Below are positions 1 to 64,000 of a stretch of 64,000 nt of DNA, in pieces. The translations under genes and the position numbers were made by a program. How positions within the stretch are numbered: the first letter of the stretch is position 1; every line of letters starts with the position of its first letter. Below the pieces are notes generated by a model that saw only the letters and a program-made list of their open reading frames with translations, was not told where the DNA came from and searched no databases. This DNA comes from Halostella limicola (GTDB lineage Archaea; Halobacteriota; Halobacteria; Halobacteriales; Natronoarchaeaceae): the NCBI RefSeq assembly GCF_003675875.1, contig NZ_RCDI01000002.1, positions 684,786 through 748,785 on the forward strand, read 5' to 3'.

Positions 1-472
1 ATAGTATGAGACCCTTCGCACGGTTGTATCCAACAAGGCGAACGAGCCCTATCATGGCATTCACCAGCGTCGATCGCTCCATGCGGTCGCGCCGGCCGAG
101 GAACGCTGGGGAGAAGGTGTCGGCGAGCACGAGCCCGCTAAGCTGATCCGGGTAACGACTTGCGTAAACCTGGGCGATCATCCCTCCCATCGAGGCCCCG
201 CAGAGAACCGGACGATCGAGGCTCATCTCCGTTATAAATGCGTGGAGATCCTCTGCCAACAAGTCGATTGAATACGGTGTGTGCTGGGGATTCGTGGTGT
301 TGCCATGGCCTCGAAGATCGTACGCAATGGCAGTGTATGTGTCACTGAACGCCTCTAGCTGTTGTGCTGCTGCTGAATGATCGGACAGTGCGCCATGTAT
401 GAAGACGATAGGTGGACCATCTCCGCTCACCTCGTAGTAGGTCTCGATATCGTCCATCTGAACGGTGGGCAT
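1..472 (-). CDS. alpha/beta hydrolase, C-terminus beyond window edge
   Basis: Reading from an ATG at 472 down to the window edge gives 157 residues with no stop. The fold signature of the alpha/beta hydrolase family is clear: an oxyanion-hole motif FIHGA near residues 24-28, DLRGHG near 52-57, and a nucleophile elbow GASMGG with the serine at residue 94. The catalytic Asp and His would lie past the window edge. Such enzymes hydrolyse esters, lactones or epoxides in the cytoplasm; the substrate cannot be told from this part. The gene runs away from its neighbours and seems to stand alone. Confidence 0.85.
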   Translation of the reverse strand, partial: MPTVQMDDIETYYEVSGDGPPIVFIHGALSDHSAAAQQLEAFSDTYTAIAYDLRGHGNTTNPQHTPYSIDLLAEDLHAFITEMSLDRPVLCGASMGGMIAQVYASRYPDQLSGLVLADTFSPAFLGRRDRMERSTLVNAMIGLVRLVGYNRAKGLIL

Positions 473-912
473 CTCCCCCAACACTACGGCACTCTGCAAG
501 ATGAAGATGCCGTAGAAAACCACTGTGAAGTCTCGTTCCCCACAAAACACCACATACCGATACCACGCCACCTCCGTAGAATACACCAGACAATAGAACG
601 CTGAATACGCAATAGCGGGATCGGACGAATGCCGACCTTGCAATTCTTCGTTGGGAGCCGCCCTCCAGTCATGCTACCGATGCACGAGCCGTTCCCGGAT
701 CACTTCATGATGAACTGAGTACAGGCACATTATGGGATATCGCAGACCAAGCACGATGGATTTTCAGGAATTCTGTGACTGGATTGAGCGGAATCGCTGA
801 GTGAATCAGAACGCTTGGATCCCAGGTCCCGACGTTTGACCACCGGAGTCAAAAAGTATCGCTACCAGTGAGGCTTCCCCGACGTGTGCTCGTCGAGGAT
901 CGTTCCTGTGGT
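473..912. other. intergenic stretch, no gene recognised
   Basis: About 440 bases between the hydrolase start and the end of the metal ATPase gene. Only short reading frames of biased composition occur on either strand and none resembles a known family. The hydrolase promoter should lie in the first 100 bases. Confidence 0.5.
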
Positions 913-3198
913 CTAGTCTGCCGGACGGGCCTGACCACCTACTGAGACGCCTGAAAGACTCGGTACGGAGAGGTCGACGCGCCGCAGTAACTGCGCGTTG
1001 ATCGCGACGATGACCGTACTCAGCGACATCAGCAGTGCGCCAACGGCCGGCGACAGCAGAATCCCGATCGGAGCCAACACGCCCGCTGCAAGCGGGAGTG
1101 CGAAGACGTTGTATCCCGCGGCCCAGACGATATTCTCCTGCATCTTCCGGTAGCTCGCCTTACTCAGCTTCACCAGCCGAACCACGTCCATGGGATTATT
1201 CTGGACAAGGATGACGTCGGCCGACTGAACGGCCACGTCGGTGCCGCTTCCGATGGCGATACCGACATCGGCCCGTGTCAGCGCCGGAGCATCGTTCACG
1301 CCGTCACCGACCATTCCTACGAGCTTGCCCTGGTCCTGGAGTTCCTGGACTTTCTTGTCCTTGTCTCCGGGGAGGACCTCCGCGAACACCGTGTCGATCC
1401 CCAGTTCGTCGGCGACGGCGTTGGCCACGTCCTGAGAGTCCCCAGTCAGCATCGCTACCTCGATGCCCAGATCGTGGAGGGCGTCGACGACACGGAAACT
1501 CTCCTCGCGGATTACGTCGGCCATCGCGAAGGCGGCGATCAACTCTCCCTCGCGAACGAGATACACCACGGTCCGTGCGTTCTGGCCGGCTTCGTCAGCG
1601 AAGCGCTGGAGGTGGTCAGGGACCTCGCGATCGAGTTGGGGCAACAGATTCGGCCCGCCGACGTACACCTCGTTTCCGTCGACGGTCGCTCGGACGCCCC
1701 GGCCTTTGATCGCCTCGAAGCCGGACGCGTCAGGACCGGTGATGTCTCGCTCTTCGGCGGCCTCGCGGATGGCTCGTGCGATCATGTGTTCGGAGTCTCT
1801 CTCGACGGCCGCCGCCAGCGCGAGTGCGTCGTCCTCGTCGACGCCGTCGACAGTCGCCATGTCGACGACGCCGTGCTCACCTTCGGTGAGCGTCCCCGTC
1901 TTGTCGAAGATGATAGCGTCCAGATTCCGTGCCTCCTCCATGGCTATCCGATCACGGACGAGCATTCCATTGCGAGCCGCGAGCGACGTATTGATCGCGA
2001 CGACCAGTGGGATAGCGAGTCCGAGCGCGTGCGGGCAGGCGATGACGAGCACCGTGACGACGCGCTCGACGACCGTTGCGTTGAACGACACCGCGATTGT
2101 CCACGCGATTGCTGTCACGCCCGCCGCCGCGACGGCGACGTAGAACAGCCAGCCAGCGGCGCGGTCGGCCAACACTTGGGTTTGGGACTTGCTCTGCTGG
2201 GCTTGCTCGACCAGTCGCATGATCCCCGCGAGCGTCGTCTCCTCGCCCGTCGCACCGACGCGCACGCGGAGACTACCGTCGCCGTTGATCGTCCCGCCGA
2301 TGACCTCGTCGCCGGGTTGCTTCGAGACCGGTTTCGACTCACCCGTGATCATCGACTCGTTGACGTCCGAATCACCCTCTTGAACGCTGCCGTCAGCAGG
2401 GACACTCGCACCCGGCCGGACGAGCACGAGGTCGCCCTCGGAGAGTTCACTAACGGGGACTTCCTCCGTCTCCCCGTCACCGGTGATCCGCTCGGCGGTA
2501 TCAGGCATCAGCTTCGCCAGTTCGTCGACCGCGCTCGAGGCACGCCGCACCGATCGCATCTCGATCCAGTGGCCCAGCAGCATGATGTCGATCAGCGTTA
2601 CGAGCTCCCAGAAGAACGCCGACTCCGTCGGGACGAACACGCTGGCGAGGCTGTAAACGAACGCGACGCTGATCGCCATCGAGATCAGCGTCATCATCCC
2701 CGGTGCCCGGTCTTTCAGCTCCGGGACCGCCATCTGGAGGAACGGGACACCACCGTACGCGAAGACGATGACCGCGAAGACCGGGTTGATCCACTCGCTC
2801 CCCGGAAACGCGGGGACGGAGAACCCGAGCCACTCCTGCAGTGTTTCGCTGTACAGGAGGACAGGAATCGACAGAAGCGTCGAGACGAAGAAACGCCGGC
2901 GAAACATCTGCTCGTGGCCTTCGTGCATCCCGCCATGACCCTCACCGTGTCCCTCGTGGGAACCGTGGCCGTGCCCTTCGCCCTCGTGTCCGGCGTGCTC
3001 GTGCTGCCCATCTAGAGCCGCCTCACCCTTCTCAGAAGTTTGAGCTTCGTCTTCCAGTAACTCCTGTTCGACTCGCTGCTCGTCAGACTCGTCTATCGTT
3101 TCATCGTGATCGCCGGGTCCGTGCTGGTGATGGCTACCGTCGTCTGGATGGGTATCTCTGTCTGCTACGTTCTCATTTGTATCCTGGGAGTCTTCCAT
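913..3198 (-). CDS. P1B-type heavy-metal ATPase, CopB-like
   Basis: A 761-residue membrane pump that should export copper or silver ions at the cost of ATP. Residues 1-98 form an acidic, extremely His-rich tail (many H-x-G-H-type repeats), which replaces the Cys-based metal-binding domain of CopA. The TGES actuator motif is at 285-288, the membrane metal site CPH at 388-390, the phosphorylated Asp in DKTGT at 432-436, and GDGVND near residue 633. CPH rather than CPC, together with the His-rich tail, is typical of the P1B-3 (CopB) group. No chaperone or metal regulator lies next to it. Confidence 0.93.
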
Positions 3199-3392
3199 GA
3201 GCCACTCTCTCTTGATGTGGATTCGCTAACTTCCTGAATGTTTGGTACCAATTAACATCTCCTAATCGTCTGTCCGGGCCCTGAGACTGTAGAGAAGGAA
3301 TAGGGACGGCAAAATTGGAAGAGAACGTTCAGCGGTTTCTGTGTGCCTCGTGCTTGTGATGCTTCAGGTCGGGAGCGGTCGAGACAACCTTG

Positions 3393-3868
3393 CCCTTTCT
3401 GCGTCCGCCAGGACGGTAGATGGCTCGCCGAGCGACGCCGCCAGATGTTCAGATGCTACGGTACGGCTCGCCCCGCTCGCCGCTGCCGGCCGTCGCGGCA
3501 CTCGGCACCGACCGTTCCGGGCGGGCTTTCCGCTCCAGTGGGTGCGGGTCCTGCCAGCCGTCCGGTTTGCCGCCAGCGGGTCTCCCGTTTCGGTTCCGGA
3601 CTTCCGGAGGCTTCCGGAACGCGTCGCCCCGCGACGGACGTCGTTGCGTCGCGGGCGAAACGGGGACTCCGCTGGCCGTTTGCGACGGCCGGGTCGGCGC
3701 GCGGGGCTGGTCGTGTCCTCCCACACGGGCGCGCCGCTCGCGCCCTCCGGGCGCTCACGAAGGCGCGAGCGGCGCGCAGATGTGTCTATCGTCGATGGTA
3801 GTCTGAGAAACCGCGAGTGGAGTCGCGGTGTCGGCGCGGTGAGCGCCTTCGGAATCGGTGAGATTCCA
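3393..3868 (+). promoter_or_regulatory. long hairpin-rich leader of the OB-fold gene (candidate structured RNA)
   Basis: This very GC-rich stretch directly precedes the ATG at 3869. Perfect inverted repeats occur one after another: 3593-3599/3614-3620 (7 bp), 3628-3636/3647-3655 (9 bp), 3674-3679/3685-3690 (6 bp) and 3729-3744/3762-3777 (16 bp, 17-base loop). Then come three small hairpins: 3811-3816/3823-3828 (loop GTGGAG), 3833-3837/3843-3847 (loop GGTGA) and 3851-3856/3862-3867 (loop GGTGA). The last ends one base before the start codon. The reading frame running through it is open but has no family resemblance and biased composition, so I treat it as non-coding. Whether it acts as RNA or as DNA is inference. 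Confidence 0.5.
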
Positions 3869-4744
3869 ATGTCACGTAAGAACCTACGCGGTAATCAAGT
3901 TTCGGACGAGACGGATAGCGAACAGACGACGCTCGCGCTGTACGAGTCGGCGGTCGTCGACGAAGTGGCCGAACGAGAACAGAACCTCCAGCCGACGGTT
4001 GAGCAGGAGATCCAAGGGAAGGTCGACACGAACCACCCCGACGCGAAGACATCGGGACTCACGCTGGAAGCAGAGGAACGACTGGAAGCGCGCGAACGGG
4101 AGATACGGCGGACACGAGAGCGACGAGAGCGGAACATCGAACTGAATCGGGAAGCGCAGACCCGGCTCGTGGCGAGAGAAGGATGTATAGAGCGGCATCG
4201 AGAGTTCCGGAAGCGCGCGGCGAGCGTGACTCCGTGGGAAGACCCGGACCGAGGCGACCCGAGAGCGGAACTGTCTCAGGAGCAGTTGGGGACGGTGAAC
4301 AAGCAGGCTGTGCGGTTGGACGACGAACTCGACGGCTGGTCGCGGGCGGCGATCAGTCGGCGGTTGGCCGAGCGAGTCGCGGACGGCGCGGGCGTGCTGG
4401 GCGCGGTCGTCGGGACGAAAGAGGAACTTCAGGAAGCGCCGGGACAGGTGGTCCCGATTGGGAGGCTCGAAGACGTGAATCGACAATCAGTGAGCATCGA
4501 AGGTCGTGTCGAGACACTCTGGAATCCCTCGCATCCGAGCATCGCTCAGGTCGGCCTCGTCGCGGATGAGAGCGGGCAGACACGCGTGACGGTGTGGAAG
4601 CAATCGAGACAACCCTGGATGGAGGAAGGCGAACGCGTGCGCATCCACGGAGCGAGTAGAAACTGGTACGAGGGACGCGTCTCGGTAGCCGTCACTGGGT
4701 GGAGCACCGTCCTGTTCCCCGACCGCGGTCGGTGGTGGGAGTAG
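3869..4744 (+). CDS. plasmid-type DNA-binding protein with C-terminal OB-fold
   Basis: The 291-residue protein starts at the ATG one base after the last leader hairpin; a longer frame from 3341 reads through the hairpin array and is rejected. Roughly residues 60-120 are rich in Arg and Glu with a heptad-like pattern, suggesting a charged helix or coiled coil. The last 90 residues (from about the GRLEDVN segment to the end) have the alternating strand pattern of a nucleic-acid-binding OB-fold like those of RPA/SOSS-B-type proteins: GRVETLW, an aspartate-rich turn, TRVTVW and a GERVRIHGA strand. Similar proteins are common on haloarchaeal plasmids. The role in replication or repair is inferred from the fold alone. 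Confidence 0.7.
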   Translation: MSRKNLRGNQVSDETDSEQTTLALYESAVVDEVAEREQNLQPTVEQEIQGKVDTNHPDAKTSGLTLEAEERLEAREREIRRTRERRERNIELNREAQTRLVAREGCIERHREFRKRAASVTPWEDPDRGDPRAELSQEQLGTVNKQAVRLDDELDGWSRAAISRRLAERVADGAGVLGAVVGTKEELQEAPGQVVPIGRLEDVNRQSVSIEGRVETLWNPSHPSIAQVGLVADESGQTRVTVWKQSRQPWMEEGERVRIHGASRNWYEGRVSVAVTGWSTVLFPDRGRWWE

Positions 4745-4751
4745 GCGGCGA

Positions 4752-4775
4752 GAAGCAGTTCTTTTTTGTTGTGTG
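4752..4775 (+). terminator. T-rich terminator after the OB-fold gene
   Basis: A run of six T (4762-4767) lies about 18 bases after the stop codon. Archaeal RNA polymerase terminates at such T-tracts. Confidence 0.45.
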
Positions 4776-4902
4776 CCGGTCCGACCCGGTCCCCACCGCC
4801 CCGCCCTCCGCTCCGTGCTCGCTTCGCTGCGCGCGCAGCCACAACCTCAATGCTGTTTAGAGGTCTCAGCGAATCACTCCCGAGAGAATAGCCGGTGATT
4901 CA

Positions 4903-4929
4903 TTTGCCCCGAAGGGGTGCGGGCGCGTT
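4903..4929 (+). promoter_or_regulatory. AGGGG-loop leader motif, copy A
   Basis: The sequence following TTTG has CCCC (4907-4910), GAA, GGGG (4914-4917) and then TGCGGGCGCG. The right half is identical to that of copy B at 6397-6406, but the left arm has decayed, so only a 4-bp hairpin remains. No convincing gene follows, which suggests a relic. Confidence 0.4.
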
Positions 4930-5329
4930 CACCTGTCCTCCAGTTCCAGCAAGACGAATACGTACAGATACGTTTCGTCGAGCCGGGCACGTATCAAGTG
5001 AAACCCGGTGCGGAATACAGAAGTGAGTATGGTGCTGATCCAGAAACCTCCTTTGAGGACTACGTGAACCGCCACGATTGGCAGGAACTGAAAGAACCGC
5101 CATACTGGACGGATAAGACGCTGGCCGTGATGATTCCCCTGAAATGGGTGATACGGAGTTATCAACAATCCAAACTGGACAGAGGGGGATACAGAACCGG
5201 AGTAGATTTTCGGATGGTATACTGCACCAATTCGAAAAGGAGAAGGTTGGCACTACAAGTTAGGTTGGTTCCCTTTAACTTTCTATGGTTAAATAAATTC
5301 ATGTATATAAGATAGTGTCTCGCCCGCGT
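4930..5329. other. gene-poor stretch with one doubtful frame
   Basis: A plus-strand frame stays open to 5315 but has no good start and shows no family resemblance. It could be the remains of the gene once driven from leader copy A. Past about 5260 the DNA becomes AT-rich, where the convergent TBP gene ends. Confidence 0.35.
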
Positions 5330-5890
5330 TTATTCAAGAAGGTCGAGATCAAATAAACGAGATTCAACCCTATCAAAAGCCACCTCTGCATCCTCAGGCC
5401 GGCTACCGCCCGTAATAACGATTTTCCCACTGCCAAACAGAAGCACCACAACATCCATCTCCTCTAGACGATACACTAACCCTGGAAATTGTTCAGGTTC
5501 ATACTCCACATGCTCCAGCCCGAGTCCAATCGCAATCGCATTAAGATTCAAACGGGAAGAAAGGTCAGCGCTCGAAACGATATTCTGGATCTCTACCTCT
5601 GGTTCAGCGGGGATCTCAAGCCCTAACCCTTGAAGCGTTTCAAATGTCAACGACACTGCTTCAGTCAAATCATCAATTGACTGTGCGCCAGTGCACACCA
5701 CTTTCCCTGACCGGAAAATCAAACAAGTCGCCTTCGGCTCCTCGATTCGGTAGATAACTCCTGGGAACTGACCGGGATCATAGCTGACTTCATCCAGGTC
5801 ATCTGCCAAGGTCTCTAAATCCAACTCCTGCTCAATACTACTGGATCCGACTACATTCTCGGTGGAGATAGTATCTTTCGGTGGAACCAT
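5330..5890 (-). CDS. tbp: TATA-binding protein (accessory TBP)
   Basis: The 186-residue protein is a general transcription factor that binds the TATA box and recruits TFB and RNA polymerase. It has the two imperfect repeats of the TBP saddle: about residues 8-92 and 98-180. Each carries the paired motifs FPG(V/L)(I/V)YR(I/L)EE and a following (I/L)(I/L)F(R/G)SGK(V/I)V(C/I)TG. The tail is acidic as usual in haloarchaea. Its codon use is more AT-rich than that of nearby genes. Haloarchaea often carry extra tbp copies on plasmids; here an extra tfb sits 5 kb away. The gene is alone on its strand. Confidence 0.93.
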   Translation of the reverse strand: MVPPKDTISTENVVGSSSIEQELDLETLADDLDEVSYDPGQFPGVIYRIEEPKATCLIFRSGKVVCTGAQSIDDLTEAVSLTFETLQGLGLEIPAEPEVEIQNIVSSADLSSRLNLNAIAIGLGLEHVEYEPEQFPGLVYRLEEMDVVVLLFGSGKIVITGGSRPEDAEVAFDRVESRLFDLDLLE

Positions 5891-5995
5891 ACCCTGTTAA
5901 CTACACATTCGGTTATCGCATACATATAGTAATGGTAGTTTCCGGAGAAGCCCTCTGCATCCGTCAAACAACCGGTTGAACCAGCTAATCCTGTT

Positions 5996-6240
5996 TCAAG
6001 TAGTACGCAGGTGGTCGGTACGAGGTTCGTAGACCTCGCCTAGCTGCTTCAACTTCTCAATCATCGCATCTATTTGTGAAGAACTCACACCTACTTCATT
6101 CGCTCTTTCCCTCAATACCTCAACAGGAGCACCTTCATCATGCTCCTCCTCAATATCCTGGATTAGAGCCTTGAACTGGTCGCGCAAATCACGTTCAGCC
6201 CTCCTCTGTTTCCACTACGTCGGCATCAAACTGGAACGTG
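5996..6240 (-). pseudogene. fragment of MCM helicase: C-terminal winged-helix domain
   Basis: A frame from a TTG at 6187 encodes 63 residues matching the C-terminal winged helix of archaeal MCM: EEEHDEGAPVE, a helix, then EKLKQLGEVYEPRTDHLRTT at the end. Upstream in another frame (about 6194-6240) the segment FDADVVET resembles the sequence that precedes this domain in MCM, followed by a stop. A single frameshift between the two would explain both. No ATPase domain is present. It is thus most likely a relic, though expression of the small domain alone from the TTG cannot be ruled out. Confidence 0.6.
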
Positions 6241-6383
6241 AATCACGCAGAAGAACAGTACGACAATGCATTTCTGGATCTCCTCGAAGACGCGATCGAT
6301 AAGACAACTTCACCCTAACTTCGGAGTTATCGCGATAAATAAGTCGTACAGAACCCTGTGAACCAGGGCCTCTACGTTTATTT

Positions 6384-6405
6384 GCGCCCGCAGGGGTGCG
6401 GGCGC
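6384..6405 (+). promoter_or_regulatory. AGGGG-loop leader motif, copy B (perfect 9-bp stem)
   Basis: GCGCCCGCA (6384-6392), GGGG, TGCGGGCGC (6397-6405) form a perfect 9-bp stem. The element follows the T-rich TTTATTT (6378-6383) and ends 23 bases before the ATG at 6429. Confidence 0.6.
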
Positions 6406-6428
6406 GTTCATCTGTGTCCGTCTCGCTT

Positions 6429-6638
6429 ATGACGCCAGTAGAACACCAGCGACGGCAAGAGGCAACGGACGAACTCGAACAATGGTTAGTCACGCACGCG
6501 GAAGCAGGTGTCCCGGAACTCGCACTCGTCGCGGTCCTGCGGAGGTACGCGACGACGGTCGACACGGTCGGATACGTCCCTCGACTGTGGGTGGACACCT
6601 CGTCGACGGACGATCCTCATTCGGATCGACGAGGATGA
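6429..6638 (+). CDS. small plasmid-type protein of unknown function
   Basis: The ATG at 6429 gives 69 residues; a GTG inside the hairpin at 6396 is an unlikely start. The sequence is mainly helical: an acidic N-terminal helix (HQRRQEATDELEQWL), then VPELALVAVLRRYA and a short tail. No family is recognised. It is placed right behind leader hairpin B and is followed 44 bases later by a small zinc-finger gene in the same direction, so the two may be cotranscribed. Confidence 0.6.
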   Translation: MTPVEHQRRQEATDELEQWLVTHAEAGVPELALVAVLRRYATTVDTVGYVPRLWVDTSSTDDPHSDRRG

Positions 6639-6682
6639 TCCGAACACTCCTCGTCTGTCTCCCGACCGCGGGCGGCGGTTCG

Positions 6683-6787
6683 ATGGTCATCTACGAATGC
6701 CGGCGATGCGGGAAAGATCTCGATTCGGAAGCAGAGCGGTGTCCGTACTGCGGACAGACGGACGTAGTCGAGTACGAGATCGGCTGA
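6683..6787 (+). CDS. CPxCG-type small zinc-finger protein
   Basis: A 34-residue protein with CRRCG at residues 5-9 and CPYCG near 21-25: two Cys pairs that would bind one zinc ion. It belongs to the class of very small haloarchaeal zinc-finger proteins, several of which affect growth, biofilm or regulation. The acidic tail VVEYEIG is typical. The gene follows the 69-residue gene on the same strand and ends about 50 bases before leader hairpin C. Confidence 0.75.
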   Translation: MVIYECRRCGKDLDSEAERCPYCGQTDVVEYEIG

Positions 6788-6836
6788 AATCGCCGACGAA
6801 TTCCGACGACTGCTGTTTCCTCTATAGCGATTTTTT

Positions 6837-6874
6837 GTGCCCCTGAGGGGTGCGGGGCACGCTTCGACGTGCCC
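6837..6874 (+). promoter_or_regulatory. AGGGG-loop leader motif, copy C, with a competing second hairpin
   Basis: GTGCCCC (6837-6843) pairs with GGGGCAC (6854-6860) around TGAGGGGTGC. The same right arm can instead pair downstream: GGGCACG (6855-6861) with CGTGCCC (6868-6874) across a six-base loop. The two 7-bp hairpins exclude each other. The run TTTTTT (6831-6836) precedes, and the SWIM gene starts at 6884, ten bases past the second hairpin. Confidence 0.6.
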
Positions 6875-6883
6875 TGCGGACCC

Positions 6884-7330
6884 ATGACTGTTCCACTAGC
6901 TCACTTAGACGTTACAACGCGCGTCGTGAAGCGCGCACAGTACGAGGCCTTCGAGTTCACCGTCGACGAACGCGGCGTCCGCGTCAGAAACGGGAGTCAC
7001 GCGAACCCCGACGAACACGAGTACCTCGTCACGGTCGACGAGGAGATCCCAAGCTCCTGCGAGTGTCCGGCGGACGAACACTACGACGGCGCCTGCAAGC
7101 ATCGCGTTGCCGTCGCGATTCGGGAACCGGTCCTCACGGCCGCGATTCACCAGCAGGTCGCCACAGATGGTGGCGCGACGGCAACGGATGATACGGCCGG
7201 GGAAAGCGACGAAACAACCGACGAAAAGCGATCAGGCGATGCTGCGAACTGTGACTGTGAGGAACTCGCCGGTGACTTCCCGTGCTGGGAGTGCGTCCGA
7301 ACTGGGCGACGTGAACTTCCTAACGCCTGA
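6884..7330 (+). CDS. SWIM zinc-finger protein
   Basis: A 148-residue protein with a SWIM-type zinc motif C-x-C-x9-C-x-H (C59, C61, C71, H73). SWIM domains bind DNA or proteins; stand-alone versions are frequent on haloarchaeal plasmids. After an acidic Thr/Asp-rich linker (about 95-120) a second cysteine group appears near the end (CDCEEL and CWEC), a possible second metal site. The ATG at 6884 was chosen because it follows the hairpin leader and a T-rich promoter-like stretch. Confidence 0.82.
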   Translation: MTVPLAHLDVTTRVVKRAQYEAFEFTVDERGVRVRNGSHANPDEHEYLVTVDEEIPSSCECPADEHYDGACKHRVAVAIREPVLTAAIHQQVATDGGATATDDTAGESDETTDEKRSGDAANCDCEELAGDFPCWECVRTGRRELPNA

Positions 7331-7461
7331 GCAACGGATGAATCGATCATCCTACGAGGCCACTGTGACCGTTCCCAGTTCGTTCCCTTTCAGGTAGCTG
7401 CCTTGAACTCAATAATTCTAGCTTGAAGTAGAATTGTACGCCCCAAACGGTATATCACCCT

Positions 7462-7998
7462 ATGACTACGGACGATTCGACAGACGATCCGCCGGGAACT
7501 GCGACGTGGAAAGAACACACAAGCGCGTTCGACCGCGTTCAGAGTGTCGCACTGACGGTCTCGGAGCCACGAACCGCATCCTGGATCGCCGAGGAAGCGC
7601 TGGTCGCAGAGAACACTGCACGGAGTCACCTGCAACGACTCACCGACCTGAACGTCCTGACGGCCAATAATAGCACTGATGCAACGAGGTACTACCCAGA
7701 TCCAGTGTACGTACGGACGCGGGAGCTGCGTGCACTCGTCGATGAACACGACCGGGACGAACTGGTAGATCTCGCCGCGGACCTCAAGGCGGATATCGAG
7801 GAGTGGCAATCCGAGTACGACGTCGCCAACCCGGACGATGTCCGCGTCGGCGCAGTTGCCGAAGAAGTGTCCGCGGAGGCAGCACGGAAACGACGGCGGG
7901 ACGCGAGTGACTGGGAGCACACCCGCTACCGTCTCTCGCTCGTTCAGGATGCGCTTGAACACTACGGCGAGTTCACTGGACGGTCAGCGCTGGCATGA
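7462..7998 (+). CDS. winged-helix regulator, DUF7342-like
   Basis: The protein has 178 residues. About residues 20-75 form a helix-turn-helix of the ArsR/MarR type (TASWIAEEALVAENTARSHL, then a wing ending in RYYPDP). The remainder is a helical, highly charged tail with AADLKADIEEWQ and RKRRRDASDWEHTRY. This layout matches a haloarchaeal family that is often followed by a small partner gene, as here: its TGA overlaps the next ATG (ATGA at 7995-7998). It probably represses its own operon, as a possible antitoxin-like regulator. The partner link is inference from gene order. Confidence 0.7.
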   Translation: MTTDDSTDDPPGTATWKEHTSAFDRVQSVALTVSEPRTASWIAEEALVAENTARSHLQRLTDLNVLTANNSTDATRYYPDPVYVRTRELRALVDEHDRDELVDLAADLKADIEEWQSEYDVANPDDVRVGAVAEEVSAEAARKRRRDASDWEHTRYRLSLVQDALEHYGEFTGRSALA

Positions 7999-8843
7999 CC
8001 TTCTTCGCTGTTGAACAGACAGTATCCAGCCTCCGTTCGGATGGCGGCCGAGAGCCGGACGACCCCGGGCAGGAACGACATCGTATCCTTCGTGAACTCC
8101 AACGCGAACTTGAGCGCCATCCTGCAGTGGAACACGTACGTGGGATCCCGGACGGTAAATTCCGGGAACTGCGGGCCGAACTCGTTCCCGCGATACTTGG
8201 GAGCGACGCCGACCACGCGACGCTTCGCGTTGCCTGGTGGCCGAGCCCAGTCGAACCGGAGTTCGTGTTTCACTATCTTTCTTCAGGGAGAGAATCCCGC
8301 CGTTTACGGTGGGAGTGAACCCGCCAATTCCTTCACGAACCACGTATCGACGCTAATACGGATATTTAAGCAGTATCGGTTCATAGCAGGACATACGCTG
8401 AGGCGGTCACACCGCCCGCATAAATGCACAATATCAGGACCCTGAGGCCCATAACGTTCGAGACGTCCTCTCGAACCGCTGTGGTGTCTCGGCCAAGATA
8501 ACTCCGAGTCCCATGCCAGGATAGGAGTAACGGCGGTGTGGCCCCGCCATCAACCCGTCATGCCGTCGGGTCGTAAACCATCAAATATCCCAATCCAGCG
8601 GTGCGGTGCCGTGGGAAGCCTCACCGTTTACGGCGAGGAGGAGGTCATAGCGAGAGTACGGGATTCGACTGCGGGTGACACCGCGAACCGAACCCTCACG
8701 TCGAGGGAACGACGCACTTTCAGGTCAGACAGTCATCGGAGGCTGACTACGAGTATCGATCGATCTCGTTCGATGCGGAGACGCCGTTGCGGACCCTCTG
8801 GGCTGTCCTCGACCGACTCACAGAACGTCTGGACGGTCCGTAG
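7995..8843 (+). pseudogene. partner gene of the winged-helix regulator, split by an insertion
   Basis: The 5' part (7995-8276) ends in the residues EFVFHY. The 3' part (8649-8843) reads SESTGFDCG, a TGA stop at 8676, then HREPNPHVEG and on to DRLTERLDGP. Both parts are in the same frame. Removing 8277-8648 (372 bp, a multiple of three) joins them into one continuous protein, with the TGA where a Trp codon TGG would be expected. As far as I can recall, haloarchaeal proteins encoded behind DUF7342 genes carry a matching GFDCGWHREPNPH segment. The gene is therefore dead twice over: by insertion and by a nonsense change. Confidence 0.75.
8277..8648 (+). mobile_element. 372-bp IS200/IS605-type remnant without transposase (omega-RNA-like end)
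   Basis: The insert has no open transposase gene and no target duplication. Near its left end is a hairpin CCCGCCGTTTACGGTGGG (8297-8314). Near its right end is a related hairpin CCTCACCGTTTACGGCGAGG (8621-8640). The GTTTACGG loop and the preceding stretch from about 8530 resemble the 3' region of haloarchaeal IS1341/TnpB elements, where the sense-overlapping RNA now called omega RNA is encoded. IS605-type elements insert without target duplication, which fits the clean reading-frame junction. I read it as a small non-autonomous derivative. Confidence 0.6.
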
Positions 8844-9032
8844 CACCCTCTCGATCGCGGAGTCGGTATCAAAGAAGCCGGTGATACCTCTATAGCCTGC
8901 TTTCAAGTGGAAAAGCTGATCCCCGCTGCCGATTCCAGCTAGGTTGAATTCTCAGGGCCACACCATCGCAACATCTCGATCTCCGGCGAATCAAATTATC
9001 ACATCCATATTTCGAGCGTGCAACTACTGCCA

Positions 9033-9335
9033 CTACGTTCCTGGATTGAGATGAATAGCGATCCGGTGGCCTCGCTCCACTGCAGTGAGATGTTCCACCT
9101 CTGTCGGAATGTTCAGGTTGGCGAGTTTGCGGGTATAGACGGCTGCATTCTCCAACGCTTCCGCACGGTTGCCGGGCAGTTCCAATGCAATGGATTGGGG
9201 CTGACGGAGTCGTTCTAGTGCGTGGTCATTGCCGTGTTTTGCACTCACAATAGTGCTCGTGAAATAGAACGATTTTTTCAGTTCTTGGAATGTGTTCGCG
9301 TGTTTCTCGACGTCAGCTGTGGTAGATTCGACCAT
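9033..9335 (-). CDS. hypothetical protein, 100 aa
   Basis: The frame from the ATG at 9335 encodes a mixed helix/strand protein (VEKHANTFQELKKSFYFTSTIVS..., ALENAAVYTRKLANLNIPTEV). Its composition is natural rather than the biased kind of antisense frames, and no competing gene lies opposite. No family is recognised. It is divergently placed to the next gene, whose ATG lies 105 bases away. Confidence 0.5.
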   Translation of the reverse strand: MVESTTADVEKHANTFQELKKSFYFTSTIVSAKHGNDHALERLRQPQSIALELPGNRAEALENAAVYTRKLANLNIPTEVEHLTAVERGHRIAIHLNPGT

Positions 9336-9439
9336 CGCATCTTGGTGAAGGTCGGGGTGTGCCGTAATGACTCTTGCACCACCCCCGCGCGCGAGGCGGC
9401 GATAGTGGTTATGGCACTCCAGTTCATCGTCCCAGTAGA

Positions 9440-10594
9440 ATGACTACTGAACGGGTGCGGGCATACTGGAACGACCAGGCGCTCACGGAAACGAACGGCT
9501 ATCGCCACGTATTCGGAACATGGTCACACAAGGATGGGGAAGGGCCCGAAGTTGCTGTCTCCCCGTCTGAACAGGGGTTCTATTCCGTACTTGCTTGTCC
9601 CGACAATTCGAATCGTATCCTCTCGTTGACCCTGGATCGATCGCCAGAAACTGGGACCTACGTCTTCACACCGCCACATCCAGAGTACGATTTCAAGGTA
9701 CGGATCGAATACGAGGAACCTCCATATCCGGCGGCGGAGATGCTGACGCTTGATGTCCAGTCGTCCCTATGTAATGTCTCGGTTGGAGACGACATCGTCA
9801 TTGGGCTTCGAAAGGACGCAACCGTATCCCCCGGAACAAAAGAAATCCAAGGAGATATTGTCCAGCTCGTCGATTCCTGTGGGGCTGTCCCTGATTACAC
9901 CTCCTACAATCTGGACTACTCGGACCATCCCGTACTGTCGATGCGAGTGCGGTTTGCCGATGCTGCACCCCTCGATGACGGTCAACTGCGCCAGATACAA
10001 CTGACGCATCGGTTGGAAACCGTTGGTGATGGGAATGGGACACTTGATCTCTATGGGACAGGTGAGCCCTTCGAAATTCGGTGGGAAGGCCCGAGTGATA
10101 CACCTGCCTTGTCCGTTGAATGGGTGCGGATTGAGCCGTCAGACGGCCAGCTATTGGAAATGACCAACGACACACTTCCTGCAGTGGAGTTCACGCCGCT
10201 CAGTGAGTTGTCTGTCGCGGATCGGATTGCCGAACTCGGTGCTGCATTCGATCGTATGCCGAATGTCGCGATTGCGGATGATGCGTTGAGACTGTTCGCC
10301 GAATCGGTCAACGGCACTGTTCCGGAGCGGGAGTTGACCGTACAGTACGAGTCCGCGAAAAGCGGAAATATACTCACGAAGAGTGGCACGTTCGTTGGTG
10401 TCGAATCAGCGTACTATGCCGATCCGAACCGTGCGCGGCACAAAATCAGCTTCACAGATTCGACCCGCCACTACGTCTTAGTCGACCCTCTACCCAATGC
10501 AGACTCCCCAGTCTCGGTCTACAGTAAATCCTATAACCGGTTTTGGGATACTGATTTGGGTGATGTTGTGGATATTAGCATCTCTACCGAGTGA
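9440..10594 (+). CDS. large hypothetical protein, 384 aa
   Basis: The start MTTERVRAYW at 9440 is preferred over the in-frame codon at 9374, which reads through sequence lacking natural composition. The protein is acidic and rich in predicted strands (FKVRIEYEEP, VLSMRVRFAD, RHKISFTDSTRHYVLVDP), with no signal peptide, membrane span or metal motif. A helical segment lies at about 250-290 (SVADRIAELGAAFDRM). I recognise no family. Its GC content is lower than that of the flanking genes. It stands alone between a doubtful minus-strand gene and a decayed LTD-domain relic. Confidence 0.65.
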   Translation: MTTERVRAYWNDQALTETNGYRHVFGTWSHKDGEGPEVAVSPSEQGFYSVLACPDNSNRILSLTLDRSPETGTYVFTPPHPEYDFKVRIEYEEPPYPAAEMLTLDVQSSLCNVSVGDDIVIGLRKDATVSPGTKEIQGDIVQLVDSCGAVPDYTSYNLDYSDHPVLSMRVRFADAAPLDDGQLRQIQLTHRLETVGDGNGTLDLYGTGEPFEIRWEGPSDTPALSVEWVRIEPSDGQLLEMTNDTLPAVEFTPLSELSVADRIAELGAAFDRMPNVAIADDALRLFAESVNGTVPERELTVQYESAKSGNILTKSGTFVGVESAYYADPNRARHKISFTDSTRHYVLVDPLPNADSPVSVYSKSYNRFWDTDLGDVVDISISTE

Positions 10595-10633
10595 ATACGG
10601 GGCGGCTTATCAATTGGAGGCTCTGAGAGATAG

Positions 10634-10778
10634 TGACTGGTGTCGCTTCACACCGGAAGTTGGACCGATACAGAGACTGATCTCTACTGGAAGTGGTTCG
10701 CCGATCTGGGACAAATCGGGCGATACGGTGTTCATCTTCGACGGCTCCGGAACGCTCGTCCACCAGTATCCGTACTAA
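10634..10778 (+). pseudogene. fragment of a lamin-tail-domain (LTD) protein, frameshifted
   Basis: One frame from 10640 reads SLHTGSWTDTETDLYW. A second frame then reads SGSPIWDKSGDTVFIFDG and continues to LVHQYPY and a stop at 10776-10778. Put together, these match the end of the lamin-tail domain found in secreted archaeal nucleases and surface proteins (TGSGTDT, LYW, PVWNN.GDTV.L.D..G..VDSYSY pattern). A stop codon sits just upstream (10634-10636) and a frameshift splits the fragment, so it is a relic. Confidence 0.6.
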
Positions 10779-10851
10779 CGACCGATACCCCGGGGATGCT
10801 CGTTCAAACGAGCGAGCCCCGCTTTGTCGGAAATAGACGGTGGTTGTTTAT

Positions 10852-10890
10852 CGCCCCGTGAGGGGCGCGGGGCGGTCCAAAAGGGCCGTC
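10852..10890 (+). promoter_or_regulatory. AGGGG-loop leader motif, copy D, with a competing second hairpin
   Basis: CGCCCCGTG (10852-10860) and CGCGGGGCG (10866-10874) form a 9-bp stem with one G-T pair around the loop AGGGG. Alternatively GGCGGTCC (10871-10878) pairs with GGGCCGTC (10883-10890) across AAAA with two wobble pairs. The arms overlap, so only one can form. TTTAT (10847-10851) precedes, and the tfb ATG is at 10903. Confidence 0.6.
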
Positions 10891-10902
10891 TCGATACGAC
10901 CG

Positions 10903-11841
10903 ATGTCGCTCAGAGATATCTACGACAGTGGCTTCGACGAGGATACCGACTCGACGACTGACACGGCTTGTCCGGAGTGCGATGGACCACTCCTGACGGC
11001 CGACGGGGAGACGCGGTGTCTCGACTGCGGGCTCGTCACGGACGAGTATCGGCTCGCACACGGGGCGACACCCCGAACGTTCGACGACGGCGACGAGTCC
11101 AAGAAGCGAACCGGGTCGCCGTTGACGCTCGCGAGACACGATCGCGGGCTCACTTCGACAATCGGTAGGAAACGGGACGGGAACGGAAACCTGCTCTCGC
11201 TGGACAAACGACGGCGACTCAATCGCCTTCGGACGCAGCACAACAGGGCGCAACAGCAGTCGAAAGCCGAACGGAACCTCGCGTTCGCCTGCTCCGAGAT
11301 CGCGCGACTCGTGAGTGCCCTCGAGCTCTCCCGTGATCATCGGGAGGAGGCGAGTCTCGTGTACCGACGCGCGCAAGATCAGTCGCTCATCCGAGGGAGG
11401 TCGATCGAGTCGATGGCTGCCGGTAGCGTGTATGCGGCGTGTCGGTGTCGCGGGGAGACGATGACGCTCGAACGGGTCGCGTCCGCGTCGTCGCGGTCGG
11501 TCGACCAGATCGAGAACGCCTACCGCGTCCTCAACCGGGAACTCGGTCTCGAGACGAAACTGCGCCGTCCGCGGTCGTTCGTCCCGCGGTGTGCAAGCGC
11601 CTGCGACGCGTCGATCCCGTCGTCGGTGCAGTATCGCGCGACCGAACTGACGGAACTGGCCGCGGACCACGGACTGGCGAACGGACGGAATCCCGCGGGC
11701 GTCGCAGCGGCCTGTCTGTATCGGGCCGGGCGCGAACGCGACCTCGGCGTCACGCAGGCGGCACTGGCGACGGCCGCGTCCGTGAGTCCGGCGACGCTCC
11801 GAGAACGGTACTACGAACTGGAGGCGTTGCTGGAGGACTGA
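10903..11841 (+). CDS. tfb: transcription initiation factor TFB (accessory)
   Basis: A 312-residue general transcription factor that joins TBP-bound promoters to RNA polymerase. The N-terminal zinc ribbon is intact (C23, C26, C39, C42). A B-reader-like stretch follows (RTFDDGDESKKRTGSPLT, then HDRGLTSTIG). Two cyclin-like repeats occupy about residues 115-205 and 215-305 (for example YRRAQDQSLIRGRSIESMAAGSVYAACR). Several positions depart from the usual TFB pattern (CRCRGETMTLERVAS), so it is a diverged copy. The ATG at 10903 follows leader hairpin D. A TBP gene 5 kb upstream may be its partner; that pairing is inference. Confidence 0.93.
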   Translation: MSLRDIYDSGFDEDTDSTTDTACPECDGPLLTADGETRCLDCGLVTDEYRLAHGATPRTFDDGDESKKRTGSPLTLARHDRGLTSTIGRKRDGNGNLLSLDKRRRLNRLRTQHNRAQQQSKAERNLAFACSEIARLVSALELSRDHREEASLVYRRAQDQSLIRGRSIESMAAGSVYAACRCRGETMTLERVASASSRSVDQIENAYRVLNRELGLETKLRRPRSFVPRCASACDASIPSSVQYRATELTELAADHGLANGRNPAGVAAACLYRAGRERDLGVTQAALATAASVSPATLRERYYELEALLED

Positions 11842-12091
11842 GGGACTTTTAATTACCTATAACCGAGCCAAAGGATGTCTCCGAGATCGAGAACCGTTCC
11901 CTCCCGGTCTCGTCGCTAACGACGAATGACTGACTATCGAATGTTACGCACCCGTCTGCAGGAGGGAACACTATTTCCGACAACTGTCACCCTCCAGACT
12001 GACGAGTTTCTTCACGAGCAGCGAACGCAATGGGGCCTACGAGCAGCGCGGTCCGAGCAGCAGCACCCGCAGTCGCGCCGGCGGGGCGGAC

Positions 12092-14275
12092 CTACCCGCC
12101 GCCCACCCCACCGATGACGTAGCAGATCCACCGGGACTGGCCCAGTGGGATGTCTGGGCCAACGGGGCCTTCCCCGTGGAAGTGATCGTTGAAACAGCTC
12201 CGCCCCTCGCTGTCAGCCGTGTACATCACTGCACCGCGTACGCGCCAGTTCTGGTCCGTGTCGTATGCCGGCTGGTAGTTGTCGACGGCGAGGAACCAAG
12301 CCTTCCGCAGCGGCAGTCCCGGGAAGAACCAGTTGCCGAACACGTACCGGCCGTACGCGTCCGGGAACCCGGGAACGCGCCAGCCGAGCGTCCGGAACCC
12401 TTGGAACTGGTGCAGGCCGTCGAACTCCTGGCGCCAGCGATCGAACACGCTGAGACCGTTGCAGCTGCCGCAGGACCCGTCATCCGGGGCCAGCACGTTA
12501 CAGGACATCAGTGCGAGCCACTCGATGTCGAAATCACCCCAGTCGCCGTCGGCGTTCGTGTGCCAGATCCACTTGTCGTCGTGATTCGGGTTCTCGACAG
12601 TCCAGCCGCGTGGCATCCCGTGCCCACTGGCGAACACGAGGTCCGCGGTGTCGACGCCAACGTTGTCGTCAGTCGGAGACCGGAAGTCCTTCTCCCAGAC
12701 GCTGTTACCGGTCCAGGTATTGTTCCTGCTGACGCCGGCGATTCTAGCCTCGCGGATGAACCCCGACGCCCAGTTTGGCCAGATCGCCGTCTCCGTACCG
12801 ACATCTACGGTCCCGGGAACGTTCGTATCAGTCCGCGCGGACGCGTCTGCCGGGCCGCTGATGCTCCCCGTTCGAGTCGCGTGCGGCCGCGATCCGAACA
12901 GCCTGCCACTGGCGCCTGCAGCGACGCTGAGTTCTGGTTCCACCGCGACTGTCAGTCGCTGTTGGGCACTGACGGTTACGCCGTTCGCGTCCGTCACCTC
13001 TGCCGTGATCGTGGTTTCCTCGATGGCCTCGCGGGCCGTGATCGTCTCGGAAATCTCGGGCGGATCACCCGTAGTCGCTGGATCGAGTCCGAGCGATCCC
13101 TGCGAGAGATTCCACTCGACCTTGTATGGCGGCTGCCCGCCCTCGACGTCAACACTCGCGTCGACGCGGTCGCCTTCTGCGTTGGCCGAAACCTCGACGA
13201 CGGGTACGAACTCGTCGTCTGTAGTCGCGGGAACGTACTCTCGGAGGAGTTCGACCTCGACGGGCTCCTCCGCCTCGTCGTTCTTGATCCTGACCGTCCC
13301 ACCGACCGAGTAGTGCGGTACGAGCGCCTGCACCTCGTTGGTCCCCTCACCGACGGGATTGTCGTTGACACGTCGGAGTTCTGGCGCGAGGTAGGTAAGG
13401 CGGGGTTCGGCCAGTTCGACGATTTCGCCGTCGACGAGCTGGTTGACCGCACGGCCGTAACGCTCGACCACCTCCTCGGGCGGGGTGAGTTCGATCTCGG
13501 GCCCGGGTTCGACCTGTCGGAAGCTGTGTCGGACGTCCCCGATCACTGTTCCCTCGCCGCTATTTGATGCCCGGCTCCGGATCTTCGCCCCCGGTCCTTC
13601 GAGTCTGATTCCGTCGAAGGAGGGGGTCAGGTAGAAGGCCGTATCGAGCCGTCGCTCGAATTCCCGGGAGCCATCGTCGGCGCTGGCGACCTCGATCGAG
13701 GCGTTGCTCGCGGTCCGTTCGAACTGCAGCGGGTCGTCCGGGAGGGCCTCGGCTGCTTCGAGCGCCTGCAGTAATCGCTCGCCCAGCTCGTCCGGGTTCG
13801 GCGGCTCCGGCTGCTGGCTCAGGGCTTGGAAGTCCATCGCCATCGACGGATCGTACTGCTCGGTCTCGTCTTCGTCCTCGGTTTCTCTGGGCTCGACGTC
13901 CCTCGCCGGGATGGGCATGTACGCCTCGGGGTCGATGTACTGAAGAACTCCCTGGTCGTCGACCTGGAACTCGCCGTCGACCTCGAGCTCCTGTCCGATC
14001 GTCGCCGCCTGATCGTCGGTCAACCCACGGGAAGTGACCGCCAGTACCGGTAGTGTCTCGCGTTCTTGTCCGCTCTGCGCCCCCGCGGTCGTCCTCGGGA
14101 CGTCGGCGCCCCCTGCTGCCCCCTGAGACGCCATGAGTCCCGTCGCCAGCGCGGCCGCACCGGCCGATCGAAGCACGTGACGTCGCGTCACCGGCCTCGA
14201 GTTGGACTCGGTCTTCGAGTTGCGGGCGGCAAGCGCTGAACCTGTTTCTCTTTCGTTCGGATCGTTGTCTGTCAT
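12092..14275 (-). CDS. Tat-exported DUF6345 protein with caspase-like His/Cys pair
   Basis: A 727-residue secreted protein. A twin-arginine signal (TRRHVLRSAGAAALATG, about residues 29-46) points to Tat export. About 60-360 is an acidic region including a low-complexity stretch; about 360-450 resembles an Ig-like/PKD fold (GQPPYKVEWNLSQG). The C-terminal 230 residues match DUF6345. There, a hydrophobic strand leads to SGHG (H552) and another to SCN (C592), the arrangement seen in clan CD peptidases such as caspases and gingipains. Peptidase function is inferred. The protein ends in a Gly-rich tail. The gene stands alone. Confidence 0.75.
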   Translation of the reverse strand: MTDNDPNERETGSALAARNSKTESNSRPVTRRHVLRSAGAAALATGLMASQGAAGGADVPRTTAGAQSGQERETLPVLAVTSRGLTDDQAATIGQELEVDGEFQVDDQGVLQYIDPEAYMPIPARDVEPRETEDEDETEQYDPSMAMDFQALSQQPEPPNPDELGERLLQALEAAEALPDDPLQFERTASNASIEVASADDGSREFERRLDTAFYLTPSFDGIRLEGPGAKIRSRASNSGEGTVIGDVRHSFRQVEPGPEIELTPPEEVVERYGRAVNQLVDGEIVELAEPRLTYLAPELRRVNDNPVGEGTNEVQALVPHYSVGGTVRIKNDEAEEPVEVELLREYVPATTDDEFVPVVEVSANAEGDRVDASVDVEGGQPPYKVEWNLSQGSLGLDPATTGDPPEISETITAREAIEETTITAEVTDANGVTVSAQQRLTVAVEPELSVAAGASGRLFGSRPHATRTGSISGPADASARTDTNVPGTVDVGTETAIWPNWASGFIREARIAGVSRNNTWTGNSVWEKDFRSPTDDNVGVDTADLVFASGHGMPRGWTVENPNHDDKWIWHTNADGDWGDFDIEWLALMSCNVLAPDDGSCGSCNGLSVFDRWRQEFDGLHQFQGFRTLGWRVPGFPDAYGRYVFGNWFFPGLPLRKAWFLAVDNYQPAYDTDQNWRVRGAVMYTADSEGRSCFNDHFHGEGPVGPDIPLGQSRWICYVIGGVGGG

Positions 14276-14618
14276 TGTGTCGTCCCTCTCGTCCAGACGG
14301 TGTGACCACGCGTCTTGGATATCCGTGTCATGTTTGCCCTCGCTGGTGTGCAGCGGACAGTAGCAGACTGTCGGGTGCCGTAAGCACCCTCTCTAGATAG
14401 CACTAGACGAGCGCGGGGCTGGTAGTCATGCAACTAGATGGCCGCTGAACAGGATTGCTGAATAGACTCTAGGTCACGAGCAAAATATACGCAATTGCTC
14501 TCTGGTAACGATATCCAGATTTCCTTGACTTGTTTGTGACGCTACCGCGTCGCCTATAGTGAACTTCCTACCGTATACCGTAGGTCCTGCTACACTTGAA
14601 GTGCATAGAAAACACCCC
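14276..14618. other. intergenic stretch, no gene recognised
   Basis: About 340 bases upstream of the DUF6345 gene. It becomes AT-rich after about 14,440. No hairpin or reading frame of note was seen; the DUF6345 promoter should lie near 14,300. Confidence 0.4.
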
Positions 14619-14801
14619 TCAAACGATCTCTAGGCGAGTGTCTGGGTCGTAAAGTGCAGTGACGGTAATAGCCTGTCCTCTCTGTTCGTCGGACTGATCA
14701 CCATCTGTTGGTGACTCAGTGAGGTCTCCGAGCCGTGACCAGTCCACTCTCGCTCGAAAACGACAACGTCCACCCCCTCCTGTTAGTCCGATAATCCACA
14801 T
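14619..14801 (-). CDS. doubtful small ORF, 60 aa
   Basis: The second half (ESPTDGDQSDEQRGQAITV, then ALYDPDTRLEIV) has the composition of a halophilic protein, but the first half is Gly/Arg-rich and unconvincing. It may be the C-terminal relic of a longer gene. No family is recognised. Confidence 0.25.
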   Translation of the reverse strand: MWIIGLTGGGGRCRFRARVDWSRLGDLTESPTDGDQSDEQRGQAITVTALYDPDTRLEIV

Positions 14802-14942
14802 GGTGGTTCCCTCTTTCCGAGGATCGCCAGACTGAGGATGCGCTCATCGCAGAGCGTGTGGATATCGGCTGTGTGGCCACTAGCGCTATCTAGAGGGGGA
14901 TTCCAAGAAGGCTAGCAGCCAAGTGATACAGGGTGATATCCT

Positions 14943-15053
14943 ATGGCAGAAACGACACTAGACGCCGAGCAGCTCGTGACCGCGTACGTGGTCATATGGA
15001 ACGACCGGGAGTACGCGATGATCCCGGACTTGGTCTCGGACTCACGAATATAG
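14943..15053 (+). pseudogene. truncated SnoaL-like gene start
   Basis: The ATG at 14943 opens a 36-residue frame (AEQLVTAYVVIWNDREYAMIPDLVSD) that matches the N-terminal helix of SnoaL-like proteins, as in the two complete genes just downstream (pattern ...F..VWN.GEFD...), then stops at TAG. It looks like a decayed first member of a three-gene tandem array. Confidence 0.55.
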
Positions 15054-15079
15054 CGACCCGATAGTAGGTGAATCCACCA

Positions 15080-15511
15080 ATGGCCACAACCACCACCGAG
15101 GAAAACGAGCAACTCGCACGCGACCACTTCACTCGCGTGTGGAACCACGGCGAGTTCGACACGGCAGTCCTTACAGATGACTTTCAGGTCCACACGCACA
15201 GCGGCGGGCACGATACCTACACACTCGACGAGTTCCGGGAGGTCATCGCCCAGGCTCGCGAGTCGATACCCGACCTACGCAAAGAACCGGACGACGTGTT
15301 CGCGACCGACGACAGGGTCACGATCCAGTACACTATGACCGGCACTCAGGAAGGCGAATTCAAGGGGGTTCCGCCGACTGGAGAGGAGGTCGAGATCGCC
15401 GGCGTCGCTATCTACAGGATAGAAGACGGCGGACTCGCAGAATCGTGGCTCGTCGCCGACTTCTTGCGGGCGATGAAACAGCTTGGAGTGGTCGAACCGT
15501 CCGAGGAGTAA
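15080..15511 (+). CDS. SnoaL-like ester-cyclase-family protein (copy 1)
   Basis: The protein has 143 residues of the NTF2/SnoaL fold. The N-terminal helix (NEQLARDHFTRVWNHGEFD) is followed by a barrel with TDDFQVHTHSGG, VTIQYTMTGTQEGEFKGVPPTGEEVEI and the closing helix LAESWLVADFLRAMKQLGV. Members act as polyketide cyclases, isomerases or small-molecule-binding proteins; most haloarchaeal ones are uncharacterised. The ATG at 15080 fits better than the GTG at 15068. The gene ends 20 bases before a paralogue on the same strand, so the two form a tandem pair. Confidence 0.82.
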   Translation: MATTTTEENEQLARDHFTRVWNHGEFDTAVLTDDFQVHTHSGGHDTYTLDEFREVIAQARESIPDLRKEPDDVFATDDRVTIQYTMTGTQEGEFKGVPPTGEEVEIAGVAIYRIEDGGLAESWLVADFLRAMKQLGVVEPSEE

Positions 15512-15531
15512 CACGACCGAGAGCGAATACA

Positions 15532-15963
15532 ATGGCAACCACCGACCAAGATAACGAAGCCATCGTGCGTCGGTTCTTCGACGCATGGAACGAGGCAGAC
15601 TTCGATGTCGTTGACGAAGTCGTGGCCGCCGACGCTGAGCAGCATAATCCTCAAGAGCCACCCGTTCCACCCGGCCCTGCGGGAGAAAAGCAACTCATCG
15701 AGGAGTATCACTCCGCGTTCTCCGATGCAACGCTCACTATCCAAGAGATGGTTGCGGACGGTGACAGCGTTGCCGTCCGGTATACAGCCACGGGGACGCA
15801 CGACGGCGAATTCATGGGCATGGAACCGACCGGGAACGACGTTGAGATCGTTGGCTTCGAAATCAACCGGCTCGCAGACGGTCAAATCGTCGAATCGTGG
15901 GGGCTCTTTGACACTCTCGGGTTGATGCAGCAACTCGGGATCGTTGAGTCGCCCCGTGAGTGA
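15532..15963 (+). CDS. SnoaL-like ester-cyclase-family protein (copy 2)
   Basis: A second 143-residue SnoaL-fold protein, the same length as copy 1 and sharing the frame of conserved motifs (VRRFFDAWNEADFDVVDE, then VAVRYTATGTHDGEFMG, EPTGNDVEI, ESWGLFDTLGLMQQLGI). The two copies have diverged well at the protein level, so the duplication is not recent. The ATG at 15532 lies inside a longer frame from 15445, whose upstream part belongs to copy 1. The role is unknown; the SnoaL pocket usually binds a hydrophobic ring compound. Confidence 0.82.
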   Translation: MATTDQDNEAIVRRFFDAWNEADFDVVDEVVAADAEQHNPQEPPVPPGPAGEKQLIEEYHSAFSDATLTIQEMVADGDSVAVRYTATGTHDGEFMGMEPTGNDVEIVGFEINRLADGQIVESWGLFDTLGLMQQLGIVESPRE

Positions 15964-16084
15964 GGCAGCCATATTCGATCGCGTTTTTAGAAGTGGTGAT
16001 AGAAAAGCCCCAACAGCGACGGATCGCTCGCCGCGTCACGTACTTATGGGATCTTTCACTACCCGGATATCATTCAGAACCAAA

Positions 16085-18439
16085 TTAGCGTTCCTTATGC
16101 CTTTCAAGGCCGATGAGCACCGATGAGAGTGTTTCCAAGGCATTGCGCAGGTGATAGTGGAACGTAGTTTCTGCAACGTCCATCGATGCGGCGATGTCGC
16201 CGGCGGTACTCTGACGTGGCCAGTCAAAGTACCCGGCGTGATACGCGTGCGTGAGCGCTTCTTGTTGCCGATCGGTCAGCTGATCGCTGACTGATTGGCG
16301 TATCTCACGCGCTTTCTGGGCGGGGCGATCGAATTCGCGCTGGGCAACCAGCGTCGAATCTGGATACTCAGTTCGAAGTCGGGTGGATAACTGCCGGATA
16401 TCGGCGGACTGGGGGGCTTCGATACGAAACCGACCCCGCCCATCAGCTACGTGTCCTGACGTAAGGATTGCCCCGTGATCTGTTATGTGATTCAGGGCGT
16501 CCGCCTTCATGACGAACTCGAGTACTCCGGTGTCGTCTTCGTCGGCGATGATCCGAATCCGGTCCACATCTGGATCATCGACGGCGACATCGCGAATCGC
16601 TGTCGGGGCGACGTCGTCCACGGTAAGATACACGCTCCACGAACCGGATTCCGACTCGACGTATCCAGTGATGGTAAGTTCACACCCGAATTGTTCTGAG
16701 GTCCGGACAAACACCAACCCTGAATCGGTGACCTCGAACTCGAGTTCGACAACCGAATCAGCGAACAGGAGCTTACGATTCTCAATGGCGTTAATAGCGA
16801 AGCCGATGGCTTCCCCGAGGGTTTCGAGCCCGTCTCGTTCGCGGTGACTGAACGCGAGCGGGCGAGTCGCGTACACTGCCAAGATGCCATAGGTGGTGTC
16901 CCCATGGACTAGCGGCACGGCGGCAGCCGACTTGATGCCGCGGTCGAGGGCCGCCTCGCGCCACGGCTCGAACGTTGGATCAGATCGAATATCATGACTG
17001 ACCTGCAACTCACTGGTTCGAAACGCCCGTCCACCGGGTCCTTGGCCGGTTTCGGTTTCCGCCGTCGTGACTGTTATCGTCTCGACGTACCCGTCGTCGA
17101 TTCCAGCACTAGCGTGAGGTCGGATTTGATCCCCGTTAGGCTCTGGCTCGCCAATCCAAGCGAACTGGTACAGGGAAGACACCGCCAGCCGGTCACAGAC
17201 CGTCTGCTCGATTTCCGCCCGCGTCGGCGATTCGAACAGGTCGCGGGTGATCTCGAGCAGAAGTTCGTTGATCTGGTCCAGTGTCTGGAGTTCGTCGCGT
17301 TGGCGTTCCAGGTCCCGTTCGTGTTGCCTGCGCTCCGAGATATCGATAGCCATCAGAACCGCCCCATCGAATTCGCCGTCTCGATACAGAGGGACACCGC
17401 GCCCAGTGAAGTACGCCTCCTTCCCGTAGATCGACTCGAATGGGAACTCGAATTCGATGGTCTCCCCGGCTTGCAGGCGCGTGAAGAGGTCTGCTTGACC
17501 GGTCTCGATGATTGATGGGAGTTCACGGATGTCTCTCCCGATGGCTGCCGATGCCTCTTCATCGTCGGGCAACCCAATGATTTCTTCTGCCCGAGGATTT
17601 TCGTACGTAATACGGAGCTCTTCGTCCAGACGAAACATCCCGAAGGGGGCGTTTTCGACCAGTTCCTCGTTGAACTGACGGGCGATACGGAGTTGCCGCT
17701 CGCGCTCCCTGCGGTCGCTGACGTCGCGGGCAATGCCACAGCGGTACACGCGACCTGTATCGGGGTCCTCGAACGTGGTCCCGCGAAACTCGTGGGGAAT
17801 GCGCTCACCGTCTTTGGTAATGAGATCGAGATCGACGTGCTGGTCACCGAGTTGGTCGATGGCCTCGGCCAGACCGGGTACGTATTCGTGCTGTTCTGGG
17901 GAAACGAATTCCTTCGGCTCGAGGGCTTCGATTTCCTCGTCGGTGTACCCAGTCATCTCGCAGAGTTTCGTGTTCCAGAGGATAGGAGTACCATCTTCAT
18001 CGAAGACGTACACAATATCATCGACCGTGTCGAAGACGTTTTCAATGAGCTGCTGCGGATTCTCGACCCCGCGCTCGGGCTGCTTGATACGGTCGTTCTC
18101 TTGGCAGGTGAAGACGAAGTGTTCGTCGTCCAAACAGGCAATTGATAGTTCCAGGGAGAAGGTACTGCCGTCACATCGACGGCCCGTAAGCGTCCCGCTC
18201 CACGTCCCGTCTGCACGACACGTCGGTAGAATCTCTCCCTTGACCCGCTCCCGCTCGTATTCGGCAAGGTGGCGGTTCCACAGTTCCCCGGCAAGATCGT
18301 CCGGACGTCCAACCCCGTACAGATCGGCGTACGGCTGGTTTACTGAGATGTATCGGTCGCTTTCGATGATGGCCATCGGGTTCATCGACGCAGCCAGCAC
18401 TTGCTCCTGCTCCCGAGTGACATCGACTACGTTCGACAT
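16085..18439 (-). CDS. PAS-PAS-PAS-GAF regulator with bat-type HTH-10 domain
   Basis: A 784-residue sensor-regulator of the bacterio-opsin-activator type. Three PAS domains follow in order (about 12-125, 130-250, 258-378), then a helical linker (RDELQTLDQINELLLEI), a GAF domain (about 395-560), the BAT-associated domain (about 575-715) and the C-terminal HTH-10 (LTDRQQEALTHAYHAGYFDWPR...STAGDIAASMDV). PAS and GAF domains sense redox state, light or small ligands in the cytoplasm; the HTH would bind promoters. There is no kinase domain. The gene is alone on its strand, between the SnoaL pair and the T4SS block, and its targets are unknown. Confidence 0.92.
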   Translation of the reverse strand: MSNVVDVTREQEQVLAASMNPMAIIESDRYISVNQPYADLYGVGRPDDLAGELWNRHLAEYERERVKGEILPTCRADGTWSGTLTGRRCDGSTFSLELSIACLDDEHFVFTCQENDRIKQPERGVENPQQLIENVFDTVDDIVYVFDEDGTPILWNTKLCEMTGYTDEEIEALEPKEFVSPEQHEYVPGLAEAIDQLGDQHVDLDLITKDGERIPHEFRGTTFEDPDTGRVYRCGIARDVSDRRERERQLRIARQFNEELVENAPFGMFRLDEELRITYENPRAEEIIGLPDDEEASAAIGRDIRELPSIIETGQADLFTRLQAGETIEFEFPFESIYGKEAYFTGRGVPLYRDGEFDGAVLMAIDISERRQHERDLERQRDELQTLDQINELLLEITRDLFESPTRAEIEQTVCDRLAVSSLYQFAWIGEPEPNGDQIRPHASAGIDDGYVETITVTTAETETGQGPGGRAFRTSELQVSHDIRSDPTFEPWREAALDRGIKSAAAVPLVHGDTTYGILAVYATRPLAFSHRERDGLETLGEAIGFAINAIENRKLLFADSVVELEFEVTDSGLVFVRTSEQFGCELTITGYVESESGSWSVYLTVDDVAPTAIRDVAVDDPDVDRIRIIADEDDTGVLEFVMKADALNHITDHGAILTSGHVADGRGRFRIEAPQSADIRQLSTRLRTEYPDSTLVAQREFDRPAQKAREIRQSVSDQLTDRQQEALTHAYHAGYFDWPRQSTAGDIAASMDVAETTFHYHLRNALETLSSVLIGLERHKER

Positions 18440-18910
18440 AGTGAGTCATTGACTAGCATGGATGATAAAGTTCAGGAGCCATCCCAGCCAGCCCCTAAAC
18501 TACTGTACCGATTACTCCAGTTGGCAAGGGTAGGAGACATTCCGAGCAATCCGACGAGTGTGACAGCCCACGCAGTGGCGACGAACTCCTGACGTAGTAC
18601 AAATAACCTCATCGACAGTCGTTGATCGACCGTATCGACCGGGATGGGTTTGTCACCGAACCGCTGACCTTCTCGCACCCACTCTCGTTGCGGCAGGAGA
18701 CCGACATCGATGCGGTCGTTCAGCGTCCCTGAACGTTCCTATGATCTATTTAATAGATGCACAGACTCCTCGACCGACAATAATTACAGATACAATATAG
18801 TAAAGAAATAGTTATATACTGCCGTGTTGGATCGGAATTTACGATACCGATCGCGCTCCGTCCCCGGATTAGCAGAGAAGGGGGTCAGTAGCCGACGGTA
18901 TCCAACTCAC
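18440..18910. other. intergenic stretch with likely promoter of the T4SS operon
   Basis: The stretch holds no clear gene. From 18,740 it turns AT-rich, with a TATA-like TTATATA near 18,812, about 100 bases before the pilin-like gene. A short frame at about 18,622-18,732 (ending DAVVQRP, stop) looks like the C-terminal scrap of a halophilic protein but is not recognised. Confidence 0.4.
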
Positions 18911-19318
18911 ATGACCGAACACAATCGTTCCAGCGATTTAACGGACCAGACTACTGATCGATCTTGCTCACGATTCGTCCGATCGGCAGGGCTCGGCATC
19001 CTCCTGTTCAGTCTCATCGCCGTCGAACCCGCCTTGGCACAGTCGACGGGGGAGGCATTCTGCGACACGGAGATGGCCGAGACGATCCAGAACCTGTTCA
19101 CCCTTATCCAGTTCGGCGGCCCGCTCGTCGGCGGCGTCATCGCGCTCGGAGCGACGGTCGCGACGCCGACGATCCGTCGGTCGGACATCAAGAAAGAGCT
19201 GAAGGAGGCCCGGAACCAGGCGGTCGTCTGGGGTATCATCGTCGCGCCGATGGGGACGGCGATCGTGCAGTTCCTCCTGAACAACGTCGTCGCGGGTGGG
19301 ACGAGTTGCGGGTTCTAA
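18911..19318 (+). CDS. VirB2-like pilin/core subunit of an archaeal T4SS
   Basis: The protein has 135 residues. A hydrophobic signal-like segment ends in PALAQS (about residues 26-45), followed by two more membrane segments (FGGPLVGGVIALGATVATP and VVWGIIVAPMGTAIVQFLL) joined by a short basic, polar loop (RRSDIKKELKEARNQ). This layout is that of VirB2-type subunits of conjugation systems, and it is the first gene of a block ending in VirB4. The ATG at 18911 was chosen over an upstream in-frame codon at 18824. The next gene starts inside its end, so the operon is translationally coupled. Assignment rests on topology and context. Confidence 0.6.
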   Translation: MTEHNRSSDLTDQTTDRSCSRFVRSAGLGILLFSLIAVEPALAQSTGEAFCDTEMAETIQNLFTLIQFGGPLVGGVIALGATVATPTIRRSDIKKELKEARNQAVVWGIIVAPMGTAIVQFLLNNVVAGGTSCGF

Positions 19319-21036
19319 CGTCAACGCTCTTCGTCGTGACCGCTCTCGCCGCGGTCACCGGAGGCACTATGGGTGGCGTACCGATGGGTGACGTAGCTCC
19401 CCAACCGATAGACCCGCCGAACGAAACCGACCACGGCGTGAACGAGACGACGTTTCACGCGCTGTGGTCCGGCGACGTCGACATCGCTGACTCGGAAAAC
19501 CTCACGGACGGGAATCGGTCCGAGATGGCGGAACTCGCCATGCTCACGGACATCCCGTTCAACGCTCCGCCACGGGACATCGAACGGTGGAACAGCGGCG
19601 ACCACCGTGAGTTCCCGGAGACGTCTCCCGACGTGTCGATCCATCCGCGGAACACGACCCTGGAGGACGGTCGGTTCGTGAAAGACGCCTACGTGGACGT
19701 GTTCGCTATCCAGCCGTCCACGCGAGCGCAAGTCTCAGCTGAGAACCAGCCACTCTACGTCGCACCGAACGGAAGCCTCCTCGCGACGCTCGACTACCGG
19801 GTCAGGCGGCCCGTCGATACGGAGACCGATACGCGCCGGAGTACCTGGTCGATCGACTCGCACGAAATCGCCGAAACGCGACTGCTAGTCGACGGCGACG
19901 TCGAGACGACACGGCGGGGAACGCACACGCCAAGACTCGGGTACACGTCGCTCGATTCCTACGTCGGGACGAATCACACGCTCGCTGTCGAGGCGGATAT
20001 CGCCGTCACGCTCGAACACAACGTCACCGTCTGCGTCAACGAGAGCGACGACGGCTGTGAGGAGTGGAACACGACGATTACGCATCCGACGGAGACGCTC
20101 ACGGTCAACACCTCGAGGCCAGTGTCCCTGTATACCCTCCGCGTTTCAGGGTTTGCGGGACAGTATCCGAACGGCGATCAGGGGATCGTCGCGTACAATA
20201 ATCAGCCGTGGGCGGGCTACTCGCTCCCCGGCGGCGGAGTACAGGGCGTCTGGCGTTTCTACTCCGCTCGCGATCGGGACTGGGATGTCCTTGTTCATCG
20301 AACGTCGGCCGATCAGTGGGAGACACGCTCGCCGCTGCAACCGCTGCAGGTGTACGCGTACCCGAGCGAGATCGGCCCGACGACCGACCGCGGACGCGTC
20401 GAGATCCTCGCAACGCACGGACGCGAACTCGAACCGGGATCGATGCCCGAAAACGTCGAACTCGACGCCGTCACCGCGCCCTACACGGCGAGTTTCGGCC
20501 TTGCGACACGGACGGAACTCGACGACCCGTCCGCGAGAAACGTCATCGACAAGCACGTGACCGCCGACGGTATCGTTCGCGGCGTCTCGACGAACGTCAC
20601 CGCGACTCACTTCGTAGACGTCCCGATCAACGAGAGTACTCTCACCGTCGCCGTGACGAACGTCACGGACGAGACGGTCACCGCGACAGTGAGACTCCGG
20701 GATGCTGCGACGGGAGAGCCGATCGCGACGGCGGACCGCGAAGGCGTCGTCGTTCTCAACGGCGAACGAGTCCAGACGAACGCGAGCGGCATCGCGGTGC
20801 TGACGCTCCCCCGGTCCGGCGACGGGGTCACCGCTCGATACGAACCAGCACAGTGGTGGCGGCATGAACAGGGCTACGTCGGCGACTCCGACACCGCCTA
20901 CGTCCGGGGAACGGTCCTGCAGACGATATCGACGGTGTACCGGATCCTCGTTCCGGTTGCGACCGTCCTCGTCGTCGTGTACGTGCTCGATCGACTGACC
21001 AGTTGGGGCATCTGGCCCCCGTGGCGAGGGATGTGA
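19306..21036 (+). CDS. large sequon-rich surface protein of the T4SS block
   Basis: A 576-residue protein. The proposed TTG start at 19306 gives a signal-like MRVLTSTLFVVTALAAVTGG and overlaps the previous gene by 13 bases; ATG codons further in would cut the signal. More than ten N-x-S/T sequons (NET, NLT, NRS, NTT, NHT, NVT...) suggest heavy N-glycosylation outside the cell. A carboxypeptidase-regulatory-like fold lies near the end (TVRLRDAATGEPIATADREG), followed by one membrane anchor (ILVPVATVLVVVYVL) and a short cytoplasmic tail. It probably covers or extends the conjugation apparatus. No bacterial counterpart is recognised. Confidence 0.7.
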   Translation: MRVLTSTLFVVTALAAVTGGTMGGVPMGDVAPQPIDPPNETDHGVNETTFHALWSGDVDIADSENLTDGNRSEMAELAMLTDIPFNAPPRDIERWNSGDHREFPETSPDVSIHPRNTTLEDGRFVKDAYVDVFAIQPSTRAQVSAENQPLYVAPNGSLLATLDYRVRRPVDTETDTRRSTWSIDSHEIAETRLLVDGDVETTRRGTHTPRLGYTSLDSYVGTNHTLAVEADIAVTLEHNVTVCVNESDDGCEEWNTTITHPTETLTVNTSRPVSLYTLRVSGFAGQYPNGDQGIVAYNNQPWAGYSLPGGGVQGVWRFYSARDRDWDVLVHRTSADQWETRSPLQPLQVYAYPSEIGPTTDRGRVEILATHGRELEPGSMPENVELDAVTAPYTASFGLATRTELDDPSARNVIDKHVTADGIVRGVSTNVTATHFVDVPINESTLTVAVTNVTDETVTATVRLRDAATGEPIATADREGVVVLNGERVQTNASGIAVLTLPRSGDGVTARYEPAQWWRHEQGYVGDSDTAYVRGTVLQTISTVYRILVPVATVLVVVYVLDRLTSWGIWPPWRGM

Positions 21037-22317
21037 ATGGGTGCGCTTGCCGACGCGATCGTCGAGGCGCTCACGGAGTTCATCCGCGTCCTGTTCAGCC
21101 CCGTCACGAGCCTCATCGAGACGTACGCGGACGACCTCGTCCGGACGATCGTCGTGACGCCGCATCCGAACGCGGTGTTCTCCCCGCCCACGAACGGCGC
21201 GTGGGGCGGCATCTACGAGTACTATTGGGAGTCGATCGTCCCCCTATCGCTCATGCTCTGGGCGCTGTCGATCGGTCTCGTCATCTTTCTCGAGTCGACG
21301 AGCTACCTATTCAGTTCCTACCACCGTTCGAAGCTCAAGAAGCGAGCCGTCTCGGGGTTGCTCGGGATCCTTTCGTGGTGGTGGCTCGCCGCGATCTCCC
21401 TCCGGCTCATTAGCGCGCTGACGGGATTTATCCTGCCGGATCTGTCCGACGTAACGCTGTTCGAGACGCTGTCGTTCAGCGCACTCGGGGCACTCGGCGT
21501 GATGGTCACCCTCCTGACCGACCTGACGCTGTTCGTCCTGATCGCGCTCATCTACTACGTCCGTCAGGTGGTCCTCTACATGTTCGTCCTGCTGATGCCC
21601 CTGCTCATCGTCTTCTGGATCCCGGGCGTCGGCCCGTTCACACTCGTCTCGCGATTCATGCGCCGGATGGCCGGCTTCTACGTTCCGTTCCTGTTCATGA
21701 CCGTCCCCGTTGCGCTGCTGTTCCGCCTCGGCGCGATCCTCGGGAGCGAACTCGAACTCTCGATGGGCGGGATCGGTGCGTGGCTGACCGCGCTGGTCCT
21801 CCCCTTTGTCGCGCTTGCGACACCGATCGTCCTGTTCTGGCAGGCGGGCGCGCTCTTTTTCGCCGCCGACCGCGCGTCACATCGGATGTCGAAGGGGCGC
21901 GCCCGACAGCGGGTTTCACGAACGAAAGACCGTGGCGGAACGGCCGTCCGCGGCGGCCGGAACTTCGCGCGCGGCGTACAGGGGAAAGCCGCCGTCGATA
22001 GCACCGGCCAGACGAAGTTGCAGAACAACTCCCGCGCTCACGCGATGGGGTCGCGCCTGCACACGACCAGAGTTGGCTTGCGGGAGGCGTTCGGCGGCGG
22101 TACCGACGATAGCCGCCAGCCGGGACGGAGCAACAGAGGTCCCGATCGGTCTACCGGTACCGGCGATACCGACCCGCTTCCACTCGAAGGGCGCACCGAG
22201 GGCGTCGACCCGCTTCGCGACCGGCGGTCACAGGCGCAGGACACGGATCGAACGGATCCCACGGATCCGACTGACACGCCCGCTGACGCTACCGATCCCT
22301 CCGAAGGTGACCAATGA
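21037..22317 (+). CDS. VirB6/TrbL-like polytopic membrane protein
   Basis: The protein has 426 residues and begins on the base after the previous stop. It has about six membrane segments between residues 65 and 275 (for example PLSLMLWALSIGLVIFL, VVLYMFVLLMPLLIVFWI and WLTALVLPFVALATPIVLFW). A long hydrophilic C-terminal tail of about 140 residues follows, first basic, then Asp/Thr/Pro-rich (TDRTDPTDPTDTPADATD). VirB6/TrbL proteins form the inner-membrane channel core of type IV secretion systems. The assignment rests on topology and on its position before VirB3/VirB4-like genes. Confidence 0.65.
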   Translation: MGALADAIVEALTEFIRVLFSPVTSLIETYADDLVRTIVVTPHPNAVFSPPTNGAWGGIYEYYWESIVPLSLMLWALSIGLVIFLESTSYLFSSYHRSKLKKRAVSGLLGILSWWWLAAISLRLISALTGFILPDLSDVTLFETLSFSALGALGVMVTLLTDLTLFVLIALIYYVRQVVLYMFVLLMPLLIVFWIPGVGPFTLVSRFMRRMAGFYVPFLFMTVPVALLFRLGAILGSELELSMGGIGAWLTALVLPFVALATPIVLFWQAGALFFAADRASHRMSKGRARQRVSRTKDRGGTAVRGGRNFARGVQGKAAVDSTGQTKLQNNSRAHAMGSRLHTTRVGLREAFGGGTDDSRQPGRSNRGPDRSTGTGDTDPLPLEGRTEGVDPLRDRRSQAQDTDRTDPTDPTDTPADATDPSEGDQ

Positions 22318-23330
22318 ATAACCACGATCCGACGAAACGAGTTCCGAAGTCGCTGGGCACAGGCACGAAACTGTTCGGCAGGTACACGCTGACCGATCTG
22401 GCGGTCGGACTGTTCCCGGGCGTGGCGGTCATCCTCGTCACGCAGGTACTGTTACCACAGTCTCTCTCGATCGCCGGATACTCACTCCAGGCGTTCGCGC
22501 TCCCGTTCGCTCTCTGTGGCGTTGCGGTCGGCGGGCTGTTCGTCTACCTGACGCCCGAGTACACGACCAGCATCGACTGGATAGAGACGTTTCTCGAGTT
22601 CTACCGTCGCGACCACGAACACTCCCACGACGCCGCGGCCGAGTTCACGAACGTCGAACGGGTCTATCCCGACCAGAACGCGATAGAGCGGACGGACGGC
22701 ACGCTGCTGGCGTTCATACAGGTGATGCCGCCGACGATGGCGCTCGCGACCCGCGAGCGGTGGCACTCGCAGGCGGAATCCTTCCAGGACTTCCTGAATA
22801 CGGTCGTCGAGTTCCCGATCCAGATCTACTCAACGACACAGGAGTTCCCCGCAGAGGACTACCTCTCGCGGTACGAGGACCGCCTCGACGATCCGGACGT
22901 TGCGGATAATCCGCAACTGGCGGCCCTCATCGAGAACTACGTCTCCTGGTACCGGACCGAACTCGAAGAGCGCCAGATGACGATCCGGGATCACTACATC
23001 GTCGTTCCGGTGACGCGAAGTGAGGTACAGTTCGAACGGGAGAGTCTCATACAGAAACTCTCCGCGTTGCCGCTCGTCGGCCTGTTCGTACGGGCGTGGT
23101 TCGCCCCACAGCAGGCCGCACAACACGAAGCGATGATGACGGCTCTGGAGGAACGCTGCCGACGTATCGAAGCCGGTATCAGGGAGATAGAGGGCTGTAG
23201 TGCCGACCGCGCCGCGTCGGCTGAAGCGGTTCGGCTCCTCGACGAGTACTGGTCCGGGGAGTCGGCCGAATACGGCGACCCGGAGCAGGTGCTTCGGACG
23301 CGACCGCTCATCGGAGGGCGATCGGAATGA
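22314..23330 (+). CDS. VirB3/PrgI-like membrane protein of the T4SS, fused to a soluble domain
   Basis: A 338-residue protein overlapping the preceding gene by ATGA. Residues about 22-80 contain two closely spaced membrane helices after a basic start (KRVPKSLGTGTKLFGRYTLTDLAVG), the PrgI/VirB3 pattern. The rest is soluble and resembles the N-terminal domain that precedes the VirB4 ATPase (ERTDGTLLAFIQVMPPTMAL, then RDHYIVVPVTRSEVQF). It could be a split N-terminal half of VirB4, since the ATPase gene starts four bases before its end (ATGA at 23327). Confidence 0.6.
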   Translation: MNNHDPTKRVPKSLGTGTKLFGRYTLTDLAVGLFPGVAVILVTQVLLPQSLSIAGYSLQAFALPFALCGVAVGGLFVYLTPEYTTSIDWIETFLEFYRRDHEHSHDAAAEFTNVERVYPDQNAIERTDGTLLAFIQVMPPTMALATRERWHSQAESFQDFLNTVVEFPIQIYSTTQEFPAEDYLSRYEDRLDDPDVADNPQLAALIENYVSWYRTELEERQMTIRDHYIVVPVTRSEVQFERESLIQKLSALPLVGLFVRAWFAPQQAAQHEAMMTALEERCRRIEAGIREIEGCSADRAASAEAVRLLDEYWSGESAEYGDPEQVLRTRPLIGGRSE

Positions 23331-25282
23331 TCCGAGAGAAACTACCGTTCTTCGACGTAGAAGAAGCGTCCGCCGAGTCCACAGAGGACGAGACAGGCGA
23401 GACGCCGGATTCCGATGACGACGACGTTACCGTCGCGTATGATCCGACGTCAGAACCGCTCGATGACGTCCGCGACGTTCATCAGTCGATCGTCGCACCC
23501 TCGAGTATCGAACACCGGTCGAATGCCGTCCAGACTGGCGACCAAGTGACGAAGTCGTTCTGGGTGAGCGAGTTCCCGGACGCGCCGGTCGACGGCCTGT
23601 TCGAAGGATTGTACTCGACGGCCGAAACGCGAACGACGGACATCTCGATCCACATCGATCCGAGAGACACCGCCGCGACGCTCGACTCCCTTGAGAACAA
23701 GATCGAGGACCTCGAGGCCGACAAGGAGTACCTCGCCGAGAAGCGCCGGGCGGGCGCTCGCGGCGTCACGAAAGACCTGGAGGACTACCGAGAACTGTAC
23801 GACGTCCTCCGGAACACGTCGATGAAGGCGTTCGACGCGTCGATGTACCTGACCGTCCGCGGCGAGAGCGAAGCGGACGTCGACGCGGATGGAGTAGTGA
23901 ACACAGCACGTCGGTCGCCGGCGAACCTCACTCCCGTCCTTCCGCGTTGGGCGCAACTGGAGACGCTGCAGTCGAACAGTCCGGTCGCTGTCGACCGGCT
24001 AAACGACTCGATGGACACGAAAACGCCGATGCTCGGCGGCGCGCTCGGCGCGATGTTCCCCTTCGTCGCCGGCGCGTTCGCCGAACCCGGCATCGAGTAC
24101 GGGACGTACGCGCTCAACGAGAGCCCGCTCATCCTCGACCGCTTCGAACGGGAGACAGGCTACTGCACGATGGTCATCGGAAAACTCGGCGCCGGGAAGT
24201 CGTTCTCGACGAAGCTTCAGCTCGTCCGGCGAGCGATGTACGACCGGGACACGTGCATCATCATGCTCGACCCGCTGGAGGGGTTCGCCGGCGTGAACGA
24301 CGCGCTCGGCGGCGAACGCGTGACCGTCGGCGGGACGCGTGGGTTCAACCCGCTCGAACTGCAGGCGACGCCAGCGGACGTGCTCGAGCGGACGCCCGAC
24401 CTCGATCCATGGAGCGAGCAGATCGACTGGGTGCTCACGTTCTTCGAGACGTTCTTCGACCACGTGGCGAACAATCCCCTCGGCGACCGGAAGCAGACGC
24501 TCAGACGCGCCGTGCAGGTTGCGTACGAACGCCAGGGGATCACTCGGGCGCCGTCGACGCACGACAGGGAGTCGCCGACAGTCCGGACTGTCATCAGCGT
24601 CCTCGAAGCACTGCTGGACGACCCAGGGGAGTTCGGGTACGTCACCGACGGCGAGCGAGAGAGCGTCCGGACCGACGCGCAGTCGCTCCTGACGGACCTG
24701 CGGCCGTCATTCCGCGACGGCGGGGATCTGGAGAATCTCGCGCAACCGACCGAACTGAACCTTGACTCGAAGGTGCTGTATCTGGATCTGCACCAGGAAG
24801 AAGGGACGCGGGGCCGGTCCGAGACCAGCCTGATGATGCAGGTGATCTTCAACGCCGTCTACGAGCGGGCGAAGCAAACGGACAAGAAGGTCGTCTTCGC
24901 GATCGACGAAGCCCACTACCTGATGGGTGACTCGACGTCGCTGGAGTTTCTGGAGACGGCCGTTCGCCACAGTCGCCACTACGACCTCTCCCTGCACTTC
25001 ATCACGCAGACCGGCGGCGAGTTCGCGCTGACGCCGGAAGCACAGACGATCGCGAACCTCTGCTCGATGACGATCATCCACCGCGTGAAGGAGGAGGCCG
25101 AGAAGTTGTCGGAGTGGTTCGGCCTGAGCGAGCGCGAGGTCAACTGGGTGCAGACCGCAAAGGCTGGGAACGAGGACGACGGCTATTCGGAGACATTGCT
25201 CGGTGTTGATGGCGAAGGGTGGTTCCCGTTGCGGGTACGGGCGAGTGAGTATGAGGTAGAACAGATCGATAGAGACGGATAA
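23327..25282 (+). CDS. virB4: VirB4-type conjugation ATPase
   Basis: A 651-residue ATPase of the HerA/VirB4 group that powers pilus assembly or DNA transfer at the membrane. The Walker A motif GKLGAGKS lies near residues 284-291, and Walker B (KVVFAIDEAHYLM) near 520. A further conserved segment (RHSRHYDLSLHFITQTG) follows, as in other VirB4 proteins. A coiled-coil-like region (LDSLENKIEDLEADKEYLAEKRRAG) is at about 120-145. The N-terminal domain is short because the preceding gene appears to carry part of it. The block ends here: no VirD4-type coupling ATPase or relaxase follows. Confidence 0.88.
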   Translation: MIREKLPFFDVEEASAESTEDETGETPDSDDDDVTVAYDPTSEPLDDVRDVHQSIVAPSSIEHRSNAVQTGDQVTKSFWVSEFPDAPVDGLFEGLYSTAETRTTDISIHIDPRDTAATLDSLENKIEDLEADKEYLAEKRRAGARGVTKDLEDYRELYDVLRNTSMKAFDASMYLTVRGESEADVDADGVVNTARRSPANLTPVLPRWAQLETLQSNSPVAVDRLNDSMDTKTPMLGGALGAMFPFVAGAFAEPGIEYGTYALNESPLILDRFERETGYCTMVIGKLGAGKSFSTKLQLVRRAMYDRDTCIIMLDPLEGFAGVNDALGGERVTVGGTRGFNPLELQATPADVLERTPDLDPWSEQIDWVLTFFETFFDHVANNPLGDRKQTLRRAVQVAYERQGITRAPSTHDRESPTVRTVISVLEALLDDPGEFGYVTDGERESVRTDAQSLLTDLRPSFRDGGDLENLAQPTELNLDSKVLYLDLHQEEGTRGRSETSLMMQVIFNAVYERAKQTDKKVVFAIDEAHYLMGDSTSLEFLETAVRHSRHYDLSLHFITQTGGEFALTPEAQTIANLCSMTIIHRVKEEAEKLSEWFGLSEREVNWVQTAKAGNEDDGYSETLLGVDGEGWFPLRVRASEYEVEQIDRDG

Positions 25283-25556
25283 TTCTAGAGCCTCATCTCA
25301 AGATTAGGAAAACACGAAGAAGCGAACTTGAACGGAGGACTCCGAAACTACGGTACCGCTCAACTGTTTACCGCGGAATTTTCGCCCACTGTAGCTTGGG
25401 AGTGACGTTGTCCTGTCCGTGAACCTAATGCTGCTTTTTACGTACGAATCCTTTCTCTATTCGTCTCCAGAGGTAGGGAGGGACTCCAAGAATTAGGGCA
25501 GTGAAGATTAACCTACTCGTTGTATTGATAAGGTAGATAGGTCTATCAATATGGAA

Positions 25557-25835
25557 CTACTTCTTTTCTATTTTTATTCTTTCGCTATTAGTAATTGTGA
25601 CTTCGTATTCATTGTATTCAAATGTAACTTGAGTTGGGTTTTGAGCGGTAGAAAGTAATTTTGCGAGTGCATCGGAGTTGATCACTTCATTCACTGCGGG
25701 ATCCTTCTCTGAAACCTTGCTGGAATTGATATCAGATAAGAGTTCATGAGCACGTTTTAGAGGATGGTCCCTATATTCGGTTACATAGGATGTTGCTTCC
25801 ACCTCTGAGAAGTCACTGAATAGAAACTCGTCCAT
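25557..25835 (-). CDS. small HalOD1-like protein
   Basis: The protein has 92 residues, in AT-rich sequence. The second half (AVNEVINSDALAKLLSTA, then VTFEYNEYEVTITNSERI) matches the pattern of the haloarchaeal HalOD1 output domain (...IDPDALDALF... VTF.Y.GYEVTV...). The first half is acidic with no known domain. HalOD1 domains are usually signalling outputs or small stand-alone proteins. The codon use differs strongly from the T4SS genes next door, suggesting separate origin. Confidence 0.55.
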   Translation of the reverse strand: MDEFLFSDFSEVEATSYVTEYRDHPLKRAHELLSDINSSKVSEKDPAVNEVINSDALAKLLSTAQNPTQVTFEYNEYEVTITNSERIKIEKK

Positions 25836-26033
25836 TAGGATTCCCTAGTGGAGTCTACCATAACCAATTTTACTAAATATGTAAAAATATACATAATTTA
25901 TGATTGTGTGTCTCCGTTGAGGGCTGTTCTAACCGCTTGAAAAGACAATTTCCAAGGGAATATACTATCCCACCACCATTATACAAACTGTTTTATATTA
26001 ATATAAAAGTAGAGAATTCTATTTATTTTGGTT

Positions 26034-27047
26034 CTATTCGTTTTCTTCCGACCAAGCGAAGAGGTCACGCAATCGTTCGCCAACGTCTTCGATTTCGTGA
26101 TTTTTCTCTGCCTGGCGGAGCTGAGTATAGCTTGGACGGCTAGCCTGATTCTCTGAAATCCACTCCCGAGCAAACGTACCGTCCTGTACATCTTCAAGTG
26201 CTTCTTCCATATTCTGGCGCACCGTATCATCAATAATTTCGTCGCCTCTGGAGAGCCCACCATACTCTGCTGTATCAGAGACAGAGTCCCACATCTCACC
26301 CATCCCTCCTTCATACATGAGATCAACGATGAGCTTCATCTCATTAAGGCATTCAAAGTACGCCATCTCTGGACTATATCCCGCGTCAACAAGTGTTTCA
26401 TATCCCTGCTTGATGAGACTCGTAATCCCACCACAAAGAACAGCCTGTTCCCCAAAGATGTCCGTCTCCGTTTCCTCCCGGAATGTGGTTTCCACGACCC
26501 CTGCCCGGGTGCAACCGATCGCCTTCGCATACGCTAATGCTTCCGCTTTAGCGTCGCCTGTAGCGTCTTGGTAGACGGCCAGTAGACCAGGTGTGCCTTC
26601 ACCACTTTCGTAGTTGCGTCTGACAAGGTGCCCTGGGCTTTTTGGCGCTATCATCGTCACGTCTACATCCTCGGGAGGTCGGATCTGGTTATAGTGAATG
26701 TTGAACCCATGAGCAAACTGTAACGTATCACCGGCGGTGAGTTCGTCTTTGATTTGTTCATAAACAGCTGGTTGGACAGTATCAGGGACAAGGATGGAGA
26801 CGATGTCTGCTTGAGCAACCGCTTCCACAGGTTCCATTACCTCTAAACCATCATCCTGAACTGCCTTACGGGTAGATGACCCTTCGCGAAGGCCAACAAC
26901 CACATTCACCCCGCTCTCATGTAGATTAAGTGCATGAGCATGTCCTTGACTGCCATACCCGAGGACAGCAACCGTTTTTTCTTCTATTTGAGAATCCTCT
27001 GCGTCTTCGTCATAATATACCGATGTTGTGAACTCTTTTTCAGTCAT
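26034..27047 (-). CDS. ilvC: ketol-acid reductoisomerase (class I), orphan copy
   Basis: A 337-residue NADPH-dependent enzyme of valine and isoleucine synthesis that converts acetolactate to dihydroxyisovalerate. The Rossmann motif GYGSQG is at residues 30-35, followed by the cofactor-binding GLREGSSTR. The C-terminal knotted domain shows the metal ligands in [26 protein letters not shown] and [10 protein letters not shown]. Its length is usual for class I. In haloarchaea ilvC normally sits with ilvB and ilvN; neither is here. The gene is AT-richer than most of the window, so it is probably a transferred second copy. It is flanked by AT-rich non-coding DNA on both sides. Confidence 0.95.
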
Positions 27048-27780
27048 ATTCGTTCTTGGTTTCTATTGGCCTATTAACTACGCTGTACAATTGCTTTTCC
27101 GCTATCTGATCGCGGCCTCTTCCCATTTTTCTATTAGTGGTATGTGTACTCCTGTCTTGCAGGGTCGTAAAGTCTGTTATCTCCTCTCCAGCACCATACA
27201 AAATCATAGGCCGATTTTATTCGGCCAGAAAATTCATGTGAGATATATCAACTGGAAAATAACGGCTGTAGTATTGCACCGAAATTTAAAATCTGTCGTT
27301 AAACGATCCCCATGATGCGAATTTAGAATCCAGTGAAGTAAATACGACCAGCCCCATCTATTGGCCATATACCCCTCTCATTTAGCCATGATCTAATAGG
27401 AATACAATTTATAATATAATTATAGATTCGGAATAAAGTCCTGGTCCCTCATGATATGCCACATTAGCATTGTACTATTTACACTAAACTATATTTCTTG
27501 GATCTGTACGTGAGGTTGCGTCTGAATCAATCACATCCCGATAACTGGGAACAATGTGTAGGGAGTTTAATACTGCCAGCAAGGAGTGGAGCGGTATAAA
27601 AGATACAGAATATGGCGGCCTTTTGGGATCGTACTCAATTAGGAAACTCTGGTGTTTTACTCTAATATTATTGTAATTGGCGCCCCTGATTTTCTCCCTG
27701 AATCCCGTATATTAGGATTGTGGGGGATTCGAGAGATGTAAAATAGAATAAATACCTCTCGGAGAATGGGTGAGGGGGGA
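27048..27780. other. AT-rich stretch without genes
   Basis: About 730 bases between ilvC and a dead insertion element. Frames here are short and interrupted. The ilvC promoter should lie within the first 100 bases. Nothing else could be recognised. Confidence 0.5.
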
Positions 27781-28498
27781 AGGTACTGTCTTATCGAGCA
27801 CCTCTGCCGGCGTGCGGTGGTTGAGTGCCTGATGCGGCCGCTGACGATTATACTACTTGACGAAGACAGCGATCCAGTGAGCGTCTGATTGCCTGCCCAC
27901 GAGGCCTGAAAGCGGTCGATCTGAATCCTGAGAGTCTGAAATCACTTTTCGATGTGGTTTTGCAAGGAGTAGACGAACCGACCGGTGAGATCGAGGCACA
28001 CGAGGGCAGTCACATAGCCGTAGCCATCGACCAGAACCACAGTGTCTGCGAGATCGTGCTACCGGTCCAAGAAGTACAGAAATGCTGTTGCAGCGTCCGT
28101 GCCGTGCCGTTCGAAGATCTCAACATCGAGCAAGAGTTTTGTCTCGATGACGATGGTGGTATAGAGCCAGTGGAACTCATCGTTAATTCGGACAGCCAAG
28201 TCATCGACAGCGATCCGCGACAGCGTTGCCGTCGGAGGGTCCATCAGAATGTCTGCCAGCCGATGAATCCACTACCAGACTGCACCATGCGAGCGATCTA
28301 GGCCGAGAGCCGTAATACAGCGGTTGTGTCCCTGATCGTCAACCGCCAGCGGCGAGGCGGACGTCGAATACCCTGACGGGCGTCCGCTCCCGCTGCCAAC
28401 ACTCAAGATATCCGCCGCGAAACTCTCTCTGAGCAGGGCAGAGAATGGCATGAACACCTAGCTCTTCAACCAGTTCGTTCTTTATCTAGACAGTACCT
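27781..28498 (-). mobile_element. IS6-type insertion sequence, inactive, with both terminal repeats
   Basis: The ends carry a perfect 11-bp inverted repeat: AGGTACTGTCT at 27781-27791 and its complement at 28488-28498, giving a 718-bp element. Inside is a decayed DDE transposase on the minus strand. No direct target duplication was seen in the eight bases on either side, as if the flanks were rearranged or have drifted. Confidence 0.7.
27795..28457 (-). pseudogene. IS6-family DDE transposase, multiple stops and frameshifts
   Basis: Pieces in different frames line up with haloarchaeal IS6-type transposases: FAADILSVGSGSGRP near the start, SRIAVDDLAVRINDEFHWLY, then KLLLDVEIFERHGTDAATAF, DTVVLVDGYGY and the C-terminal NHRTPAEVLDKT. 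Where family members have a DET motif this copy reads DDL, so one catalytic residue is also changed. In-frame stops follow AVW and FLDR. The element cannot move by itself. Confidence 0.7.
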
Positions 28499-28559
28499 GT
28501 TTCCTTGTTTTACAGATATGGTGAACTTCTGGGGTATCTTCTAGATTTATCAACTCGTA

Positions 28560-28886
28560 TCAATCGTCAACAGGAGCGAATTGTGCTCCGACATGAGTTC
28601 CATTATCTCCTTCCCGAAGTATGTTACTGTCATCAAGTTTCACATTATCACCTGGATTGAGACCTTTCCTAATTTGCGCAACCAAGTTTGCCCCCTCAAA
28701 TCTGGCTATTCCTAGTCGATTTGGTTCCCGAACACCTTCAGGAGAAACGTGGACAGTTGTAATTGCGAGTAGTTCTCCGACACCTGGTTCCTGTTTGTTC
28801 CACTCTTGACCACCGCACTCTAGACAGTGTTTCTTCTTGTAGAATGTTCGATACCCACAGTTACTACACTCTAGAACTTTCGTCAT
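28560..28886 (-). CDS. DUF35 OB-fold protein with zinc ribbon, partner of the thiolase
   Basis: The protein has 108 residues. A rubredoxin-like zinc ribbon comes first (C8, C11, C22, C25: CSNCG and CLECGG), then an OB-fold (GELLAITTVHVSPEG, LGIARFEGANLVAQI). In archaea and actinobacteria DUF35 proteins form complexes with thiolase-fold enzymes and channel acyl-CoA. The ATG overlaps the thiolase stop (ATGA), so the two are made together. Length is shorter than the common 130-140 residues but both domains are present. Confidence 0.85.
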   Translation of the reverse strand: MTKVLECSNCGYRTFYKKKHCLECGGQEWNKQEPGVGELLAITTVHVSPEGVREPNRLGIARFEGANLVAQIRKGLNPGDNVKLDDSNILREGDNGTHVGAQFAPVDD

Positions 28887-30076
28887 GCTGTCTCACCCTT
28901 CAGCACCGTACAAACACTATTATTTCCAAACCCGGCAACGTTGACTGCCAGCCCACAGTTGACGTCACCTACCGCACGGTTGTTTGGCGCATCACCCCGA
29001 AGTTGCCATACAAGTTCGATGATCTGAGAAATACCTGTACCCCCGAGTGGATGGCCACGTGCTTTGAGTCCTCCACCCGGATTGATTGGAAGACTCCCGT
29101 CTCGGTTAGTAGTTCCATCAACTGTAAGCTGCCATGCCTTGCCACGTTCTGCAAGACCCAATTCCTCAACTTCTAACCATTCTAAAATTGAAAAGGCATC
29201 ATGAATACACGCAACATCGATATCGGCTGGGGTTACGTCGGCAGCAGCGTAAGCGGAGTTACCGGCCTCTCGGACACTTTCGATTTTGAGGGGGTCAGAT
29301 CGGTCTGCAACAGCATGGGTTCCGACAGCCCCTTCACAGGCAGCAACTTCAACGCCATCATCTCCTGCAGTAAGTAGCACGGCAGCAGCTCCATCTCCTG
29401 TCGGACAACAATCATAGAGGCGAAGGGGATCTGCCACTACTGGTGATTCGAGTACGTCATCGACAGTTACCTCCTTATCAAAGTGAGCATAGGGGTTCTG
29501 CCTAGCGTTGTCGTGATTTTTGACTGCGACATGTGCAAGGTCCTCTCTATCGGCGTCGTACATCCGGAAATAGCGATCTGCTGCTAAGCCCGCGAATGAG
29601 GGAAGAGTCACGCCCTGCTCATATTCCGCGTCATGAGTGATTCGACTGATGATCTCAGTCGAAGTCGCGGTGTCGGCGGCCGACATCTTCTCTCCACCAA
29701 TAATGAGCGCAGCCTGGGATCGGCCTGATCGGATGGCATCAAAAGCATCAAGGAAAGCACTAGCGCCACTTGCACTGGTGTTTTCGATACGGCGTGCAGT
29801 AATATCAGTAATCCCCAATTCGGAGGAGAGTGCATTCGCTAACCCGGACCGGCGATTGAATGCTTCGGCAGCAGCGTTGCCTACGTGAAGCGAGTCTATG
29901 TTAGTCGGTATTACATCAGCGTCATCTAATGCACGATCTGCTGCAGTCGTGAGCAGTTCGAGAAGAGGACGCTCGTCTTTATTAGTAAACACTGTCATTC
30001 CAACACCAGTAATGGTTGGAGATCTATCTAATGGCTCTCCGCTTCCCGTCGATTGTGTCATTGTACGTGTTGGCAT
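28883..30076 (-). CDS. thiolase-fold enzyme (SCP-x type), nucleophilic Cys replaced by Ser
   Basis: A 397-residue member of the lipid-transfer-type thiolases, starting at the ATG at 30076 (a GTG at 30085 is possible). The usual active-site C-A-S-G reads S-A-S-G here, serine at about residue 101. The His of GHPLGG near the end is kept, as is HDAFSILEWL. With a DUF35 partner gene overlapping, the pair resembles thiolase/DUF35 complexes, some of which act as aldolases or synthases rather than thiolases. Reaction therefore uncertain: claisen-type chemistry on an acyl-CoA is inferred. It diverges from the CoA-transferase gene with 131 bases between. Confidence 0.85.
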   Translation of the reverse strand: MPTRTMTQSTGSGEPLDRSPTITGVGMTVFTNKDERPLLELLTTAADRALDDADVIPTNIDSLHVGNAAAEAFNRRSGLANALSSELGITDITARRIENTSASGASAFLDAFDAIRSGRSQAALIIGGEKMSAADTATSTEIISRITHDAEYEQGVTLPSFAGLAADRYFRMYDADREDLAHVAVKNHDNARQNPYAHFDKEVTVDDVLESPVVADPLRLYDCCPTGDGAAAVLLTAGDDGVEVAACEGAVGTHAVADRSDPLKIESVREAGNSAYAAADVTPADIDVACIHDAFSILEWLEVEELGLAERGKAWQLTVDGTTNRDGSLPINPGGGLKARGHPLGGTGISQIIELVWQLRGDAPNNRAVGDVNCGLAVNVAGFGNNSVCTVLKGETA

Positions 30077-30207
30077 ATCATCCACGGTGGTAAAAATGTG
30101 TTGTCCGTATAGAACACTGTAGTCAAGGTACTTTCAGGTAATATCAGTTCTATTCTAACATCGTACTACACCAAACTCTTATTAGCACCGTTCCGCATCA
30201 TCTTTGC

Positions 30208-31467
30208 ATGGCAGATGGAGAGGCCACTCCGCAGAAAATACTCGATGGTATCACTGTGATCGACCTGACGACGTTCGTAACTGGTGGATTTGCCACCTTG
30301 ATGCTCGCTAATCAAGGTGCAGAGGTGATTAAAGTAGAGCGGCCAGATGTCGGAGATGATAGTCGGTACTCAGGCCCACCGTTTGTGGATACGAGCGAAT
30401 ACGATGGTCCTGGGAAGTCCGCTGCGGAGGAGGGGGAGTCACCCTACTTTTGGACAGTCAATTACGATAAACGTAGCGTCGAACTCAATCTTAAGAGCCC
30501 CGAAGGACTGGCAGTGTTGTATGACTTAATCGAAGAGGCAGATGTGGTTGTCGAGAATTTCCGTCCTGGTACAGCTGATCGACTCGGCGTCGGCTACGAT
30601 GATGTCCGGGAGGTGAACGATAGCATCATCTACTGCTCCATCTCGGCGTTTGGTGATACAGGGCCGTGGAGCGAACGACCAGGATACGACCTACTCATCC
30701 AAGGGATGAGCGGAATCATGAATGTTACCGGGCCGGAGAATGGTGATCCAGTCAAGGTTGGGCTCCCACAGACAGATCTCATCACAGCGATGTGGGCGGC
30801 ATTCGGCATCGTTGGGGCTCTCTTCCGACGAGAGCTCACTGGAGAAGGGGATCGCGTTGAACTGGGAATGCTTGATGCTTCTCTACCTTGGCTCACCAAG
30901 CAGGCAGGGAAGGTGTATGCCGGCGAGGAGCCGAGCCGCATGGGTACAAAAGATCCAGTCTTGGCTCCATACCAGAGCATACCCACTGCTGATGGGTTCC
31001 TAAATGTTGCCTGTGGGAACCAGAAACTCTGGGAAGAACTCTGTGAAGCAATCGATCGTCCGGAGCTTATCAGTGATTCCCGCTTTGAGACAAACTCGAC
31101 CCGTGTTGAGCACATGGAAGAACTGGAAGACGAACTCACACAGACGTTCAGTGAACAGACAACCAACGACTGGGTGGAAAAGTTAGCTGAGGAGAAAGGT
31201 CTCCCGGTGGGGCCAGTTTATGGGGTGGAGGAAGCACTGCAGAACGAGCAGGTTCAGTCACGAGATGTAGTCCGAAAGACCGAACACCCGGCGGCTGGCG
31301 AGATCCCAGTCATTGAGCATCCCTTGAACTACGCGAATGCTGATGCGGGCTTTGCCGATGCACCGCCGCTGCTTGGTGAGGACACTGAGTCTGTAATTCG
31401 GAACCTCGGATATACCACCGAGGAGTTGGATACTCTGCGAGAGAAAGGCGCAATACCGGACGAATAA
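30208..31467 (+). CDS. class III (CaiB/BaiF) CoA-transferase
   Basis: A 419-residue enzyme that moves CoA from one carboxylic acid to another, usually to activate a substrate for degradation. The N-terminal motif (LDGITVIDLTTF) and the glycine-rich TGGFATLMLANQGAEVIKVE are typical, as is NYDKRSVELNLKSPEG. The expected catalytic Asp is present at residue 190 in GLPQTD. It is divergent to the thiolase/DUF35 pair, and the three could act on the same acyl-CoA. Start at ATG 30208; an AT-rich region with promoter potential precedes. Confidence 0.92.
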   Translation: MADGEATPQKILDGITVIDLTTFVTGGFATLMLANQGAEVIKVERPDVGDDSRYSGPPFVDTSEYDGPGKSAAEEGESPYFWTVNYDKRSVELNLKSPEGLAVLYDLIEEADVVVENFRPGTADRLGVGYDDVREVNDSIIYCSISAFGDTGPWSERPGYDLLIQGMSGIMNVTGPENGDPVKVGLPQTDLITAMWAAFGIVGALFRRELTGEGDRVELGMLDASLPWLTKQAGKVYAGEEPSRMGTKDPVLAPYQSIPTADGFLNVACGNQKLWEELCEAIDRPELISDSRFETNSTRVEHMEELEDELTQTFSEQTTNDWVEKLAEEKGLPVGPVYGVEEALQNEQVQSRDVVRKTEHPAAGEIPVIEHPLNYANADAGFADAPPLLGEDTESVIRNLGYTTEELDTLREKGAIPDE

Positions 31468-32019
31468 TAATCATCTGTCGGTCTCTGCCACTGCTGAGAT
31501 AACTTTTGGAAGCATCACGAATGCCGTATTTTGGATTACTGGGTGCAGATACGTTCTATTAGGAACTATTCTTTGTCCTGTAGATTAGAAATCATAAGTT
31601 CACCCAATCACCATACTTTGGCTTGACTATCGTCATTTCCCCCCATCATTCATCCTAATATACGGGATAAGATCTGACCCATTTTACGATCCTTTTTACA
31701 ATGATATGAGTGTAAAGGCGAGGGGATACCTCACTGACTTTGGCTCCTCCACCTCTCATAGAGAACTCTGGAATTGATATTCTGGCAATGCCATCCTAGT
31801 ATATGAAGATCCCTGGTGCAGCGGTGTTAGATCACCTGCATTCTCTACTTCTATTTTCTTTTTTCTCCCCACAAACCGCTTTTAGGATTCAAGAAGGGAG
31901 GTCAGCGGAAGCAGTATCTTGGGGTAGTGGGCAGAGAGACCGAAACAGCAGAATACGGCTATCCAGAGGTCGCATCCCAGAATGTAAGATTTATGCTTAC
32001 GTATCCCCAGGATCCATCC
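31468..32019. other. intergenic stretch, no gene recognised
   Basis: About 550 AT-rich bases between the CoA-transferase and the IclR gene. In-frame codons upstream of the IclR ATG (31927 onward) read through sequence without family resemblance. No repeats stand out. Confidence 0.45.
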
Positions 32020-32790
32020 ATGAGTGATAAGATAAAAACACGCGCTAAAACGACGCAAACGTCCCTTGAGCTGGTTGAGACTGTACGTGAGCTTAATGGG
32101 GCTACTTTGGAAGAATTATCCGAATACATGGGAATGTCTACCAGCACGGTACATCGTCACTTAGCGACGCTCAGGGACTACGGCTATGTGATTCAAGAAG
32201 ATGATGTCTATCGAATCGGACTGAAGTTTCTCTCTATAGGAGGATATGCACAGCGCCAAGTCGATGCCTATCCGATGATCAAGGAGAAGGTAGACCAACT
32301 AGCTGAGGAGACAGGCGAACGTGCGCAATTCATCGTCGAGGAACAAGGACAGCGTGTCTACTTGTATACAGAGGTTGGAGAGAGTGCAGTCCAAACGGGG
32401 GCTCACGTCGGGAAGCGAGGAGAAGCTTATTCAAGTGCAGGCGGGAAGGCAATCTTGGCGAACCTTCCCGAAGAGCGTGTTCACGAGATCGTCGAAGAGC
32501 GGGGTCTATCTAAGACAGGCCAGAACACGATCACTTCAAGGGAGACGTTATTTGATGCACTCGACGAAATCAGGGATCGGGGATATGCATTCAATAAACA
32601 GGAGACGACAGAAGGCGTGCATGCGGTGGGTGCTGCCGTCTTGGATTCGGAAGGTGAGGTCCTCGGTGCGCTCAGTGTTTCTGGACCCGCTCATCGGTTA
32701 AAGGAGGACATCTTGACTGAGGAACTACCAGAAATAGTTCTGGGAGCAGTTAACGAACTCGAACTCCATATCGAGCATTCGGTTAACTGA
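32020..32790 (+). CDS. IclR-family transcriptional regulator
   Basis: The protein has 256 residues. The N-terminal winged helix occupies about residues 8-70 (TSLELVETVRELNGATLEEL, then TSTVHRHLATLRDYGYV). The C-terminal effector-binding IclR domain occupies about 85-250 (RAQFIVEEQGQRVYLY, SAGGKAILANLPEERV, GVHAVGAAVLDSEGEVLGALSVSG). IclR proteins sense a small carboxylate and control catabolic genes. The start MSDKIKTRAKTTQ at 32020 fits the family start. Its neighbours (CoA-transferase before, MFS carrier 42 bases after) are the likely targets; that is inference. Confidence 0.92.
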   Translation: MSDKIKTRAKTTQTSLELVETVRELNGATLEELSEYMGMSTSTVHRHLATLRDYGYVIQEDDVYRIGLKFLSIGGYAQRQVDAYPMIKEKVDQLAEETGERAQFIVEEQGQRVYLYTEVGESAVQTGAHVGKRGEAYSSAGGKAILANLPEERVHEIVEERGLSKTGQNTITSRETLFDALDEIRDRGYAFNKQETTEGVHAVGAAVLDSEGEVLGALSVSGPAHRLKEDILTEELPEIVLGAVNELELHIEHSVN

Positions 32791-32832
32791 GCAGAACTGT
32801 TTTCGGTATCGCAAGAGAACTACGAAGTAAAT

Positions 32833-34032
32833 ATGCAGACAAACGATCTGAAGGTGACCCAGTTTACGACACTCGGTCATGCGCTCTTTCATACGTACGA
32901 GCTTTCTATTCCCCTATTCGTCGGACTGTGGATGGACGAGTTTGGATTCTCAGCACTTGTCATTGGTACTGTCGTAGGCGCCGGGTATGCACTCATCGGG
33001 ATTGGTGCGCCGGTCAGCGGCGTGCTGTCGGACTACTTTGGATCCCGGCGTCTGATCATCATCTCTATCTTGGGCATGGGAGTGGGATTCGCTTTACTGA
33101 GTTTAGCTAGTGGGATTGCCAGTTTGCTGCTTGCCGTCCTTCTTTGGGGAGTGTTCGCCAGCATATATCATCCTGCTGGGCTTTCTCTTATTAGCCGTGT
33201 AGCGACGGAAGAAGGGACTGTCTTCGCTTATCATGGTGCGGGGGGTAATGTTGGAACTGCGCTCGGGCCACTGTGTACGGCGTTCCTTCTCTCGGTCGTA
33301 GACTGGCGGATGACTGTGGTGATTCTGTTCGTTCCAGCCGCTATCGCCGCCCTCATTGGCATCAGTATAGAGTTCGAGGGGGGAGAACGGGATGCGATGG
33401 CGCCAACTTCGCTGTTTGATGCCAGTCGAACTGTTGTCACAAATTCCCGGAGGCTTTTCACACTTGGATTCTCAGTCGCGTTCATCGCCGTGCTGCTATA
33501 CGGAACGTATTACAGAGGACTGTTGACGTTTCTCCCCGATGTTCTCGGACAGTCCCCGTGGCTCTCCCCGTCCGAATTTCTCGGCCAGTCGTTCTCACCT
33601 GCTGAGTATGTCTATTCAGGTCTGTTAACCGTGGGTATCGCTGGCCAGTACGCAGGTGGTAAATTAACCGACCGAATTTCAAGTGAGGTTGCTTTCCTTG
33701 GTGCGCTGACCGGGCTCGTTGTTCTCTCTTTGGCATTTGTTCTCGTGTGGCAGGTGGGCGCGACTGCGATCGTGGCTGTTAGTCTCGCACTTGGGTTTTT
33801 CGTGTATGGAACTGCGCCTATTTACCAGGTCATCATCTCTGAACAGGCCGCAGACGGCGTCCAAGGGCTTTCATACGGGTTCACGTACCTAGCAATGTTC
33901 GGTATTGGGGCAATAGGAGCGAGCGTCGCTGGGACGGTTTTGACATACGCTACGACCTCGAGTCTATTTCTGGTACTTGCGGCGCTCGCGGCAACAGGGG
34001 CCTTCTGTGTCCTCGTTCTACGACACATCTAA
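32833..34032 (+). CDS. MFS transporter
   Basis: A 399-residue protein with about twelve membrane helices in two halves, separated by a loop near residues 175-200 (FEGGERDAMAPTSLF). The loop between helices 2 and 3 carries SGVLSDYFGSRRLI, a version of the MFS signature. It should carry a small solute, perhaps an organic acid, across the cell membrane. It lies 42 bases after the IclR gene in the same direction and probably belongs to that operon. It converges with the MDR dehydrogenase gene (32 bases apart). Confidence 0.88.
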   Translation: MQTNDLKVTQFTTLGHALFHTYELSIPLFVGLWMDEFGFSALVIGTVVGAGYALIGIGAPVSGVLSDYFGSRRLIIISILGMGVGFALLSLASGIASLLLAVLLWGVFASIYHPAGLSLISRVATEEGTVFAYHGAGGNVGTALGPLCTAFLLSVVDWRMTVVILFVPAAIAALIGISIEFEGGERDAMAPTSLFDASRTVVTNSRRLFTLGFSVAFIAVLLYGTYYRGLLTFLPDVLGQSPWLSPSEFLGQSFSPAEYVYSGLLTVGIAGQYAGGKLTDRISSEVAFLGALTGLVVLSLAFVLVWQVGATAIVAVSLALGFFVYGTAPIYQVIISEQAADGVQGLSYGFTYLAMFGIGAIGASVAGTVLTYATTSSLFLVLAALAATGAFCVLVLRHI

Positions 34033-34064
34033 AACAAGATTTCAGATCCTCACTAAAGCACTAC

Positions 34065-35051
34065 TCAGCTGGTAGGATCGATGACGATTTTCCCCATTAC
34101 ACCGGAGGACATTAGCTGCTCGTGAGCCGCTGATAGCTCATCAAGGTCAAATACGCTATCGATCTGAACAGTAAACCGCCCATCGGCAAGTCGTGGAGCC
34201 ACGCGTTGCAGGATCGGCGCTTGTACGTCCGGTGATGCCGCAAGCGACATGAACCGCAAGTCAGCGTCAGCCTGTTTCGCTGTCATCGACGGACCTGGTG
34301 GAATTTCGATCGGTGATTCCTCACCAATGATGACAATGCGTCCACTGGCGGCGAGCCGTTCGAGATCGGCTTTAATGTTGGCGTCGGCGTGGGGTTCAAG
34401 CACCACATCGATCTCTTGTCCATCCGCAGCAGCCTTGAGGTCGTCGACGAGGTCATCGGAGCGATAATCGACGACAGCGTCGGCACCCATCGATCTGGCC
34501 ATTGATGCAGGTTCGCCCTCGCGAGCTGTCCCAATCACGTAACTCCCGGCTTGGGCCGCAATCTGAACACCAGCGTGACCGACGCCGCCGGACGCACCAT
34601 GAATTAGACAAACGTCTCCCATAGAGAGTCCGCCACGGTCAATGAGTGCACGCCAAGAAGTCGCGAAGGCCATTGCGGCCGCTGCACCCTCTCGAAAGGA
34701 CACTGCTTCAGGAAGGTGTGCCAACATGTTCTCTGCCGCCACCGTGTACTCTGCATAGGTCCCCGGCGAAAAGATCCCAAGGCCAGTGGCGAAGACACGG
34801 TCACCCTTTTTGAAGTTACTAACGTCATCTCCGACCTCCTTGACGACGCCGGCCATGTCCGAGCCCCCGATGTGTGGAAGCCCTTCCGCTGGAGGAACGT
34901 TTCCTTTCCGTAGGTACGTGTCAATAGGATTCACACTGGCTGCCTCGATCTGGATAAGTACCTGATCGTCATCTGGCGTAGGCTTTTCCACGTCGTCTTC
35001 GAGTAGCAATACATCTTCGTCGCCGTATTCGTGGTAACGAACAGCTCGCAT
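34065..35051 (-). CDS. NADPH:quinone reductase-like MDR oxidoreductase
   Basis: The protein has 328 residues of the zinc-free medium-chain dehydrogenase group. The N-terminal catalytic domain (MRAVRYHEYGDEDVLLLEDD, then SVNPIDTYLRKGNVP) is followed by a Rossmann fold with HGASGGVGHAGVQIA, where the glycine motif binds NAD(P)H. The structural-zinc cysteines are missing. Members reduce quinones or enoyl groups. It is transcribed towards the MFS gene and divergent from the TAXI-TRAP operon. Acryloyl- or crotonyl-type enoyl reduction would fit its surroundings but is speculation. Confidence 0.9.
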   Translation of the reverse strand: MRAVRYHEYGDEDVLLLEDDVEKPTPDDDQVLIQIEAASVNPIDTYLRKGNVPPAEGLPHIGGSDMAGVVKEVGDDVSNFKKGDRVFATGLGIFSPGTYAEYTVAAENMLAHLPEAVSFREGAAAAMAFATSWRALIDRGGLSMGDVCLIHGASGGVGHAGVQIAAQAGSYVIGTAREGEPASMARSMGADAVVDYRSDDLVDDLKAAADGQEIDVVLEPHADANIKADLERLAASGRIVIIGEESPIEIPPGPSMTAKQADADLRFMSLAASPDVQAPILQRVAPRLADGRFTVQIDSVFDLDELSAAHEQLMSSGVMGKIVIDPTS

Positions 35052-35204
35052 ACCGTCACGTTAGGAGACCTCGTATATAATGTTGCGGCAAGAACTCACA
35101 ACGTGGGTTGAGTTTAGATAGTTTGGTCTAGAAAAAGCTTAACAACCCCTGTCACTATTCTTGGTGTAAGTTCGGACCAGTAGGGTTCCGGACGGGTCTG
35201 AAGA

Positions 35205-36275
35205 ATGACTGAGAGTAACAAACACTACCGGCGGACGTTCATCAAGGGAGCATCAGCTGCAGGAATACTCGGCGTCGCTGGCTGTCTCGATCAGACGGCT
35301 GGCGGTAGTGGTGGTGGTGATGGCGGCGGATCAAACTGGACGCTGGGGACTTCTTCCGAAGGATCGTCTTCGTTCCGTATCGGGTCTACCTGGACACAGT
35401 ATGCCGAGCAGAACGACCTGCTCGACAATGTTGGCGTAGAGGCTGTCGTCACAGAAGGGACCAGCGCTTCCTATCGGCGGCTAGATAACGACGAATTCGA
35501 AATGAGTGGCACAACGACGCAACTGCTAGCCGACTCGCCTGACCAAGGAGCCTTCTCCGACCAATCGTTGCAGGACTTCGATTCGATCCGGCAGGTTCGG
35601 GGGTATATGGGCTTCTACAACTTCGGTGTATACAACGCTGACAAGGTCAGCGGTTGGGACGACCTTGAGGGACGTTCAGTTGCCATCTCCTCGTCCGGGT
35701 CCGGGACTCGACCGCCGGTCGAGTGGCTTGTTGACCAAGAGATCGGTCTGGACAATATCGACAACCGTTACATGGCATTCGCCGACATTCCTGCCGCATT
35801 GCGTTCAGGGCAGGTCGACGCGGCATTCACGTGGACGGTCAATCAGACTATTCCGCAGGGCTGGTTCCAGGAGATCGACGCGACAGTCAACTGGGAACCC
35901 CTGCAGTTCTCGGACTCAACCATCGATAAACTCAACAACGAACTAGGGTACTCTACATACGTCGAACTCGATTCGGAAACCGTCTCTGAGTTCGCCGAGA
36001 ATTATCAGGATCCGATCGATTCGTTCACCCTGACGTACCTCTACGTGGTCAAGAGCGACCGTGATCCAGAGAGGGTTTACGAGATAACGAAGATGACGTA
36101 CGAGCACGGTGAGGATCTGCTTGAAGAGGACGAGGTTATGGGCTTCTTCCCTGACCCTGATGCCTTCCTCGGGACGCTCCACCCCGATGTTCCGGTTCAT
36201 CAGGGAGCGTACGACTACTACACCGAAGAGGGGCTCTGGGAGGACTACGACCTGACTCCCCCGCCCGAAGCTTGA
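35205..36275 (+). CDS. TAXI-family TRAP transporter substrate-binding lipoprotein
   Basis: The protein has 356 residues. A Tat signal (RRTFIKGASAAGILG) ends in a lipobox VAGC, so the mature protein is Tat-exported and lipid-anchored outside. The TAXI fold follows, with the start of the ligand pocket in WTLGTSSEGSSSFRIGSTW and a domain near WDDLEGRSVAISSSGSGTR. TAXI proteins hand dicarboxylates or amino acids to a TRAP permease, here encoded 27 bases downstream. Confidence 0.92.
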   Translation: MTESNKHYRRTFIKGASAAGILGVAGCLDQTAGGSGGGDGGGSNWTLGTSSEGSSSFRIGSTWTQYAEQNDLLDNVGVEAVVTEGTSASYRRLDNDEFEMSGTTTQLLADSPDQGAFSDQSLQDFDSIRQVRGYMGFYNFGVYNADKVSGWDDLEGRSVAISSSGSGTRPPVEWLVDQEIGLDNIDNRYMAFADIPAALRSGQVDAAFTWTVNQTIPQGWFQEIDATVNWEPLQFSDSTIDKLNNELGYSTYVELDSETVSEFAENYQDPIDSFTLTYLYVVKSDRDPERVYEITKMTYEHGEDLLEEDEVMGFFPDPDAFLGTLHPDVPVHQGAYDYYTEEGLWEDYDLTPPPEA

Positions 36276-36302
36276 TTTAGTAGCAGACTCCTTTTTCTAC
36301 AA

Positions 36303-38324
36303 ATGGCTCAAGAAACACCGTCGGACAACAGCCGAACGTTAGAGGATATCGAGCAAACGATAGACGAAAAGTTTAGAGACAACTATGAGGTTTCGATCTG
36401 GAACCAGGGACTACTGGAATTGCTTACGTACGCAATCGCTATCGTCTTCTTTGCGTACCACATGTGGTACGGCTACACGTTTGCGATACCTGGTTCCCGC
36501 CATGGGATCATCCACCTGGCGATGGTCCTCTCGCTCTGGGGAATCATTCAGATGCTCGGCGTCGACCGGTCGTCGTGGCAGGGGAAGATAAAAACGGCCG
36601 CATACGGGCTCTACAGTGTGGTGTCGGTGATACCGCTATATATCATCCAAGACAACTTCGACAGCATCGTGATGGCCGCGGGTATCTACCAAGATACCTA
36701 TGTATATCTGGGAATCTTGGTCATCGCGTTAGTGATGATCGCGCTCCTACACATTTCCCGGCTCATCACTGGCGTTGTACTGTTCGGTCTCGTCTACTCG
36801 TACTTCGGCCCGATGATGCCGGGGATCCTAGCCCACCGCGGCCTAACGCCCCGGCGGATCATCACAATGAACACCCTTGAGATGCAGGGTCTGTTCGGGA
36901 CGCTGTTGCAGATTTCGGCGACCTGGGTCGTCATCTTCCTCCTGCTGGCTGGCCTGATGGAGAAATACGGCGGGATGGCGACGTTCATTAAGGGAATGAC
37001 CCGCCTGGCCGCACGCCGCAAGCACATCGAGATCGGGCAAGTGGCCGTCGCCGCGAGCATGTTTATGGGGTCGATCAATGGTTCGACCGCCGCGAACACT
37101 GCGACGACCGGTGCGTTCACCATCCCGCTGATGAAAGAAAACGGCTACCGGGCGAAGGTCGCAGCCGCAATCGAGGCGGTCGCCTCATGCGGCGGTCAGG
37201 TCCTGCCCCCGATCATGGGCGCAGGCGCCTTCCTGATGGCGGAGCTCATCGATCCAAACTACTCCGACATCGTCGTCGGCGCCGTCGCTCCCGCGCTACT
37301 GTTCTTCCTGACAGTCGCAGTGTCTATCTCGCTCGGCACTAGTCACACTGTAGGACAGAACATCCGGACGACGCCCGACTCTCGGAGCGCCTTCAAGCGG
37401 GTCTTCGACATATTCTGGCATTTCGAGTACTTGGGGATGTTCGCCGTTCTGCTCTGGTACTTAATCGGGATCGGGGCAGACCCGATGGTCGCTGGGTTTT
37501 ACAGCATCCTCGCGCTGATGGTGTTGCGCCTAGTGAGAGTCGCCCTCGAAATCGTTACCGGGGACGACGAGGCCCAACCGGCCCTGAAGCAGTACCTCCG
37601 CGAGTCACTTGAGGGCCTTCGGCGCGGTGCTGAGGCGACGCTCGACATCACCATCCTCCTGGCGAGCCTTGGCATCGTCATCCGGGCGCTTATTGTCACT
37701 GGCTTCGCCCAGCAGCTCTCGTCGTACCTCGTTCTCCTGTCGGGCGGTAGCGTCATCGTGATGCTGTTCCTTGCAATGCTATCGGCGATCGCGTTCGGCA
37801 TGGGTATGTCGACGACGGCCGCGTACATGATCGTCGCCGTGTTGGTCGCACCGTCGCTGACCGAGATCGGTGTCAACGAGTTCACCGCTCACATGTACGT
37901 GTTCTACTTCGCTATCGTCTCGAACATCACTCCCCCGATCGCGTTGTCGGTTATCATCGGTCAGGGTATCGCAGGGTCGGACTTCTGGGAAACCGCGCTG
38001 GAGGCGTTACGGATCGGCTTCCCGATGTTCCTGATCCCGTTCGCGTTCTTCTACAACGAGGCGCTACTGTACCCCGGACCGATGACAATCGTCGCGTTCC
38101 TAATCGTGTTCGCCGGATTCATCGCCGTCAGCATTGGCCTCATGGGTCGCGTTCAGCAGGAGATTCCTGGGTACATGCGGGTCGCATTCGTAGCACTCGG
38201 GCTAGGCGCCATCTTTGTGCCGGCGATGATCGGTCAGGCAGTCATCGCCGCCGCTATCGTCGCCGGAATTGCCTACTTCCTGCGCACCACTGAAATCAGC
38301 ACGATGCAGACGACCGAAGGATAG
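36303..38324 (+). CDS. TRAP transporter fused permease (DctQM type)
   Basis: The protein has 673 residues and many membrane helices: a four-helix small subunit at the N-terminus (about 40-165) fused to a large DctM-like subunit (about 170-560). Conserved signatures include MGSINGSTAANTATTGAFTIP, AIEAVASCGGQVLPPIMGAGAFLMAE and GMGMSTTAAYMIVAV. It uses an ion gradient to import the substrate bound by the upstream TAXI protein. A short extra membrane tail follows (about 590-665). The small cupin gene starts 65 bases on. Confidence 0.93.
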   Translation: MAQETPSDNSRTLEDIEQTIDEKFRDNYEVSIWNQGLLELLTYAIAIVFFAYHMWYGYTFAIPGSRHGIIHLAMVLSLWGIIQMLGVDRSSWQGKIKTAAYGLYSVVSVIPLYIIQDNFDSIVMAAGIYQDTYVYLGILVIALVMIALLHISRLITGVVLFGLVYSYFGPMMPGILAHRGLTPRRIITMNTLEMQGLFGTLLQISATWVVIFLLLAGLMEKYGGMATFIKGMTRLAARRKHIEIGQVAVAASMFMGSINGSTAANTATTGAFTIPLMKENGYRAKVAAAIEAVASCGGQVLPPIMGAGAFLMAELIDPNYSDIVVGAVAPALLFFLTVAVSISLGTSHTVGQNIRTTPDSRSAFKRVFDIFWHFEYLGMFAVLLWYLIGIGADPMVAGFYSILALMVLRLVRVALEIVTGDDEAQPALKQYLRESLEGLRRGAEATLDITILLASLGIVIRALIVTGFAQQLSSYLVLLSGGSVIVMLFLAMLSAIAFGMGMSTTAAYMIVAVLVAPSLTEIGVNEFTAHMYVFYFAIVSNITPPIALSVIIGQGIAGSDFWETALEALRIGFPMFLIPFAFFYNEALLYPGPMTIVAFLIVFAGFIAVSIGLMGRVQQEIPGYMRVAFVALGLGAIFVPAMIGQAVIAAAIVAGIAYFLRTTEISTMQTTEG

Positions 38325-38389
38325 GTGTCGACCACTTCTGTCGGCTTTTCAGTGATTGTTTTTATTATGTACGAAGATAATGGACTTGT

Positions 38390-38800
38390 ATGGCTGATGG
38401 ATGGCAATTGCTCCAAGCGGCGGAGAATGACCCAGAGGACGAGAAACCCGGTCGACGGTGGGAACTATCGCCTGAACTAGGTATCGATGCGTTCAATATT
38501 AACGTCGCCGTCCTTGAGCCCGGCGAACGGCTCTCCCAGAACCACTTCCATTACCATGAGGAACAGGAAGAACTCATTCACGTCGCTGTCGGCCGTTGCA
38601 AGGTCGAAGTGGCAAACGACCGCTTCGACGTCGACGACGGAGACACAGTCCGCTTCGATGCCGGCGAAACCGGTGTCCACCTCGTGCATAATCCCTTCGA
38701 CGAGCCCTGCCGTATTATTGCAATCGGATGGCCGCCAGAGGGACGGTATCCCGTCGAGAAGGTAAAGACGCGCGATGAACTGCTCGAAGAACGGGAGTGA
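38390..38800 (+). CDS. cupin-domain protein
   Basis: A 136-residue single-cupin protein. The first cupin motif is present in the segment NHFHYHEEQEELIHVAVGRC (metal ligands His, His, Glu) and the second in DDGDTVRFDAGETGVHLVHNP (His). Such proteins bind a metal and act as dioxygenases, isomerases or sensors. It follows the TRAP permease on the same strand; a role with the same substrate is likely but not shown. Confidence 0.85.
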   Translation: MADGWQLLQAAENDPEDEKPGRRWELSPELGIDAFNINVAVLEPGERLSQNHFHYHEEQEELIHVAVGRCKVEVANDRFDVDDGDTVRFDAGETGVHLVHNPFDEPCRIIAIGWPPEGRYPVEKVKTRDELLEERE

Positions 38801-39054
38801 TCAGCTATCGATGATAATTGTCACGAAAGCGTATTAGCGCCTATTTTCTAGCCATCCGCGTGAACCTTGATAACATCGATATGGGCTAGAAGCATCTATT
38901 TGATTGAGATAGGTCTCGTTTATGTGGGGTACGAAATCAAGAGTAAACCCAACAGAGATGCCCGTCGTTCAGATCGGGTTTTCGAAGTGTTCTGGCCAGA
39001 CCGAGAGCGGGTTCCAACGGGAATATTAAGTTGCCAGCCGATCATATGTTGAAT

Positions 39055-39492
39055 ATGCCTGAACTTCTCGTTCCGATAGACGAGCAGGAACAACCAGCTC
39101 AACGGATTGTGGATGGAATCGCAGGTTTCCCGTTTGATCCCGAAGAGACCCGTCTCACGGTACTGAACGTCTTTGAGGAGTTCGAAGTGACGAGCGGGGA
39201 GTGGTCGACCATCGAGTCAGACGATTTCTACAACGAAGAAGAGTTCCCTGAAAACGTCGCGCGGACCGCCGCAAAACTGTCTGACTTCGGCTATACAGTC
39301 GACGTTCGCCGAGAGCATGGCGACCCAACGGAGGAAATCATCAGCCTTGCTCACGAACTCGATGTGGATGCAATCGCCATCGCCGGACGACAGCGTAGCC
39401 CAGTTGGTAAGGCACTTCTGGGAAGTGTGACTCAAGAGGTGATCCTCACGGCCGACCGCCCCATCCTCGTCTTCCCGAAGGATGAGGACTGA
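39055..39492 (+). CDS. UspA-type universal stress protein
   Basis: The protein has 145 residues from the ATG at 39055 (TTG 39031 and ATG 39046 are in frame but leave an unusual start). The Usp fold is visible: the first strand ELLVPIDEQ, the helix EFPENVARTAAKLSDFGY and the last part with GDPTEEIISLAHELDVDAIAIAGRQRSPVGKALLGSVTQEVILTADRPILV. The G-2x-G-9x-G(S/T) type ATP motif is only partly kept (GRQRSPVGKALLGSV). A function under stress is typical of the family. Confidence 0.88.
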   Translation: MPELLVPIDEQEQPAQRIVDGIAGFPFDPEETRLTVLNVFEEFEVTSGEWSTIESDDFYNEEEFPENVARTAAKLSDFGYTVDVRREHGDPTEEIISLAHELDVDAIAIAGRQRSPVGKALLGSVTQEVILTADRPILVFPKDED

Positions 39493-39563
39493 CCGTCCTC
39501 CGGGCGTCCCTTGACCTCGTGACGATCGGCGACCGAACGTCGTCTTGATTGCGAAGCCGCTAA

Positions 39564-39881
39564 CCGTGGGCTGTCACCGGCGGCGGAGCCCTGAAACTGT
39601 TCATCGCCATATTAGTCGCCGGTTTTTTCTTCTCCGGGTTCATCCCTCTCCACTCTGCGTTCGGCGTCGACGCTGCACCGAAATTTAGTGGACCGGCAAG
39701 CGCGATCGCAACCGCTGCTACCTATCTCGGCATGGCCGTGGGCCCAGTCAGTATCGGCCTCCTCGCGGAAAAGATAGAACTCGCGTTGGCAATGATGATC
39801 CCGATTGGTCTCCTCGTTTGCCTTATTGCCGTTTTCGTTGTCGCTCGACTCACTGTTACGGACACAGCGGTTCACGGATAA
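39564..39881 (+). pseudogene. C-terminal fragment of an MFS transporter
   Basis: After an in-frame stop at 39561-39563 a frame runs 106 codons to TAA. It has three membrane segments (KLFIAILVAGFFFSGFIPLH, SAIATAATYLGMAVGPVSIG, LAMMIPIGLLVCLIAVFVV), the pattern of the last helices of an MFS carrier. No start codon or N-terminal helices exist, so the gene is truncated. It seems a different carrier from the intact one at 32.8 kb. Confidence 0.65.
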
Positions 39882-40140
39882 CATCCAACTTGGAACGATG
39901 ATCTCGACCAGCGGACCGAATAGACATTGATGAGATCCATCCGGTATGATATTTCGTAGCATCACAGAGCCAGTTCCGGAGTGATGGGCTGAAAACGGAT
40001 AGAAAACTTACTCCGAGAATAGGACTTATATTGGCGGATCTCCCATAAGGACGTAATCATGGCTATTCTTGACGTGATCAAGCTGACGACATATACCATA
40101 TCTGTGGAAAGAAACTGTTCAAAAGGATCCAGATAGAAGG

Positions 40141-43100
40141 ATGACCGCAGATTCCAACACGCCGGTTGAGGTATCACCGGCCGCCGACGATCGTGCAGAG
40201 TACGACTACGTCTCCGATGACGTCGAACGCCCCGGATTAGTCGAAGATCTCCGCGGTCGTATTGACGGCGACGTTCGCTTCGATACGTACACGCGACAGC
40301 TGTACGCGACAGACGCCAGCGCCTACGAACAAACGCCGATCGGCGTTGTCTATCCGACATCGACTGACGACGTCTCGGCAGTCGTTACCTACTGCGCCAT
40401 GCGAGAGATTCCTGTCCTCCCGCGTGGAGGCGGAACCAGTCTAGCCGGCCAGGCAGTGAACGAGGCTGTCGTTCTGGACTTCACGCGATACATGGATGAT
40501 ATCATCTCAGTCTCGACCGACGCTCGTCGCGTCCGGGTGCAACCGGGGACAGTTCTTGCCGACCTCAACCGAAGACTCGCTCCGCACAGTCTCAAGTTTG
40601 CGCCCGATCCGGCTGCCGGTGACCGCAGCGCTATCGGCGGTGCCATCGGCAACAACTCGACTGGGGCTCACTCACTCGTCTACGGGAAGACCGACGCCTA
40701 CATCGAGGAGTGCGAAGTCGTCCTCGCAGACGGCACTGTCGCAACACTCGGCGATACTGAAGTCCAGACTCTGCGCGAGGAAGCCGACCTCGATGGAGAC
40801 CTGCTCGAACGCGTGTACGCCGAGGTCGTCCGCATCCTTGACGAGGAAGCTGACGAAGTTCGGGAGCGATTTCCCGATCTGAAGCGCAATGTCTCCGGTT
40901 ACAACCTCGACGTACTCGTCGAGGAAGCGGAGACCGGGACCGTTAACCTCGCCCGGCTACTCGCAGGTAGCGAGGGAACGCTAGCGGTCGTCACTGAAGC
41001 CGAACTGTCGCTCGCACCTGTTCCGGAGACGAAATCAGTGTCGTTGCTGTTCTACGAGAGCGTCCTCGACGCTGTCACCGACGTTCAGCACGTCCTCGAC
41101 CATGAACCGGCAGCAGTCGAACTCATCGATGATGTGCTTCTCGGACTGGCACGAGATACCGCCGACTTCGAGGCGGTAGCATCGCTTGTTCCGTCGGAGG
41201 CTCAGGCGGCGCTGTTGGTAGAGTTTTACGCCGATAACGACGAACATGGCTGCGAACTGACGGCCGACTTGCTCGCCGATCGCGTCCCCGTAGCTGCCAC
41301 GGAAGCCACACCGAGCGGCGGGCGGCCGACCGCTGACGAAACGCTCGCGCTCGCAGGCCATGAGGCACACGATGAAGTTGACCGCGACAAGTTCTGGAAG
41401 CTTCGGAAGGCCGGTCTCCCCATCCTCCTGTCGCGTACGTCCGACGAGAAGCACATCAGCTTTATCGAGGACTGTGCTATCCCGCCGGAGCACCTTCCCC
41501 AGTTTGTTGAGCGTTTTCAGACATTGCTTGCGGAGAAAGACCGGGACGTCGACGCGGCTTTCTACGCACACGCCGGTCCAGGTGTCCTACATGTCCGTCC
41601 TCTCGTCAACACAAAGGCTGCCGAGGACAGGAAGGATATGGTAGCTATCGCCGACGCAGTGACCGACATGGTCGTCGAGTTCGGTGGGAGCGTCTCCGGC
41701 GAACACGGTGACGGTCGCGCCCGTACCCAGTGGAACCGGAAACTGTACGGCGATGCCGTCTGGCAGGCATTCCGTGATCTTAAGTCCGCATTTGATCCAG
41801 ACTGGATACTGAACCCCGGGAACGTCTGCGGCGACCACGACATGACCGACAACCTCCGATACGATGACGCATACGCCCATGACGCAGGTTTCGACCCTGC
41901 GCTTAACTGGGAGAACGAGAACGGCATGCAGGGGATGGTCGAACTCTGTCACGGCTGTGGCGGCTGTCGTGGCGGCCAAGAGACGACAGGCGGCGTGATG
42001 TGTCCCACCTTCCGCGCCGTCGAGGAGGAGAGTACGGCCACCCGCGGCCGGGCGAATCTCCTCCGACAGGCTATGAGCGGTGATCTTCCTGATAATCCCA
42101 CCGACGACGAATTTGTCGACGAGGTACTTGACCTCTGTATCGGCTGCAAAGGCTGTGCGAAGGACTGCCCCAGTGAGGTGGACATGGCGAAGCTCAAAAC
42201 GGAAGTGATGCACGCCCGTCATCAGGAACACGGAGCTAGCCTCCGCGACAAAATCTTCGCCAACGTAGACACGCTGGCAGCACTCGGGAGTGCGTTTGCG
42301 CCCCTGTCCAACGTCGCGCAATCGCTACCAGGTGCGGATACTTTCACTGAGAAAGTTATCGGCATCGCCAGCGAGCGTTCGCTCCCGAGTTTCCATCGTG
42401 AGACGGTTCAGGACTGGTTCGATGCGCGTGGCGGACCGAAAATCTCAGCCTCCGAAGCCGATCGCAAGGCGGTCTTCTTCGCCGACACGTATACGAACTA
42501 CAGCCATCCAGAGGTTGGAAAATCTGCGATACGTGTTCTTGAGGCTGCAGGCGTTCACGTGACCGTGGCTGATAACACAGACAGCGGCCGTCCTGCGCTC
42601 TCGAAGGGGTTCATCGACGAAGCACGCGATACCGTTGAGGAGAACGTTTCTAAACTTTGGCCACAAGTCAGTGAGGGTCGGGAGATCGTCCTCGTGGAAC
42701 CGTCCGACGCTGTCATGTTCCAGTCTGATGCCCTTGACCTTTGTTCCGGGGACCGTGTCGAAGCGATCGCAGAGAACACTTACGGCGTCTGCGAATATCT
42801 GGATACGTTTCGCCTCGACGAGAATATCGATTGGAAGGTACCATCGGACTCACTAGTCTATCACGGTCACTGTCATCAGAAGGCGACGAAGAAAGATCAT
42901 CACGCCGTCGGTATTCTTCGTCGTGCAGGCTATCCGGTTGATCCAGTGGACTCTGGTTGTTGTGGCATGGCAGGGAGTTTCGGCTATGAGGCTGAACATT
43001 ACTCTCTGAGTCGTGCTATCGGTGACATTCTCTTCGATCAGATAGAACAGAGCAACGGGCAAGTCGTCACTGCCCCGGGTGCGTCCTGCCGAACCCAACT

Positions 43101-43215
43101 CAGTGACGGCCCAGTTGATTCAGTTCCAGCGGACAGCGAATTGGCCGAAACATTATCTAATAGTAAGAAACCGCCGACGCCAGTCGAACTGCTAGATCTC
43201 GCTCTTTCTTCTTGA
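40141..43215 (+). CDS. FAD- and Fe-S-binding D-2-hydroxyacid (D-lactate type) dehydrogenase
   Basis: A 1024-residue fusion of GlcD- and GlpC-like parts. The FAD domain (about 40-290) has PRGGGTSLAGQAVN, and the FAD-oxidase C-terminal domain extends to about 570 (GEHGDGRAR). Then comes a ferredoxin-like part with two Cys groups (CHGCGGC... and CIGCKGCAKDCP) for 4Fe-4S clusters. The end has CCG-type domains (HGHCHQK, GCCGMAGSFGYE). It should oxidise D-lactate or a similar 2-hydroxyacid and pass electrons to the quinone pool from the membrane surface. It stands alone but follows the TRAP/cupin/Usp genes; a shared substrate is plausible. Confidence 0.93.
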   Translation: MTADSNTPVEVSPAADDRAEYDYVSDDVERPGLVEDLRGRIDGDVRFDTYTRQLYATDASAYEQTPIGVVYPTSTDDVSAVVTYCAMREIPVLPRGGGTSLAGQAVNEAVVLDFTRYMDDIISVSTDARRVRVQPGTVLADLNRRLAPHSLKFAPDPAAGDRSAIGGAIGNNSTGAHSLVYGKTDAYIEECEVVLADGTVATLGDTEVQTLREEADLDGDLLERVYAEVVRILDEEADEVRERFPDLKRNVSGYNLDVLVEEAETGTVNLARLLAGSEGTLAVVTEAELSLAPVPETKSVSLLFYESVLDAVTDVQHVLDHEPAAVELIDDVLLGLARDTADFEAVASLVPSEAQAALLVEFYADNDEHGCELTADLLADRVPVAATEATPSGGRPTADETLALAGHEAHDEVDRDKFWKLRKAGLPILLSRTSDEKHISFIEDCAIPPEHLPQFVERFQTLLAEKDRDVDAAFYAHAGPGVLHVRPLVNTKAAEDRKDMVAIADAVTDMVVEFGGSVSGEHGDGRARTQWNRKLYGDAVWQAFRDLKSAFDPDWILNPGNVCGDHDMTDNLRYDDAYAHDAGFDPALNWENENGMQGMVELCHGCGGCRGGQETTGGVMCPTFRAVEEESTATRGRANLLRQAMSGDLPDNPTDDEFVDEVLDLCIGCKGCAKDCPSEVDMAKLKTEVMHARHQEHGASLRDKIFANVDTLAALGSAFAPLSNVAQSLPGADTFTEKVIGIASERSLPSFHRETVQDWFDARGGPKISASEADRKAVFFADTYTNYSHPEVGKSAIRVLEAAGVHVTVADNTDSGRPALSKGFIDEARDTVEENVSKLWPQVSEGREIVLVEPSDAVMFQSDALDLCSGDRVEAIAENTYGVCEYLDTFRLDENIDWKVPSDSLVYHGHCHQKATKKDHHAVGILRRAGYPVDPVDSGCCGMAGSFGYEAEHYSLSRAIGDILFDQIEQSNGQVVTAPGASCRTQLSDGPVDSVPADSELAETLSNSKKPPTPVELLDLALSS

Positions 43216-43225
43216 ATATCATATC

Positions 43226-43237
43226 CCGATATATCGG
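43226..43237. promoter_or_regulatory. perfect 12-bp palindrome after the dehydrogenase gene
   Basis: CCGATATATCGG reads the same on both strands, starting 11 bases past the stop codon. It may be part of a terminator or a protein-binding site. Confidence 0.35.
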
Positions 43238-43596
43238 AATATTTCTGGTGTGGCTGATTCGGTATTTGCGTTATCCCTGTGATTTATTACTATGGATACG
43301 CCACGATAACACGCCGTCGTGTGGTGACCAGCCCTTTAAAAGCAATGATGCCGCAGATCCGGCATTGTCACGACGGTATCACTGGCTCCCACCAGTTTGT
43401 GAGCGAATGGGGTCACGATCTTTACCCATAGGCGGCAACCCTACGCTCACAAATTTACTTGGAGAGATAGTTGCCAGGAATATGTAGAGTTTTGATCCCT
43501 CAATCAGGGCTTTAGATCTTGATAGAGTAAATCCCCTGTCCGTTAGATAACTATTCACTTGATATATATCAGATTCATCTGTACTGGCAGCGTAGG

Positions 43597-43917
43597 ATCC
43601 GGCCCGCAGGAGCCGGTCGAGGAAATATACGAGATGTTCCGAGAGCAGCGTGACTACGTCGTCGACCGTATCGAGGCCATCGACGAACTCTCCTGTCGGC
43701 GGCCAGAGGAGGCATTCTACCCGTTTGTCGATCCGGACGTCGAGGCGTCGAGTCTCGCCGCCGCGAAGGAACTGCTGACCGACTACGGCATCGTTCTCGC
43801 GCTGGGCGATGGGTTTGGCGACGCAGACGAAGGACAACTTCGACTGTGTTTCGCCAACGATAGGGACCGTCTCGGACCGGCTTCGACCGCATTGAACACT
43901 TCTTCGACGTCCGTTGA
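43597..43917 (+). pseudogene. decayed copy of the C-terminal third of the class I aminotransferase
   Basis: This stretch matches 63031-63349 closely at the DNA level (for example VDPDVEASSL and AKELLTDYG are unchanged). One base has been lost near 43872 (RLG instead of RLETG), after which the correct frame resumes in frame shift as FDRIEHFFDVR and a TGA at 43915. The N-terminal two thirds, including the PLP lysine, are gone. It lies in a gene-poor region next to other relics. Confidence 0.85.
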
Positions 43918-44041
43918 CAGCGAGGTAACACCGAAGTACAGTGCCTGTCGATCCGGTATCGCAGCGCTTCGGACCTGATATCTAGGTCGGAACCTCGTCG
44001 GCGGGCCTCTGATGGACGACACCACTATCGAGAGTCCGTAA

Positions 44042-44362
44042 CGCAGTGGTCTGTCTCGTCACCTGTTACGTGGTACCGCGACCACCGGGGAGGAGCGCTG
44101 GTACTTCGAGACGCAAGGAAGGACGCTGACCCCGAGCATCAAGAACAGCGTCGCTTGGGAGTCTGACTCGCTCGAAGTCGTCTACGCGCTGTGTCTCGCC
44201 GACGGCGAATGCCTGTTCCGATCGGATGCACTGGCCGACAAGGGACAGCGATTGGTCTCTCGCCCGGGCGACATCCTCGGCGTGAACGACTGGAAGTCAG
44301 TGAGCAACTACCAGATCCGCTGGACTAGAGAGCGCCGTCAATCGACTGCTACGCCTACGTGA
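44042..44362 (+). pseudogene. unrecognised protein fragment without start
   Basis: Between stops a 106-codon frame has a natural composition (EERWYFETQGRTLTPSIKNS, LEVVYALCLADGECLF, GDILGVNDWKSVSNYQIRW) but no ATG or GTG near its beginning. It appears to be the C-terminal part of a protein lost upstream. I do not recognise the family. Confidence 0.4.
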
Positions 44363-45016
44363 ATAACTGAATGTCCAAGAAGATATAGTTTCGAGTTTCG
44401 TACTCATAGGATTGACCCTGAGCCAACCGCCAATCAAGACCTTCTGACCGATCGTGGCGTCGACGGACGAATCGATAGCACGGCTGTGCGTCGCTTTCCG
44501 AACATCTACGACACCTTTCTTTCACCGGATGGTTCATACAAAGAGGGCCAGCATACGTAGTGCTCGGTCGACGATGGGACGAATTCAACAATCTTTCTTC
44601 TGGAGTTTTTAGAGCTGGGAGATGTATTTCTAAATATCCCAGATTAGGGCTTGGTGAGGTCATGAAAAGGCATATTTCCACAACCGATAGGAATTATTAG
44701 AAGTTAGCAGAGTAGATTTACAGTAGATGTAGAGCCACCGGATCTCTCCGATTGTGTCTCGAGTGACTGCGCCTGTCAACCGGATCAGTGATCGTAGCCG
44801 CCACTAACTTTTTCAGACGTTATCTGTCTCGTGAACGGTCGCAAGATCGCCGTCGTGAACGGATTCTGCCCGCTGATAACCGTGTGAATATACTTTCCGT
44901 CGTACTCCGCGGACTCTCAGGTCACCCAACCGGATTACAGTCGACCTCCGTGACAGACTGTTTGCCGTCATTCTAAGGAAACGAACAACTAACTCCGTAC
45001 TCCCAGAAACGAATGC
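44363..45016. other. gene-poor stretch, no gene recognised
   Basis: About 650 bases with short frames on both strands, none convincing. A minus-strand frame from 45109 to 44813 begins in the 124-bp repeat and may be a relic of a small gene. Confidence 0.4.
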
Positions 45017-45140
45017 GTCGTCGGGCGGCAGCGGCGGGACGGCGCTGTCGGCAGCGTCGGGCGCTCGGTCGGGCTCCACGGTGAGCTCCAGTGAGGGAGA
45101 ATCGGGCACGGGGTGTCTTGCCGCCAGCCATTATTTAAAA
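45017..45140. repeat. 124-bp diverged direct repeat, copy 1
   Basis: The stretch aligns base for base without net gaps to 60617-60740, sharing long runs such as CGGCAGCGG, GCCGCCAG and CATTATTTAAA. Minus-strand frames in both copies encode related peptides (PSLELT, DAA.SAVPP). It lies 105 bases beyond the end of the MmsA-type gene. Confidence 0.7.
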
Positions 45141-45244
45141 CTTCATAACGCGAATATAATATCTGGATAAAGGCCAGTGATGGTATGGGGTAGCTTATTA
45201 GGCGGCTACCGATTGGCCCGTCTCTCAGACGAAAAAGCGTCCGT

Positions 45245-46723
45245 TCAGCTATCGTCGTCGGGCCAGCGCTCGATGTACACCGCTTCGTCGGTGTAGAACC
45301 GGACCGCGTCATCGCCCTGCGCATGCAGGTCGCCGAAGAAGGAATCGTCGTGACCGCCGAAGTGGAAGAACGCCATCGGCGCGGCAGTGCCGACGTTGAT
45401 ACCGAGGTTCCCGGCCTCCGCCCGCCGTCGGAACTCCCTCGCTTCCCGGCCGCTGTCGGTGAACAGGCTCGCGGCGTTGCCGAAGTCGCTCTTGTTGAGC
45501 GTCGACAGGGCGTCGTCGAAGTCGCTCGCGCGGATCAGCGCGAGGACCGGCCCGAATATCTCCTCGCGGGCGATCACCATGTCCGGCTCGACGTCGCCGA
45601 AGACGGTCGGTCCGAGGAAGTACCCCTCGTCGGGCACGTCTGCCTCGCGGCCGTCGAGGAGGAGGTCGGCGCCCTCGCCGATACCCGTCTCGATGTAGTT
45701 CAGCACGCGGCTCTTCGCCGACCCTGAGACGAGCGGGCCCATGTCCGTCCCGGCGTACCGTCCGTCGGCGACCGTCAGCGACGACGCGCGCTCGACGACC
45801 TTGGACGCGAACGCCTCGTAGACGGCGTCGGCGACGACGGCGACCGGGTTGGCGAGGCAGCGCTGTCCGGTGTTAGCGAACGCCGACGAGACGGTCTGCT
45901 CGGCGGCAAAGTCCAGGTTCGCCGACGCCGACACGATGATGTGGTTCTTCGCGCCGCCCTGCGCCTGCACACGTTTGCCGTTGGCCGCGGCCGTCTCATA
46001 GACGTGCCGCGCCGCGCCGGTGCTGCCGACGAAGGAGACGCCGACCACGTCGTCGTTTTCGAGCAGCGCATTCGCCGTCTCCTTGCCGCCGTTGACGAGG
46101 TTGACCACGCCGTCCGGGAACCCCGCCTCGTCGACGAGGTCGTAGATCGCTCTGGCCGTACAGGGCGTTCGCTCGCTGGGTTTGAGCACGAACGTGTTGC
46201 CCGTCGCGACGGCGTATGGCAGGAACCACAGCGGGATCATCCCGGGGAAGTTGAACGGCGTGATCGCGGCGAAGACGCCGAGCGGCTTGCGCACGGCCGT
46301 CTCGTCGATACCCGGTGCGGCGTGTTCGAGGTGGCCCGCCTGCATGCTCGTCGGAGCGCCGCACGCGACCTCGACGTTCTCGATACCGCGGCGGAGTTCG
46401 CCCCGGGCCTCGTCAACGGTCTTGCCGTGTTCCGTCGCGATCACCTCCGCGATCTCGTCCTGTCGTTCTTCGAGCAGCGCTTTCAACCGAAACAGCGGCT
46501 GAATTCGGTCCTCGACAGGGGTCTCGCACCACTGGCCGAACGCCACGTCAGCTTTTGCGACGGCGGCGTCGACGTCGGCCGGGGCCGTGAGCGGCGTCTC
46601 CCCGACGACATCGCCGGTCGCCGGGTTCTCGACCAGGTCTCTCGCGTCGGTGTCGACGTCCGCCCACTCGCCGCCCACGTAGTTCTCGACCGGCGTTCCC
46701 TCACGCAGTCGTCCGGTCATCAT
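45245..46723 (-). CDS. methylmalonate/malonate-semialdehyde dehydrogenase (MmsA family)
   Basis: A 492-residue aldehyde dehydrogenase close to CoA-acylating MmsA. The catalytic Cys lies in GQRCLA near residue 287; MmsA features include GVFAAITPFNFPGMIPLWFLPYA and the final segment FFHFGGHDDSFFGDLHAQG. Such enzymes turn (methyl)malonate semialdehyde into propionyl- or acetyl-CoA with NAD. A longer frame up to 47014 overlaps the next gene in another frame and is rejected. The start ATGATG at 46723 overlaps the stop of the upstream gene. As the last gene of an eight-gene minus-strand run, it would deliver the final acyl-CoA. Confidence 0.9.
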   Translation of the reverse strand: MMTGRLREGTPVENYVGGEWADVDTDARDLVENPATGDVVGETPLTAPADVDAAVAKADVAFGQWCETPVEDRIQPLFRLKALLEERQDEIAEVIATEHGKTVDEARGELRRGIENVEVACGAPTSMQAGHLEHAAPGIDETAVRKPLGVFAAITPFNFPGMIPLWFLPYAVATGNTFVLKPSERTPCTARAIYDLVDEAGFPDGVVNLVNGGKETANALLENDDVVGVSFVGSTGAARHVYETAAANGKRVQAQGGAKNHIIVSASANLDFAAEQTVSSAFANTGQRCLANPVAVVADAVYEAFASKVVERASSLTVADGRYAGTDMGPLVSGSAKSRVLNYIETGIGEGADLLLDGREADVPDEGYFLGPTVFGDVEPDMVIAREEIFGPVLALIRASDFDDALSTLNKSDFGNAASLFTDSGREAREFRRRAEAGNLGINVGTAAPMAFFHFGGHDDSFFGDLHAQGDDAVRFYTDEAVYIERWPDDDS

Positions 46724-47874
46724 GGCTCGGCCGCGGACGCTGCCAGTTGCTCCTCCTCGATGACGATGTCGCGCTCGGCCAGTTCGTCGATGAACTGCGC
46801 GGGGTCGATGACCTCCTCGGGCGGTTTCGCTCCCGTGTCTAGGGCGTCGCCCTGACCGACGAGGGCGGCCGCGATGCCCATCGGCACGCCGGTCCAGACG
46901 GCAGTCGCCTTCAGACCCCAGTCGTCTAGGCGCGATTCGACGACGACGGAGTACCGGTAGTGTGCTTCTTCGCCGCCGGATCGACCGGTCACGTCCACGC
47001 GGAACGATTTCCACTCCTCGACCGGACCGGGCTTGGGCTGCCGGTCGAGGTGCCAGTCGAGAAACTCCCGCGGGGACGTCTCGACGCCCTCGAACTCGAC
47101 CGTCTCCTCGCTGGTGAGGTTCAGGCCGATGAGCACGTCGCAGATATTCACCAGGTCCGGGGAGAACGCGACGCGGAAGTCAACGGTGTCGACGCCGTCG
47201 AACGTGTGCGGCATCGTCGCGATCTCCGAGTGGATGCTGTGGAACCCTTCGACTTCGCCTACGGGAGCCGGCATCTCATACGTCTCCCGTCCCGACAGCG
47301 GTTCGAGCGTCCGGAACTCGCCGTCCTCGTAGACGATCGGTTCCATCGTCAGCTCGTCGAGGATGGTCTTCGCGGAGTAAGCGAACCCCTCGCCGCCGCC
47401 TTTTGCACCGGTGCGAATGTGGATCGCCTCGACCTCGTCGAGCCGCTGTGCGCCTCTCGCCGCGGCGACGTTGGTGAGTCCCGGACTAGCACCGATGCCG
47501 AGGACCGCCGTGAGCCCCGCCTCGTCGAACGCGTCGTCGTACTCGAGCTGGTCCTGGGTCTTGTGGTACAGTCCGCCCAGATCGAGGTAGTGACAGTGCG
47601 CGTCGAGGCAGGCCTCCATCACGTCGACGTTGAACGCGTACGGGAGCGCGTTGGCGACGACGTCGCTGTCCTCGATCAGGTCGACGAGCGAATCGTGGTC
47701 GGTGACGTCGACCTTTGCGGTCGCAACGTCGCCGGGGAGATCGTCCGCGAACCCCTCCGCGGCGTCGATATCGGCGTCCGCGATGAGGAGGTCGTCGACC
47801 GCGTCGTTCGTCGCGAGTTCCCACGAGGTGGCCCGGCCCATCGCGCCGCAGCCACCGAGTGCTGTTACCTTCAT
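46720..47874 (-). CDS. saccharopine dehydrogenase-family protein
   Basis: The protein has 384 residues from ATG 47874. The Rossmann start is VTALGGCGAMGR (residues 2-13), followed by LPYAFNVDVMEACLDAHCHYLDL and GASPGLTNVAAA, as in saccharopine and carboxynorspermidine dehydrogenases. The family makes or splits amine bonds between amino acids or polyamines and oxo acids using NAD(P). Its start and stop both overlap the adjoining ALDH genes, so it is tightly tied into the operon. Within a polyamine-like catabolic cluster, an imine/amine oxidoreduction of the amine substrate is likely but inferred. Confidence 0.88.
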   Translation of the reverse strand: MKVTALGGCGAMGRATSWELATNDAVDDLLIADADIDAAEGFADDLPGDVATAKVDVTDHDSLVDLIEDSDVVANALPYAFNVDVMEACLDAHCHYLDLGGLYHKTQDQLEYDDAFDEAGLTAVLGIGASPGLTNVAAARGAQRLDEVEAIHIRTGAKGGGEGFAYSAKTILDELTMEPIVYEDGEFRTLEPLSGRETYEMPAPVGEVEGFHSIHSEIATMPHTFDGVDTVDFRVAFSPDLVNICDVLIGLNLTSEETVEFEGVETSPREFLDWHLDRQPKPGPVEEWKSFRVDVTGRSGGEEAHYRYSVVVESRLDDWGLKATAVWTGVPMGIAAALVGQGDALDTGAKPPEEVIDPAQFIDELAERDIVIEEEQLAASAAEP

Positions 47875-49298
47875 CAGTAGTCCCTGTAGTTCATCATGAC
47901 CGCTTTCGTCTGCGTCATCGATTCGAGGTGCCACTTGCTGCCGTACCGACCGCCGGAGCCGCTCTCGCCGTAACCGCCGAACGGGAGCAGGCGTTCCCAG
48001 TAGTTGTTCGTCTCGTTGACGAACACGCCGCCGGCCTTGATCCGATTGGCGGCGTCGTGGGCGCGTTCGAGCGAGTCCGTGAAGATCGCCGCCTGCAGCC
48101 CGTACCGGGAGTCGTTGGCGATCTCGATCGCCTCGTCGAAGTTACTCGCTGTGATGATCGGCGTCACCGGGCCGAACGTCTCTTCCTGCGCGATCGGCTG
48201 GTCCGGACCGACGCGGTCGAGGACCGCGGGCTCGTAGTAGAGACCGTCCGATTCGCCGCCGGTGAGCAGTTCTGCACCGGCGTCGGTCGCCTGCGAGACG
48301 TGGTCCGCGGCCTTCCGCTGAATGCGCTCCGAGACCATCGGCCCGACGTCCACGCCGTCCTCGAACGGGTCGCCGACCACGAGGTCTTCGGTCTTCTCGA
48401 CCACCGCGTCGACCAGCGCGTCGTGGACGCCCTCGGTGGCGATGACGCGTTCGGTGCCGCAACAGACCTGCCCCGCGTTCCAGTTCGACCCGACGACGAT
48501 GCTCTCGGCGGCGTGGTCGACGTCGGCGTCGTCGAGCACGATGATCGGGTCCTTGCCGCCCATCTCAAGGAGACACTGGGCGTTGCGCTCGGCGGCCGTC
48601 TTGGCGATCTGCTGGCCGACCTCGGTGCTTCCGGTGAACGCGATGAGGCGGATGTCCCGGTGTTCGACAAGCGCCTGCCCCGTCTCGCCCGCGCCCGTGA
48701 TCAGGTTGAACGCGCCGTCCGGGAGGCTGGACTGCTCGAACGCCTTCGCGATGTGATACGCGGTCAGCGGCGTTTCCTCGGCGGGCTTGAAGACGACGGG
48801 GTTGGCCGTCGCGATGGCCGAGTAGATCGATCCGCCCGGCACCTCCAACGGGAAGTTCCACGGGGAGATGACCGCGCAGGGACCGTACGATTCCCGCTGC
48901 GTATAGGCGAACCGCCCGCGGTGTTCCGACGGGACGACGTCGCCGAACAGTCGGATCGCATCGTGGGCGTAGTCGTCGCTCGACTCGATCACGTACTCCG
49001 TCTCCTCGTACGACTCGTGGAGCGGTTTGCCCTCCTCGCGCGTGATCAGTTCCGCGATCTCGTCCTCGTTCGCCTCGAAGTACTCCGTTACCTCGTCCAG
49101 TACCGCGGCGCGCTCGTAGGCGGTCATCTCCTCCAGTTCCCGCTGCGCGTCGCGAGCGGCCTTGACGGCCTCACGGACGTCTCGGTCGCTCGCCGCGGGG
49201 ACCGTGTCGATAACCTCTCCGTCGACCGGCGATACCACGTCGACTCCGTCGCTCCCGCTGGCGTCGACCCACTCGCCGTCGATGTATAGCTGTCTCAT
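47874..49298 (-). CDS. aldehyde dehydrogenase (NAD-dependent)
   Basis: The protein has 474 residues starting MRQLYIDGEW at 49298 (a codon five positions upstream is in frame). The catalytic Cys lies in GQVCCG near residue 278, the general base Glu in LLEMGGKDP, and the cofactor site in FTGSTEVGQ. The pattern is of the broad-specificity ALDH group that includes succinate-semialdehyde, aminobutyraldehyde and vanillin-type dehydrogenases. The stop overlaps the next start (ATGA). It is probably used for an aminoaldehyde or semialdehyde made by the aminotransferases encoded across the divergent promoter. Confidence 0.92.
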   Translation of the reverse strand: MRQLYIDGEWVDASGSDGVDVVSPVDGEVIDTVPAASDRDVREAVKAARDAQRELEEMTAYERAAVLDEVTEYFEANEDEIAELITREEGKPLHESYEETEYVIESSDDYAHDAIRLFGDVVPSEHRGRFAYTQRESYGPCAVISPWNFPLEVPGGSIYSAIATANPVVFKPAEETPLTAYHIAKAFEQSSLPDGAFNLITGAGETGQALVEHRDIRLIAFTGSTEVGQQIAKTAAERNAQCLLEMGGKDPIIVLDDADVDHAAESIVVGSNWNAGQVCCGTERVIATEGVHDALVDAVVEKTEDLVVGDPFEDGVDVGPMVSERIQRKAADHVSQATDAGAELLTGGESDGLYYEPAVLDRVGPDQPIAQEETFGPVTPIITASNFDEAIEIANDSRYGLQAAIFTDSLERAHDAANRIKAGGVFVNETNNYWERLLPFGGYGESGSGGRYGSKWHLESMTQTKAVMMNYRDY

Positions 49299-49409
49299 GT
49301 GTGACCTCCTCACGCATCATTGACCAACATGTATGAAAAACCTTTCTGCTAAAAGCACGTTAGCCGAAATAGATTCGGCATAGTTGCGAATAAGGAGAAT
49401 ATCCTCTGT

Positions 49410-50918
49410 CTAGAGGTCAGGTTCGTCCAGTGCGACGTTGACCGCTTTCGTCCGCGTGTACTCCTCCAGCGTCGACTTCGCGCACTCCCGACCGATGCCC
49501 GACTGCTTGAACCCTCCGAACGGCGTTCCCGGGACCGTTCCGAAGTACTGGTTGACCCAGACGCTTCCGGCCTCGATGTCGGCCGCGGCGCGGTGGGCGA
49601 TCGACGCGTCGGTGGTCGCGACACCCGACGCGAGGCCGTAGGGCACGTCGTTGGCCAGTTCGATCGCCTCCTCGTAGGTCTCGAACGTCATGACCATCTG
49701 GACCGGGCCGAAGATCTCCTCCTGCGCGATCCGCATATCGGGCGTCACGTCGTCGAAGACCGTCGGCTCGTGGAACCAGCCGTCGGCGATGCCCTCGGCG
49801 CGGTCGCCGCCGGTGAGGACCGTCGCGCCCTCCTCCTTTCCGATCTCGACGTACTCCCTGACTTTCTCGTACTGGTCGGCGAAACAGAGCGGTCCCATGG
49901 CGGCGTCCTCGGTGAGCGGATCCGAGGGCGCGTACCCCTCGACGGCGTCGAGGTAGTGGTCGAGGAACTCCGCCTTCACGGCCTCGTGGACGATGACGCG
50001 GGAGGCCGAGTCGCAGGACTGCCCGCCGTTGTAGAACCCGCCGACCGCGGCGGACTCGGCGGCGGCTTCGACGTCCGCGTCGGGGAACACGACGAACGGG
50101 TTCTTTCCCCCGAGTTCCAGCGTGACGGGCGTGATAGTGTCCGCTGCGGCCTCCATCACCTGCCGGCCGACCGGCACCGACCCCGTGAACGAGAGCTTGT
50201 CGACGCCGTCGTGTTCGGACAGCGGCGCGCCGGCTTCCTCGCCGAACCCAGTGACGACGTTGAGAACGCCGTCGGGCAGGATCCCCTCCGATAGCTGGGC
50301 GGCGCGGACGACGGCGAGCGGCGCCTCCTCCGCGGGCTTGCAGACGGAGGCGTTGCCGGCCGCGAGCGCCGCGCCCACTTTCCACCCCATGAGCAGAACG
50401 GGGTAGTTCCAGGGGAGGATCTGCCCGGCGACGCCGTACGGCTCCTGCCGGACGTAGGCGTGGCCGTCGCCGCCGACCGGGACCTGATCACCCTGCTGCG
50501 CGCGGGAGACGTCCGCGTAGTACTCGAAGAAGTCGAGGCCGTTCTCGACGTCCGCCTTCGCGAACGCGAGCGGCTTCCCCACTTCGAGCGACTCCAGCAG
50601 CGCCAGTTCCTCCGCGTGGTCCCGCAGCGCGTCGATCCACTCGCGGAGCGCGGTCGCGCGCTCCGCCGCGGTCGTCTCGCCCCACTCGCTCTCGGCGGCG
50701 TCGCGGGCGGCCGAGACTGCGTCGTCGACGTCGTCTGCGCCCGACCGCGGCACCTCCGTGATCGGTTCCTCGACGGCTGGGTCGGCCACTGGGAAGGTGT
50801 CCCCGTCACCGGACGAGCGGTGATCACCGTCGATCCAGTTCCCGAAATCGACGCCGTCGGTCGCCTGTTCGATAGCCGATGCGTGGTTCGCACTGATAGT
50901 GTCGGTGTAGTAATCCAT
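49410..50918 (-). CDS. aldehyde dehydrogenase (betaine/aminoaldehyde type)
   Basis: A 502-residue ALDH with the catalytic Cys in GQSCDSASR near residue 300, Glu in LELGGKNPF and the cofactor segment FTGSVPVGRQ. Its overall pattern, and the end of the protein (NQYFGTVPGTPFGGFKQSGIGRE), resemble betaine-aldehyde and gamma-aminobutyraldehyde dehydrogenases. There are 18 bases between it and the upstream ATPase gene and 111 bases to the next ALDH gene, so one transcript is likely. It should oxidise the aminoaldehyde to an amino acid in the cytoplasm. Confidence 0.93.
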   Translation of the reverse strand: MDYYTDTISANHASAIEQATDGVDFGNWIDGDHRSSGDGDTFPVADPAVEEPITEVPRSGADDVDDAVSAARDAAESEWGETTAAERATALREWIDALRDHAEELALLESLEVGKPLAFAKADVENGLDFFEYYADVSRAQQGDQVPVGGDGHAYVRQEPYGVAGQILPWNYPVLLMGWKVGAALAAGNASVCKPAEEAPLAVVRAAQLSEGILPDGVLNVVTGFGEEAGAPLSEHDGVDKLSFTGSVPVGRQVMEAAADTITPVTLELGGKNPFVVFPDADVEAAAESAAVGGFYNGGQSCDSASRVIVHEAVKAEFLDHYLDAVEGYAPSDPLTEDAAMGPLCFADQYEKVREYVEIGKEEGATVLTGGDRAEGIADGWFHEPTVFDDVTPDMRIAQEEIFGPVQMVMTFETYEEAIELANDVPYGLASGVATTDASIAHRAAADIEAGSVWVNQYFGTVPGTPFGGFKQSGIGRECAKSTLEEYTRTKAVNVALDEPDL

Positions 50919-50936
50919 GTGCGGTAGGGAGGGGAG

Positions 50937-52097
50937 TTACTCCGTCAGGACGACCGCGTTGTCGGCGCTCCAGCCGATCGTAACGGTCCGTCCCGTCGAG
51001 AGGTACTCGCCCTGGTCTTTGATCTGCATGTCGACGGTCATCTCCAGGCCGTTCGACAGGGTGACGACGAACTTCCCGCGATTGCCCTTGTAGATCTCGT
51101 CGACGACCTCTGCCTCGAAGCTGTTGTCCAGTCCTTCGGCCTCGTCTCCGATGCGGATCTTCTCCGGGCGGACGGCGAAGGCGACGTCGCCCGTCGCCTC
51201 CTCCTCGGGCGGGACGGCGAACGCGAGTCCGTCACGCTCGACGCTCGCCCCCCCGTCGGTCTCGGCGTAGGACCCGTGGACGAGGTTGGTCTCGCCGATG
51301 AAGTCCGCGACGAACTCGGTCGCGGGCTGTTCGTAGATCTCGGTCGCGGTGCCGAGCTGTTCGATCTGCCCGTCGTTCATCACGGCGATCTTGTCGCTCA
51401 TCGTCAGCGCCTCTTCCTGGTCGTGCGTGACGTAGACGAAGGTGATCCCCAGGTCTTCCTGGAGGTTCTTTAGCTCGACCTGCATGTTCTTCCGGAGCTT
51501 CAGGTCGAGTGCACCGAGCGGCTCGTCGAGCAGGAGGACGGTGGGTTCGGTCACCAACGCCCGCGCGAGCGCGACGCGCTGCTGCTGTCCGCCGGATAGC
51601 TCGGTGACATCGCGGTCCTCGAACCCGGGGAGTTCGACCAGTTCGAGCGCCTCGGACACGCGCGCTCCGATCGCCTCGGACGTCGGTCGAGAAACGAGTC
51701 GCCGGAGCGAATCGCCGAGGCCGCCGCTCTCCGCGGCGGTCGTTCCGCCGTCGGTGGCGGTCGCTTCGTCGTCCGGGATCCCTTTCATCTGGAGCCCGAA
51801 GGCGACGTTCTCGCCTACAGTCATGTGCGGAAAGAGCGCGTACGACTGGAACACCATGCTGGTGTCGCGCTCGAACGGCGGCACGTCGTTGACCCGTTCC
51901 TCCCGAATGAAGACGTCGCCGCTCGTGGGCGTCTCGAAGCCGTCGATGCAGCGCAGGAGCGTCGTCTTCCCGCAACCGCTCGGACCGAGCAGCGTGAGGA
52001 ACGTCCCCTCCTCGACGGCGAGGCTCACGTCGTCGACGGCGACGACGCCGTCGAACTCCTTCGTCACGTTCTCGAGGCGGACGTCGTAGTTCGTCAT
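50937..52097 (-). CDS. potA: spermidine/putrescine-type ABC transporter ATP-binding protein
   Basis: The protein has 386 residues. Walker A is GPSGCGKTT (residues 38-46), the signature is [15 protein letters not shown] and Walker B is [12 protein letters not shown]. The last third is a TOBE domain ([19 protein letters not shown]). An unusual acidic/serine insert ([19 protein letters not shown], about 112-130) interrupts the helical domain. It drives the permease pair encoded upstream and sits three bases after the binding-protein gene. The polyamine annotation rests on family resemblance. Confidence 0.92.
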
Positions 52098-52100
52098 CGG

Positions 52101-53201
52101 TTAGGCGCTCTTTATCTCGTCCCAGGCGTCGTTGTAGAGCTGCGTCGCCTCGCCGACGTTCTGGATGAACTCGAGTTCGCTCATCGTCTCGTCGCTCGGA
52201 TAGATGCTCTCGTTGTTCAGGATCTCCTCGTTGATGTGTTCCTCGGCGGCTTCGTTCGGGCTGCCGTAATACGTCCAGTTCGTCACCTCCGCAGCGTTTT
52301 CTGCCTCGAGGAAGTAGTTGATGAACTCGTGTGCGGCGTCGGGATTCTGGGCGTCCGCGGTGACCGCCCCGTTGTCCACCCAGACGACGCCGCCCTCCTC
52401 GGGGACGCCGTAGTGGATTGGACTGGTGCCCTCCTCGTCGTCGTACGTCTCCCAGTACGCGCCGAACACGTCGCCGGACCAGCCGTGGACAGGACTCGCC
52501 TCCTCGTTGATGAGGTTCGTCTTGAACGTCGAGGAGTCGTACGTCTTCAGGAGGTCCTTCTGCTCGATGAGCAGCTCTTTGGCCACCTCTATCTCCCCCT
52601 CGTCCGTCGTGTTCAGGGAGTGGCCGAGGTACTTCAGTGCGGCGCCCATCGTCTCGCGGACGTCGTCGAGCATCGTGATCTGCCCGGCGAAGTCCTCGTT
52701 CCAGAGGACCTCCCACGAGCTGATGTCGACCTCCCAGCCGGTCATGTTCTCGTTGTATGCGATGCCGGACGTCCCCCACTGATACGGGGCGGCGTACGTC
52801 TCGCTGTCGCCGTCGTACGGCGGGTTCGAGAACCGGTCAGCGAGGTTCTCGTAGTTGGGGATAGCGTCCATGTCCAGCGGCTGGATCATCTCCTGTTCGA
52901 CCAGGATGTTGATCATGTAGTCGCTGGGGAAGATCAGGTCGTACTGGTCGGTTCCACCGGCCTGGAGCGTGTTGAACATCTCCTCGTTCGACGCGTAGTT
53001 CGAGACGTTTACCGAGATGTCGGTCTCGTCTTCGAACCCCTGGACGAACCCGTCGGGCCAGTAGTCGCCCCACTGGTAGATCTTCAGCGTGTTCGAGGAA
53101 CCGTCGCCGCTACTGGAACAACCGGCGAACGCGGCCGCGCCGAGCGCCGCACCGGTCGCCTTGAGAAACGTTCGTCTGTCAGTCGAGGTCACCTTGTCCA
53201 T
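52101..53201 (-). CDS. potD: PotD-like polyamine-binding lipoprotein (Tat-exported)
   Basis: The protein has 366 residues from ATG 53201; earlier in-frame codons would extend a Tat signal unnaturally. DRRTFLKATGAALGAAAFAGC combines the twin-arginine signal and lipobox. The mature part shows the PotD fold (LKIYQWGDYWPDGFVQGFED, YDLIFPSDYMINILVEQEMI, PYQWGTSGIAYNENM). It should capture the amine outside the cell and deliver it to PotBC. The gene sits between the permeases and the ATPase, in the operon order potB-potC-potD-potA. Confidence 0.9.
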   Translation of the reverse strand: MDKVTSTDRRTFLKATGAALGAAAFAGCSSSGDGSSNTLKIYQWGDYWPDGFVQGFEDETDISVNVSNYASNEEMFNTLQAGGTDQYDLIFPSDYMINILVEQEMIQPLDMDAIPNYENLADRFSNPPYDGDSETYAAPYQWGTSGIAYNENMTGWEVDISSWEVLWNEDFAGQITMLDDVRETMGAALKYLGHSLNTTDEGEIEVAKELLIEQKDLLKTYDSSTFKTNLINEEASPVHGWSGDVFGAYWETYDDEEGTSPIHYGVPEEGGVVWVDNGAVTADAQNPDAAHEFINYFLEAENAAEVTNWTYYGSPNEAAEEHINEEILNNESIYPSDETMSELEFIQNVGEATQLYNDAWDEIKSA

Positions 53202-53291
53202 ATGTATCACACCGACTCTTTCTTCTCCAAGACTGGTATTGGACATAAATATTGTGGCTTTTTGCTCCTTGTACCCGAATGATTTTTGTCC

Positions 53292-54119
53292 TCACCAAGT
53301 GGGCCCTTGGAGCCACTGCGCTAGGCCGACAACCACGAGGGTGACGACGATGATCACCGTCGCGACCACGTTGACGCCGGGAGTAACGCCTTGGCGTACC
53401 ATCGAGAAGAAGAAGATCGGCAGGGTGTCAGTACTGCCGGTGACAAACACGGAGATGACGTAGTCGTCGAAGCTCATCGCGAACGCCAGCAGGGCCCCCG
53501 CGAGGACGCCCGGTTTGATCAGCGGCAGCGTGACGTATCGGAAGGTCTCGATCTCGTTGGCACCGAGGTCTTTCGCCGCCTCTTCCAGCGAGTCGTCGAA
53601 GCTCTGGAGGCGCGCCGCGACGACCACGGCGACGAAGCTGATGTCGAACGCGGTGTGACCGATTATCGCCGTGTTGATCCCCGTCTGCATCCCGACCATG
53701 TTGAAGAACACGAGCAGGGAGACGCCCATCACGACGCTCGGGATGATGATGGGCATGTAGACGACGCTCGTCAGCACCCCCTTGCCCGGGAACTCGTAAC
53801 GGTCAATCGCGAACGCGAGCATCGTTCCGAAGACGGTGCTCAGGACCACCGTAACGACGGCGATGTGAACGGAGTTCGCGAGCGTGGCGAAGACGGCGTC
53901 GGGATTCACCCTCGCGACGGTCTCGCCGGCGAACAGCGCTCGGTACCACTTCGTCGTGAACCCGTTCCACACGAGCGCGTACCGCGAGTCGTTGAACGAG
54001 AGCCCGATCAGGACGACGATGGGGAGGTAGAGGAACAGATACACGAGCAGCGCCTCTACCGCGATGGCGGCCCCGCCGCGCGCGAACAGGCGGGAACGAA
54101 GCCGCTTGACGGTACTCAT
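53292..54119 (-). CDS. potC: PotC-like ABC transporter permease
   Basis: The protein has 275 residues and six membrane segments. The loop that touches the ATPase (EAA loop) is present as EEAAKDLGANEIETFRYVTLPLIKPG. The start overlaps the end of potB by four bases (ATGA), and the gene precedes the binding-protein gene by 90 bases. Together with PotB it forms the membrane channel. Confidence 0.92.
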   Translation of the reverse strand: MSTVKRLRSRLFARGGAAIAVEALLVYLFLYLPIVVLIGLSFNDSRYALVWNGFTTKWYRALFAGETVARVNPDAVFATLANSVHIAVVTVVLSTVFGTMLAFAIDRYEFPGKGVLTSVVYMPIIIPSVVMGVSLLVFFNMVGMQTGINTAIIGHTAFDISFVAVVVAARLQSFDDSLEEAAKDLGANEIETFRYVTLPLIKPGVLAGALLAFAMSFDDYVISVFVTGSTDTLPIFFFSMVRQGVTPGVNVVATVIIVVTLVVVGLAQWLQGPTW

Positions 54120-55156
54120 GCCAGCTCACCCCCCTCGGAGTAGCGCTGATACGCGGCGATCGCCAGTAGCATCACGGCCATCAGCACGAACGAGGCGGCC
54201 GACCCGAGCGGCCAGTCGCCCTTGTTGAACCGGTCGGCGATGAAGTTGCCAACCATCTGGCTGTCGGGGCCGCCCAGCAGCGCCGGGATCACGTACGCGC
54301 CGGCGCTGGGGATGAAAACAAGGATGGTGCCGGCCATCACGCCCGGTTTCGACAGTGGGAACACGACCTTCCGGAACGCCTGCCATCGGTCGGCGCCGAG
54401 ATCCATCGCCGCTTCCTGGAGCGTGAAGTCGATCTCCTCGATGCTCGCGTACACCGGGAGGATCATGAAAGGGATCCAGATGTAGACGAGCCCGAGCATC
54501 ACCGCGAAGCGGGAGTTCATCAGGTTCCCGTTGTAGGTGAACAGCGGTAACCACGCGAGCGCCTGCGCGATCAGGTGCATTAGGTCGGTCAGCAGGTTGT
54601 CCGCGGTGAGGATGAGCTGGATCGCGTAGATCCGGACGAGAAACGACGCCCAGAACGGTAGGATGACCAGCACGAGCAGCAGGTTTCGGTAGCGCTCCGG
54701 GGCGATCCGTCCGATGTAGTAGGCCGTGGGGTAGCCGACGAGAAACGAGACGAGCGTCGCGACGGCTCCGATGAGGACGCTCTTGACGGTCAGCCGCATG
54801 AATGCGGTCGGTTGTGCCGTCGTCAATTCGATATCCAGCGGTATCAGCCCCTCTAGCATCCACGCGAGGGAGATCCACACCGCTTCGATCCCGGAAGCAC
54901 CCTCGGGGACGAGCAGTTTCGCGTACTGCTGGAGTCCGAGGTCCGAAAGACCGAGATGCATCACTCCGAACGCGCCGCTGCGACCGAGACTGTAGTAGAA
55001 CGTCACCGCGAGCGGGGCCAGGAAAAACGCCACCAGCCAGAAGCCGCTCGGCGCGACGTTGACGAGCAGCCCCGTCCACCGGTGTTCGCGGAGCCGGCGA
55101 AACAGGCTGGCCCGCCGAGAAACGACGCCATCCCCTGTTTTGTGTTCGCTTGCCAT
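54116..55156 (-). CDS. potB: PotB-like ABC transporter permease
   Basis: The protein has 346 residues from ATG 55156; upstream in-frame codons to 55405 read through the promoter region and are rejected. Six membrane segments follow a basic N-terminus (RRASLFRRLREHRWTG). The EAA loop reads QEAAMDLGADRWQAFRKVVFPLSKPG. It is longer than PotB of bacteria because of an inserted extracellular loop near residues 65-115 (LGLQQYAKLLVPEGASGIEA). As the first gene of the minus-strand operon, it is transcribed divergently from the Lrp regulator with 185 bases between. Confidence 0.92.
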   Translation of the reverse strand: MASEHKTGDGVVSRRASLFRRLREHRWTGLLVNVAPSGFWLVAFFLAPLAVTFYYSLGRSGAFGVMHLGLSDLGLQQYAKLLVPEGASGIEAVWISLAWMLEGLIPLDIELTTAQPTAFMRLTVKSVLIGAVATLVSFLVGYPTAYYIGRIAPERYRNLLLVLVILPFWASFLVRIYAIQLILTADNLLTDLMHLIAQALAWLPLFTYNGNLMNSRFAVMLGLVYIWIPFMILPVYASIEEIDFTLQEAAMDLGADRWQAFRKVVFPLSKPGVMAGTILVFIPSAGAYVIPALLGGPDSQMVGNFIADRFNKGDWPLGSAASFVLMAVMLLAIAAYQRYSEGGELA

Positions 55157-55341
55157 GCTTCCTGCAGAGCCCTTTCTCCGCTGGTGTGAAATAACTTTTG
55201 TAGACAGCACAATTTCCCGATCTATTTCTCCCTGGAGCGCCATATCAGCAAACGTTATAGGGTGCGGGCTGATACCATGCAGGAGAGCGTACCGTGAAGC
55301 CGAGCAAAACAAATAGGGATCGAAGCTCCGAACCCCTGCAC

Positions 55342-55791
55342 ATGGAACTCGACGAGGTGGATCGGAAGATTCTGAAGATCCTGCAGGCCGACGGGCGGAC
55401 GGCACTGTCAGAGATCGCGCGTCGTCTCGACATGGGCAGCGCGACGATCCACGAACGAGTCAACGCCCTCGAGGCGGAGGGGTACATCAGAGAGTACCGC
55501 GCGGTCTTGGATCCAGAACTTCTGGACGTCGATCAGGTCGCGTTCATCCGCGTAACGACCACTGCGGGCCGGTTCTCGGAGGTGGCCGAACGGCTCGCGG
55601 AGGAGGACTACATCCAGGAGATCCACGAGATCACTGGTGACTCGGACCTGCTGTTGAAGGTCCGCGTCAGTGAGCAATCGGAAATCACGGACCTCCTCTC
55701 GACTATCGGCACGTACGAGGGCGTTGAGGAGACGTCGACCGACATCGCGCTCCGGAGCGTCATGGAGAAACACACGTTGACCCTCGAATGA
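55342..55791 (+). CDS. Lrp/AsnC-family transcriptional regulator
   Basis: The protein has 149 residues from ATG 55342 (a GTG at 55294 is in frame). The N-terminal HTH (LDEVDRKILKILQADGRTAL, then GSATIHERVNALEAEGYI) is followed by the RAM effector domain (VAFIRVTTTAGRFSEVAERL, EIHEITGDSDLLLKVRV). Lrp proteins sense amino acids or related amines. It lies between the two divergent blocks and its stop overlaps the next start (ATGA), so it probably controls both the transporter and the aminotransferase operons. Confidence 0.93.
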   Translation: MELDEVDRKILKILQADGRTALSEIARRLDMGSATIHERVNALEAEGYIREYRAVLDPELLDVDQVAFIRVTTTAGRFSEVAERLAEEDYIQEIHEITGDSDLLLKVRVSEQSEITDLLSTIGTYEGVEETSTDIALRSVMEKHTLTLE

Positions 55792-56663
55792 GTCTCTGGG
55801 AGAGCTCACCGTCCGTCCGATCGGAATACGGAACGCTGGAGCGGGTACTTGTCCACGAACCCGGCGCGGAGTTCAGCACCGTCGTCGACCCGGACGCCTG
55901 GGGCTGGGACGGCCTCCCCAGACAGGAGAAGGCGGCGGACGAACACGCGGCGTTCGTCGAGACGCTGGAGGACCACGAGGTCACTGTCGAGTACCTCGGC
56001 GAGACGTACGATCATCTCGCCGAGTCCCTGTTCGTTCGCGACGTCGGCTTCGCGGTCGAGGGCGGCATCGTCGTCGGAAAGATGGTCGAGGAGACGCGAC
56101 AGGGGGAGGAACGCCGGCTGAGCGAGCGGATCGTCGAGCTCGGGATGCCGATCTACCACACCGTCCACGGTTCGGGCGGGTTCGAGGCCGGCAACATGGT
56201 GTGGATCGACGAGGAGACTGTCGCGATCGGTCGGTCGCGAACCACCAACGCCGAGGGGATCCGACAGATCCGCACGGTGCTCGAAATGTACGATGTCGAC
56301 GTCATCGAAGTACCGATCTTCGGCAGCACGGAGAGTACCGGACAGACTCACCTGGCGCTGGTGTTCAGCATGGTCGCCCCCGATCTAGCGCTCGTCTACC
56401 CGCAGGCGATGCCGCCGGAGTTCCTGAACACGCTTCACGACCGCGGCATCGAGACCATCGAAGTACCGATGCGGGAACAGCGCAACCGGGCAGCGAGCAC
56501 GGTCGTCATTGATGACGAGACGGTGCTGTTGGCCGCCGGAAACCCCCAGACGCGAAGCGCTCTGGAGGACCAGGGACTGACGGTGACGGAACTGAACCTC
56601 CGCGAGATACAGAAGGCGGGTGGCGGCCTCAAGGGCCTGATCCTCCCGCTCGACAGGGCGTAG
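55788..56663 (+). CDS. DDAH/arginine-deiminase-fold protein, catalytic Cys missing
   Basis: A 291-residue member of the guanidino-group modifying superfamily (DDAH, arginine deiminase, amidinotransferase). The repeated beta-beta-alpha-beta propeller pattern is visible: YGTLERVLVHEPGAEF, LFVRDVGFAV, FEAGNMVWID (E133, N136) and THLALVFSMV (H188). The C-terminal motif that normally holds the nucleophile (GGL-x-C-L) reads GGLKGLIL here, with Gly at residue 283 (GGC codon). The usual Asp after FE.G is Asn. Hydrolase activity is therefore doubtful; a non-enzymatic or altered role is possible. Overlaps the Lrp gene by four bases. Confidence 0.82.
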   Translation: MSLWESSPSVRSEYGTLERVLVHEPGAEFSTVVDPDAWGWDGLPRQEKAADEHAAFVETLEDHEVTVEYLGETYDHLAESLFVRDVGFAVEGGIVVGKMVEETRQGEERRLSERIVELGMPIYHTVHGSGGFEAGNMVWIDEETVAIGRSRTTNAEGIRQIRTVLEMYDVDVIEVPIFGSTESTGQTHLALVFSMVAPDLALVYPQAMPPEFLNTLHDRGIETIEVPMREQRNRAASTVVIDDETVLLAAGNPQTRSALEDQGLTVTELNLREIQKAGGGLKGLILPLDRA

Positions 56664-56762
56664 CGCAAGGACTTCGAGCTGTTGTTCCTGTTTATGGAAC
56701 TTTTTCGGTTCGATGCTCATTTTACCAAAGATTTATTGGGTGTGTCGACTATCCCCAGTACG

Positions 56763-58157
56763 ATGAGTCTGGGTGACAAAGAACAAGAGCACGACCACGC
56801 CGAACTGCTCCGCCAGCGGACCCCGGGGAGCGAGACGTTCCACAAGCGGGCTGCCGACGTGACGCCGCTCGGGGTGGAGTCGAACGTGCGGTCGTTCGAC
56901 CCGTACCCCTTCTACGTGGAGTCGGCGGACGGGTCGTACGTGTACGACATAGACGACAACGAGTACCTCGACTTCCTCCTCGCGCTGGGGCCGATCATCC
57001 TCGGCCACGGCCATCCGGAAGTACGCGAGCGGGTGAAAGCGCAGGTCGACACCTGTGACCTCACGGCGACGCCGCAGCCGATCGCCATCGAGTTCATGGA
57101 GAAGGTCCGGGACATGACCCCCAGTATTGAGCAGGTTCGTCTCGCCAACAGCGGCACCGAGGCGACGATGCACGCCATCCGCGTGGCCCGCTCGTACACT
57201 GGAAACGACCTCGTCGCGAAACCCGAAGGAGGCTACGCGGGGGCGCACGACTACGCGCTTCAGAGCGTGTACGCCGCCCCCGAGGTCCTCGGTCCCGAGG
57301 ACGAACCGAACACGGTATCGTACGGGACGGGTATCCCCGACGTCGTCAGCGAAACCGTGGTCGCCTTCCCGTTCAACGACAAGGAAGCGACTGAGAAGAT
57401 ACTCCGGAAGCACGCCGACGACATGGCCGCGGTGATCATCGAACCGGTGATGTTCTCCTGCGGCTGTCTCAAGCCCGAAGACGGCTACCACGAGTTCCTG
57501 CGCGACCTCACGGAGGAACTGGGCATCGTCCTGATCTGGGACGAGGTGATGACCGGGTTCAGGCTCGGCCCGCAGTCCGCGCAGGGTCGGTTCGGCGTCA
57601 CCCCCGACATGACCACGTTCGCGAAGGCAGCAGGCGGCGGCTATCAGGTGGCCGGCTTCGGCGGTAAGCGGGAGATCATGGCCGAGATCGAGCCGCCGCG
57701 GAAGAAAGAGGAATCGAAGTGGAACAATTCCGCGTTCCACGGCGGGACGTATAACGGCCACCCGGTCTCCGCCGCGGCGGGACTCGCCACGCTGGAGATC
57801 CTCGACGACGGCGGCGTCTATGAACACATCGACCGGCTGGGCGACCGGCTGTTCACCGGCCTGCAGGAAGTGGCCGACGACGTCGGGATCGACGCCAATG
57901 TCCAGCACATCGGGTCGATGGGACAGGTGTACATGATGGACGAGGAGATCCACCGCTACCGCGATTCCTGGCACGCCAACGAGGACCAGTTCGCGGACTG
58001 GTGGCTGGAGGCCGCCGGCCGGGGCGTCCTCTTCGGCAACCCGATGCAGGGCGAGCGGTTCTTCACGACCTACACCCACACGGAAGAGCAAGTCGACCAT
58101 GCGCTGGAAGTCGCCGAGGAGGCCTTCCGCGCGGTAAACCACGAGTACGACACGTGA
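56763..58157 (+). CDS. class III aminotransferase, glutamate-1-semialdehyde-aminomutase-like
   Basis: The protein has 464 residues starting MSLGDKEQEHD at 56763; the frame begins earlier but without family resemblance. PLP enzyme features: SGTEATMHAIRVAR, GGYAGAHDY, the Asp in WDEVMTGFRLG and the expected PLP lysine in TFAKAAGGGYQVAGFGG. This branch, GSAM-like outside the haem pathway, includes several omega-amino acid and amine transaminases. It is separated from the DDAH-like gene by 99 bases and overlaps the second aminotransferase by four, so all belong to one transcript. Confidence 0.9.
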   Translation: MSLGDKEQEHDHAELLRQRTPGSETFHKRAADVTPLGVESNVRSFDPYPFYVESADGSYVYDIDDNEYLDFLLALGPIILGHGHPEVRERVKAQVDTCDLTATPQPIAIEFMEKVRDMTPSIEQVRLANSGTEATMHAIRVARSYTGNDLVAKPEGGYAGAHDYALQSVYAAPEVLGPEDEPNTVSYGTGIPDVVSETVVAFPFNDKEATEKILRKHADDMAAVIIEPVMFSCGCLKPEDGYHEFLRDLTEELGIVLIWDEVMTGFRLGPQSAQGRFGVTPDMTTFAKAAGGGYQVAGFGGKREIMAEIEPPRKKEESKWNNSAFHGGTYNGHPVSAAAGLATLEILDDGGVYEHIDRLGDRLFTGLQEVADDVGIDANVQHIGSMGQVYMMDEEIHRYRDSWHANEDQFADWWLEAAGRGVLFGNPMQGERFFTTYTHTEEQVDHALEVAEEAFRAVNHEYDT

Positions 58158-59452
58158 GCGAACAGCGGCCCCGAACCCCGACGGCGGAGAAGTACGAACA
58201 GTACGTAATGCCGATCTCGAAGGGATACGACCCCTTCGCGATCGATCGAGCCGAGGGGACCACGATGGTCACGACAGACGGCGAGGAGTACCTCGACGTG
58301 TTCTCGGGAATCGCGGTGACGAACGCTGGCCACAACCACCCTGACGTCGTCGACGCGGCGAAGGACCAACTCGACGACCTGATCCACACCTGCTCGTACG
58401 TCTACCAGAACGAGCCCGTCGCCGATCTCGCCGAGCGGATCGCCGAAATCACGCCCGGTGACCTGCAGAAGACGTTCTTCTGCAACTCGGGGACGGAAGC
58501 CGTCGAGGGATCGATCAAGCTCGCACGGAAGTACACCGGGAGCAAGGAGGTCGTCGCCCTGGAGATGGCGTTCCACGGTCGAACCCTCGGATCCCTCGCG
58601 CTGACCGGCAACCACGCCTACAAGCACGGGATGGCCCCGACGGTGAACGACGTCACCCACGCCCCGGCGCCGTACCAGTACCGCTCCGAGTACGGCGACC
58701 TTCCCGAAGCTGAGTTCACCGAGGCGGCCGCGCGGGAACTGGAACGGGTGATCGGCACCCACACCAGCGGCGACCTCGCGGCGGTCGTCGTCGAACCCGT
58801 GATGGGCGAGGGAGGGATCGTCGTTCCGCCCGCAGACTACCTCCAGCGGGTGAAGGAGATCGCCCACGACCACGGCGGCCTGTTCGTCGTCGACGAGGTG
58901 CAGTCGGGCTACGGACGCACTGGGACGATGTTCGCCTGCGAGCAGTTCGACGTCGTGCCCGACATCATGCCCCAGGCGAAGGGGATCGCCGACGGTCTTC
59001 CGCTCGGTGCGTTCACCGCCCCGGCGGAGATCGCGGATGCCTTCGAGGCGGGCGACCACCTCTCGACGTTCGGCGGCAACCCCGTCTGCTGCGCCGCGGC
59101 CCTGGCGAACATCGACGCCCTGGAGGACGGTATCGTCTCGAACGCCGCCGATCAGGGTGGGTGGCTCGGCGACCGTCTCGCCGATCTGGAGGTCGAATAC
59201 GATGTCGTCGGAGACACCCGCGGCCGCGGACTGATGTACGGCGTCGAACTCGTTGACGGCGAGAATGCGCCGGCGAAGAAGGCGGCGAAGCGAGTCCGGA
59301 CCCACATGCGCGACGAACACGGCGTGCTCATCGGCGTGGGCGGCTACTACAAGAACGTCATGCGGTTCCAGCCGCCGCTAACGATCACGCGAGGGGAGCT
59401 CGAACGAGCGGTCACGGCGCTCGAGGACGCGCTCCGGGAACTGCATGGCTGA
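58154..59452 (+). CDS. class III aminotransferase, 4-aminobutyrate/ornithine type
   Basis: The protein has 432 residues from the GTG at 58154, which overlaps the previous stop (GTGA); a longer frame from 58001 runs through the preceding gene and is rejected. Motifs: NSGTEAVEGSIKLARKYT, AFHGRTLGSLALTGN, the Asp in VVDEVQSGYGRTG and the PLP lysine in MPQAKGIADGLPLGAF. It should move the terminal amino group of a diamine or omega-amino acid to an oxo acid, giving an aldehyde for the ALDHs. It overlaps the oxidase gene by eight bases. Confidence 0.93.
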   Translation: MSEQRPRTPTAEKYEQYVMPISKGYDPFAIDRAEGTTMVTTDGEEYLDVFSGIAVTNAGHNHPDVVDAAKDQLDDLIHTCSYVYQNEPVADLAERIAEITPGDLQKTFFCNSGTEAVEGSIKLARKYTGSKEVVALEMAFHGRTLGSLALTGNHAYKHGMAPTVNDVTHAPAPYQYRSEYGDLPEAEFTEAAARELERVIGTHTSGDLAAVVVEPVMGEGGIVVPPADYLQRVKEIAHDHGGLFVVDEVQSGYGRTGTMFACEQFDVVPDIMPQAKGIADGLPLGAFTAPAEIADAFEAGDHLSTFGGNPVCCAAALANIDALEDGIVSNAADQGGWLGDRLADLEVEYDVVGDTRGRGLMYGVELVDGENAPAKKAAKRVRTHMRDEHGVLIGVGGYYKNVMRFQPPLTITRGELERAVTALEDALRELHG

Positions 59453-60587
59453 CGACGTCCTCGTCGTTGGCGGCGGCGTCATAGGTTGCGCCGTCGCGCG
59501 GGCGCTCGCTCCTGACCACGACGTCCGGCTCGTTGAGCGCGACCACGTGGCGTCCGGCGCGACGGCGCTGGCCGCCGGCGAAGTGACGATGACGCCGTCC
59601 TACACCGACCACCCGAACATCGCGGCACACGCGAACGCGTTCTTCCGCGAGTACGATGGTGCCGAATTCACCGAACGGCCGAGCCTCGAACTCGTACCGT
59701 CGAAACGGGAATCCCAAGCGCGTCGGCGCGCCGATCGGCTGACGGCAGAGGACCTTCCTGTCGAGTTCCTCGATTCCGGATCCGTCGAAACCTGTCATCC
59801 CCGATTCGATCTCGACGGATTCGCCGGCGCTGTTCGCCACGCCGACACGGGGTTTCTCGATCCGTACGCGTTCGCGACAGCGCTGCAAGCCAACGCTGTC
59901 GACCGCGGCGCGACGGTGGAGACGGGAACTGTCGTCGAGGACGTACTCGTCACGGACGGGTCGGTTCGAGGCGTCGCCACCGACGACGGCGAGCGCCGCG
60001 CGTCGACGGTCGTCGTCGCGGCAGGGTGGCGCTCCGAGCAACTGCTACGGGACGTTTTGCAGGTTCCGGTTCGACCGTACCGGACACAGTGCGTCGTTCT
60101 CGACCCCGCCGTCGACCTCTCGGACGACTTCCCGATGGGCTGGATACCCGGCGAGCACGTGTACTTCCGTCCGGAGCACTCCGGCCGTCTCCTCGTCGGC
60201 GGTTGGTCGTTCGCCGAAGACGACCCCGACCGAGCGTCCGGCGACGAGGACGAAGCGTTCCGCGACCACGTCGCTGACCTCCTGCCGCGTGTCCTGAACG
60301 GCTTCGAACGGGCACGGTTCGTCGACGGCTGGGCGGGTGTCGACAGTGCGACGCCCGATACGAGACCGATCGTAGACGCACCCCCGGTCGCACCCGAGGG
60401 ACTGGTCGTCGCGACGGGGTTCCACGGACGGGGCGTGATGACTGCACCCGTCGCGGCGACCGCGGTTCGGTCGCTGGTGACTGGAGAGAAGGCTCCGTTC
60501 TCGCTGAGAGTGTTCTCACTCGACCGCTTCGACTCGACGCGCCGGGACTTCGAGTTCCGTAGCATCAGCGCTGGAACGGACGCGTAG
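59445..60587 (+). CDS. FAD-dependent amine/amino-acid oxidase, DadA-like
   Basis: The protein has 380 residues. The dinucleotide site VVGGGVIGCAVARAL (residues 5-19) is followed by VERDHVASGATALAAGEVT. The C-terminal FAD motif reads GLVVATGFHGRGVMTAP. Members oxidise secondary amines, N-methyl amino acids or D-amino acids. As the last gene of the plus-strand operon it could start or branch the degradation of an N-substituted amine. Part of its 5' half exists again as a relic at 63.5 kb. Confidence 0.9.
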   Translation: MADDVLVVGGGVIGCAVARALAPDHDVRLVERDHVASGATALAAGEVTMTPSYTDHPNIAAHANAFFREYDGAEFTERPSLELVPSKRESQARRRADRLTAEDLPVEFLDSGSVETCHPRFDLDGFAGAVRHADTGFLDPYAFATALQANAVDRGATVETGTVVEDVLVTDGSVRGVATDDGERRASTVVVAAGWRSEQLLRDVLQVPVRPYRTQCVVLDPAVDLSDDFPMGWIPGEHVYFRPEHSGRLLVGGWSFAEDDPDRASGDEDEAFRDHVADLLPRVLNGFERARFVDGWAGVDSATPDTRPIVDAPPVAPEGLVVATGFHGRGVMTAPVAATAVRSLVTGEKAPFSLRVFSLDRFDSTRRDFEFRSISAGTDA

Positions 60588-60616
60588 TCTCGACGCCATT
60601 CTGAACGGGTATCGAA

Positions 60617-60740
60617 GTCGTCGGACGGCAGCGGGGCGGTACCGCGCTCTCGGCCGCGTCCTGCACTCGGTACGACTCTTCGGTGAGTTCGAGTGAGGGG
60701 AGTCGAACACGGGGAGTCCTGCCGCCAGGCATTATTTAAA
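60617..60740. repeat. 124-bp diverged direct repeat, copy 2
   Basis: Second copy of the repeat at 45017-45140, in the same orientation and exactly 15,600 bases away. It begins 30 bases past the oxidase stop codon. The two copies bracket the amine-catabolism block. Confidence 0.7.
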
Positions 60741-61142
60741 TATTATATATTGGAGAAATAATATCCACCTTGATAGAAATGATTCAGGCGGACGGTTTCG
60801 GGAGGCGACGGCTCCGGTTAGTCGAGCCCGACTCTCGCCTGCGACGTTCGTCGTCCCTCCCCACGAAGATCCGCCGTATTCGGGATCGCCGCGAGTGCGT
60901 CCTCGGGCCGCGACGAGTCGGCAGCCTCGATAGCGCTCTCGCATGCACTAATCCTTTCTCGACGCCACTGATGCGCGTCGACGTTTGCGAGTCCTCCACT
61001 GCACGGACCCCGACGGCCGGTTCTACGAGGGTGTACCGGTCCAATGATTGCGCGAGCGCGGTCGGGTGTGAGACGTTGGGGGACGTATCTGGGCCGCAGT
61101 GCGCGCCGGCGGACCTCGGTGGGTGTGACCGTCGCGACGGCA
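60741..61142. other. intergenic stretch, no gene recognised
   Basis: About 400 bases. At 60,937 a short stretch GATAGCGCTCTCGCATGCAC nearly equals one upstream of the class I aminotransferase (62,120), again pointing to local duplication. Frames are of antisense-like composition. Confidence 0.4.
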
Positions 61143-61493
61143 TCAACGGGCTCGCAGCGGTGTTCGATCGCGTACCGAGAGGGTGGTATCGTTTGAACAC
61201 GTCGGGCACTGCGGACGGCATCGGTCACCGTCGACGATCGCCAGGAACGGATTCCCCGTGACTGAATTGATCGAGAACCCTGGTTCGCCGCTGTTTTTCG
61301 GGCGTACCTCGTCGCCTTCACCAAAGCCGCGTTTGAAGATTCGGTTGCAGTTTCGACACTGGAACGTCACCGTGAAGACGATATCTGCCGGCTCGTAGGA
61401 CGCACGGTCGTCGTAGCGGAAGACGTACTGGCAAGTGCTGCACGTCGCGCTGTTGTATTCTTCAGGCTCCCCGCACTCGGGACAGCGATCCAT
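61143..61493 (-). CDS. zinc-ribbon protein, 116 aa
   Basis: Four Cys pairs are spread along the protein: CPEC (4-7), CSTC (18-21), CRNC near 46-49 and CPTC near 95-98. This is enough for two zinc ribbons, the first and second pair forming one (DRCPECGEPEEYNSATCSTC), the third and fourth the other. No catalytic motif is present. It could bind nucleic acid or protein; no specific family is recognised. It is divergent to the hypothetical gene at 61558 with 64 bases between. Confidence 0.7.
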   Translation of the reverse strand: MDRCPECGEPEEYNSATCSTCQYVFRYDDRASYEPADIVFTVTFQCRNCNRIFKRGFGEGDEVRPKNSGEPGFSINSVTGNPFLAIVDGDRCRPQCPTCSNDTTLSVRDRTPLRAR

Positions 61494-61557
61494 ACGTCCA
61501 CTACCCGTAAGAGACAGAAATACCCACTACTTTGTGCTGCAGCACCGACTATCGGTT

Positions 61558-62082
61558 ATGGATCATCCCTCGGTCGAGATCCAACTTCCCTTCGGCGATG
61601 ATGCACATCGTTTGGCGGTGCCGCTGGAGACGACCCACTTCTACTGGGGCGCGGTCGGGGTCGGTACTGCAACTGACCCGCCCGCGGCGCTCGCCGACGA
61701 ATTCTGTGGTGCTCAAACACGGATTCTCGACGAGTGCCGCGACCGCATCGACTGTACGCTGACTCTCGACGGCGACGCCGAAGCACTCTTGGAGGAGGTT
61801 CGTCGCACTGGCGACCGCCGCGAACGAGCGTTCTGGAAAGCGACGGAGCCGCCCGAGTTGCCGCTGACGGCGACCGCGACACTCACGACGGACGGGGAGG
61901 CGCCGTCGCTTGGATCTGAACCAATCGCGCTCTGGACGCCTGCGAACGAGGTGATCCCGTGGGGCGAGACAGTTCGGACGGAACTCGAACTCGTGGCGGC
62001 GTCGTCAACCATCCCGATGGGTACAGACAGACTCTGGGGCCGGCATGACGTCTACGTTCCACAGCCAGTGAGTCTCGTCTGA
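61558..62082 (+). CDS. hypothetical protein, 174 aa
   Basis: The ATG at 61558 opens a frame with acidic, natural composition (VEIQLPFGDDAHRLAVPLET, LADEFCGAQTRILDECRDRI, WTPANEVIPWGETVRTELEL). Strands dominate, with one central helix. Its predicted architecture gives no clue to function and no family is recognised. It begins 64 bases from the divergent zinc-ribbon gene. Confidence 0.6.
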   Translation: MDHPSVEIQLPFGDDAHRLAVPLETTHFYWGAVGVGTATDPPAALADEFCGAQTRILDECRDRIDCTLTLDGDAEALLEEVRRTGDRRERAFWKATEPPELPLTATATLTTDGEAPSLGSEPIALWTPANEVIPWGETVRTELELVAASSTIPMGTDRLWGRHDVYVPQPVSLV

Positions 62083-62194
62083 CGGACCTCGGCAGTAACG
62101 CCGCCGCGTCCGGTGAACCTGATAGCGCTCTCGCAGGCACGACTCCTTCCTCGTACGCGCGAACCCTTTTGTCTCGACGCCCTGTGGGCTTCGT

Positions 62195-63349
62195 ATGACC
62201 GGTATCACCGAACGGGCGCGGGCCGTCGAGCAGTCGTCGATCCGCCTGATGTTCGACATGGCCGAAGCGTCCGACCAGGACCTCGTCCGCCTCGAAGTGG
62301 GCGAACCCGACTTCGACACGCCCGAACACATCGTCGACGCCGCGCACGACGCAGCCCAAGCGGGCCACACTCACTACACGTCGAACGCCGGGCTACCCGA
62401 ACTTCGCGAGGCTATCAGCGACACGATGCGCGACGAGTTCGACGTGCGCGTCGACCCGGACGAGGTCGTCGTCACCAACGGCGGCATGGAGGCGCTGCAC
62501 CTCGCCGTGCTCGCGACCGTCGGCCCGGGCGAGGAGTTGCTGCTCCCGTCGCCGACCTGGCCGAACTACCGAGGGCAGGCGCTGCTGGCGGACGGCGTCC
62601 CCGTCGAGGTGCCGATGCCCGCGGCCGAGGGGTATCCCCTCGACCCGGACCGCGTCCGCGACGCGATGTCCGAGGACACCGCGGCGGTCGTGCTGTGTTC
62701 GCCGTCGAACCCGACCGGGCAGGTCTACGAGGAAGACGCGATCCGAGCGGTGGTCGCTGCGGCGGCCGATCACGACGCGTACGTCGTCGCCGACGAGGTG
62801 TACGCGGGGCTCTCGTACGACCGCGACGTCACCGGAATCGCGGCGCTCACTGACCATCCGGACCACGTTCTCACGGTCAACTCCTGCTCGAAGAGCTACG
62901 CGATGACGGGCTGGCGGCTCGGCTGGCTCGCCGGCCCGAGCGAGGCGACCGACGAGGTGACGAAGATGCACGAGAGCACCACCGCGTGCGCCTCGTCGGT
63001 CGCCCAGCACGCCGCACTGGCGGCGCTGACCGGGCCACAGGAGCCGATCGAGGAGATGTACGAGACGTTCCGGGAGCGGCGTGACTACGTCGTCGACCGT
63101 ATCGAGGCTATCGAGGGGTTCTCTTGTCCACGGCCAGAGGGGGCGTTTTACGCGTTCGTCGACCCGGACGTCGAGGCGTCGAGTCTCGACGTCGCGAAGG
63201 AACTGCTGACCGACTACGGCGTCGTGCTCGCGCCCGGCGACGGGTTCGGCGAGGCGGGCGAGGGGCAACTTCGGCTGAGCTTCGCCAACGATATGGACCG
63301 TCTCGAAACCGGCTTCGACCGCATCGAGCGCTTCTTCGACGACCGCTGA
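62195..63349 (+). CDS. class I aminotransferase (AspC/pyridoxal-phosphate type)
   Basis: A 384-residue fold-type I PLP enzyme. The N-terminal EVGEPDFDTPEHIVDAAHDA, HYTSNAGLPELREAI, CSPSNPTGQVY, VADEVYAGLSYD and the PLP lysine in SCSKSYAMTGWRLG are typical of aspartate/aromatic-type transaminases. The substrate cannot be told. The gene is alone, but a relic of its last third lies at 43.6 kb and it borders a relic of the oxidase gene, so it was part of the duplicated segment. The upstream region (62,090-62,194) is short and may hold the promoter. Confidence 0.92.
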   Translation: MTGITERARAVEQSSIRLMFDMAEASDQDLVRLEVGEPDFDTPEHIVDAAHDAAQAGHTHYTSNAGLPELREAISDTMRDEFDVRVDPDEVVVTNGGMEALHLAVLATVGPGEELLLPSPTWPNYRGQALLADGVPVEVPMPAAEGYPLDPDRVRDAMSEDTAAVVLCSPSNPTGQVYEEDAIRAVVAAAADHDAYVVADEVYAGLSYDRDVTGIAALTDHPDHVLTVNSCSKSYAMTGWRLGWLAGPSEATDEVTKMHESTTACASSVAQHAALAALTGPQEPIEEMYETFRERRDYVVDRIEAIEGFSCPRPEGAFYAFVDPDVEASSLDVAKELLTDYGVVLAPGDGFGEAGEGQLRLSFANDMDRLETGFDRIERFFDDR

Positions 63350-63513
63350 CGCTCGAAACAGCGCGAACAGTCGATTGACGGGTGTCCGCTTGCTTTCTAA
63401 CTAAACGAGCGGTCTTTCTAGAGTTTCTAGAATAGTGGTACTGGTTACCTCAGCGGCAGTGGATATGCTTGTACGGTAGGGTTCCATCCAAGACTGCTCT
63501 CTGTGTCGGCCAA

Positions 63514-63838
63514 CGTTCGTCGAACGCGACCACGAGGAGTCCGGCGCGACGGCGCTTGCCGCCGGCGAAGTGACGATGACGCCGTCCTACACCGACCGCC
63601 CGAGCGTCGCGGCACATGCGAACGCGTTCTTCCGCGAGTACGACGGGGCCGAGTTCACCGAGCGGCTGAGCCTCGAACTCGTGCCGTCGAAGTGAGAGGC
63701 TGAGGCTCGGCTGTGCGCCGACGGTTGGCGGCCGGCGACCTCTCGGTCGAGATCCTCGATCCGGATCCGTCGAGACCTGTCATCCCCCGATTCGATCTCG
63801 ACGGTCTCGCCGGCGCTGTTCGCCACGACGATACAAAG
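63514..63838 (+). pseudogene. decayed partial copy of the DadA-like oxidase
   Basis: The stretch closely follows 59528-59855: ATALAAGEVTMTPSYTDRP, AHANAFFREYDGAEFTERLS and LELVPSK are nearly unchanged, followed by a stop (TGA at 63692-63694), several indels and the later segment PRFDLDG-like in another frame. It lacks the N-terminal FAD motif and most of the protein. Confidence 0.85.
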
Positions 63839-64000
63839 TTCGAACTGAGACGAACCCTTATTCCAGAGTCCCGGGAGTGAAATGACTATTTCCTCTTTCC
63901 TGTGGTGACGCGGCCTAGGATCGGTTCTAATCTATGCCATTCTTATTCTTGGTTGTATGAGAATTCGCAGGGCGGCTCTGGAGTATACATAGAGTTCGCT

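Follow-up and report, generated by a model that had tools for sequence, protein, structure and literature searches.

HEARO-type RNAs combine a structured RNA with a mobile ORF, and their definition includes an HNH endonuclease ORF. OLE, GOLLD and ROOL are large noncoding RNAs of bacteria. Ribosomal-protein autoregulatory leaders are structured 5' leaders of genes for nucleic-acid-binding proteins, and non-autonomous IS200/IS605-like elements have terminal hairpins and lack a target-site duplication. The STAXI motif is described as a structured motif near the genes of single-stranded DNA-binding proteins, and its authors discuss a single-stranded DNA form as well (PMC2864571).

The hairpin-rich stretch in our window, which is the whole 64,000-nucleotide stretch of Halostella limicola DNA that was analysed, is one copy of a large, folded, hitherto unnamed element. 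Like HEARO-type RNAs, the element places a large structured RNA directly 5' of an ORF, is a compact cassette and has scattered copies; it differs in its cargo, an RPA-like OB-fold protein or a TFB paralogue with no HNH endonuclease in Pfam and fold searches, and has no Rfam match. With OLE, GOLLD and ROOL it shares a size of several hundred nucleotides, a complex fold, adjoining protein genes and a biochemical role that is not known. Those RNAs are bacterial, however, no sequence or covariance match to them was found here, and the haloarchaeal fold abuts a start codon behind which two ORFs alternate. The ribosomal-protein leaders likewise are structured and precede a gene for a nucleic-acid-binding protein, whereas here one leader is common to two unrelated cargo proteins. 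Compared by description, non-autonomous IS200/IS605-like elements are similar in their terminal hairpins and the absence of a target-site duplication, but the present element has no fixed left-end target and carries a host-type gene. STAXI also lies near genes for single-stranded DNA-binding proteins, but consists of tandem pseudoknots (PMC2864571), and the Rfam search showed no resemblance.

The first-pass annotation of this DNA had named no described haloarchaeal element with such a layout, and we found none in Rfam or the literature searched. Rfam 15 returned no family at the gathering threshold in the window, with matches at chance level under relaxed thresholds, and no family matching the window or nine relatives, which rules out a known Rfam RNA. 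A literature search, with subscription journals mostly outside its reach, returned no description of the layout or its genes.

The hairpin stretch is the 5' portion of a cassette of about 1.6 kb with sharp ends (GAAAGCCC ... CAGCCACRACC). A structured leader of about 500–650 nt is followed, one base past its last hairpin, by the ORF and then by a conserved 3' tail of about 100 nt (Table 1). The 5' half of the first hairpin, including GAAAGCCC, is not recognisable in the window copy by a regular-expression search. The inverted repeats listed in the first-pass annotation are all present, and its 16-bp stem is perfect. The last three small hairpins, with loops GTGGAG, GGTGA and GGTGA, lie where they had been placed, and the final stem does end at 3867, followed by A3868 and ATG 3869. 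The TTCCGGA repeats at 3594, 3602 and 3612 are likewise real, and sit with a hairpin at 3628–3655 in the exchangeable arm of the window copy, but they are not general: at least two copies occur in 3 of 124 loci (the window, L017 and L019). A single copy of the element was found in the window genome, and neither the window nor that genome gave a hit for the 5' hairpin motif as a stand-alone repeat.

Table 1. Features of the element copy in the window (positions are those of the window).
Feature	Position	Strand	Basis or remark
5'-terminal hairpin, 3' half, ending CCCTTTC	3337–3399	+	by-eye comparison with intact relatives
Conserved linker behind the first hairpin, TGCGTCCGCCAGGACGG (relatives: TGAGTCCRCCAGGA or AGTCCCRCC)	3400–3418	+	
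Core domain; outer strands 3464–3490 and about 3684–3712 around the variable arm	3464–3712	+	fold and conserved blocks in relatives
Exchangeable arm, closed by CCAGC (3573–3577) and GCTGG (3671–3675)	3573–3675	+	mutual fit of arm ends
Big hairpin, perfect 16 bp 3729–3744/3762–3777	3722–3784	+	aligned in 60 sequences
GAAGGCG, candidate long-range partner of 3844–3850	3759–3765	+	motif pair exact in 115/124 OB loci
Hairpin B, ACCGCGA-GTGGAG-TCGCGGT	3810–3829	+	
Local hairpin GGCGC-GGTGA-GCGCC	3833–3847	+	mutually exclusive with the CGCCTTC:GAAGGCG pairing
CGCCTTC	3844–3850	+	
Start-codon hairpin GGAATC-GGTGA-GATTCC	3851–3867	+	stem covaries, 111/124 loci
ORF, 291 aa	3869–4744	+	N-terminus disordered, long helix, helical region, C-terminal RPA/SSB-like OB fold
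ORF start under nucleotide-level constraint (codons 3, 11, 12; TTTCGG 3900–3905)	3869–3905	+	
Conserved 3' tail: T-run, C-rich stretch, terminal hairpin, last bases GCAGCCACAACC at 4846	4745–4846	+	

The 291-aa product matches the Pfam OB fold PF01336 at an E value of 4e-5, below the cut-off, and its best NCBIfam match, replication factor A (9.7e-15), is far below the cut-off. In the AlphaFold2 model (mean pLDDT 74.7), a disordered N-terminus is followed by a long helix at residues 66–117, further helices and a confident OB fold, and the solved structures that best match this fold include OB domains of archaeal SSB/RPA proteins. The motif QxKVDxNHP (window residues 49–57) is invariant in 22 aligned proteins (L001–L022), with pLDDT below 50 over most of it; invariance despite low pLDDT suggests a putative binding motif.

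A direct search returned 23 related loci. At E ≤ 1e-20 the OB protein is found in 226 of 391 haloarchaeal genomes and 68 of 86 genera (up to six matches per genome among those listed), and also in 186 plasmid records; copies are carried by pHME132 of Haloferax mediterranei and by pNRC200 and pHS2 of Halobacterium salinarum, both tractable hosts. We collected 136 loci, in 124 of which the ORF starts at CCA followed by ATG; these loci with in-frame CCAATG are the 124-locus set used throughout, and most of the other 12 have GCAATG or a similar variant. The OB proteins are only about 50–67% identical to that of the window, yet the upstream sequence is strikingly conserved. A covariance search from upstream regions of the OB loci had been suggested in the first-pass annotation. 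Model R1, built from the last ∼160 nt of the leader, matches 211 of the 391 haloarchaeal genomes (66 of 86 genera). In a wider sample of 246 genomes drawn from across the phylum, R1 matches 28, all of them from the order of the window or closer. Some haloarchaeal genomes hold several copies, and in more than half of the sampled haloarchaea the element lies directly 5' of a gene for a DNA-binding protein or transcription factor. Carriage by viruses was not confirmed for any of the viral contigs searched.

Several R1 matches run into a different gene, one of the TFIIB/TFB family (Pfam TFIIB, E 1.9e-8 and 3.2e-28). Members of this TFB subfamily are present in 36 of the 391 genomes and in 24 genera (E ≤ 1e-60). 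All 30 TFB loci that were fetched match R1, the weakest with an E value of 2.4e-13, and R1 was built without any of them. Where coordinates were compared (G238, G017, G270 and G320), the R1 match ends on the TFB ATG. The TFB leaders are 71–88% identical to their respective best OB leaders, five of nine across essentially the whole ∼600–700 nt, with an OB leader set that includes loci without a found 5' end (represented by a fixed 560 nt). Where ends were found, the TFB copies share both 5' and 3' ends with the OB copies. Among 60 plasmid matches listed, the overlapping ORF is annotated as a DNA-binding, OB or replication-factor protein, as hypothetical or, in two cases, as TFIIB-family, and some are unannotated. 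A further set of 30 loci, from 15 genomes, comprises 18 OB, 9 TFB and 3 with neither, a split that is not a frequency because the genomes were picked partly for lacking OB matches. Leader and tail also carry an unrelated TFB gene, so the OB-fold protein is not the only cargo and the leader is not specific to it.

The leader folds more stably than expected. The fold of 3390–3890 has a z-score of -4.9 against dinucleotide shuffles and that of 3560–3880 a z-score of -3.7, with none of 100 shuffles equally stable in either case. Conserved stems, without which the idea of a functional leader would have had to be given up, are present in the homologous loci. A start-codon hairpin of at least 4 bp is found in 111 of 124 loci, whereas shuffled sequences give about 24 of 124, and its pairing is kept across 25 distinct stem sequences. 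Several alternative versions of the CCAGC/GCTGG-closed arm are found among the loci, the two ends of each matching one another. At least three further contiguous pairs are present in 47 of 97 loci, compared with a mean of 23 and a maximum of 33 in 2000 permutations; 36 of 133 loci, which have no anchor motifs, were left out. Hairpin B varies on both sides, and the arms of the 5' hairpin differ yet stay complementary in L038, L103, L006 and L131, as judged by eye. Alignment A3 holds 38 of the sequences that remained once the 7 of 69 loci lacking a 3' anchor had been set aside. The hairpins are conserved and not a product of chance, and stems are kept through compensatory change, as in a cis-acting leader.

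GAAGGCG in the big hairpin and CGCCTTC, located 5' of the start-codon hairpin, are complementary, and both are exact in 115 of 124 loci. Their pairing is a candidate, and the near-invariance of both motifs gives no covariation to read. Alignment A2 consists of 60 sequences drawn from 116 loci that contain GAA[GA]GCG; the invariance of GAAGGCG in 60 of 60 is therefore partly a matter of selection, and we use the 115/124 figure instead. In some Haladaptatus copies the competing local hairpin is absent, and CGCCTTC is still kept. The GGTGA loop had been likened to a haloarchaeal ribosome-binding sequence. Only 19 of 124 loci have GGTGA in their final hairpin segment, and 66 have GTGA there; since the loop is not conserved, we do not retain it as a conserved ribosome-binding feature.

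Conservation at the nucleotide level continues beyond the start codon, to codons 3, 11 and 12. Across 122 aligned OB genes, AGT is used for 109 of 110 serine codons at position 3 and GTT for 114 of 114 valine codons at position 11. Third-base information at these codons is 1.93 and 2.0 bits, respectively, versus a mean of 0.76 and a maximum of 1.63 for the ORF body (82 conserved degenerate codons). A TTCGG at about +33 is common to the OB copies and most TFB copies shown; in the window, codon 3 is CGT and GTTTCGG is retained.

The GAAAGCCC pattern at the element start was found in 69 of 124 loci and the element end, GCAGCCACRACC, about 100 nt past the stop codon, in 83 of 124. Complete elements (n = 41) measure 1462–1916 bp, with a median of 1599. 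Neighbouring genes vary by locus, and the flanks are diverse, with 36 distinct sequences on the left and 63 on the right. T or C directly precedes the element in 94%, and neither a fixed target nor a target-site duplication is visible in the flanks. Comparison of the 181 pairs among the 41 complete elements that passed a k-mer filter identified pairs that are 92–95% identical over the whole element with both flanks unrelated (L095/L052, L062/L095 and L065/L088); other pairs share one flank. The same ends in unrelated flanks are what a mobile cassette would show, and near-identical cassettes in such flanks therefore suggest mobility of the cassette, recombination between copies, or both. No transposase was found in the cassette, and searches with joined flanks found no empty sites. 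In one search, the five records examined whose match reached the left-flank end, or nearly so, continue into the element or broken copies of it; in another, the best other match is a second occupied site.

The reading that we favor, with middling confidence, is a spreading cassette made of a structured leader, an exchangeable ORF (RPA-like OB or TFB) and a tail, in which leader and ORF would share a transcript and the leader would exert cargo-independent control through a strand-exchange switch. A leader of the mRNA is favored because the hairpin abuts the start codon and the constraint continues in frame. The body of the ORF, whether OB protein or TFB paralogue, would continue in frame from a short conserved start, and the leader, assumed to be cotranscribed, would control expression whichever protein follows. 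The most likely switch would be an exchange of CGCCUUC between the local hairpin (GGCGC-loop-GCGCC) and GAAGGCG in the big hairpin; the 5' strand of the big hairpin, once freed, could then pair with GGGCG in the loop of that hairpin. This exchange may alter how the AUG-adjacent hairpin is presented to the ribosome. Because the cassette has no recognisable recombinase, it would presumably spread in trans, by a putative transposition, or through recombination between copies. If this reading is correct, over half of all haloarchaeal species harbour a large structured element absent from the RNA databases searched, and a common leader links plasmid-borne paralogues of core information-processing proteins (RPA-like and TFB), which bears on how the expanded haloarchaeal TFB and RPA sets are regulated and spread. 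A bolder version, which we consider doubtful, is a new class of haloarchaeal mobile element whose moving unit would be the large structured RNA. It would fuse in frame to RPA-like or TFB ORFs, control them by the GAAGGCG/CGCCUUC exchange and perhaps promote its own spread as a ribonucleoprotein, with no known recombinase.

The strand and promoter analyses bear on whether the structure acts as RNA at all. On the + strand, G-U and A-C cells number 28 and 28 in the 3' domain, 9 and 13 in the start-codon hairpin, and 3 and 18 in two 5'-hairpin stems. The totals are 40 G-U versus 59 A-C cells, and the wobble excess of a cis-acting leader is not seen, so RNA of the + strand is not favored. By stem, hairpin B favors the + strand, and the 5' hairpin, inner and local stems favor the - strand. 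None of 69 loci has a TATA-like box within 60 nt 5' of the element start, and no conserved promoter motif was found inside the element. Function as RNA rather than DNA, and transcription of the leader, are thus assumptions. The hairpins might instead be single-stranded DNA structures, serving a mobile or recombining cassette as its ends and as recognition sites within it, with no regulatory RNA, an explanation that we judge somewhat unlikely. Along with the missing G-U excess and promoter, it draws on sharp ends that lie outside the transcription unit on both sides, on the diversity of the flanks and on the OB domain, whose closest relatives are the ssDNA-binding RPA/SSB proteins; the conserved tail beyond the T-run is also more easily explained at the DNA level. 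It does not account for a structure whose end coincides exactly with the start codon in 124 of the 136 loci or for in-frame constraint through codons 3–12, binding of ssDNA is not the known role of TFB, and neither a transposase nor a target duplication accompanies the cassette.

Cleavage of the RNA just 5' of the AUG could alternatively yield a leaderless mRNA and a free noncoding RNA of ∼640 nt, acting alone or with the encoded proteins. Leaderless initiation is common among haloarchaea, the hairpin stops one base 5' of the ATG in 111 of 124 loci, and a CCA 3' end precedes the ATG. The constraint, however, spans the supposed cut site into codons 3–12, and we regard cleavage as quite improbable. 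The first-pass annotation had suggested that the OB-fold protein itself perhaps binds the leader; in an autoregulatory scheme, the protein would thereby repress its own translation. Leader and OB gene are tightly linked and an RPA-like OB fold can bind nucleic acid, but the same leader precedes the unrelated TFB gene at 30 of 30 loci tested, including those of three genomes (G017, G037 and G134) in which no OB match reaches E ≤ 1e-20, which makes OB-specific autoregulation very unlikely, and we rejected it. Finally, GC-rich DNA readily gives hairpins, but functionless chance palindromes are contradicted by the shuffle z-scores, the covariation of start-codon hairpin and arm ends, and conservation across genera, and their probability is negligible.

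Several minor features of the loci were also recorded. The AT-containing motif GGGCTRAARTGNATNTG recurs just 5' of the variable arm (81 matches in 124 loci); it might be a loop or what is left of a promoter. In L043, L098, L105 and L110 the common 3' tail gives way to another type (GTCACCGCCACCTCCCACCACCTCCACGGTCCGGGCTGCTCACGG...CGGGCTTTCGC). Truncated or interrupted copies are located on pHS2, pHSR-Bgl01 and a Natrinema halophilum plasmid (L147, L148 and L149), where they adjoin a pair of HTH and hypothetical genes, and H163 carries an apparent remnant. A pair of HTH and DUF6036 nucleotidyltransferase genes recurs left of several copies (the left flank of L095; L245–L247), with an apparent degenerate remnant of the 5' hairpin at this site in L245. 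In the two loci compared, SWIM zinc-finger genes lie a few kb 3' of the element (window 6869–7327, + strand; pNRC200 locus L058, 6942–7763). A TATA-binding protein gene is located just past the 3' end of the element in the window (5330–5890, - strand), and TFIIB-family genes lie near OB copies on pHS2 and on plasmids of Halorussus limi and Halomarina. As these genes adjoin copies of the element, plasmid general transcription factors cluster with it.

Follow-up and report, generated by a model that had tools for sequence, protein, structure and literature searches.

The window analysed here, a stretch of 64,000 nucleotides from Halostella limicola, carries four hairpins of one family, at 4906, 6384, 6837 and 10852. 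All of them, and the genes of the window named below, lie on the + strand. Copy B combines a GTTTATTT box (6376–6383) with a hairpin (6384–6405; PWM score 22.4 bits) of the arms GCGCCCGCA/TGCGGGCGC, whose 9-bp stem (6384–6392/6397–6405) encloses the loop GGGG. It is followed by the gene of a 69-residue protein of unknown function (6429–6638), for which a Pfam search gave no match. In copy C, an ATTTTTT box (6830–6836) leads into the hairpin GTGCCCC/GGGGCAC (6837–6860; 32.8 bits; 7-bp stem at 6837–6843/6854–6860), 3′ of which lies a gene for a SWIM zinc-finger protein (6884–7330). Copy D comprises a GTTTAT box (10846–10851) and the hairpin CGCCCCGTG/CGCGGGGCG (10852–10874; 32.2 bits), with nine pairs including one T·G (10852–10860/10866–10874), and precedes a TFB paralogue (10903–11841). 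Copy A has a T-rich block, TTCATTT (4899–4905), and a hairpin (4906–4927; 21.2 bits) with a weak GCCC/GGGC stem (4906–4909/4921–4924); no ATG is near, and an apparent gene remnant lies 3′ of it. Further downstream, the window encodes a TrbL/VirB6 conjugal transfer protein (21037–22317; PF19590, 5.6e-20) and a VirB4-like conjugation ATPase (22314–25282) in two overlapping ORFs (22314–23330 and 23327–25282).

The initial annotation had described four copies of one hairpin design, which are real and belong to a family larger than was noted. Its positions for copies B–D were correct, but the 4903 given for copy A falls within the T-rich block, three bases before the stem. Likewise, the T-rich stretches reported 5′ of copies B–D are present but not restricted to them. 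The start codons, placed 23–29 bases past the hairpin, are 23, 23 and 28 nt from the hairpin ends of B, C and D, respectively.

A family of paired elements in haloarchaeal plasmids

The PWM of the family gave 21–33 bits for the four copies and at most 8.3 bits for every other site in the window. By itself, the 11-mer core shows no enrichment across the genome that the window comes from (7 matches vs 20 for the reversed control); four of the seven matches fall within 6 kb and have the full architecture. A relaxed pattern with one mismatch occurs in this genome at chance level. When the exact core pattern was searched across haloarchaea, it matched 154 of the 392 genomes of the order and its reverse none; the matches are spread across haloarchaea and lie mostly on plasmids. 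With the PWM at more than 10 bits, 2.28 Mb yielded 954 matches, compared with 9 for the reversed matrix. The elements in the relatives are thus overwhelmingly non-random.

Each element is built in the order of a GTTTNT box, 0–4 nt, a hairpin and a start codon, with a conserved block of about 30 bp. The loop has 5–14 nt across the family and a conserved core, ANGGGYG, the A of which lies a median of 41 nt from the start codon. The arms vary freely yet match: an element's own arms scored 6.16, compared with 4.72±0.06 for swapped arms, and some members have fully exchanged stems with the pairing retained. The compensatory change that had been noticed among the copies of the window is therefore a property of the family. 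An additional inner pairing of −1 with +5 showed covariation not beyond independence. A few TFB leaders seemed to contain a further inverted repeat past the first hairpin, but we rejected a second hairpin as a general feature because its frequency was close to that of shuffled and flanking controls.

We take this to be a very large and apparently undescribed family of short elements just before genes in haloarchaeal conjugative plasmids. The covariance models of Rfam 15 found no match at the elements, and full-text searches of the literature on the core sequence and on palindromes, structured RNAs and leading regions in haloarchaea returned no description of them. Vesicle plasmids of the pR1SE type were also considered; for the terms searched in it, PMC10818511 makes no mention of promoters or TFB. 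Among viral contigs, 41 stretches contain the exact core but none had the full box-hairpin-start architecture on inspection, and we therefore see no evidence for a haloviral element. A scan of genome contigs was dominated by matches from Streptomyces and added little.

Placement before genes and beside the conjugation operon

An ORF beginning with ATG lies 8–110 nt downstream of 628 of the 699 distinct matches, compared with 137 on the opposite strand, which bears out the proposed placement before start codons. About 15 gene families are preceded by elements, including ArdC-like (ArdC-N), DUF6735 and DUF6166 genes as well as plasmid TFB (78 cases) and SWIM (14 cases) genes. Of 637 elements, 635 share the strand of the others in their locus, and strand coherence over roughly 20 kb or more holds for 28 of 31 contigs. 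In the two complete plasmids pJ7-1 and Salinigranum unnamed4, the elements fill one arc adjoining the TrbL/VirB6-VirB4-primase transfer operon, and 30–45% of the genes in these arcs run opposite to the elements. A single plasmid can hold up to 14 elements with differing stem sequences; pJ7-1, from Natrinema sp. J7-2, has 14, among them those at 14879, 17218 and 17647 and one at 39472 that stands before an ArdC-like gene at 39530. The regulon of mobile DNA suspected in the initial annotation thus gains support from the gene families, the mostly plasmid-borne elements and the arc next to the conjugation operon.

Promoter, leader or operator

The conserved box suggests a core promoter. The haloarchaeal core promoter has a TTWT TATA box and a CGAAA BRE (PMC4983044). 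In the elements, no AT-rich signal other than GTTTNT occurs within 130 bp upstream, whether the context is co-directional, divergent or isolated, and upstream genes often stop right at this box. Position 3 of the TTTNT box is T or A in 80%. The distance from T0 to the 3′ end of the stem is 28.8±2.1 nt, close to the spacing between a TATA box and the start of transcription, and that from T0 to the ATG is at least about 34 nt, as in near-leaderless genes. Against a promoter, the box varies in sequence (TTGTT, TTTGT, TCTAT) and lies unpaired 5′ of the stem, unlike in the Frpo promoters discussed below. The canonical BRE (CGAAA) was not found at the elements, which have just a G-rich bias, and an AT-rich −10 is absent. 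We consider that the elements have about an even chance of being DNA-level core promoters that form the common cis-regulatory site of an establishment regulon, of the leading-region type, in haloarchaeal conjugative plasmids.

The strongest alternative, which we regard as possible but clearly less probable, is a hairpin in the 5′ UTR or intercistronic RNA, whose ANGGG loop would be bound by a plasmid or host protein controlling translation or stability. A covarying stem with a conserved loop is equally a signature of RNA and counts against a DNA reading to that extent. The site just before start codons would also suit a leader, and many elements sit where only a short gap separates two co-directional genes, so that read-through transcripts would include them. 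However, no AT-rich promoter-like signal was seen upstream, including at elements whose upstream neighbour is divergent or missing. The ATG follows the stem by just 4–8 nt in some families, and the lack of an Rfam match also speaks against a leader. G·U versus A·C content, as a test of strand, showed no bias inside the helices and a mild one between near relatives. The stems are almost purely Watson-Crick (2,645 pairs), with G·T (19) as rare as A·C (15). The differences between near-identical relatives gave 104 G·T vs 58 A·C, in pairs that are not independent, an excess that may be a mild hint of top-strand structure. A search of the plasmid loci for tRNA genes, as a control for G·U content, found none.

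A conventional operator or activator site in duplex DNA by the TATA box, at which a plasmid repressor or activator would bind the GGG-YG-C-GGG core with the palindrome as the footprint of a dimer, seems improbable to us. It would agree with the location between the TATA-like box and the presumed start site and with the strong conservation of the ANGGGYG core. However, a dimer reading the duplex would be expected to conserve its half-sites, whereas the arms change completely yet stay complementary, even among copies of one plasmid, and the distance from the box to the loop ranges over 14–17 nt. The initial annotation had left the choice between an RNA leader and a DNA operator; our results lean, without settling the matter, towards DNA, with the element placed between a TATA-like box and the start of transcription. 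They give no support to an ordinary operator to which a single protein binds, because the up to 14 elements of a plasmid differ in stem sequence. An attC-like folded site for the exchange of gene cassettes is very unlikely, for although relatives often cease to be homologous at the box or at the hairpin's 5′ edge (77 of 153 pairs; 1,681 pairs in another comparison) and a few pairs (44) are alike upstream and lose similarity at the 3′ arm, the distance to the start codon is consistent and the breakpoints are spread over about 30 nt, as from homologous recombination between repeats or a lost upstream constraint.

We therefore favour the DNA-hairpin core promoter over the RNA leader. The GTTTNT block would be the TATA box, and the hairpin would fill the stretch from there to the start site, with transcription beginning at about its 3′ end. 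The stem sequence would be free provided that pairing is kept, and the ANGGGYG loop would be read specifically, possibly by TFB/TBP of the plasmid itself. The GC-rich spacer would be expected to open poorly in ordinary duplex form; in DNA that enters single-stranded or is strongly supercoiled, the hairpin may form and render the site active. Genes for ArdC-like anti-restriction proteins, TFB, SWIM and DUF6735/6166/6610 proteins would then be expressed early in the recipient. We put forward more tentatively that these are the first archaeal DNA-hairpin promoters, active only when the incoming strand is single-stranded or extruded, with the loop recognised by plasmid TFB/TBP or another factor, and that they form a zygotic-induction regulon of at least a dozen genes.

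Related systems and implications

Masai and Arai are said to have described, in 1997, the Frpo/ssi single-stranded DNA promoters in the leading regions of F-like plasmids. Frpo/ssi elements form hairpins upstream of establishment and anti-restriction genes, all on one strand, the transferred one, and near conjugation genes (Samuel et al. 2024, PMC11541004). The elements here resemble them in lying on one strand, beside the conjugation operon and before ArdC-like genes, and are candidates for the leading-region type. However, the promoter boxes of Frpo are inside the folded stem, whereas the haloarchaeal GTTTNT is outside and unpaired; the present elements are archaeal, much shorter and occur in dozens of sequence-divergent copies, and their activity on single-stranded DNA is a prediction. 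The promoters of the phage N4 virion RNA polymerase, a single-subunit enzyme that reads hairpin loops of 3 nt (PMC4496689), share a short hairpin of DNA immediately before the (here presumed) start, a conserved loop and stem bases that are free if paired, but differ from the haloarchaeal elements in loop length and in the machinery, presumably archaeal TBP/TFB here. The establishment gene regulatory sequences, EGeRS, of pLS20-family plasmids (EGeRS1, 400–750 bp with many repeats; EGeRS2, a sigma-A promoter with TTATCCC heptamers for an RHH repressor; PMC8708921) similarly place one conserved sequence before several operons, including ardC, in one part of the plasmid. Unlike these, the haloarchaeal block has one covarying hairpin, and neither the dual TTATCCC heptamers nor EGeRS1-type repeats are present in it. 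STAXI, a tandem pseudoknot (Weinberg et al. 2010, PMC2864571), is likewise a structured motif near genes for single-stranded DNA-binding and anti-restriction proteins and raises the same question of RNA or single-stranded DNA, but its fold differs and no Rfam model fits our elements.

Almost nothing is known of the ways in which conjugative plasmids of archaea become established in a new host and escape its defences. The elements look like a common on-switch for the genes that a plasmid uses to establish in a new cell. They provide a sequence handle that, with very few false matches, marks about 15 mostly uncharacterised families behaving as one regulon by the conjugation operon, and the handle can therefore be used to predict genes for establishment and anti-defence in archaea. 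A hairpin that acts as DNA would be the archaeal counterpart to the promoters of Frpo or N4, and it would show in what way DNA structure can condition TBP/TFB-based transcription.

The hairpin copies in the window and their family

All four hairpin copies described by the initial annotation were confirmed on the + strand. Copy A (4906-4927), a weaker sister of copy B, precedes an apparent gene remnant, copy B (6384-6405) and copy C (6837-6860) each lie 23 nt upstream of an ATG, of a 69-aa protein and of a SWIM zinc-finger protein (PF04434, 1.2e-8), respectively, and copy D (10852-10874) lies 28 nt upstream of the ATG of a TFB paralogue (PF00382, 2.7e-28). The 11-base core by itself is not rare, given 7 matches in the 4.1 Mb genome versus 20 for the reversed pattern. 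The genome-wide search placed four of the seven within a 6 kb stretch of the window, and only these four combine a T-rich block with a hairpin. None of the Rfam models searched matched at the elements.

A TBP paralogue lies between copies A and B (5330-5890, -), and TFB, TBP, SWIM and ArdC-like genes likewise occur together on plasmid pSVX82-3 (locus L225). Two Rfam models matched the segment at 8496-8659 (+) below threshold, RF02656 sot0042 (53 bits against a cut-off of 88, E 7e-12) and HgcC. The segment looks like a sense-overlapping transcript of the kind made by haloarchaeal IS elements and is possibly a TnpB guide-RNA remnant; no intact TnpB gene is evident beside it.

The finding in the window is real and larger than originally stated. 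Within the order, the pattern CCCCNNNAGGGGYGCGGGG hit 154 of 392 genomes, covering 51 of 95 genera, with 0 matches for the reversed pattern, and family-level pattern searches hit 73/148, 46/125 and 14/26 genomes with 1 control match in total. By blastn against PLSDB, 112 plasmids had matches; the records listed were all haloarchaeal, and nearly all matches fell outside annotated genes. A position weight matrix built iteratively from 168 loci (2.28 Mb) gave 954 matches above 10 bits where the reversed sequence had 9, and 679 versus 0 above 18 bits; as it was trained on the very loci scanned, the reversed control, not the absolute count, is the test. The proposed placement before gene starts holds across the family: 628 of 699 distinct matches are followed within 8-110 nt by an ATG-started ORF of 50 codons or more, versus 137 on the opposite strand, with gene starts taken from ORF heuristics, not annotation (median distance from loop A, the first base of the loop core, to ATG, 41 nt). 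Many CCCCNNNAGGGGYGCGGGG matches, some in evenly spaced arrays, also occur in Streptomyces genomes (e.g. L049 2753-3087, L066) and are probably unrelated GC-rich repeats.

Anatomy and pairing of the element

The consensus from 302 elements less than 70% alike runs from a T-block, G-T-T-T-N-T (92, 98, 92, 90, - and 94% conserved), through 0-4 nt to the 5' arm, the loop core A-N-G-G-G-Y-G and the 3' arm. The T-block begins 14-17 nt ahead of loop A, stems have 5-12 bp (mean 7.1), loops mostly 5-14 nt, and the sequence 5' of the T-block shows no more than a weak G/C bias. The conserved property is pairing, not stem sequence, as the initial annotation had read from compensatory change: the best Watson-Crick helix score averaged 6.16 for an element's own arms versus 4.72 (standard deviation 0.058) for arms dealt to other elements. 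The stems scoring 5 or more comprise 138 different sequences, and stems differ even among copies of one plasmid (pJ7-1). Low-scoring members include completely swapped stems, GGGGC/GCCCC (L232, L311), GAGCCTCCA/TGGAGGCTC (L231), CGCCGC/GCGGCG (L296) and GGGCC/GGCCC (L255).

DNA hairpin or RNA leader

The element is most likely a promoter in which a DNA hairpin occupies the spacer between TATA box and start. Within 130 bp upstream, no AT-rich signal other than the T-block appears, whether the upstream neighbour is co-directional, divergent or absent, which indicates that any gene transcribed from a promoter of its own has to rely on it. The T-block resembles the haloarchaeal TATA consensus TTWT (PMC4983044). 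From its first T to the 3' stem end we measured 28.8 +- 2.1 nt, so that the hairpin takes up the distance usual between a TATA box and the start site. In a leaderless-like group the start codon lies 34-37 nt from the first T, and almost never closer. In these families only 4-8 nt separate stem end and ATG, where the stem of an RNA leader would be expected to obstruct initiation. RNA stems typically tolerate G.U, whereas the stem pairs comprise 2,645 Watson-Crick, 19 G.T and 15 A.C; searched for tRNA genes as a G.U control, the plasmid loci yielded none. A mild hint of an RNA leader comes from near-identical relatives, which differ by G.T 104 times versus 58 for A.C (counts not independent), and the conserved loop with a covarying stem is an RNA signature too. 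The absence of a canonical BRE at the elements also counts against a DNA promoter. Weighing four observations for DNA against the G.T excess, the missing BRE and the RNA-like signature, we put the DNA reading at about an even chance and regard the RNA reading as rather unlikely; of the two options the initial annotation had left standing, the evidence thus leans towards DNA between TATA box and start.

Plasmid placement, downstream genes and mobility

Of 637 elements above 15 bits in 100 loci, none of which exceeded 20 kb, all but two lay on a single strand per locus, both exceptions being one look-alike repeat. This look-alike, ATTCATTTTAGCCCGGAACGGGCGCGGGCGGTGCGGAGAGCGCCCG, occurs in either orientation on several haloarchaeal plasmids (pJ7-1, L327, near 11521 (-); L310, L323, L242, L285, L289) and is probably a different repeat. 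Where plasmid-type contigs carried copies separated by some 20 kb or more, 28 of 31 had all copies on one strand (p=5e-6, hand count among the matches listed). On complete plasmids, 13 of 14 matches in pJ7-1 and 12 of 12 in Salinigranum unnamed4 fall within a 35-40 kb arc directly past the primase genes, oriented as the transfer operon; the arcs also hold oppositely directed genes, about 30 to 45% of the total, which lack the element. The pJ7-1 operon encodes TrbL/VirB6 (PF19590, 1.7e-134), a HerA-like ATPase, a primase and a putative VirB4-like ATPase reading frame. TrbL/VirB6 and a VirB4-like ATPase, the latter divided between overlapping ORFs at 22314-23330 and 23327-25282, also occur in the window at 21037-25282 on the elements' strand (+), indicating that the finding belongs to a conjugative element, whether whole or a remnant, or to an island.

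The downstream proteins form about 15 recurrent families: DUF6166 and relatives (125), MHMVIY (80), DUF6735 (79), plasmid TFB (78), MATLQA (68), a 62-aa family (60), DUF6610 (37), an ArdC-N domain family (36), two SWIM families and others. ArdC is a known anti-restriction protein that binds ssDNA and is required in the recipient (PMC7213743). Of 48 genomes carrying the exact core, 39 had plasmid TFB (best E below 1e-105), versus 10 of 107 lacking the core (p=9e-19, hand tally), an association that is linkage, not proof of TFB reading the element, because TFB genes carry the element themselves. The recurrent families and the one-strand arcs adjoining the transfer operon support the suggested shared regulon of mobile DNA.

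In locus pairs with the same gene, shared sequence often begins at the T-block or the hairpin's 5' edge, indicating that the element moves together with its gene. Recombination between elements can produce such joint movement; an attC-like site could do so too but need not be invoked. At L278:14394(-) and L316:13091(+), the 3' arm is cut off mid-hairpin (GGGGTGCGGCCGCG...) and the upstream sequence is common to intact relatives; both are read as rearrangement junctions inside the element.

The best functional analogues are Frpo single-stranded promoters (PMC11541004), N4 virion RNA polymerase promoters, in which stem bases that are not conserved may vary at will provided the hairpin forms (PMC4496689), and EGeRS of pLS20-type plasmids (PMC8708921). 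We assigned the element to none of them because its box lies outside the stem, unlike in Frpo, its loop is longer than the three bases of N4, and its ~30 bp block sets it apart from EGeRS. No description of it was found in the literature searched, whose coverage leaves out most subscription journals. We class it as an apparently new archaeal element of the establishment-regulon type.
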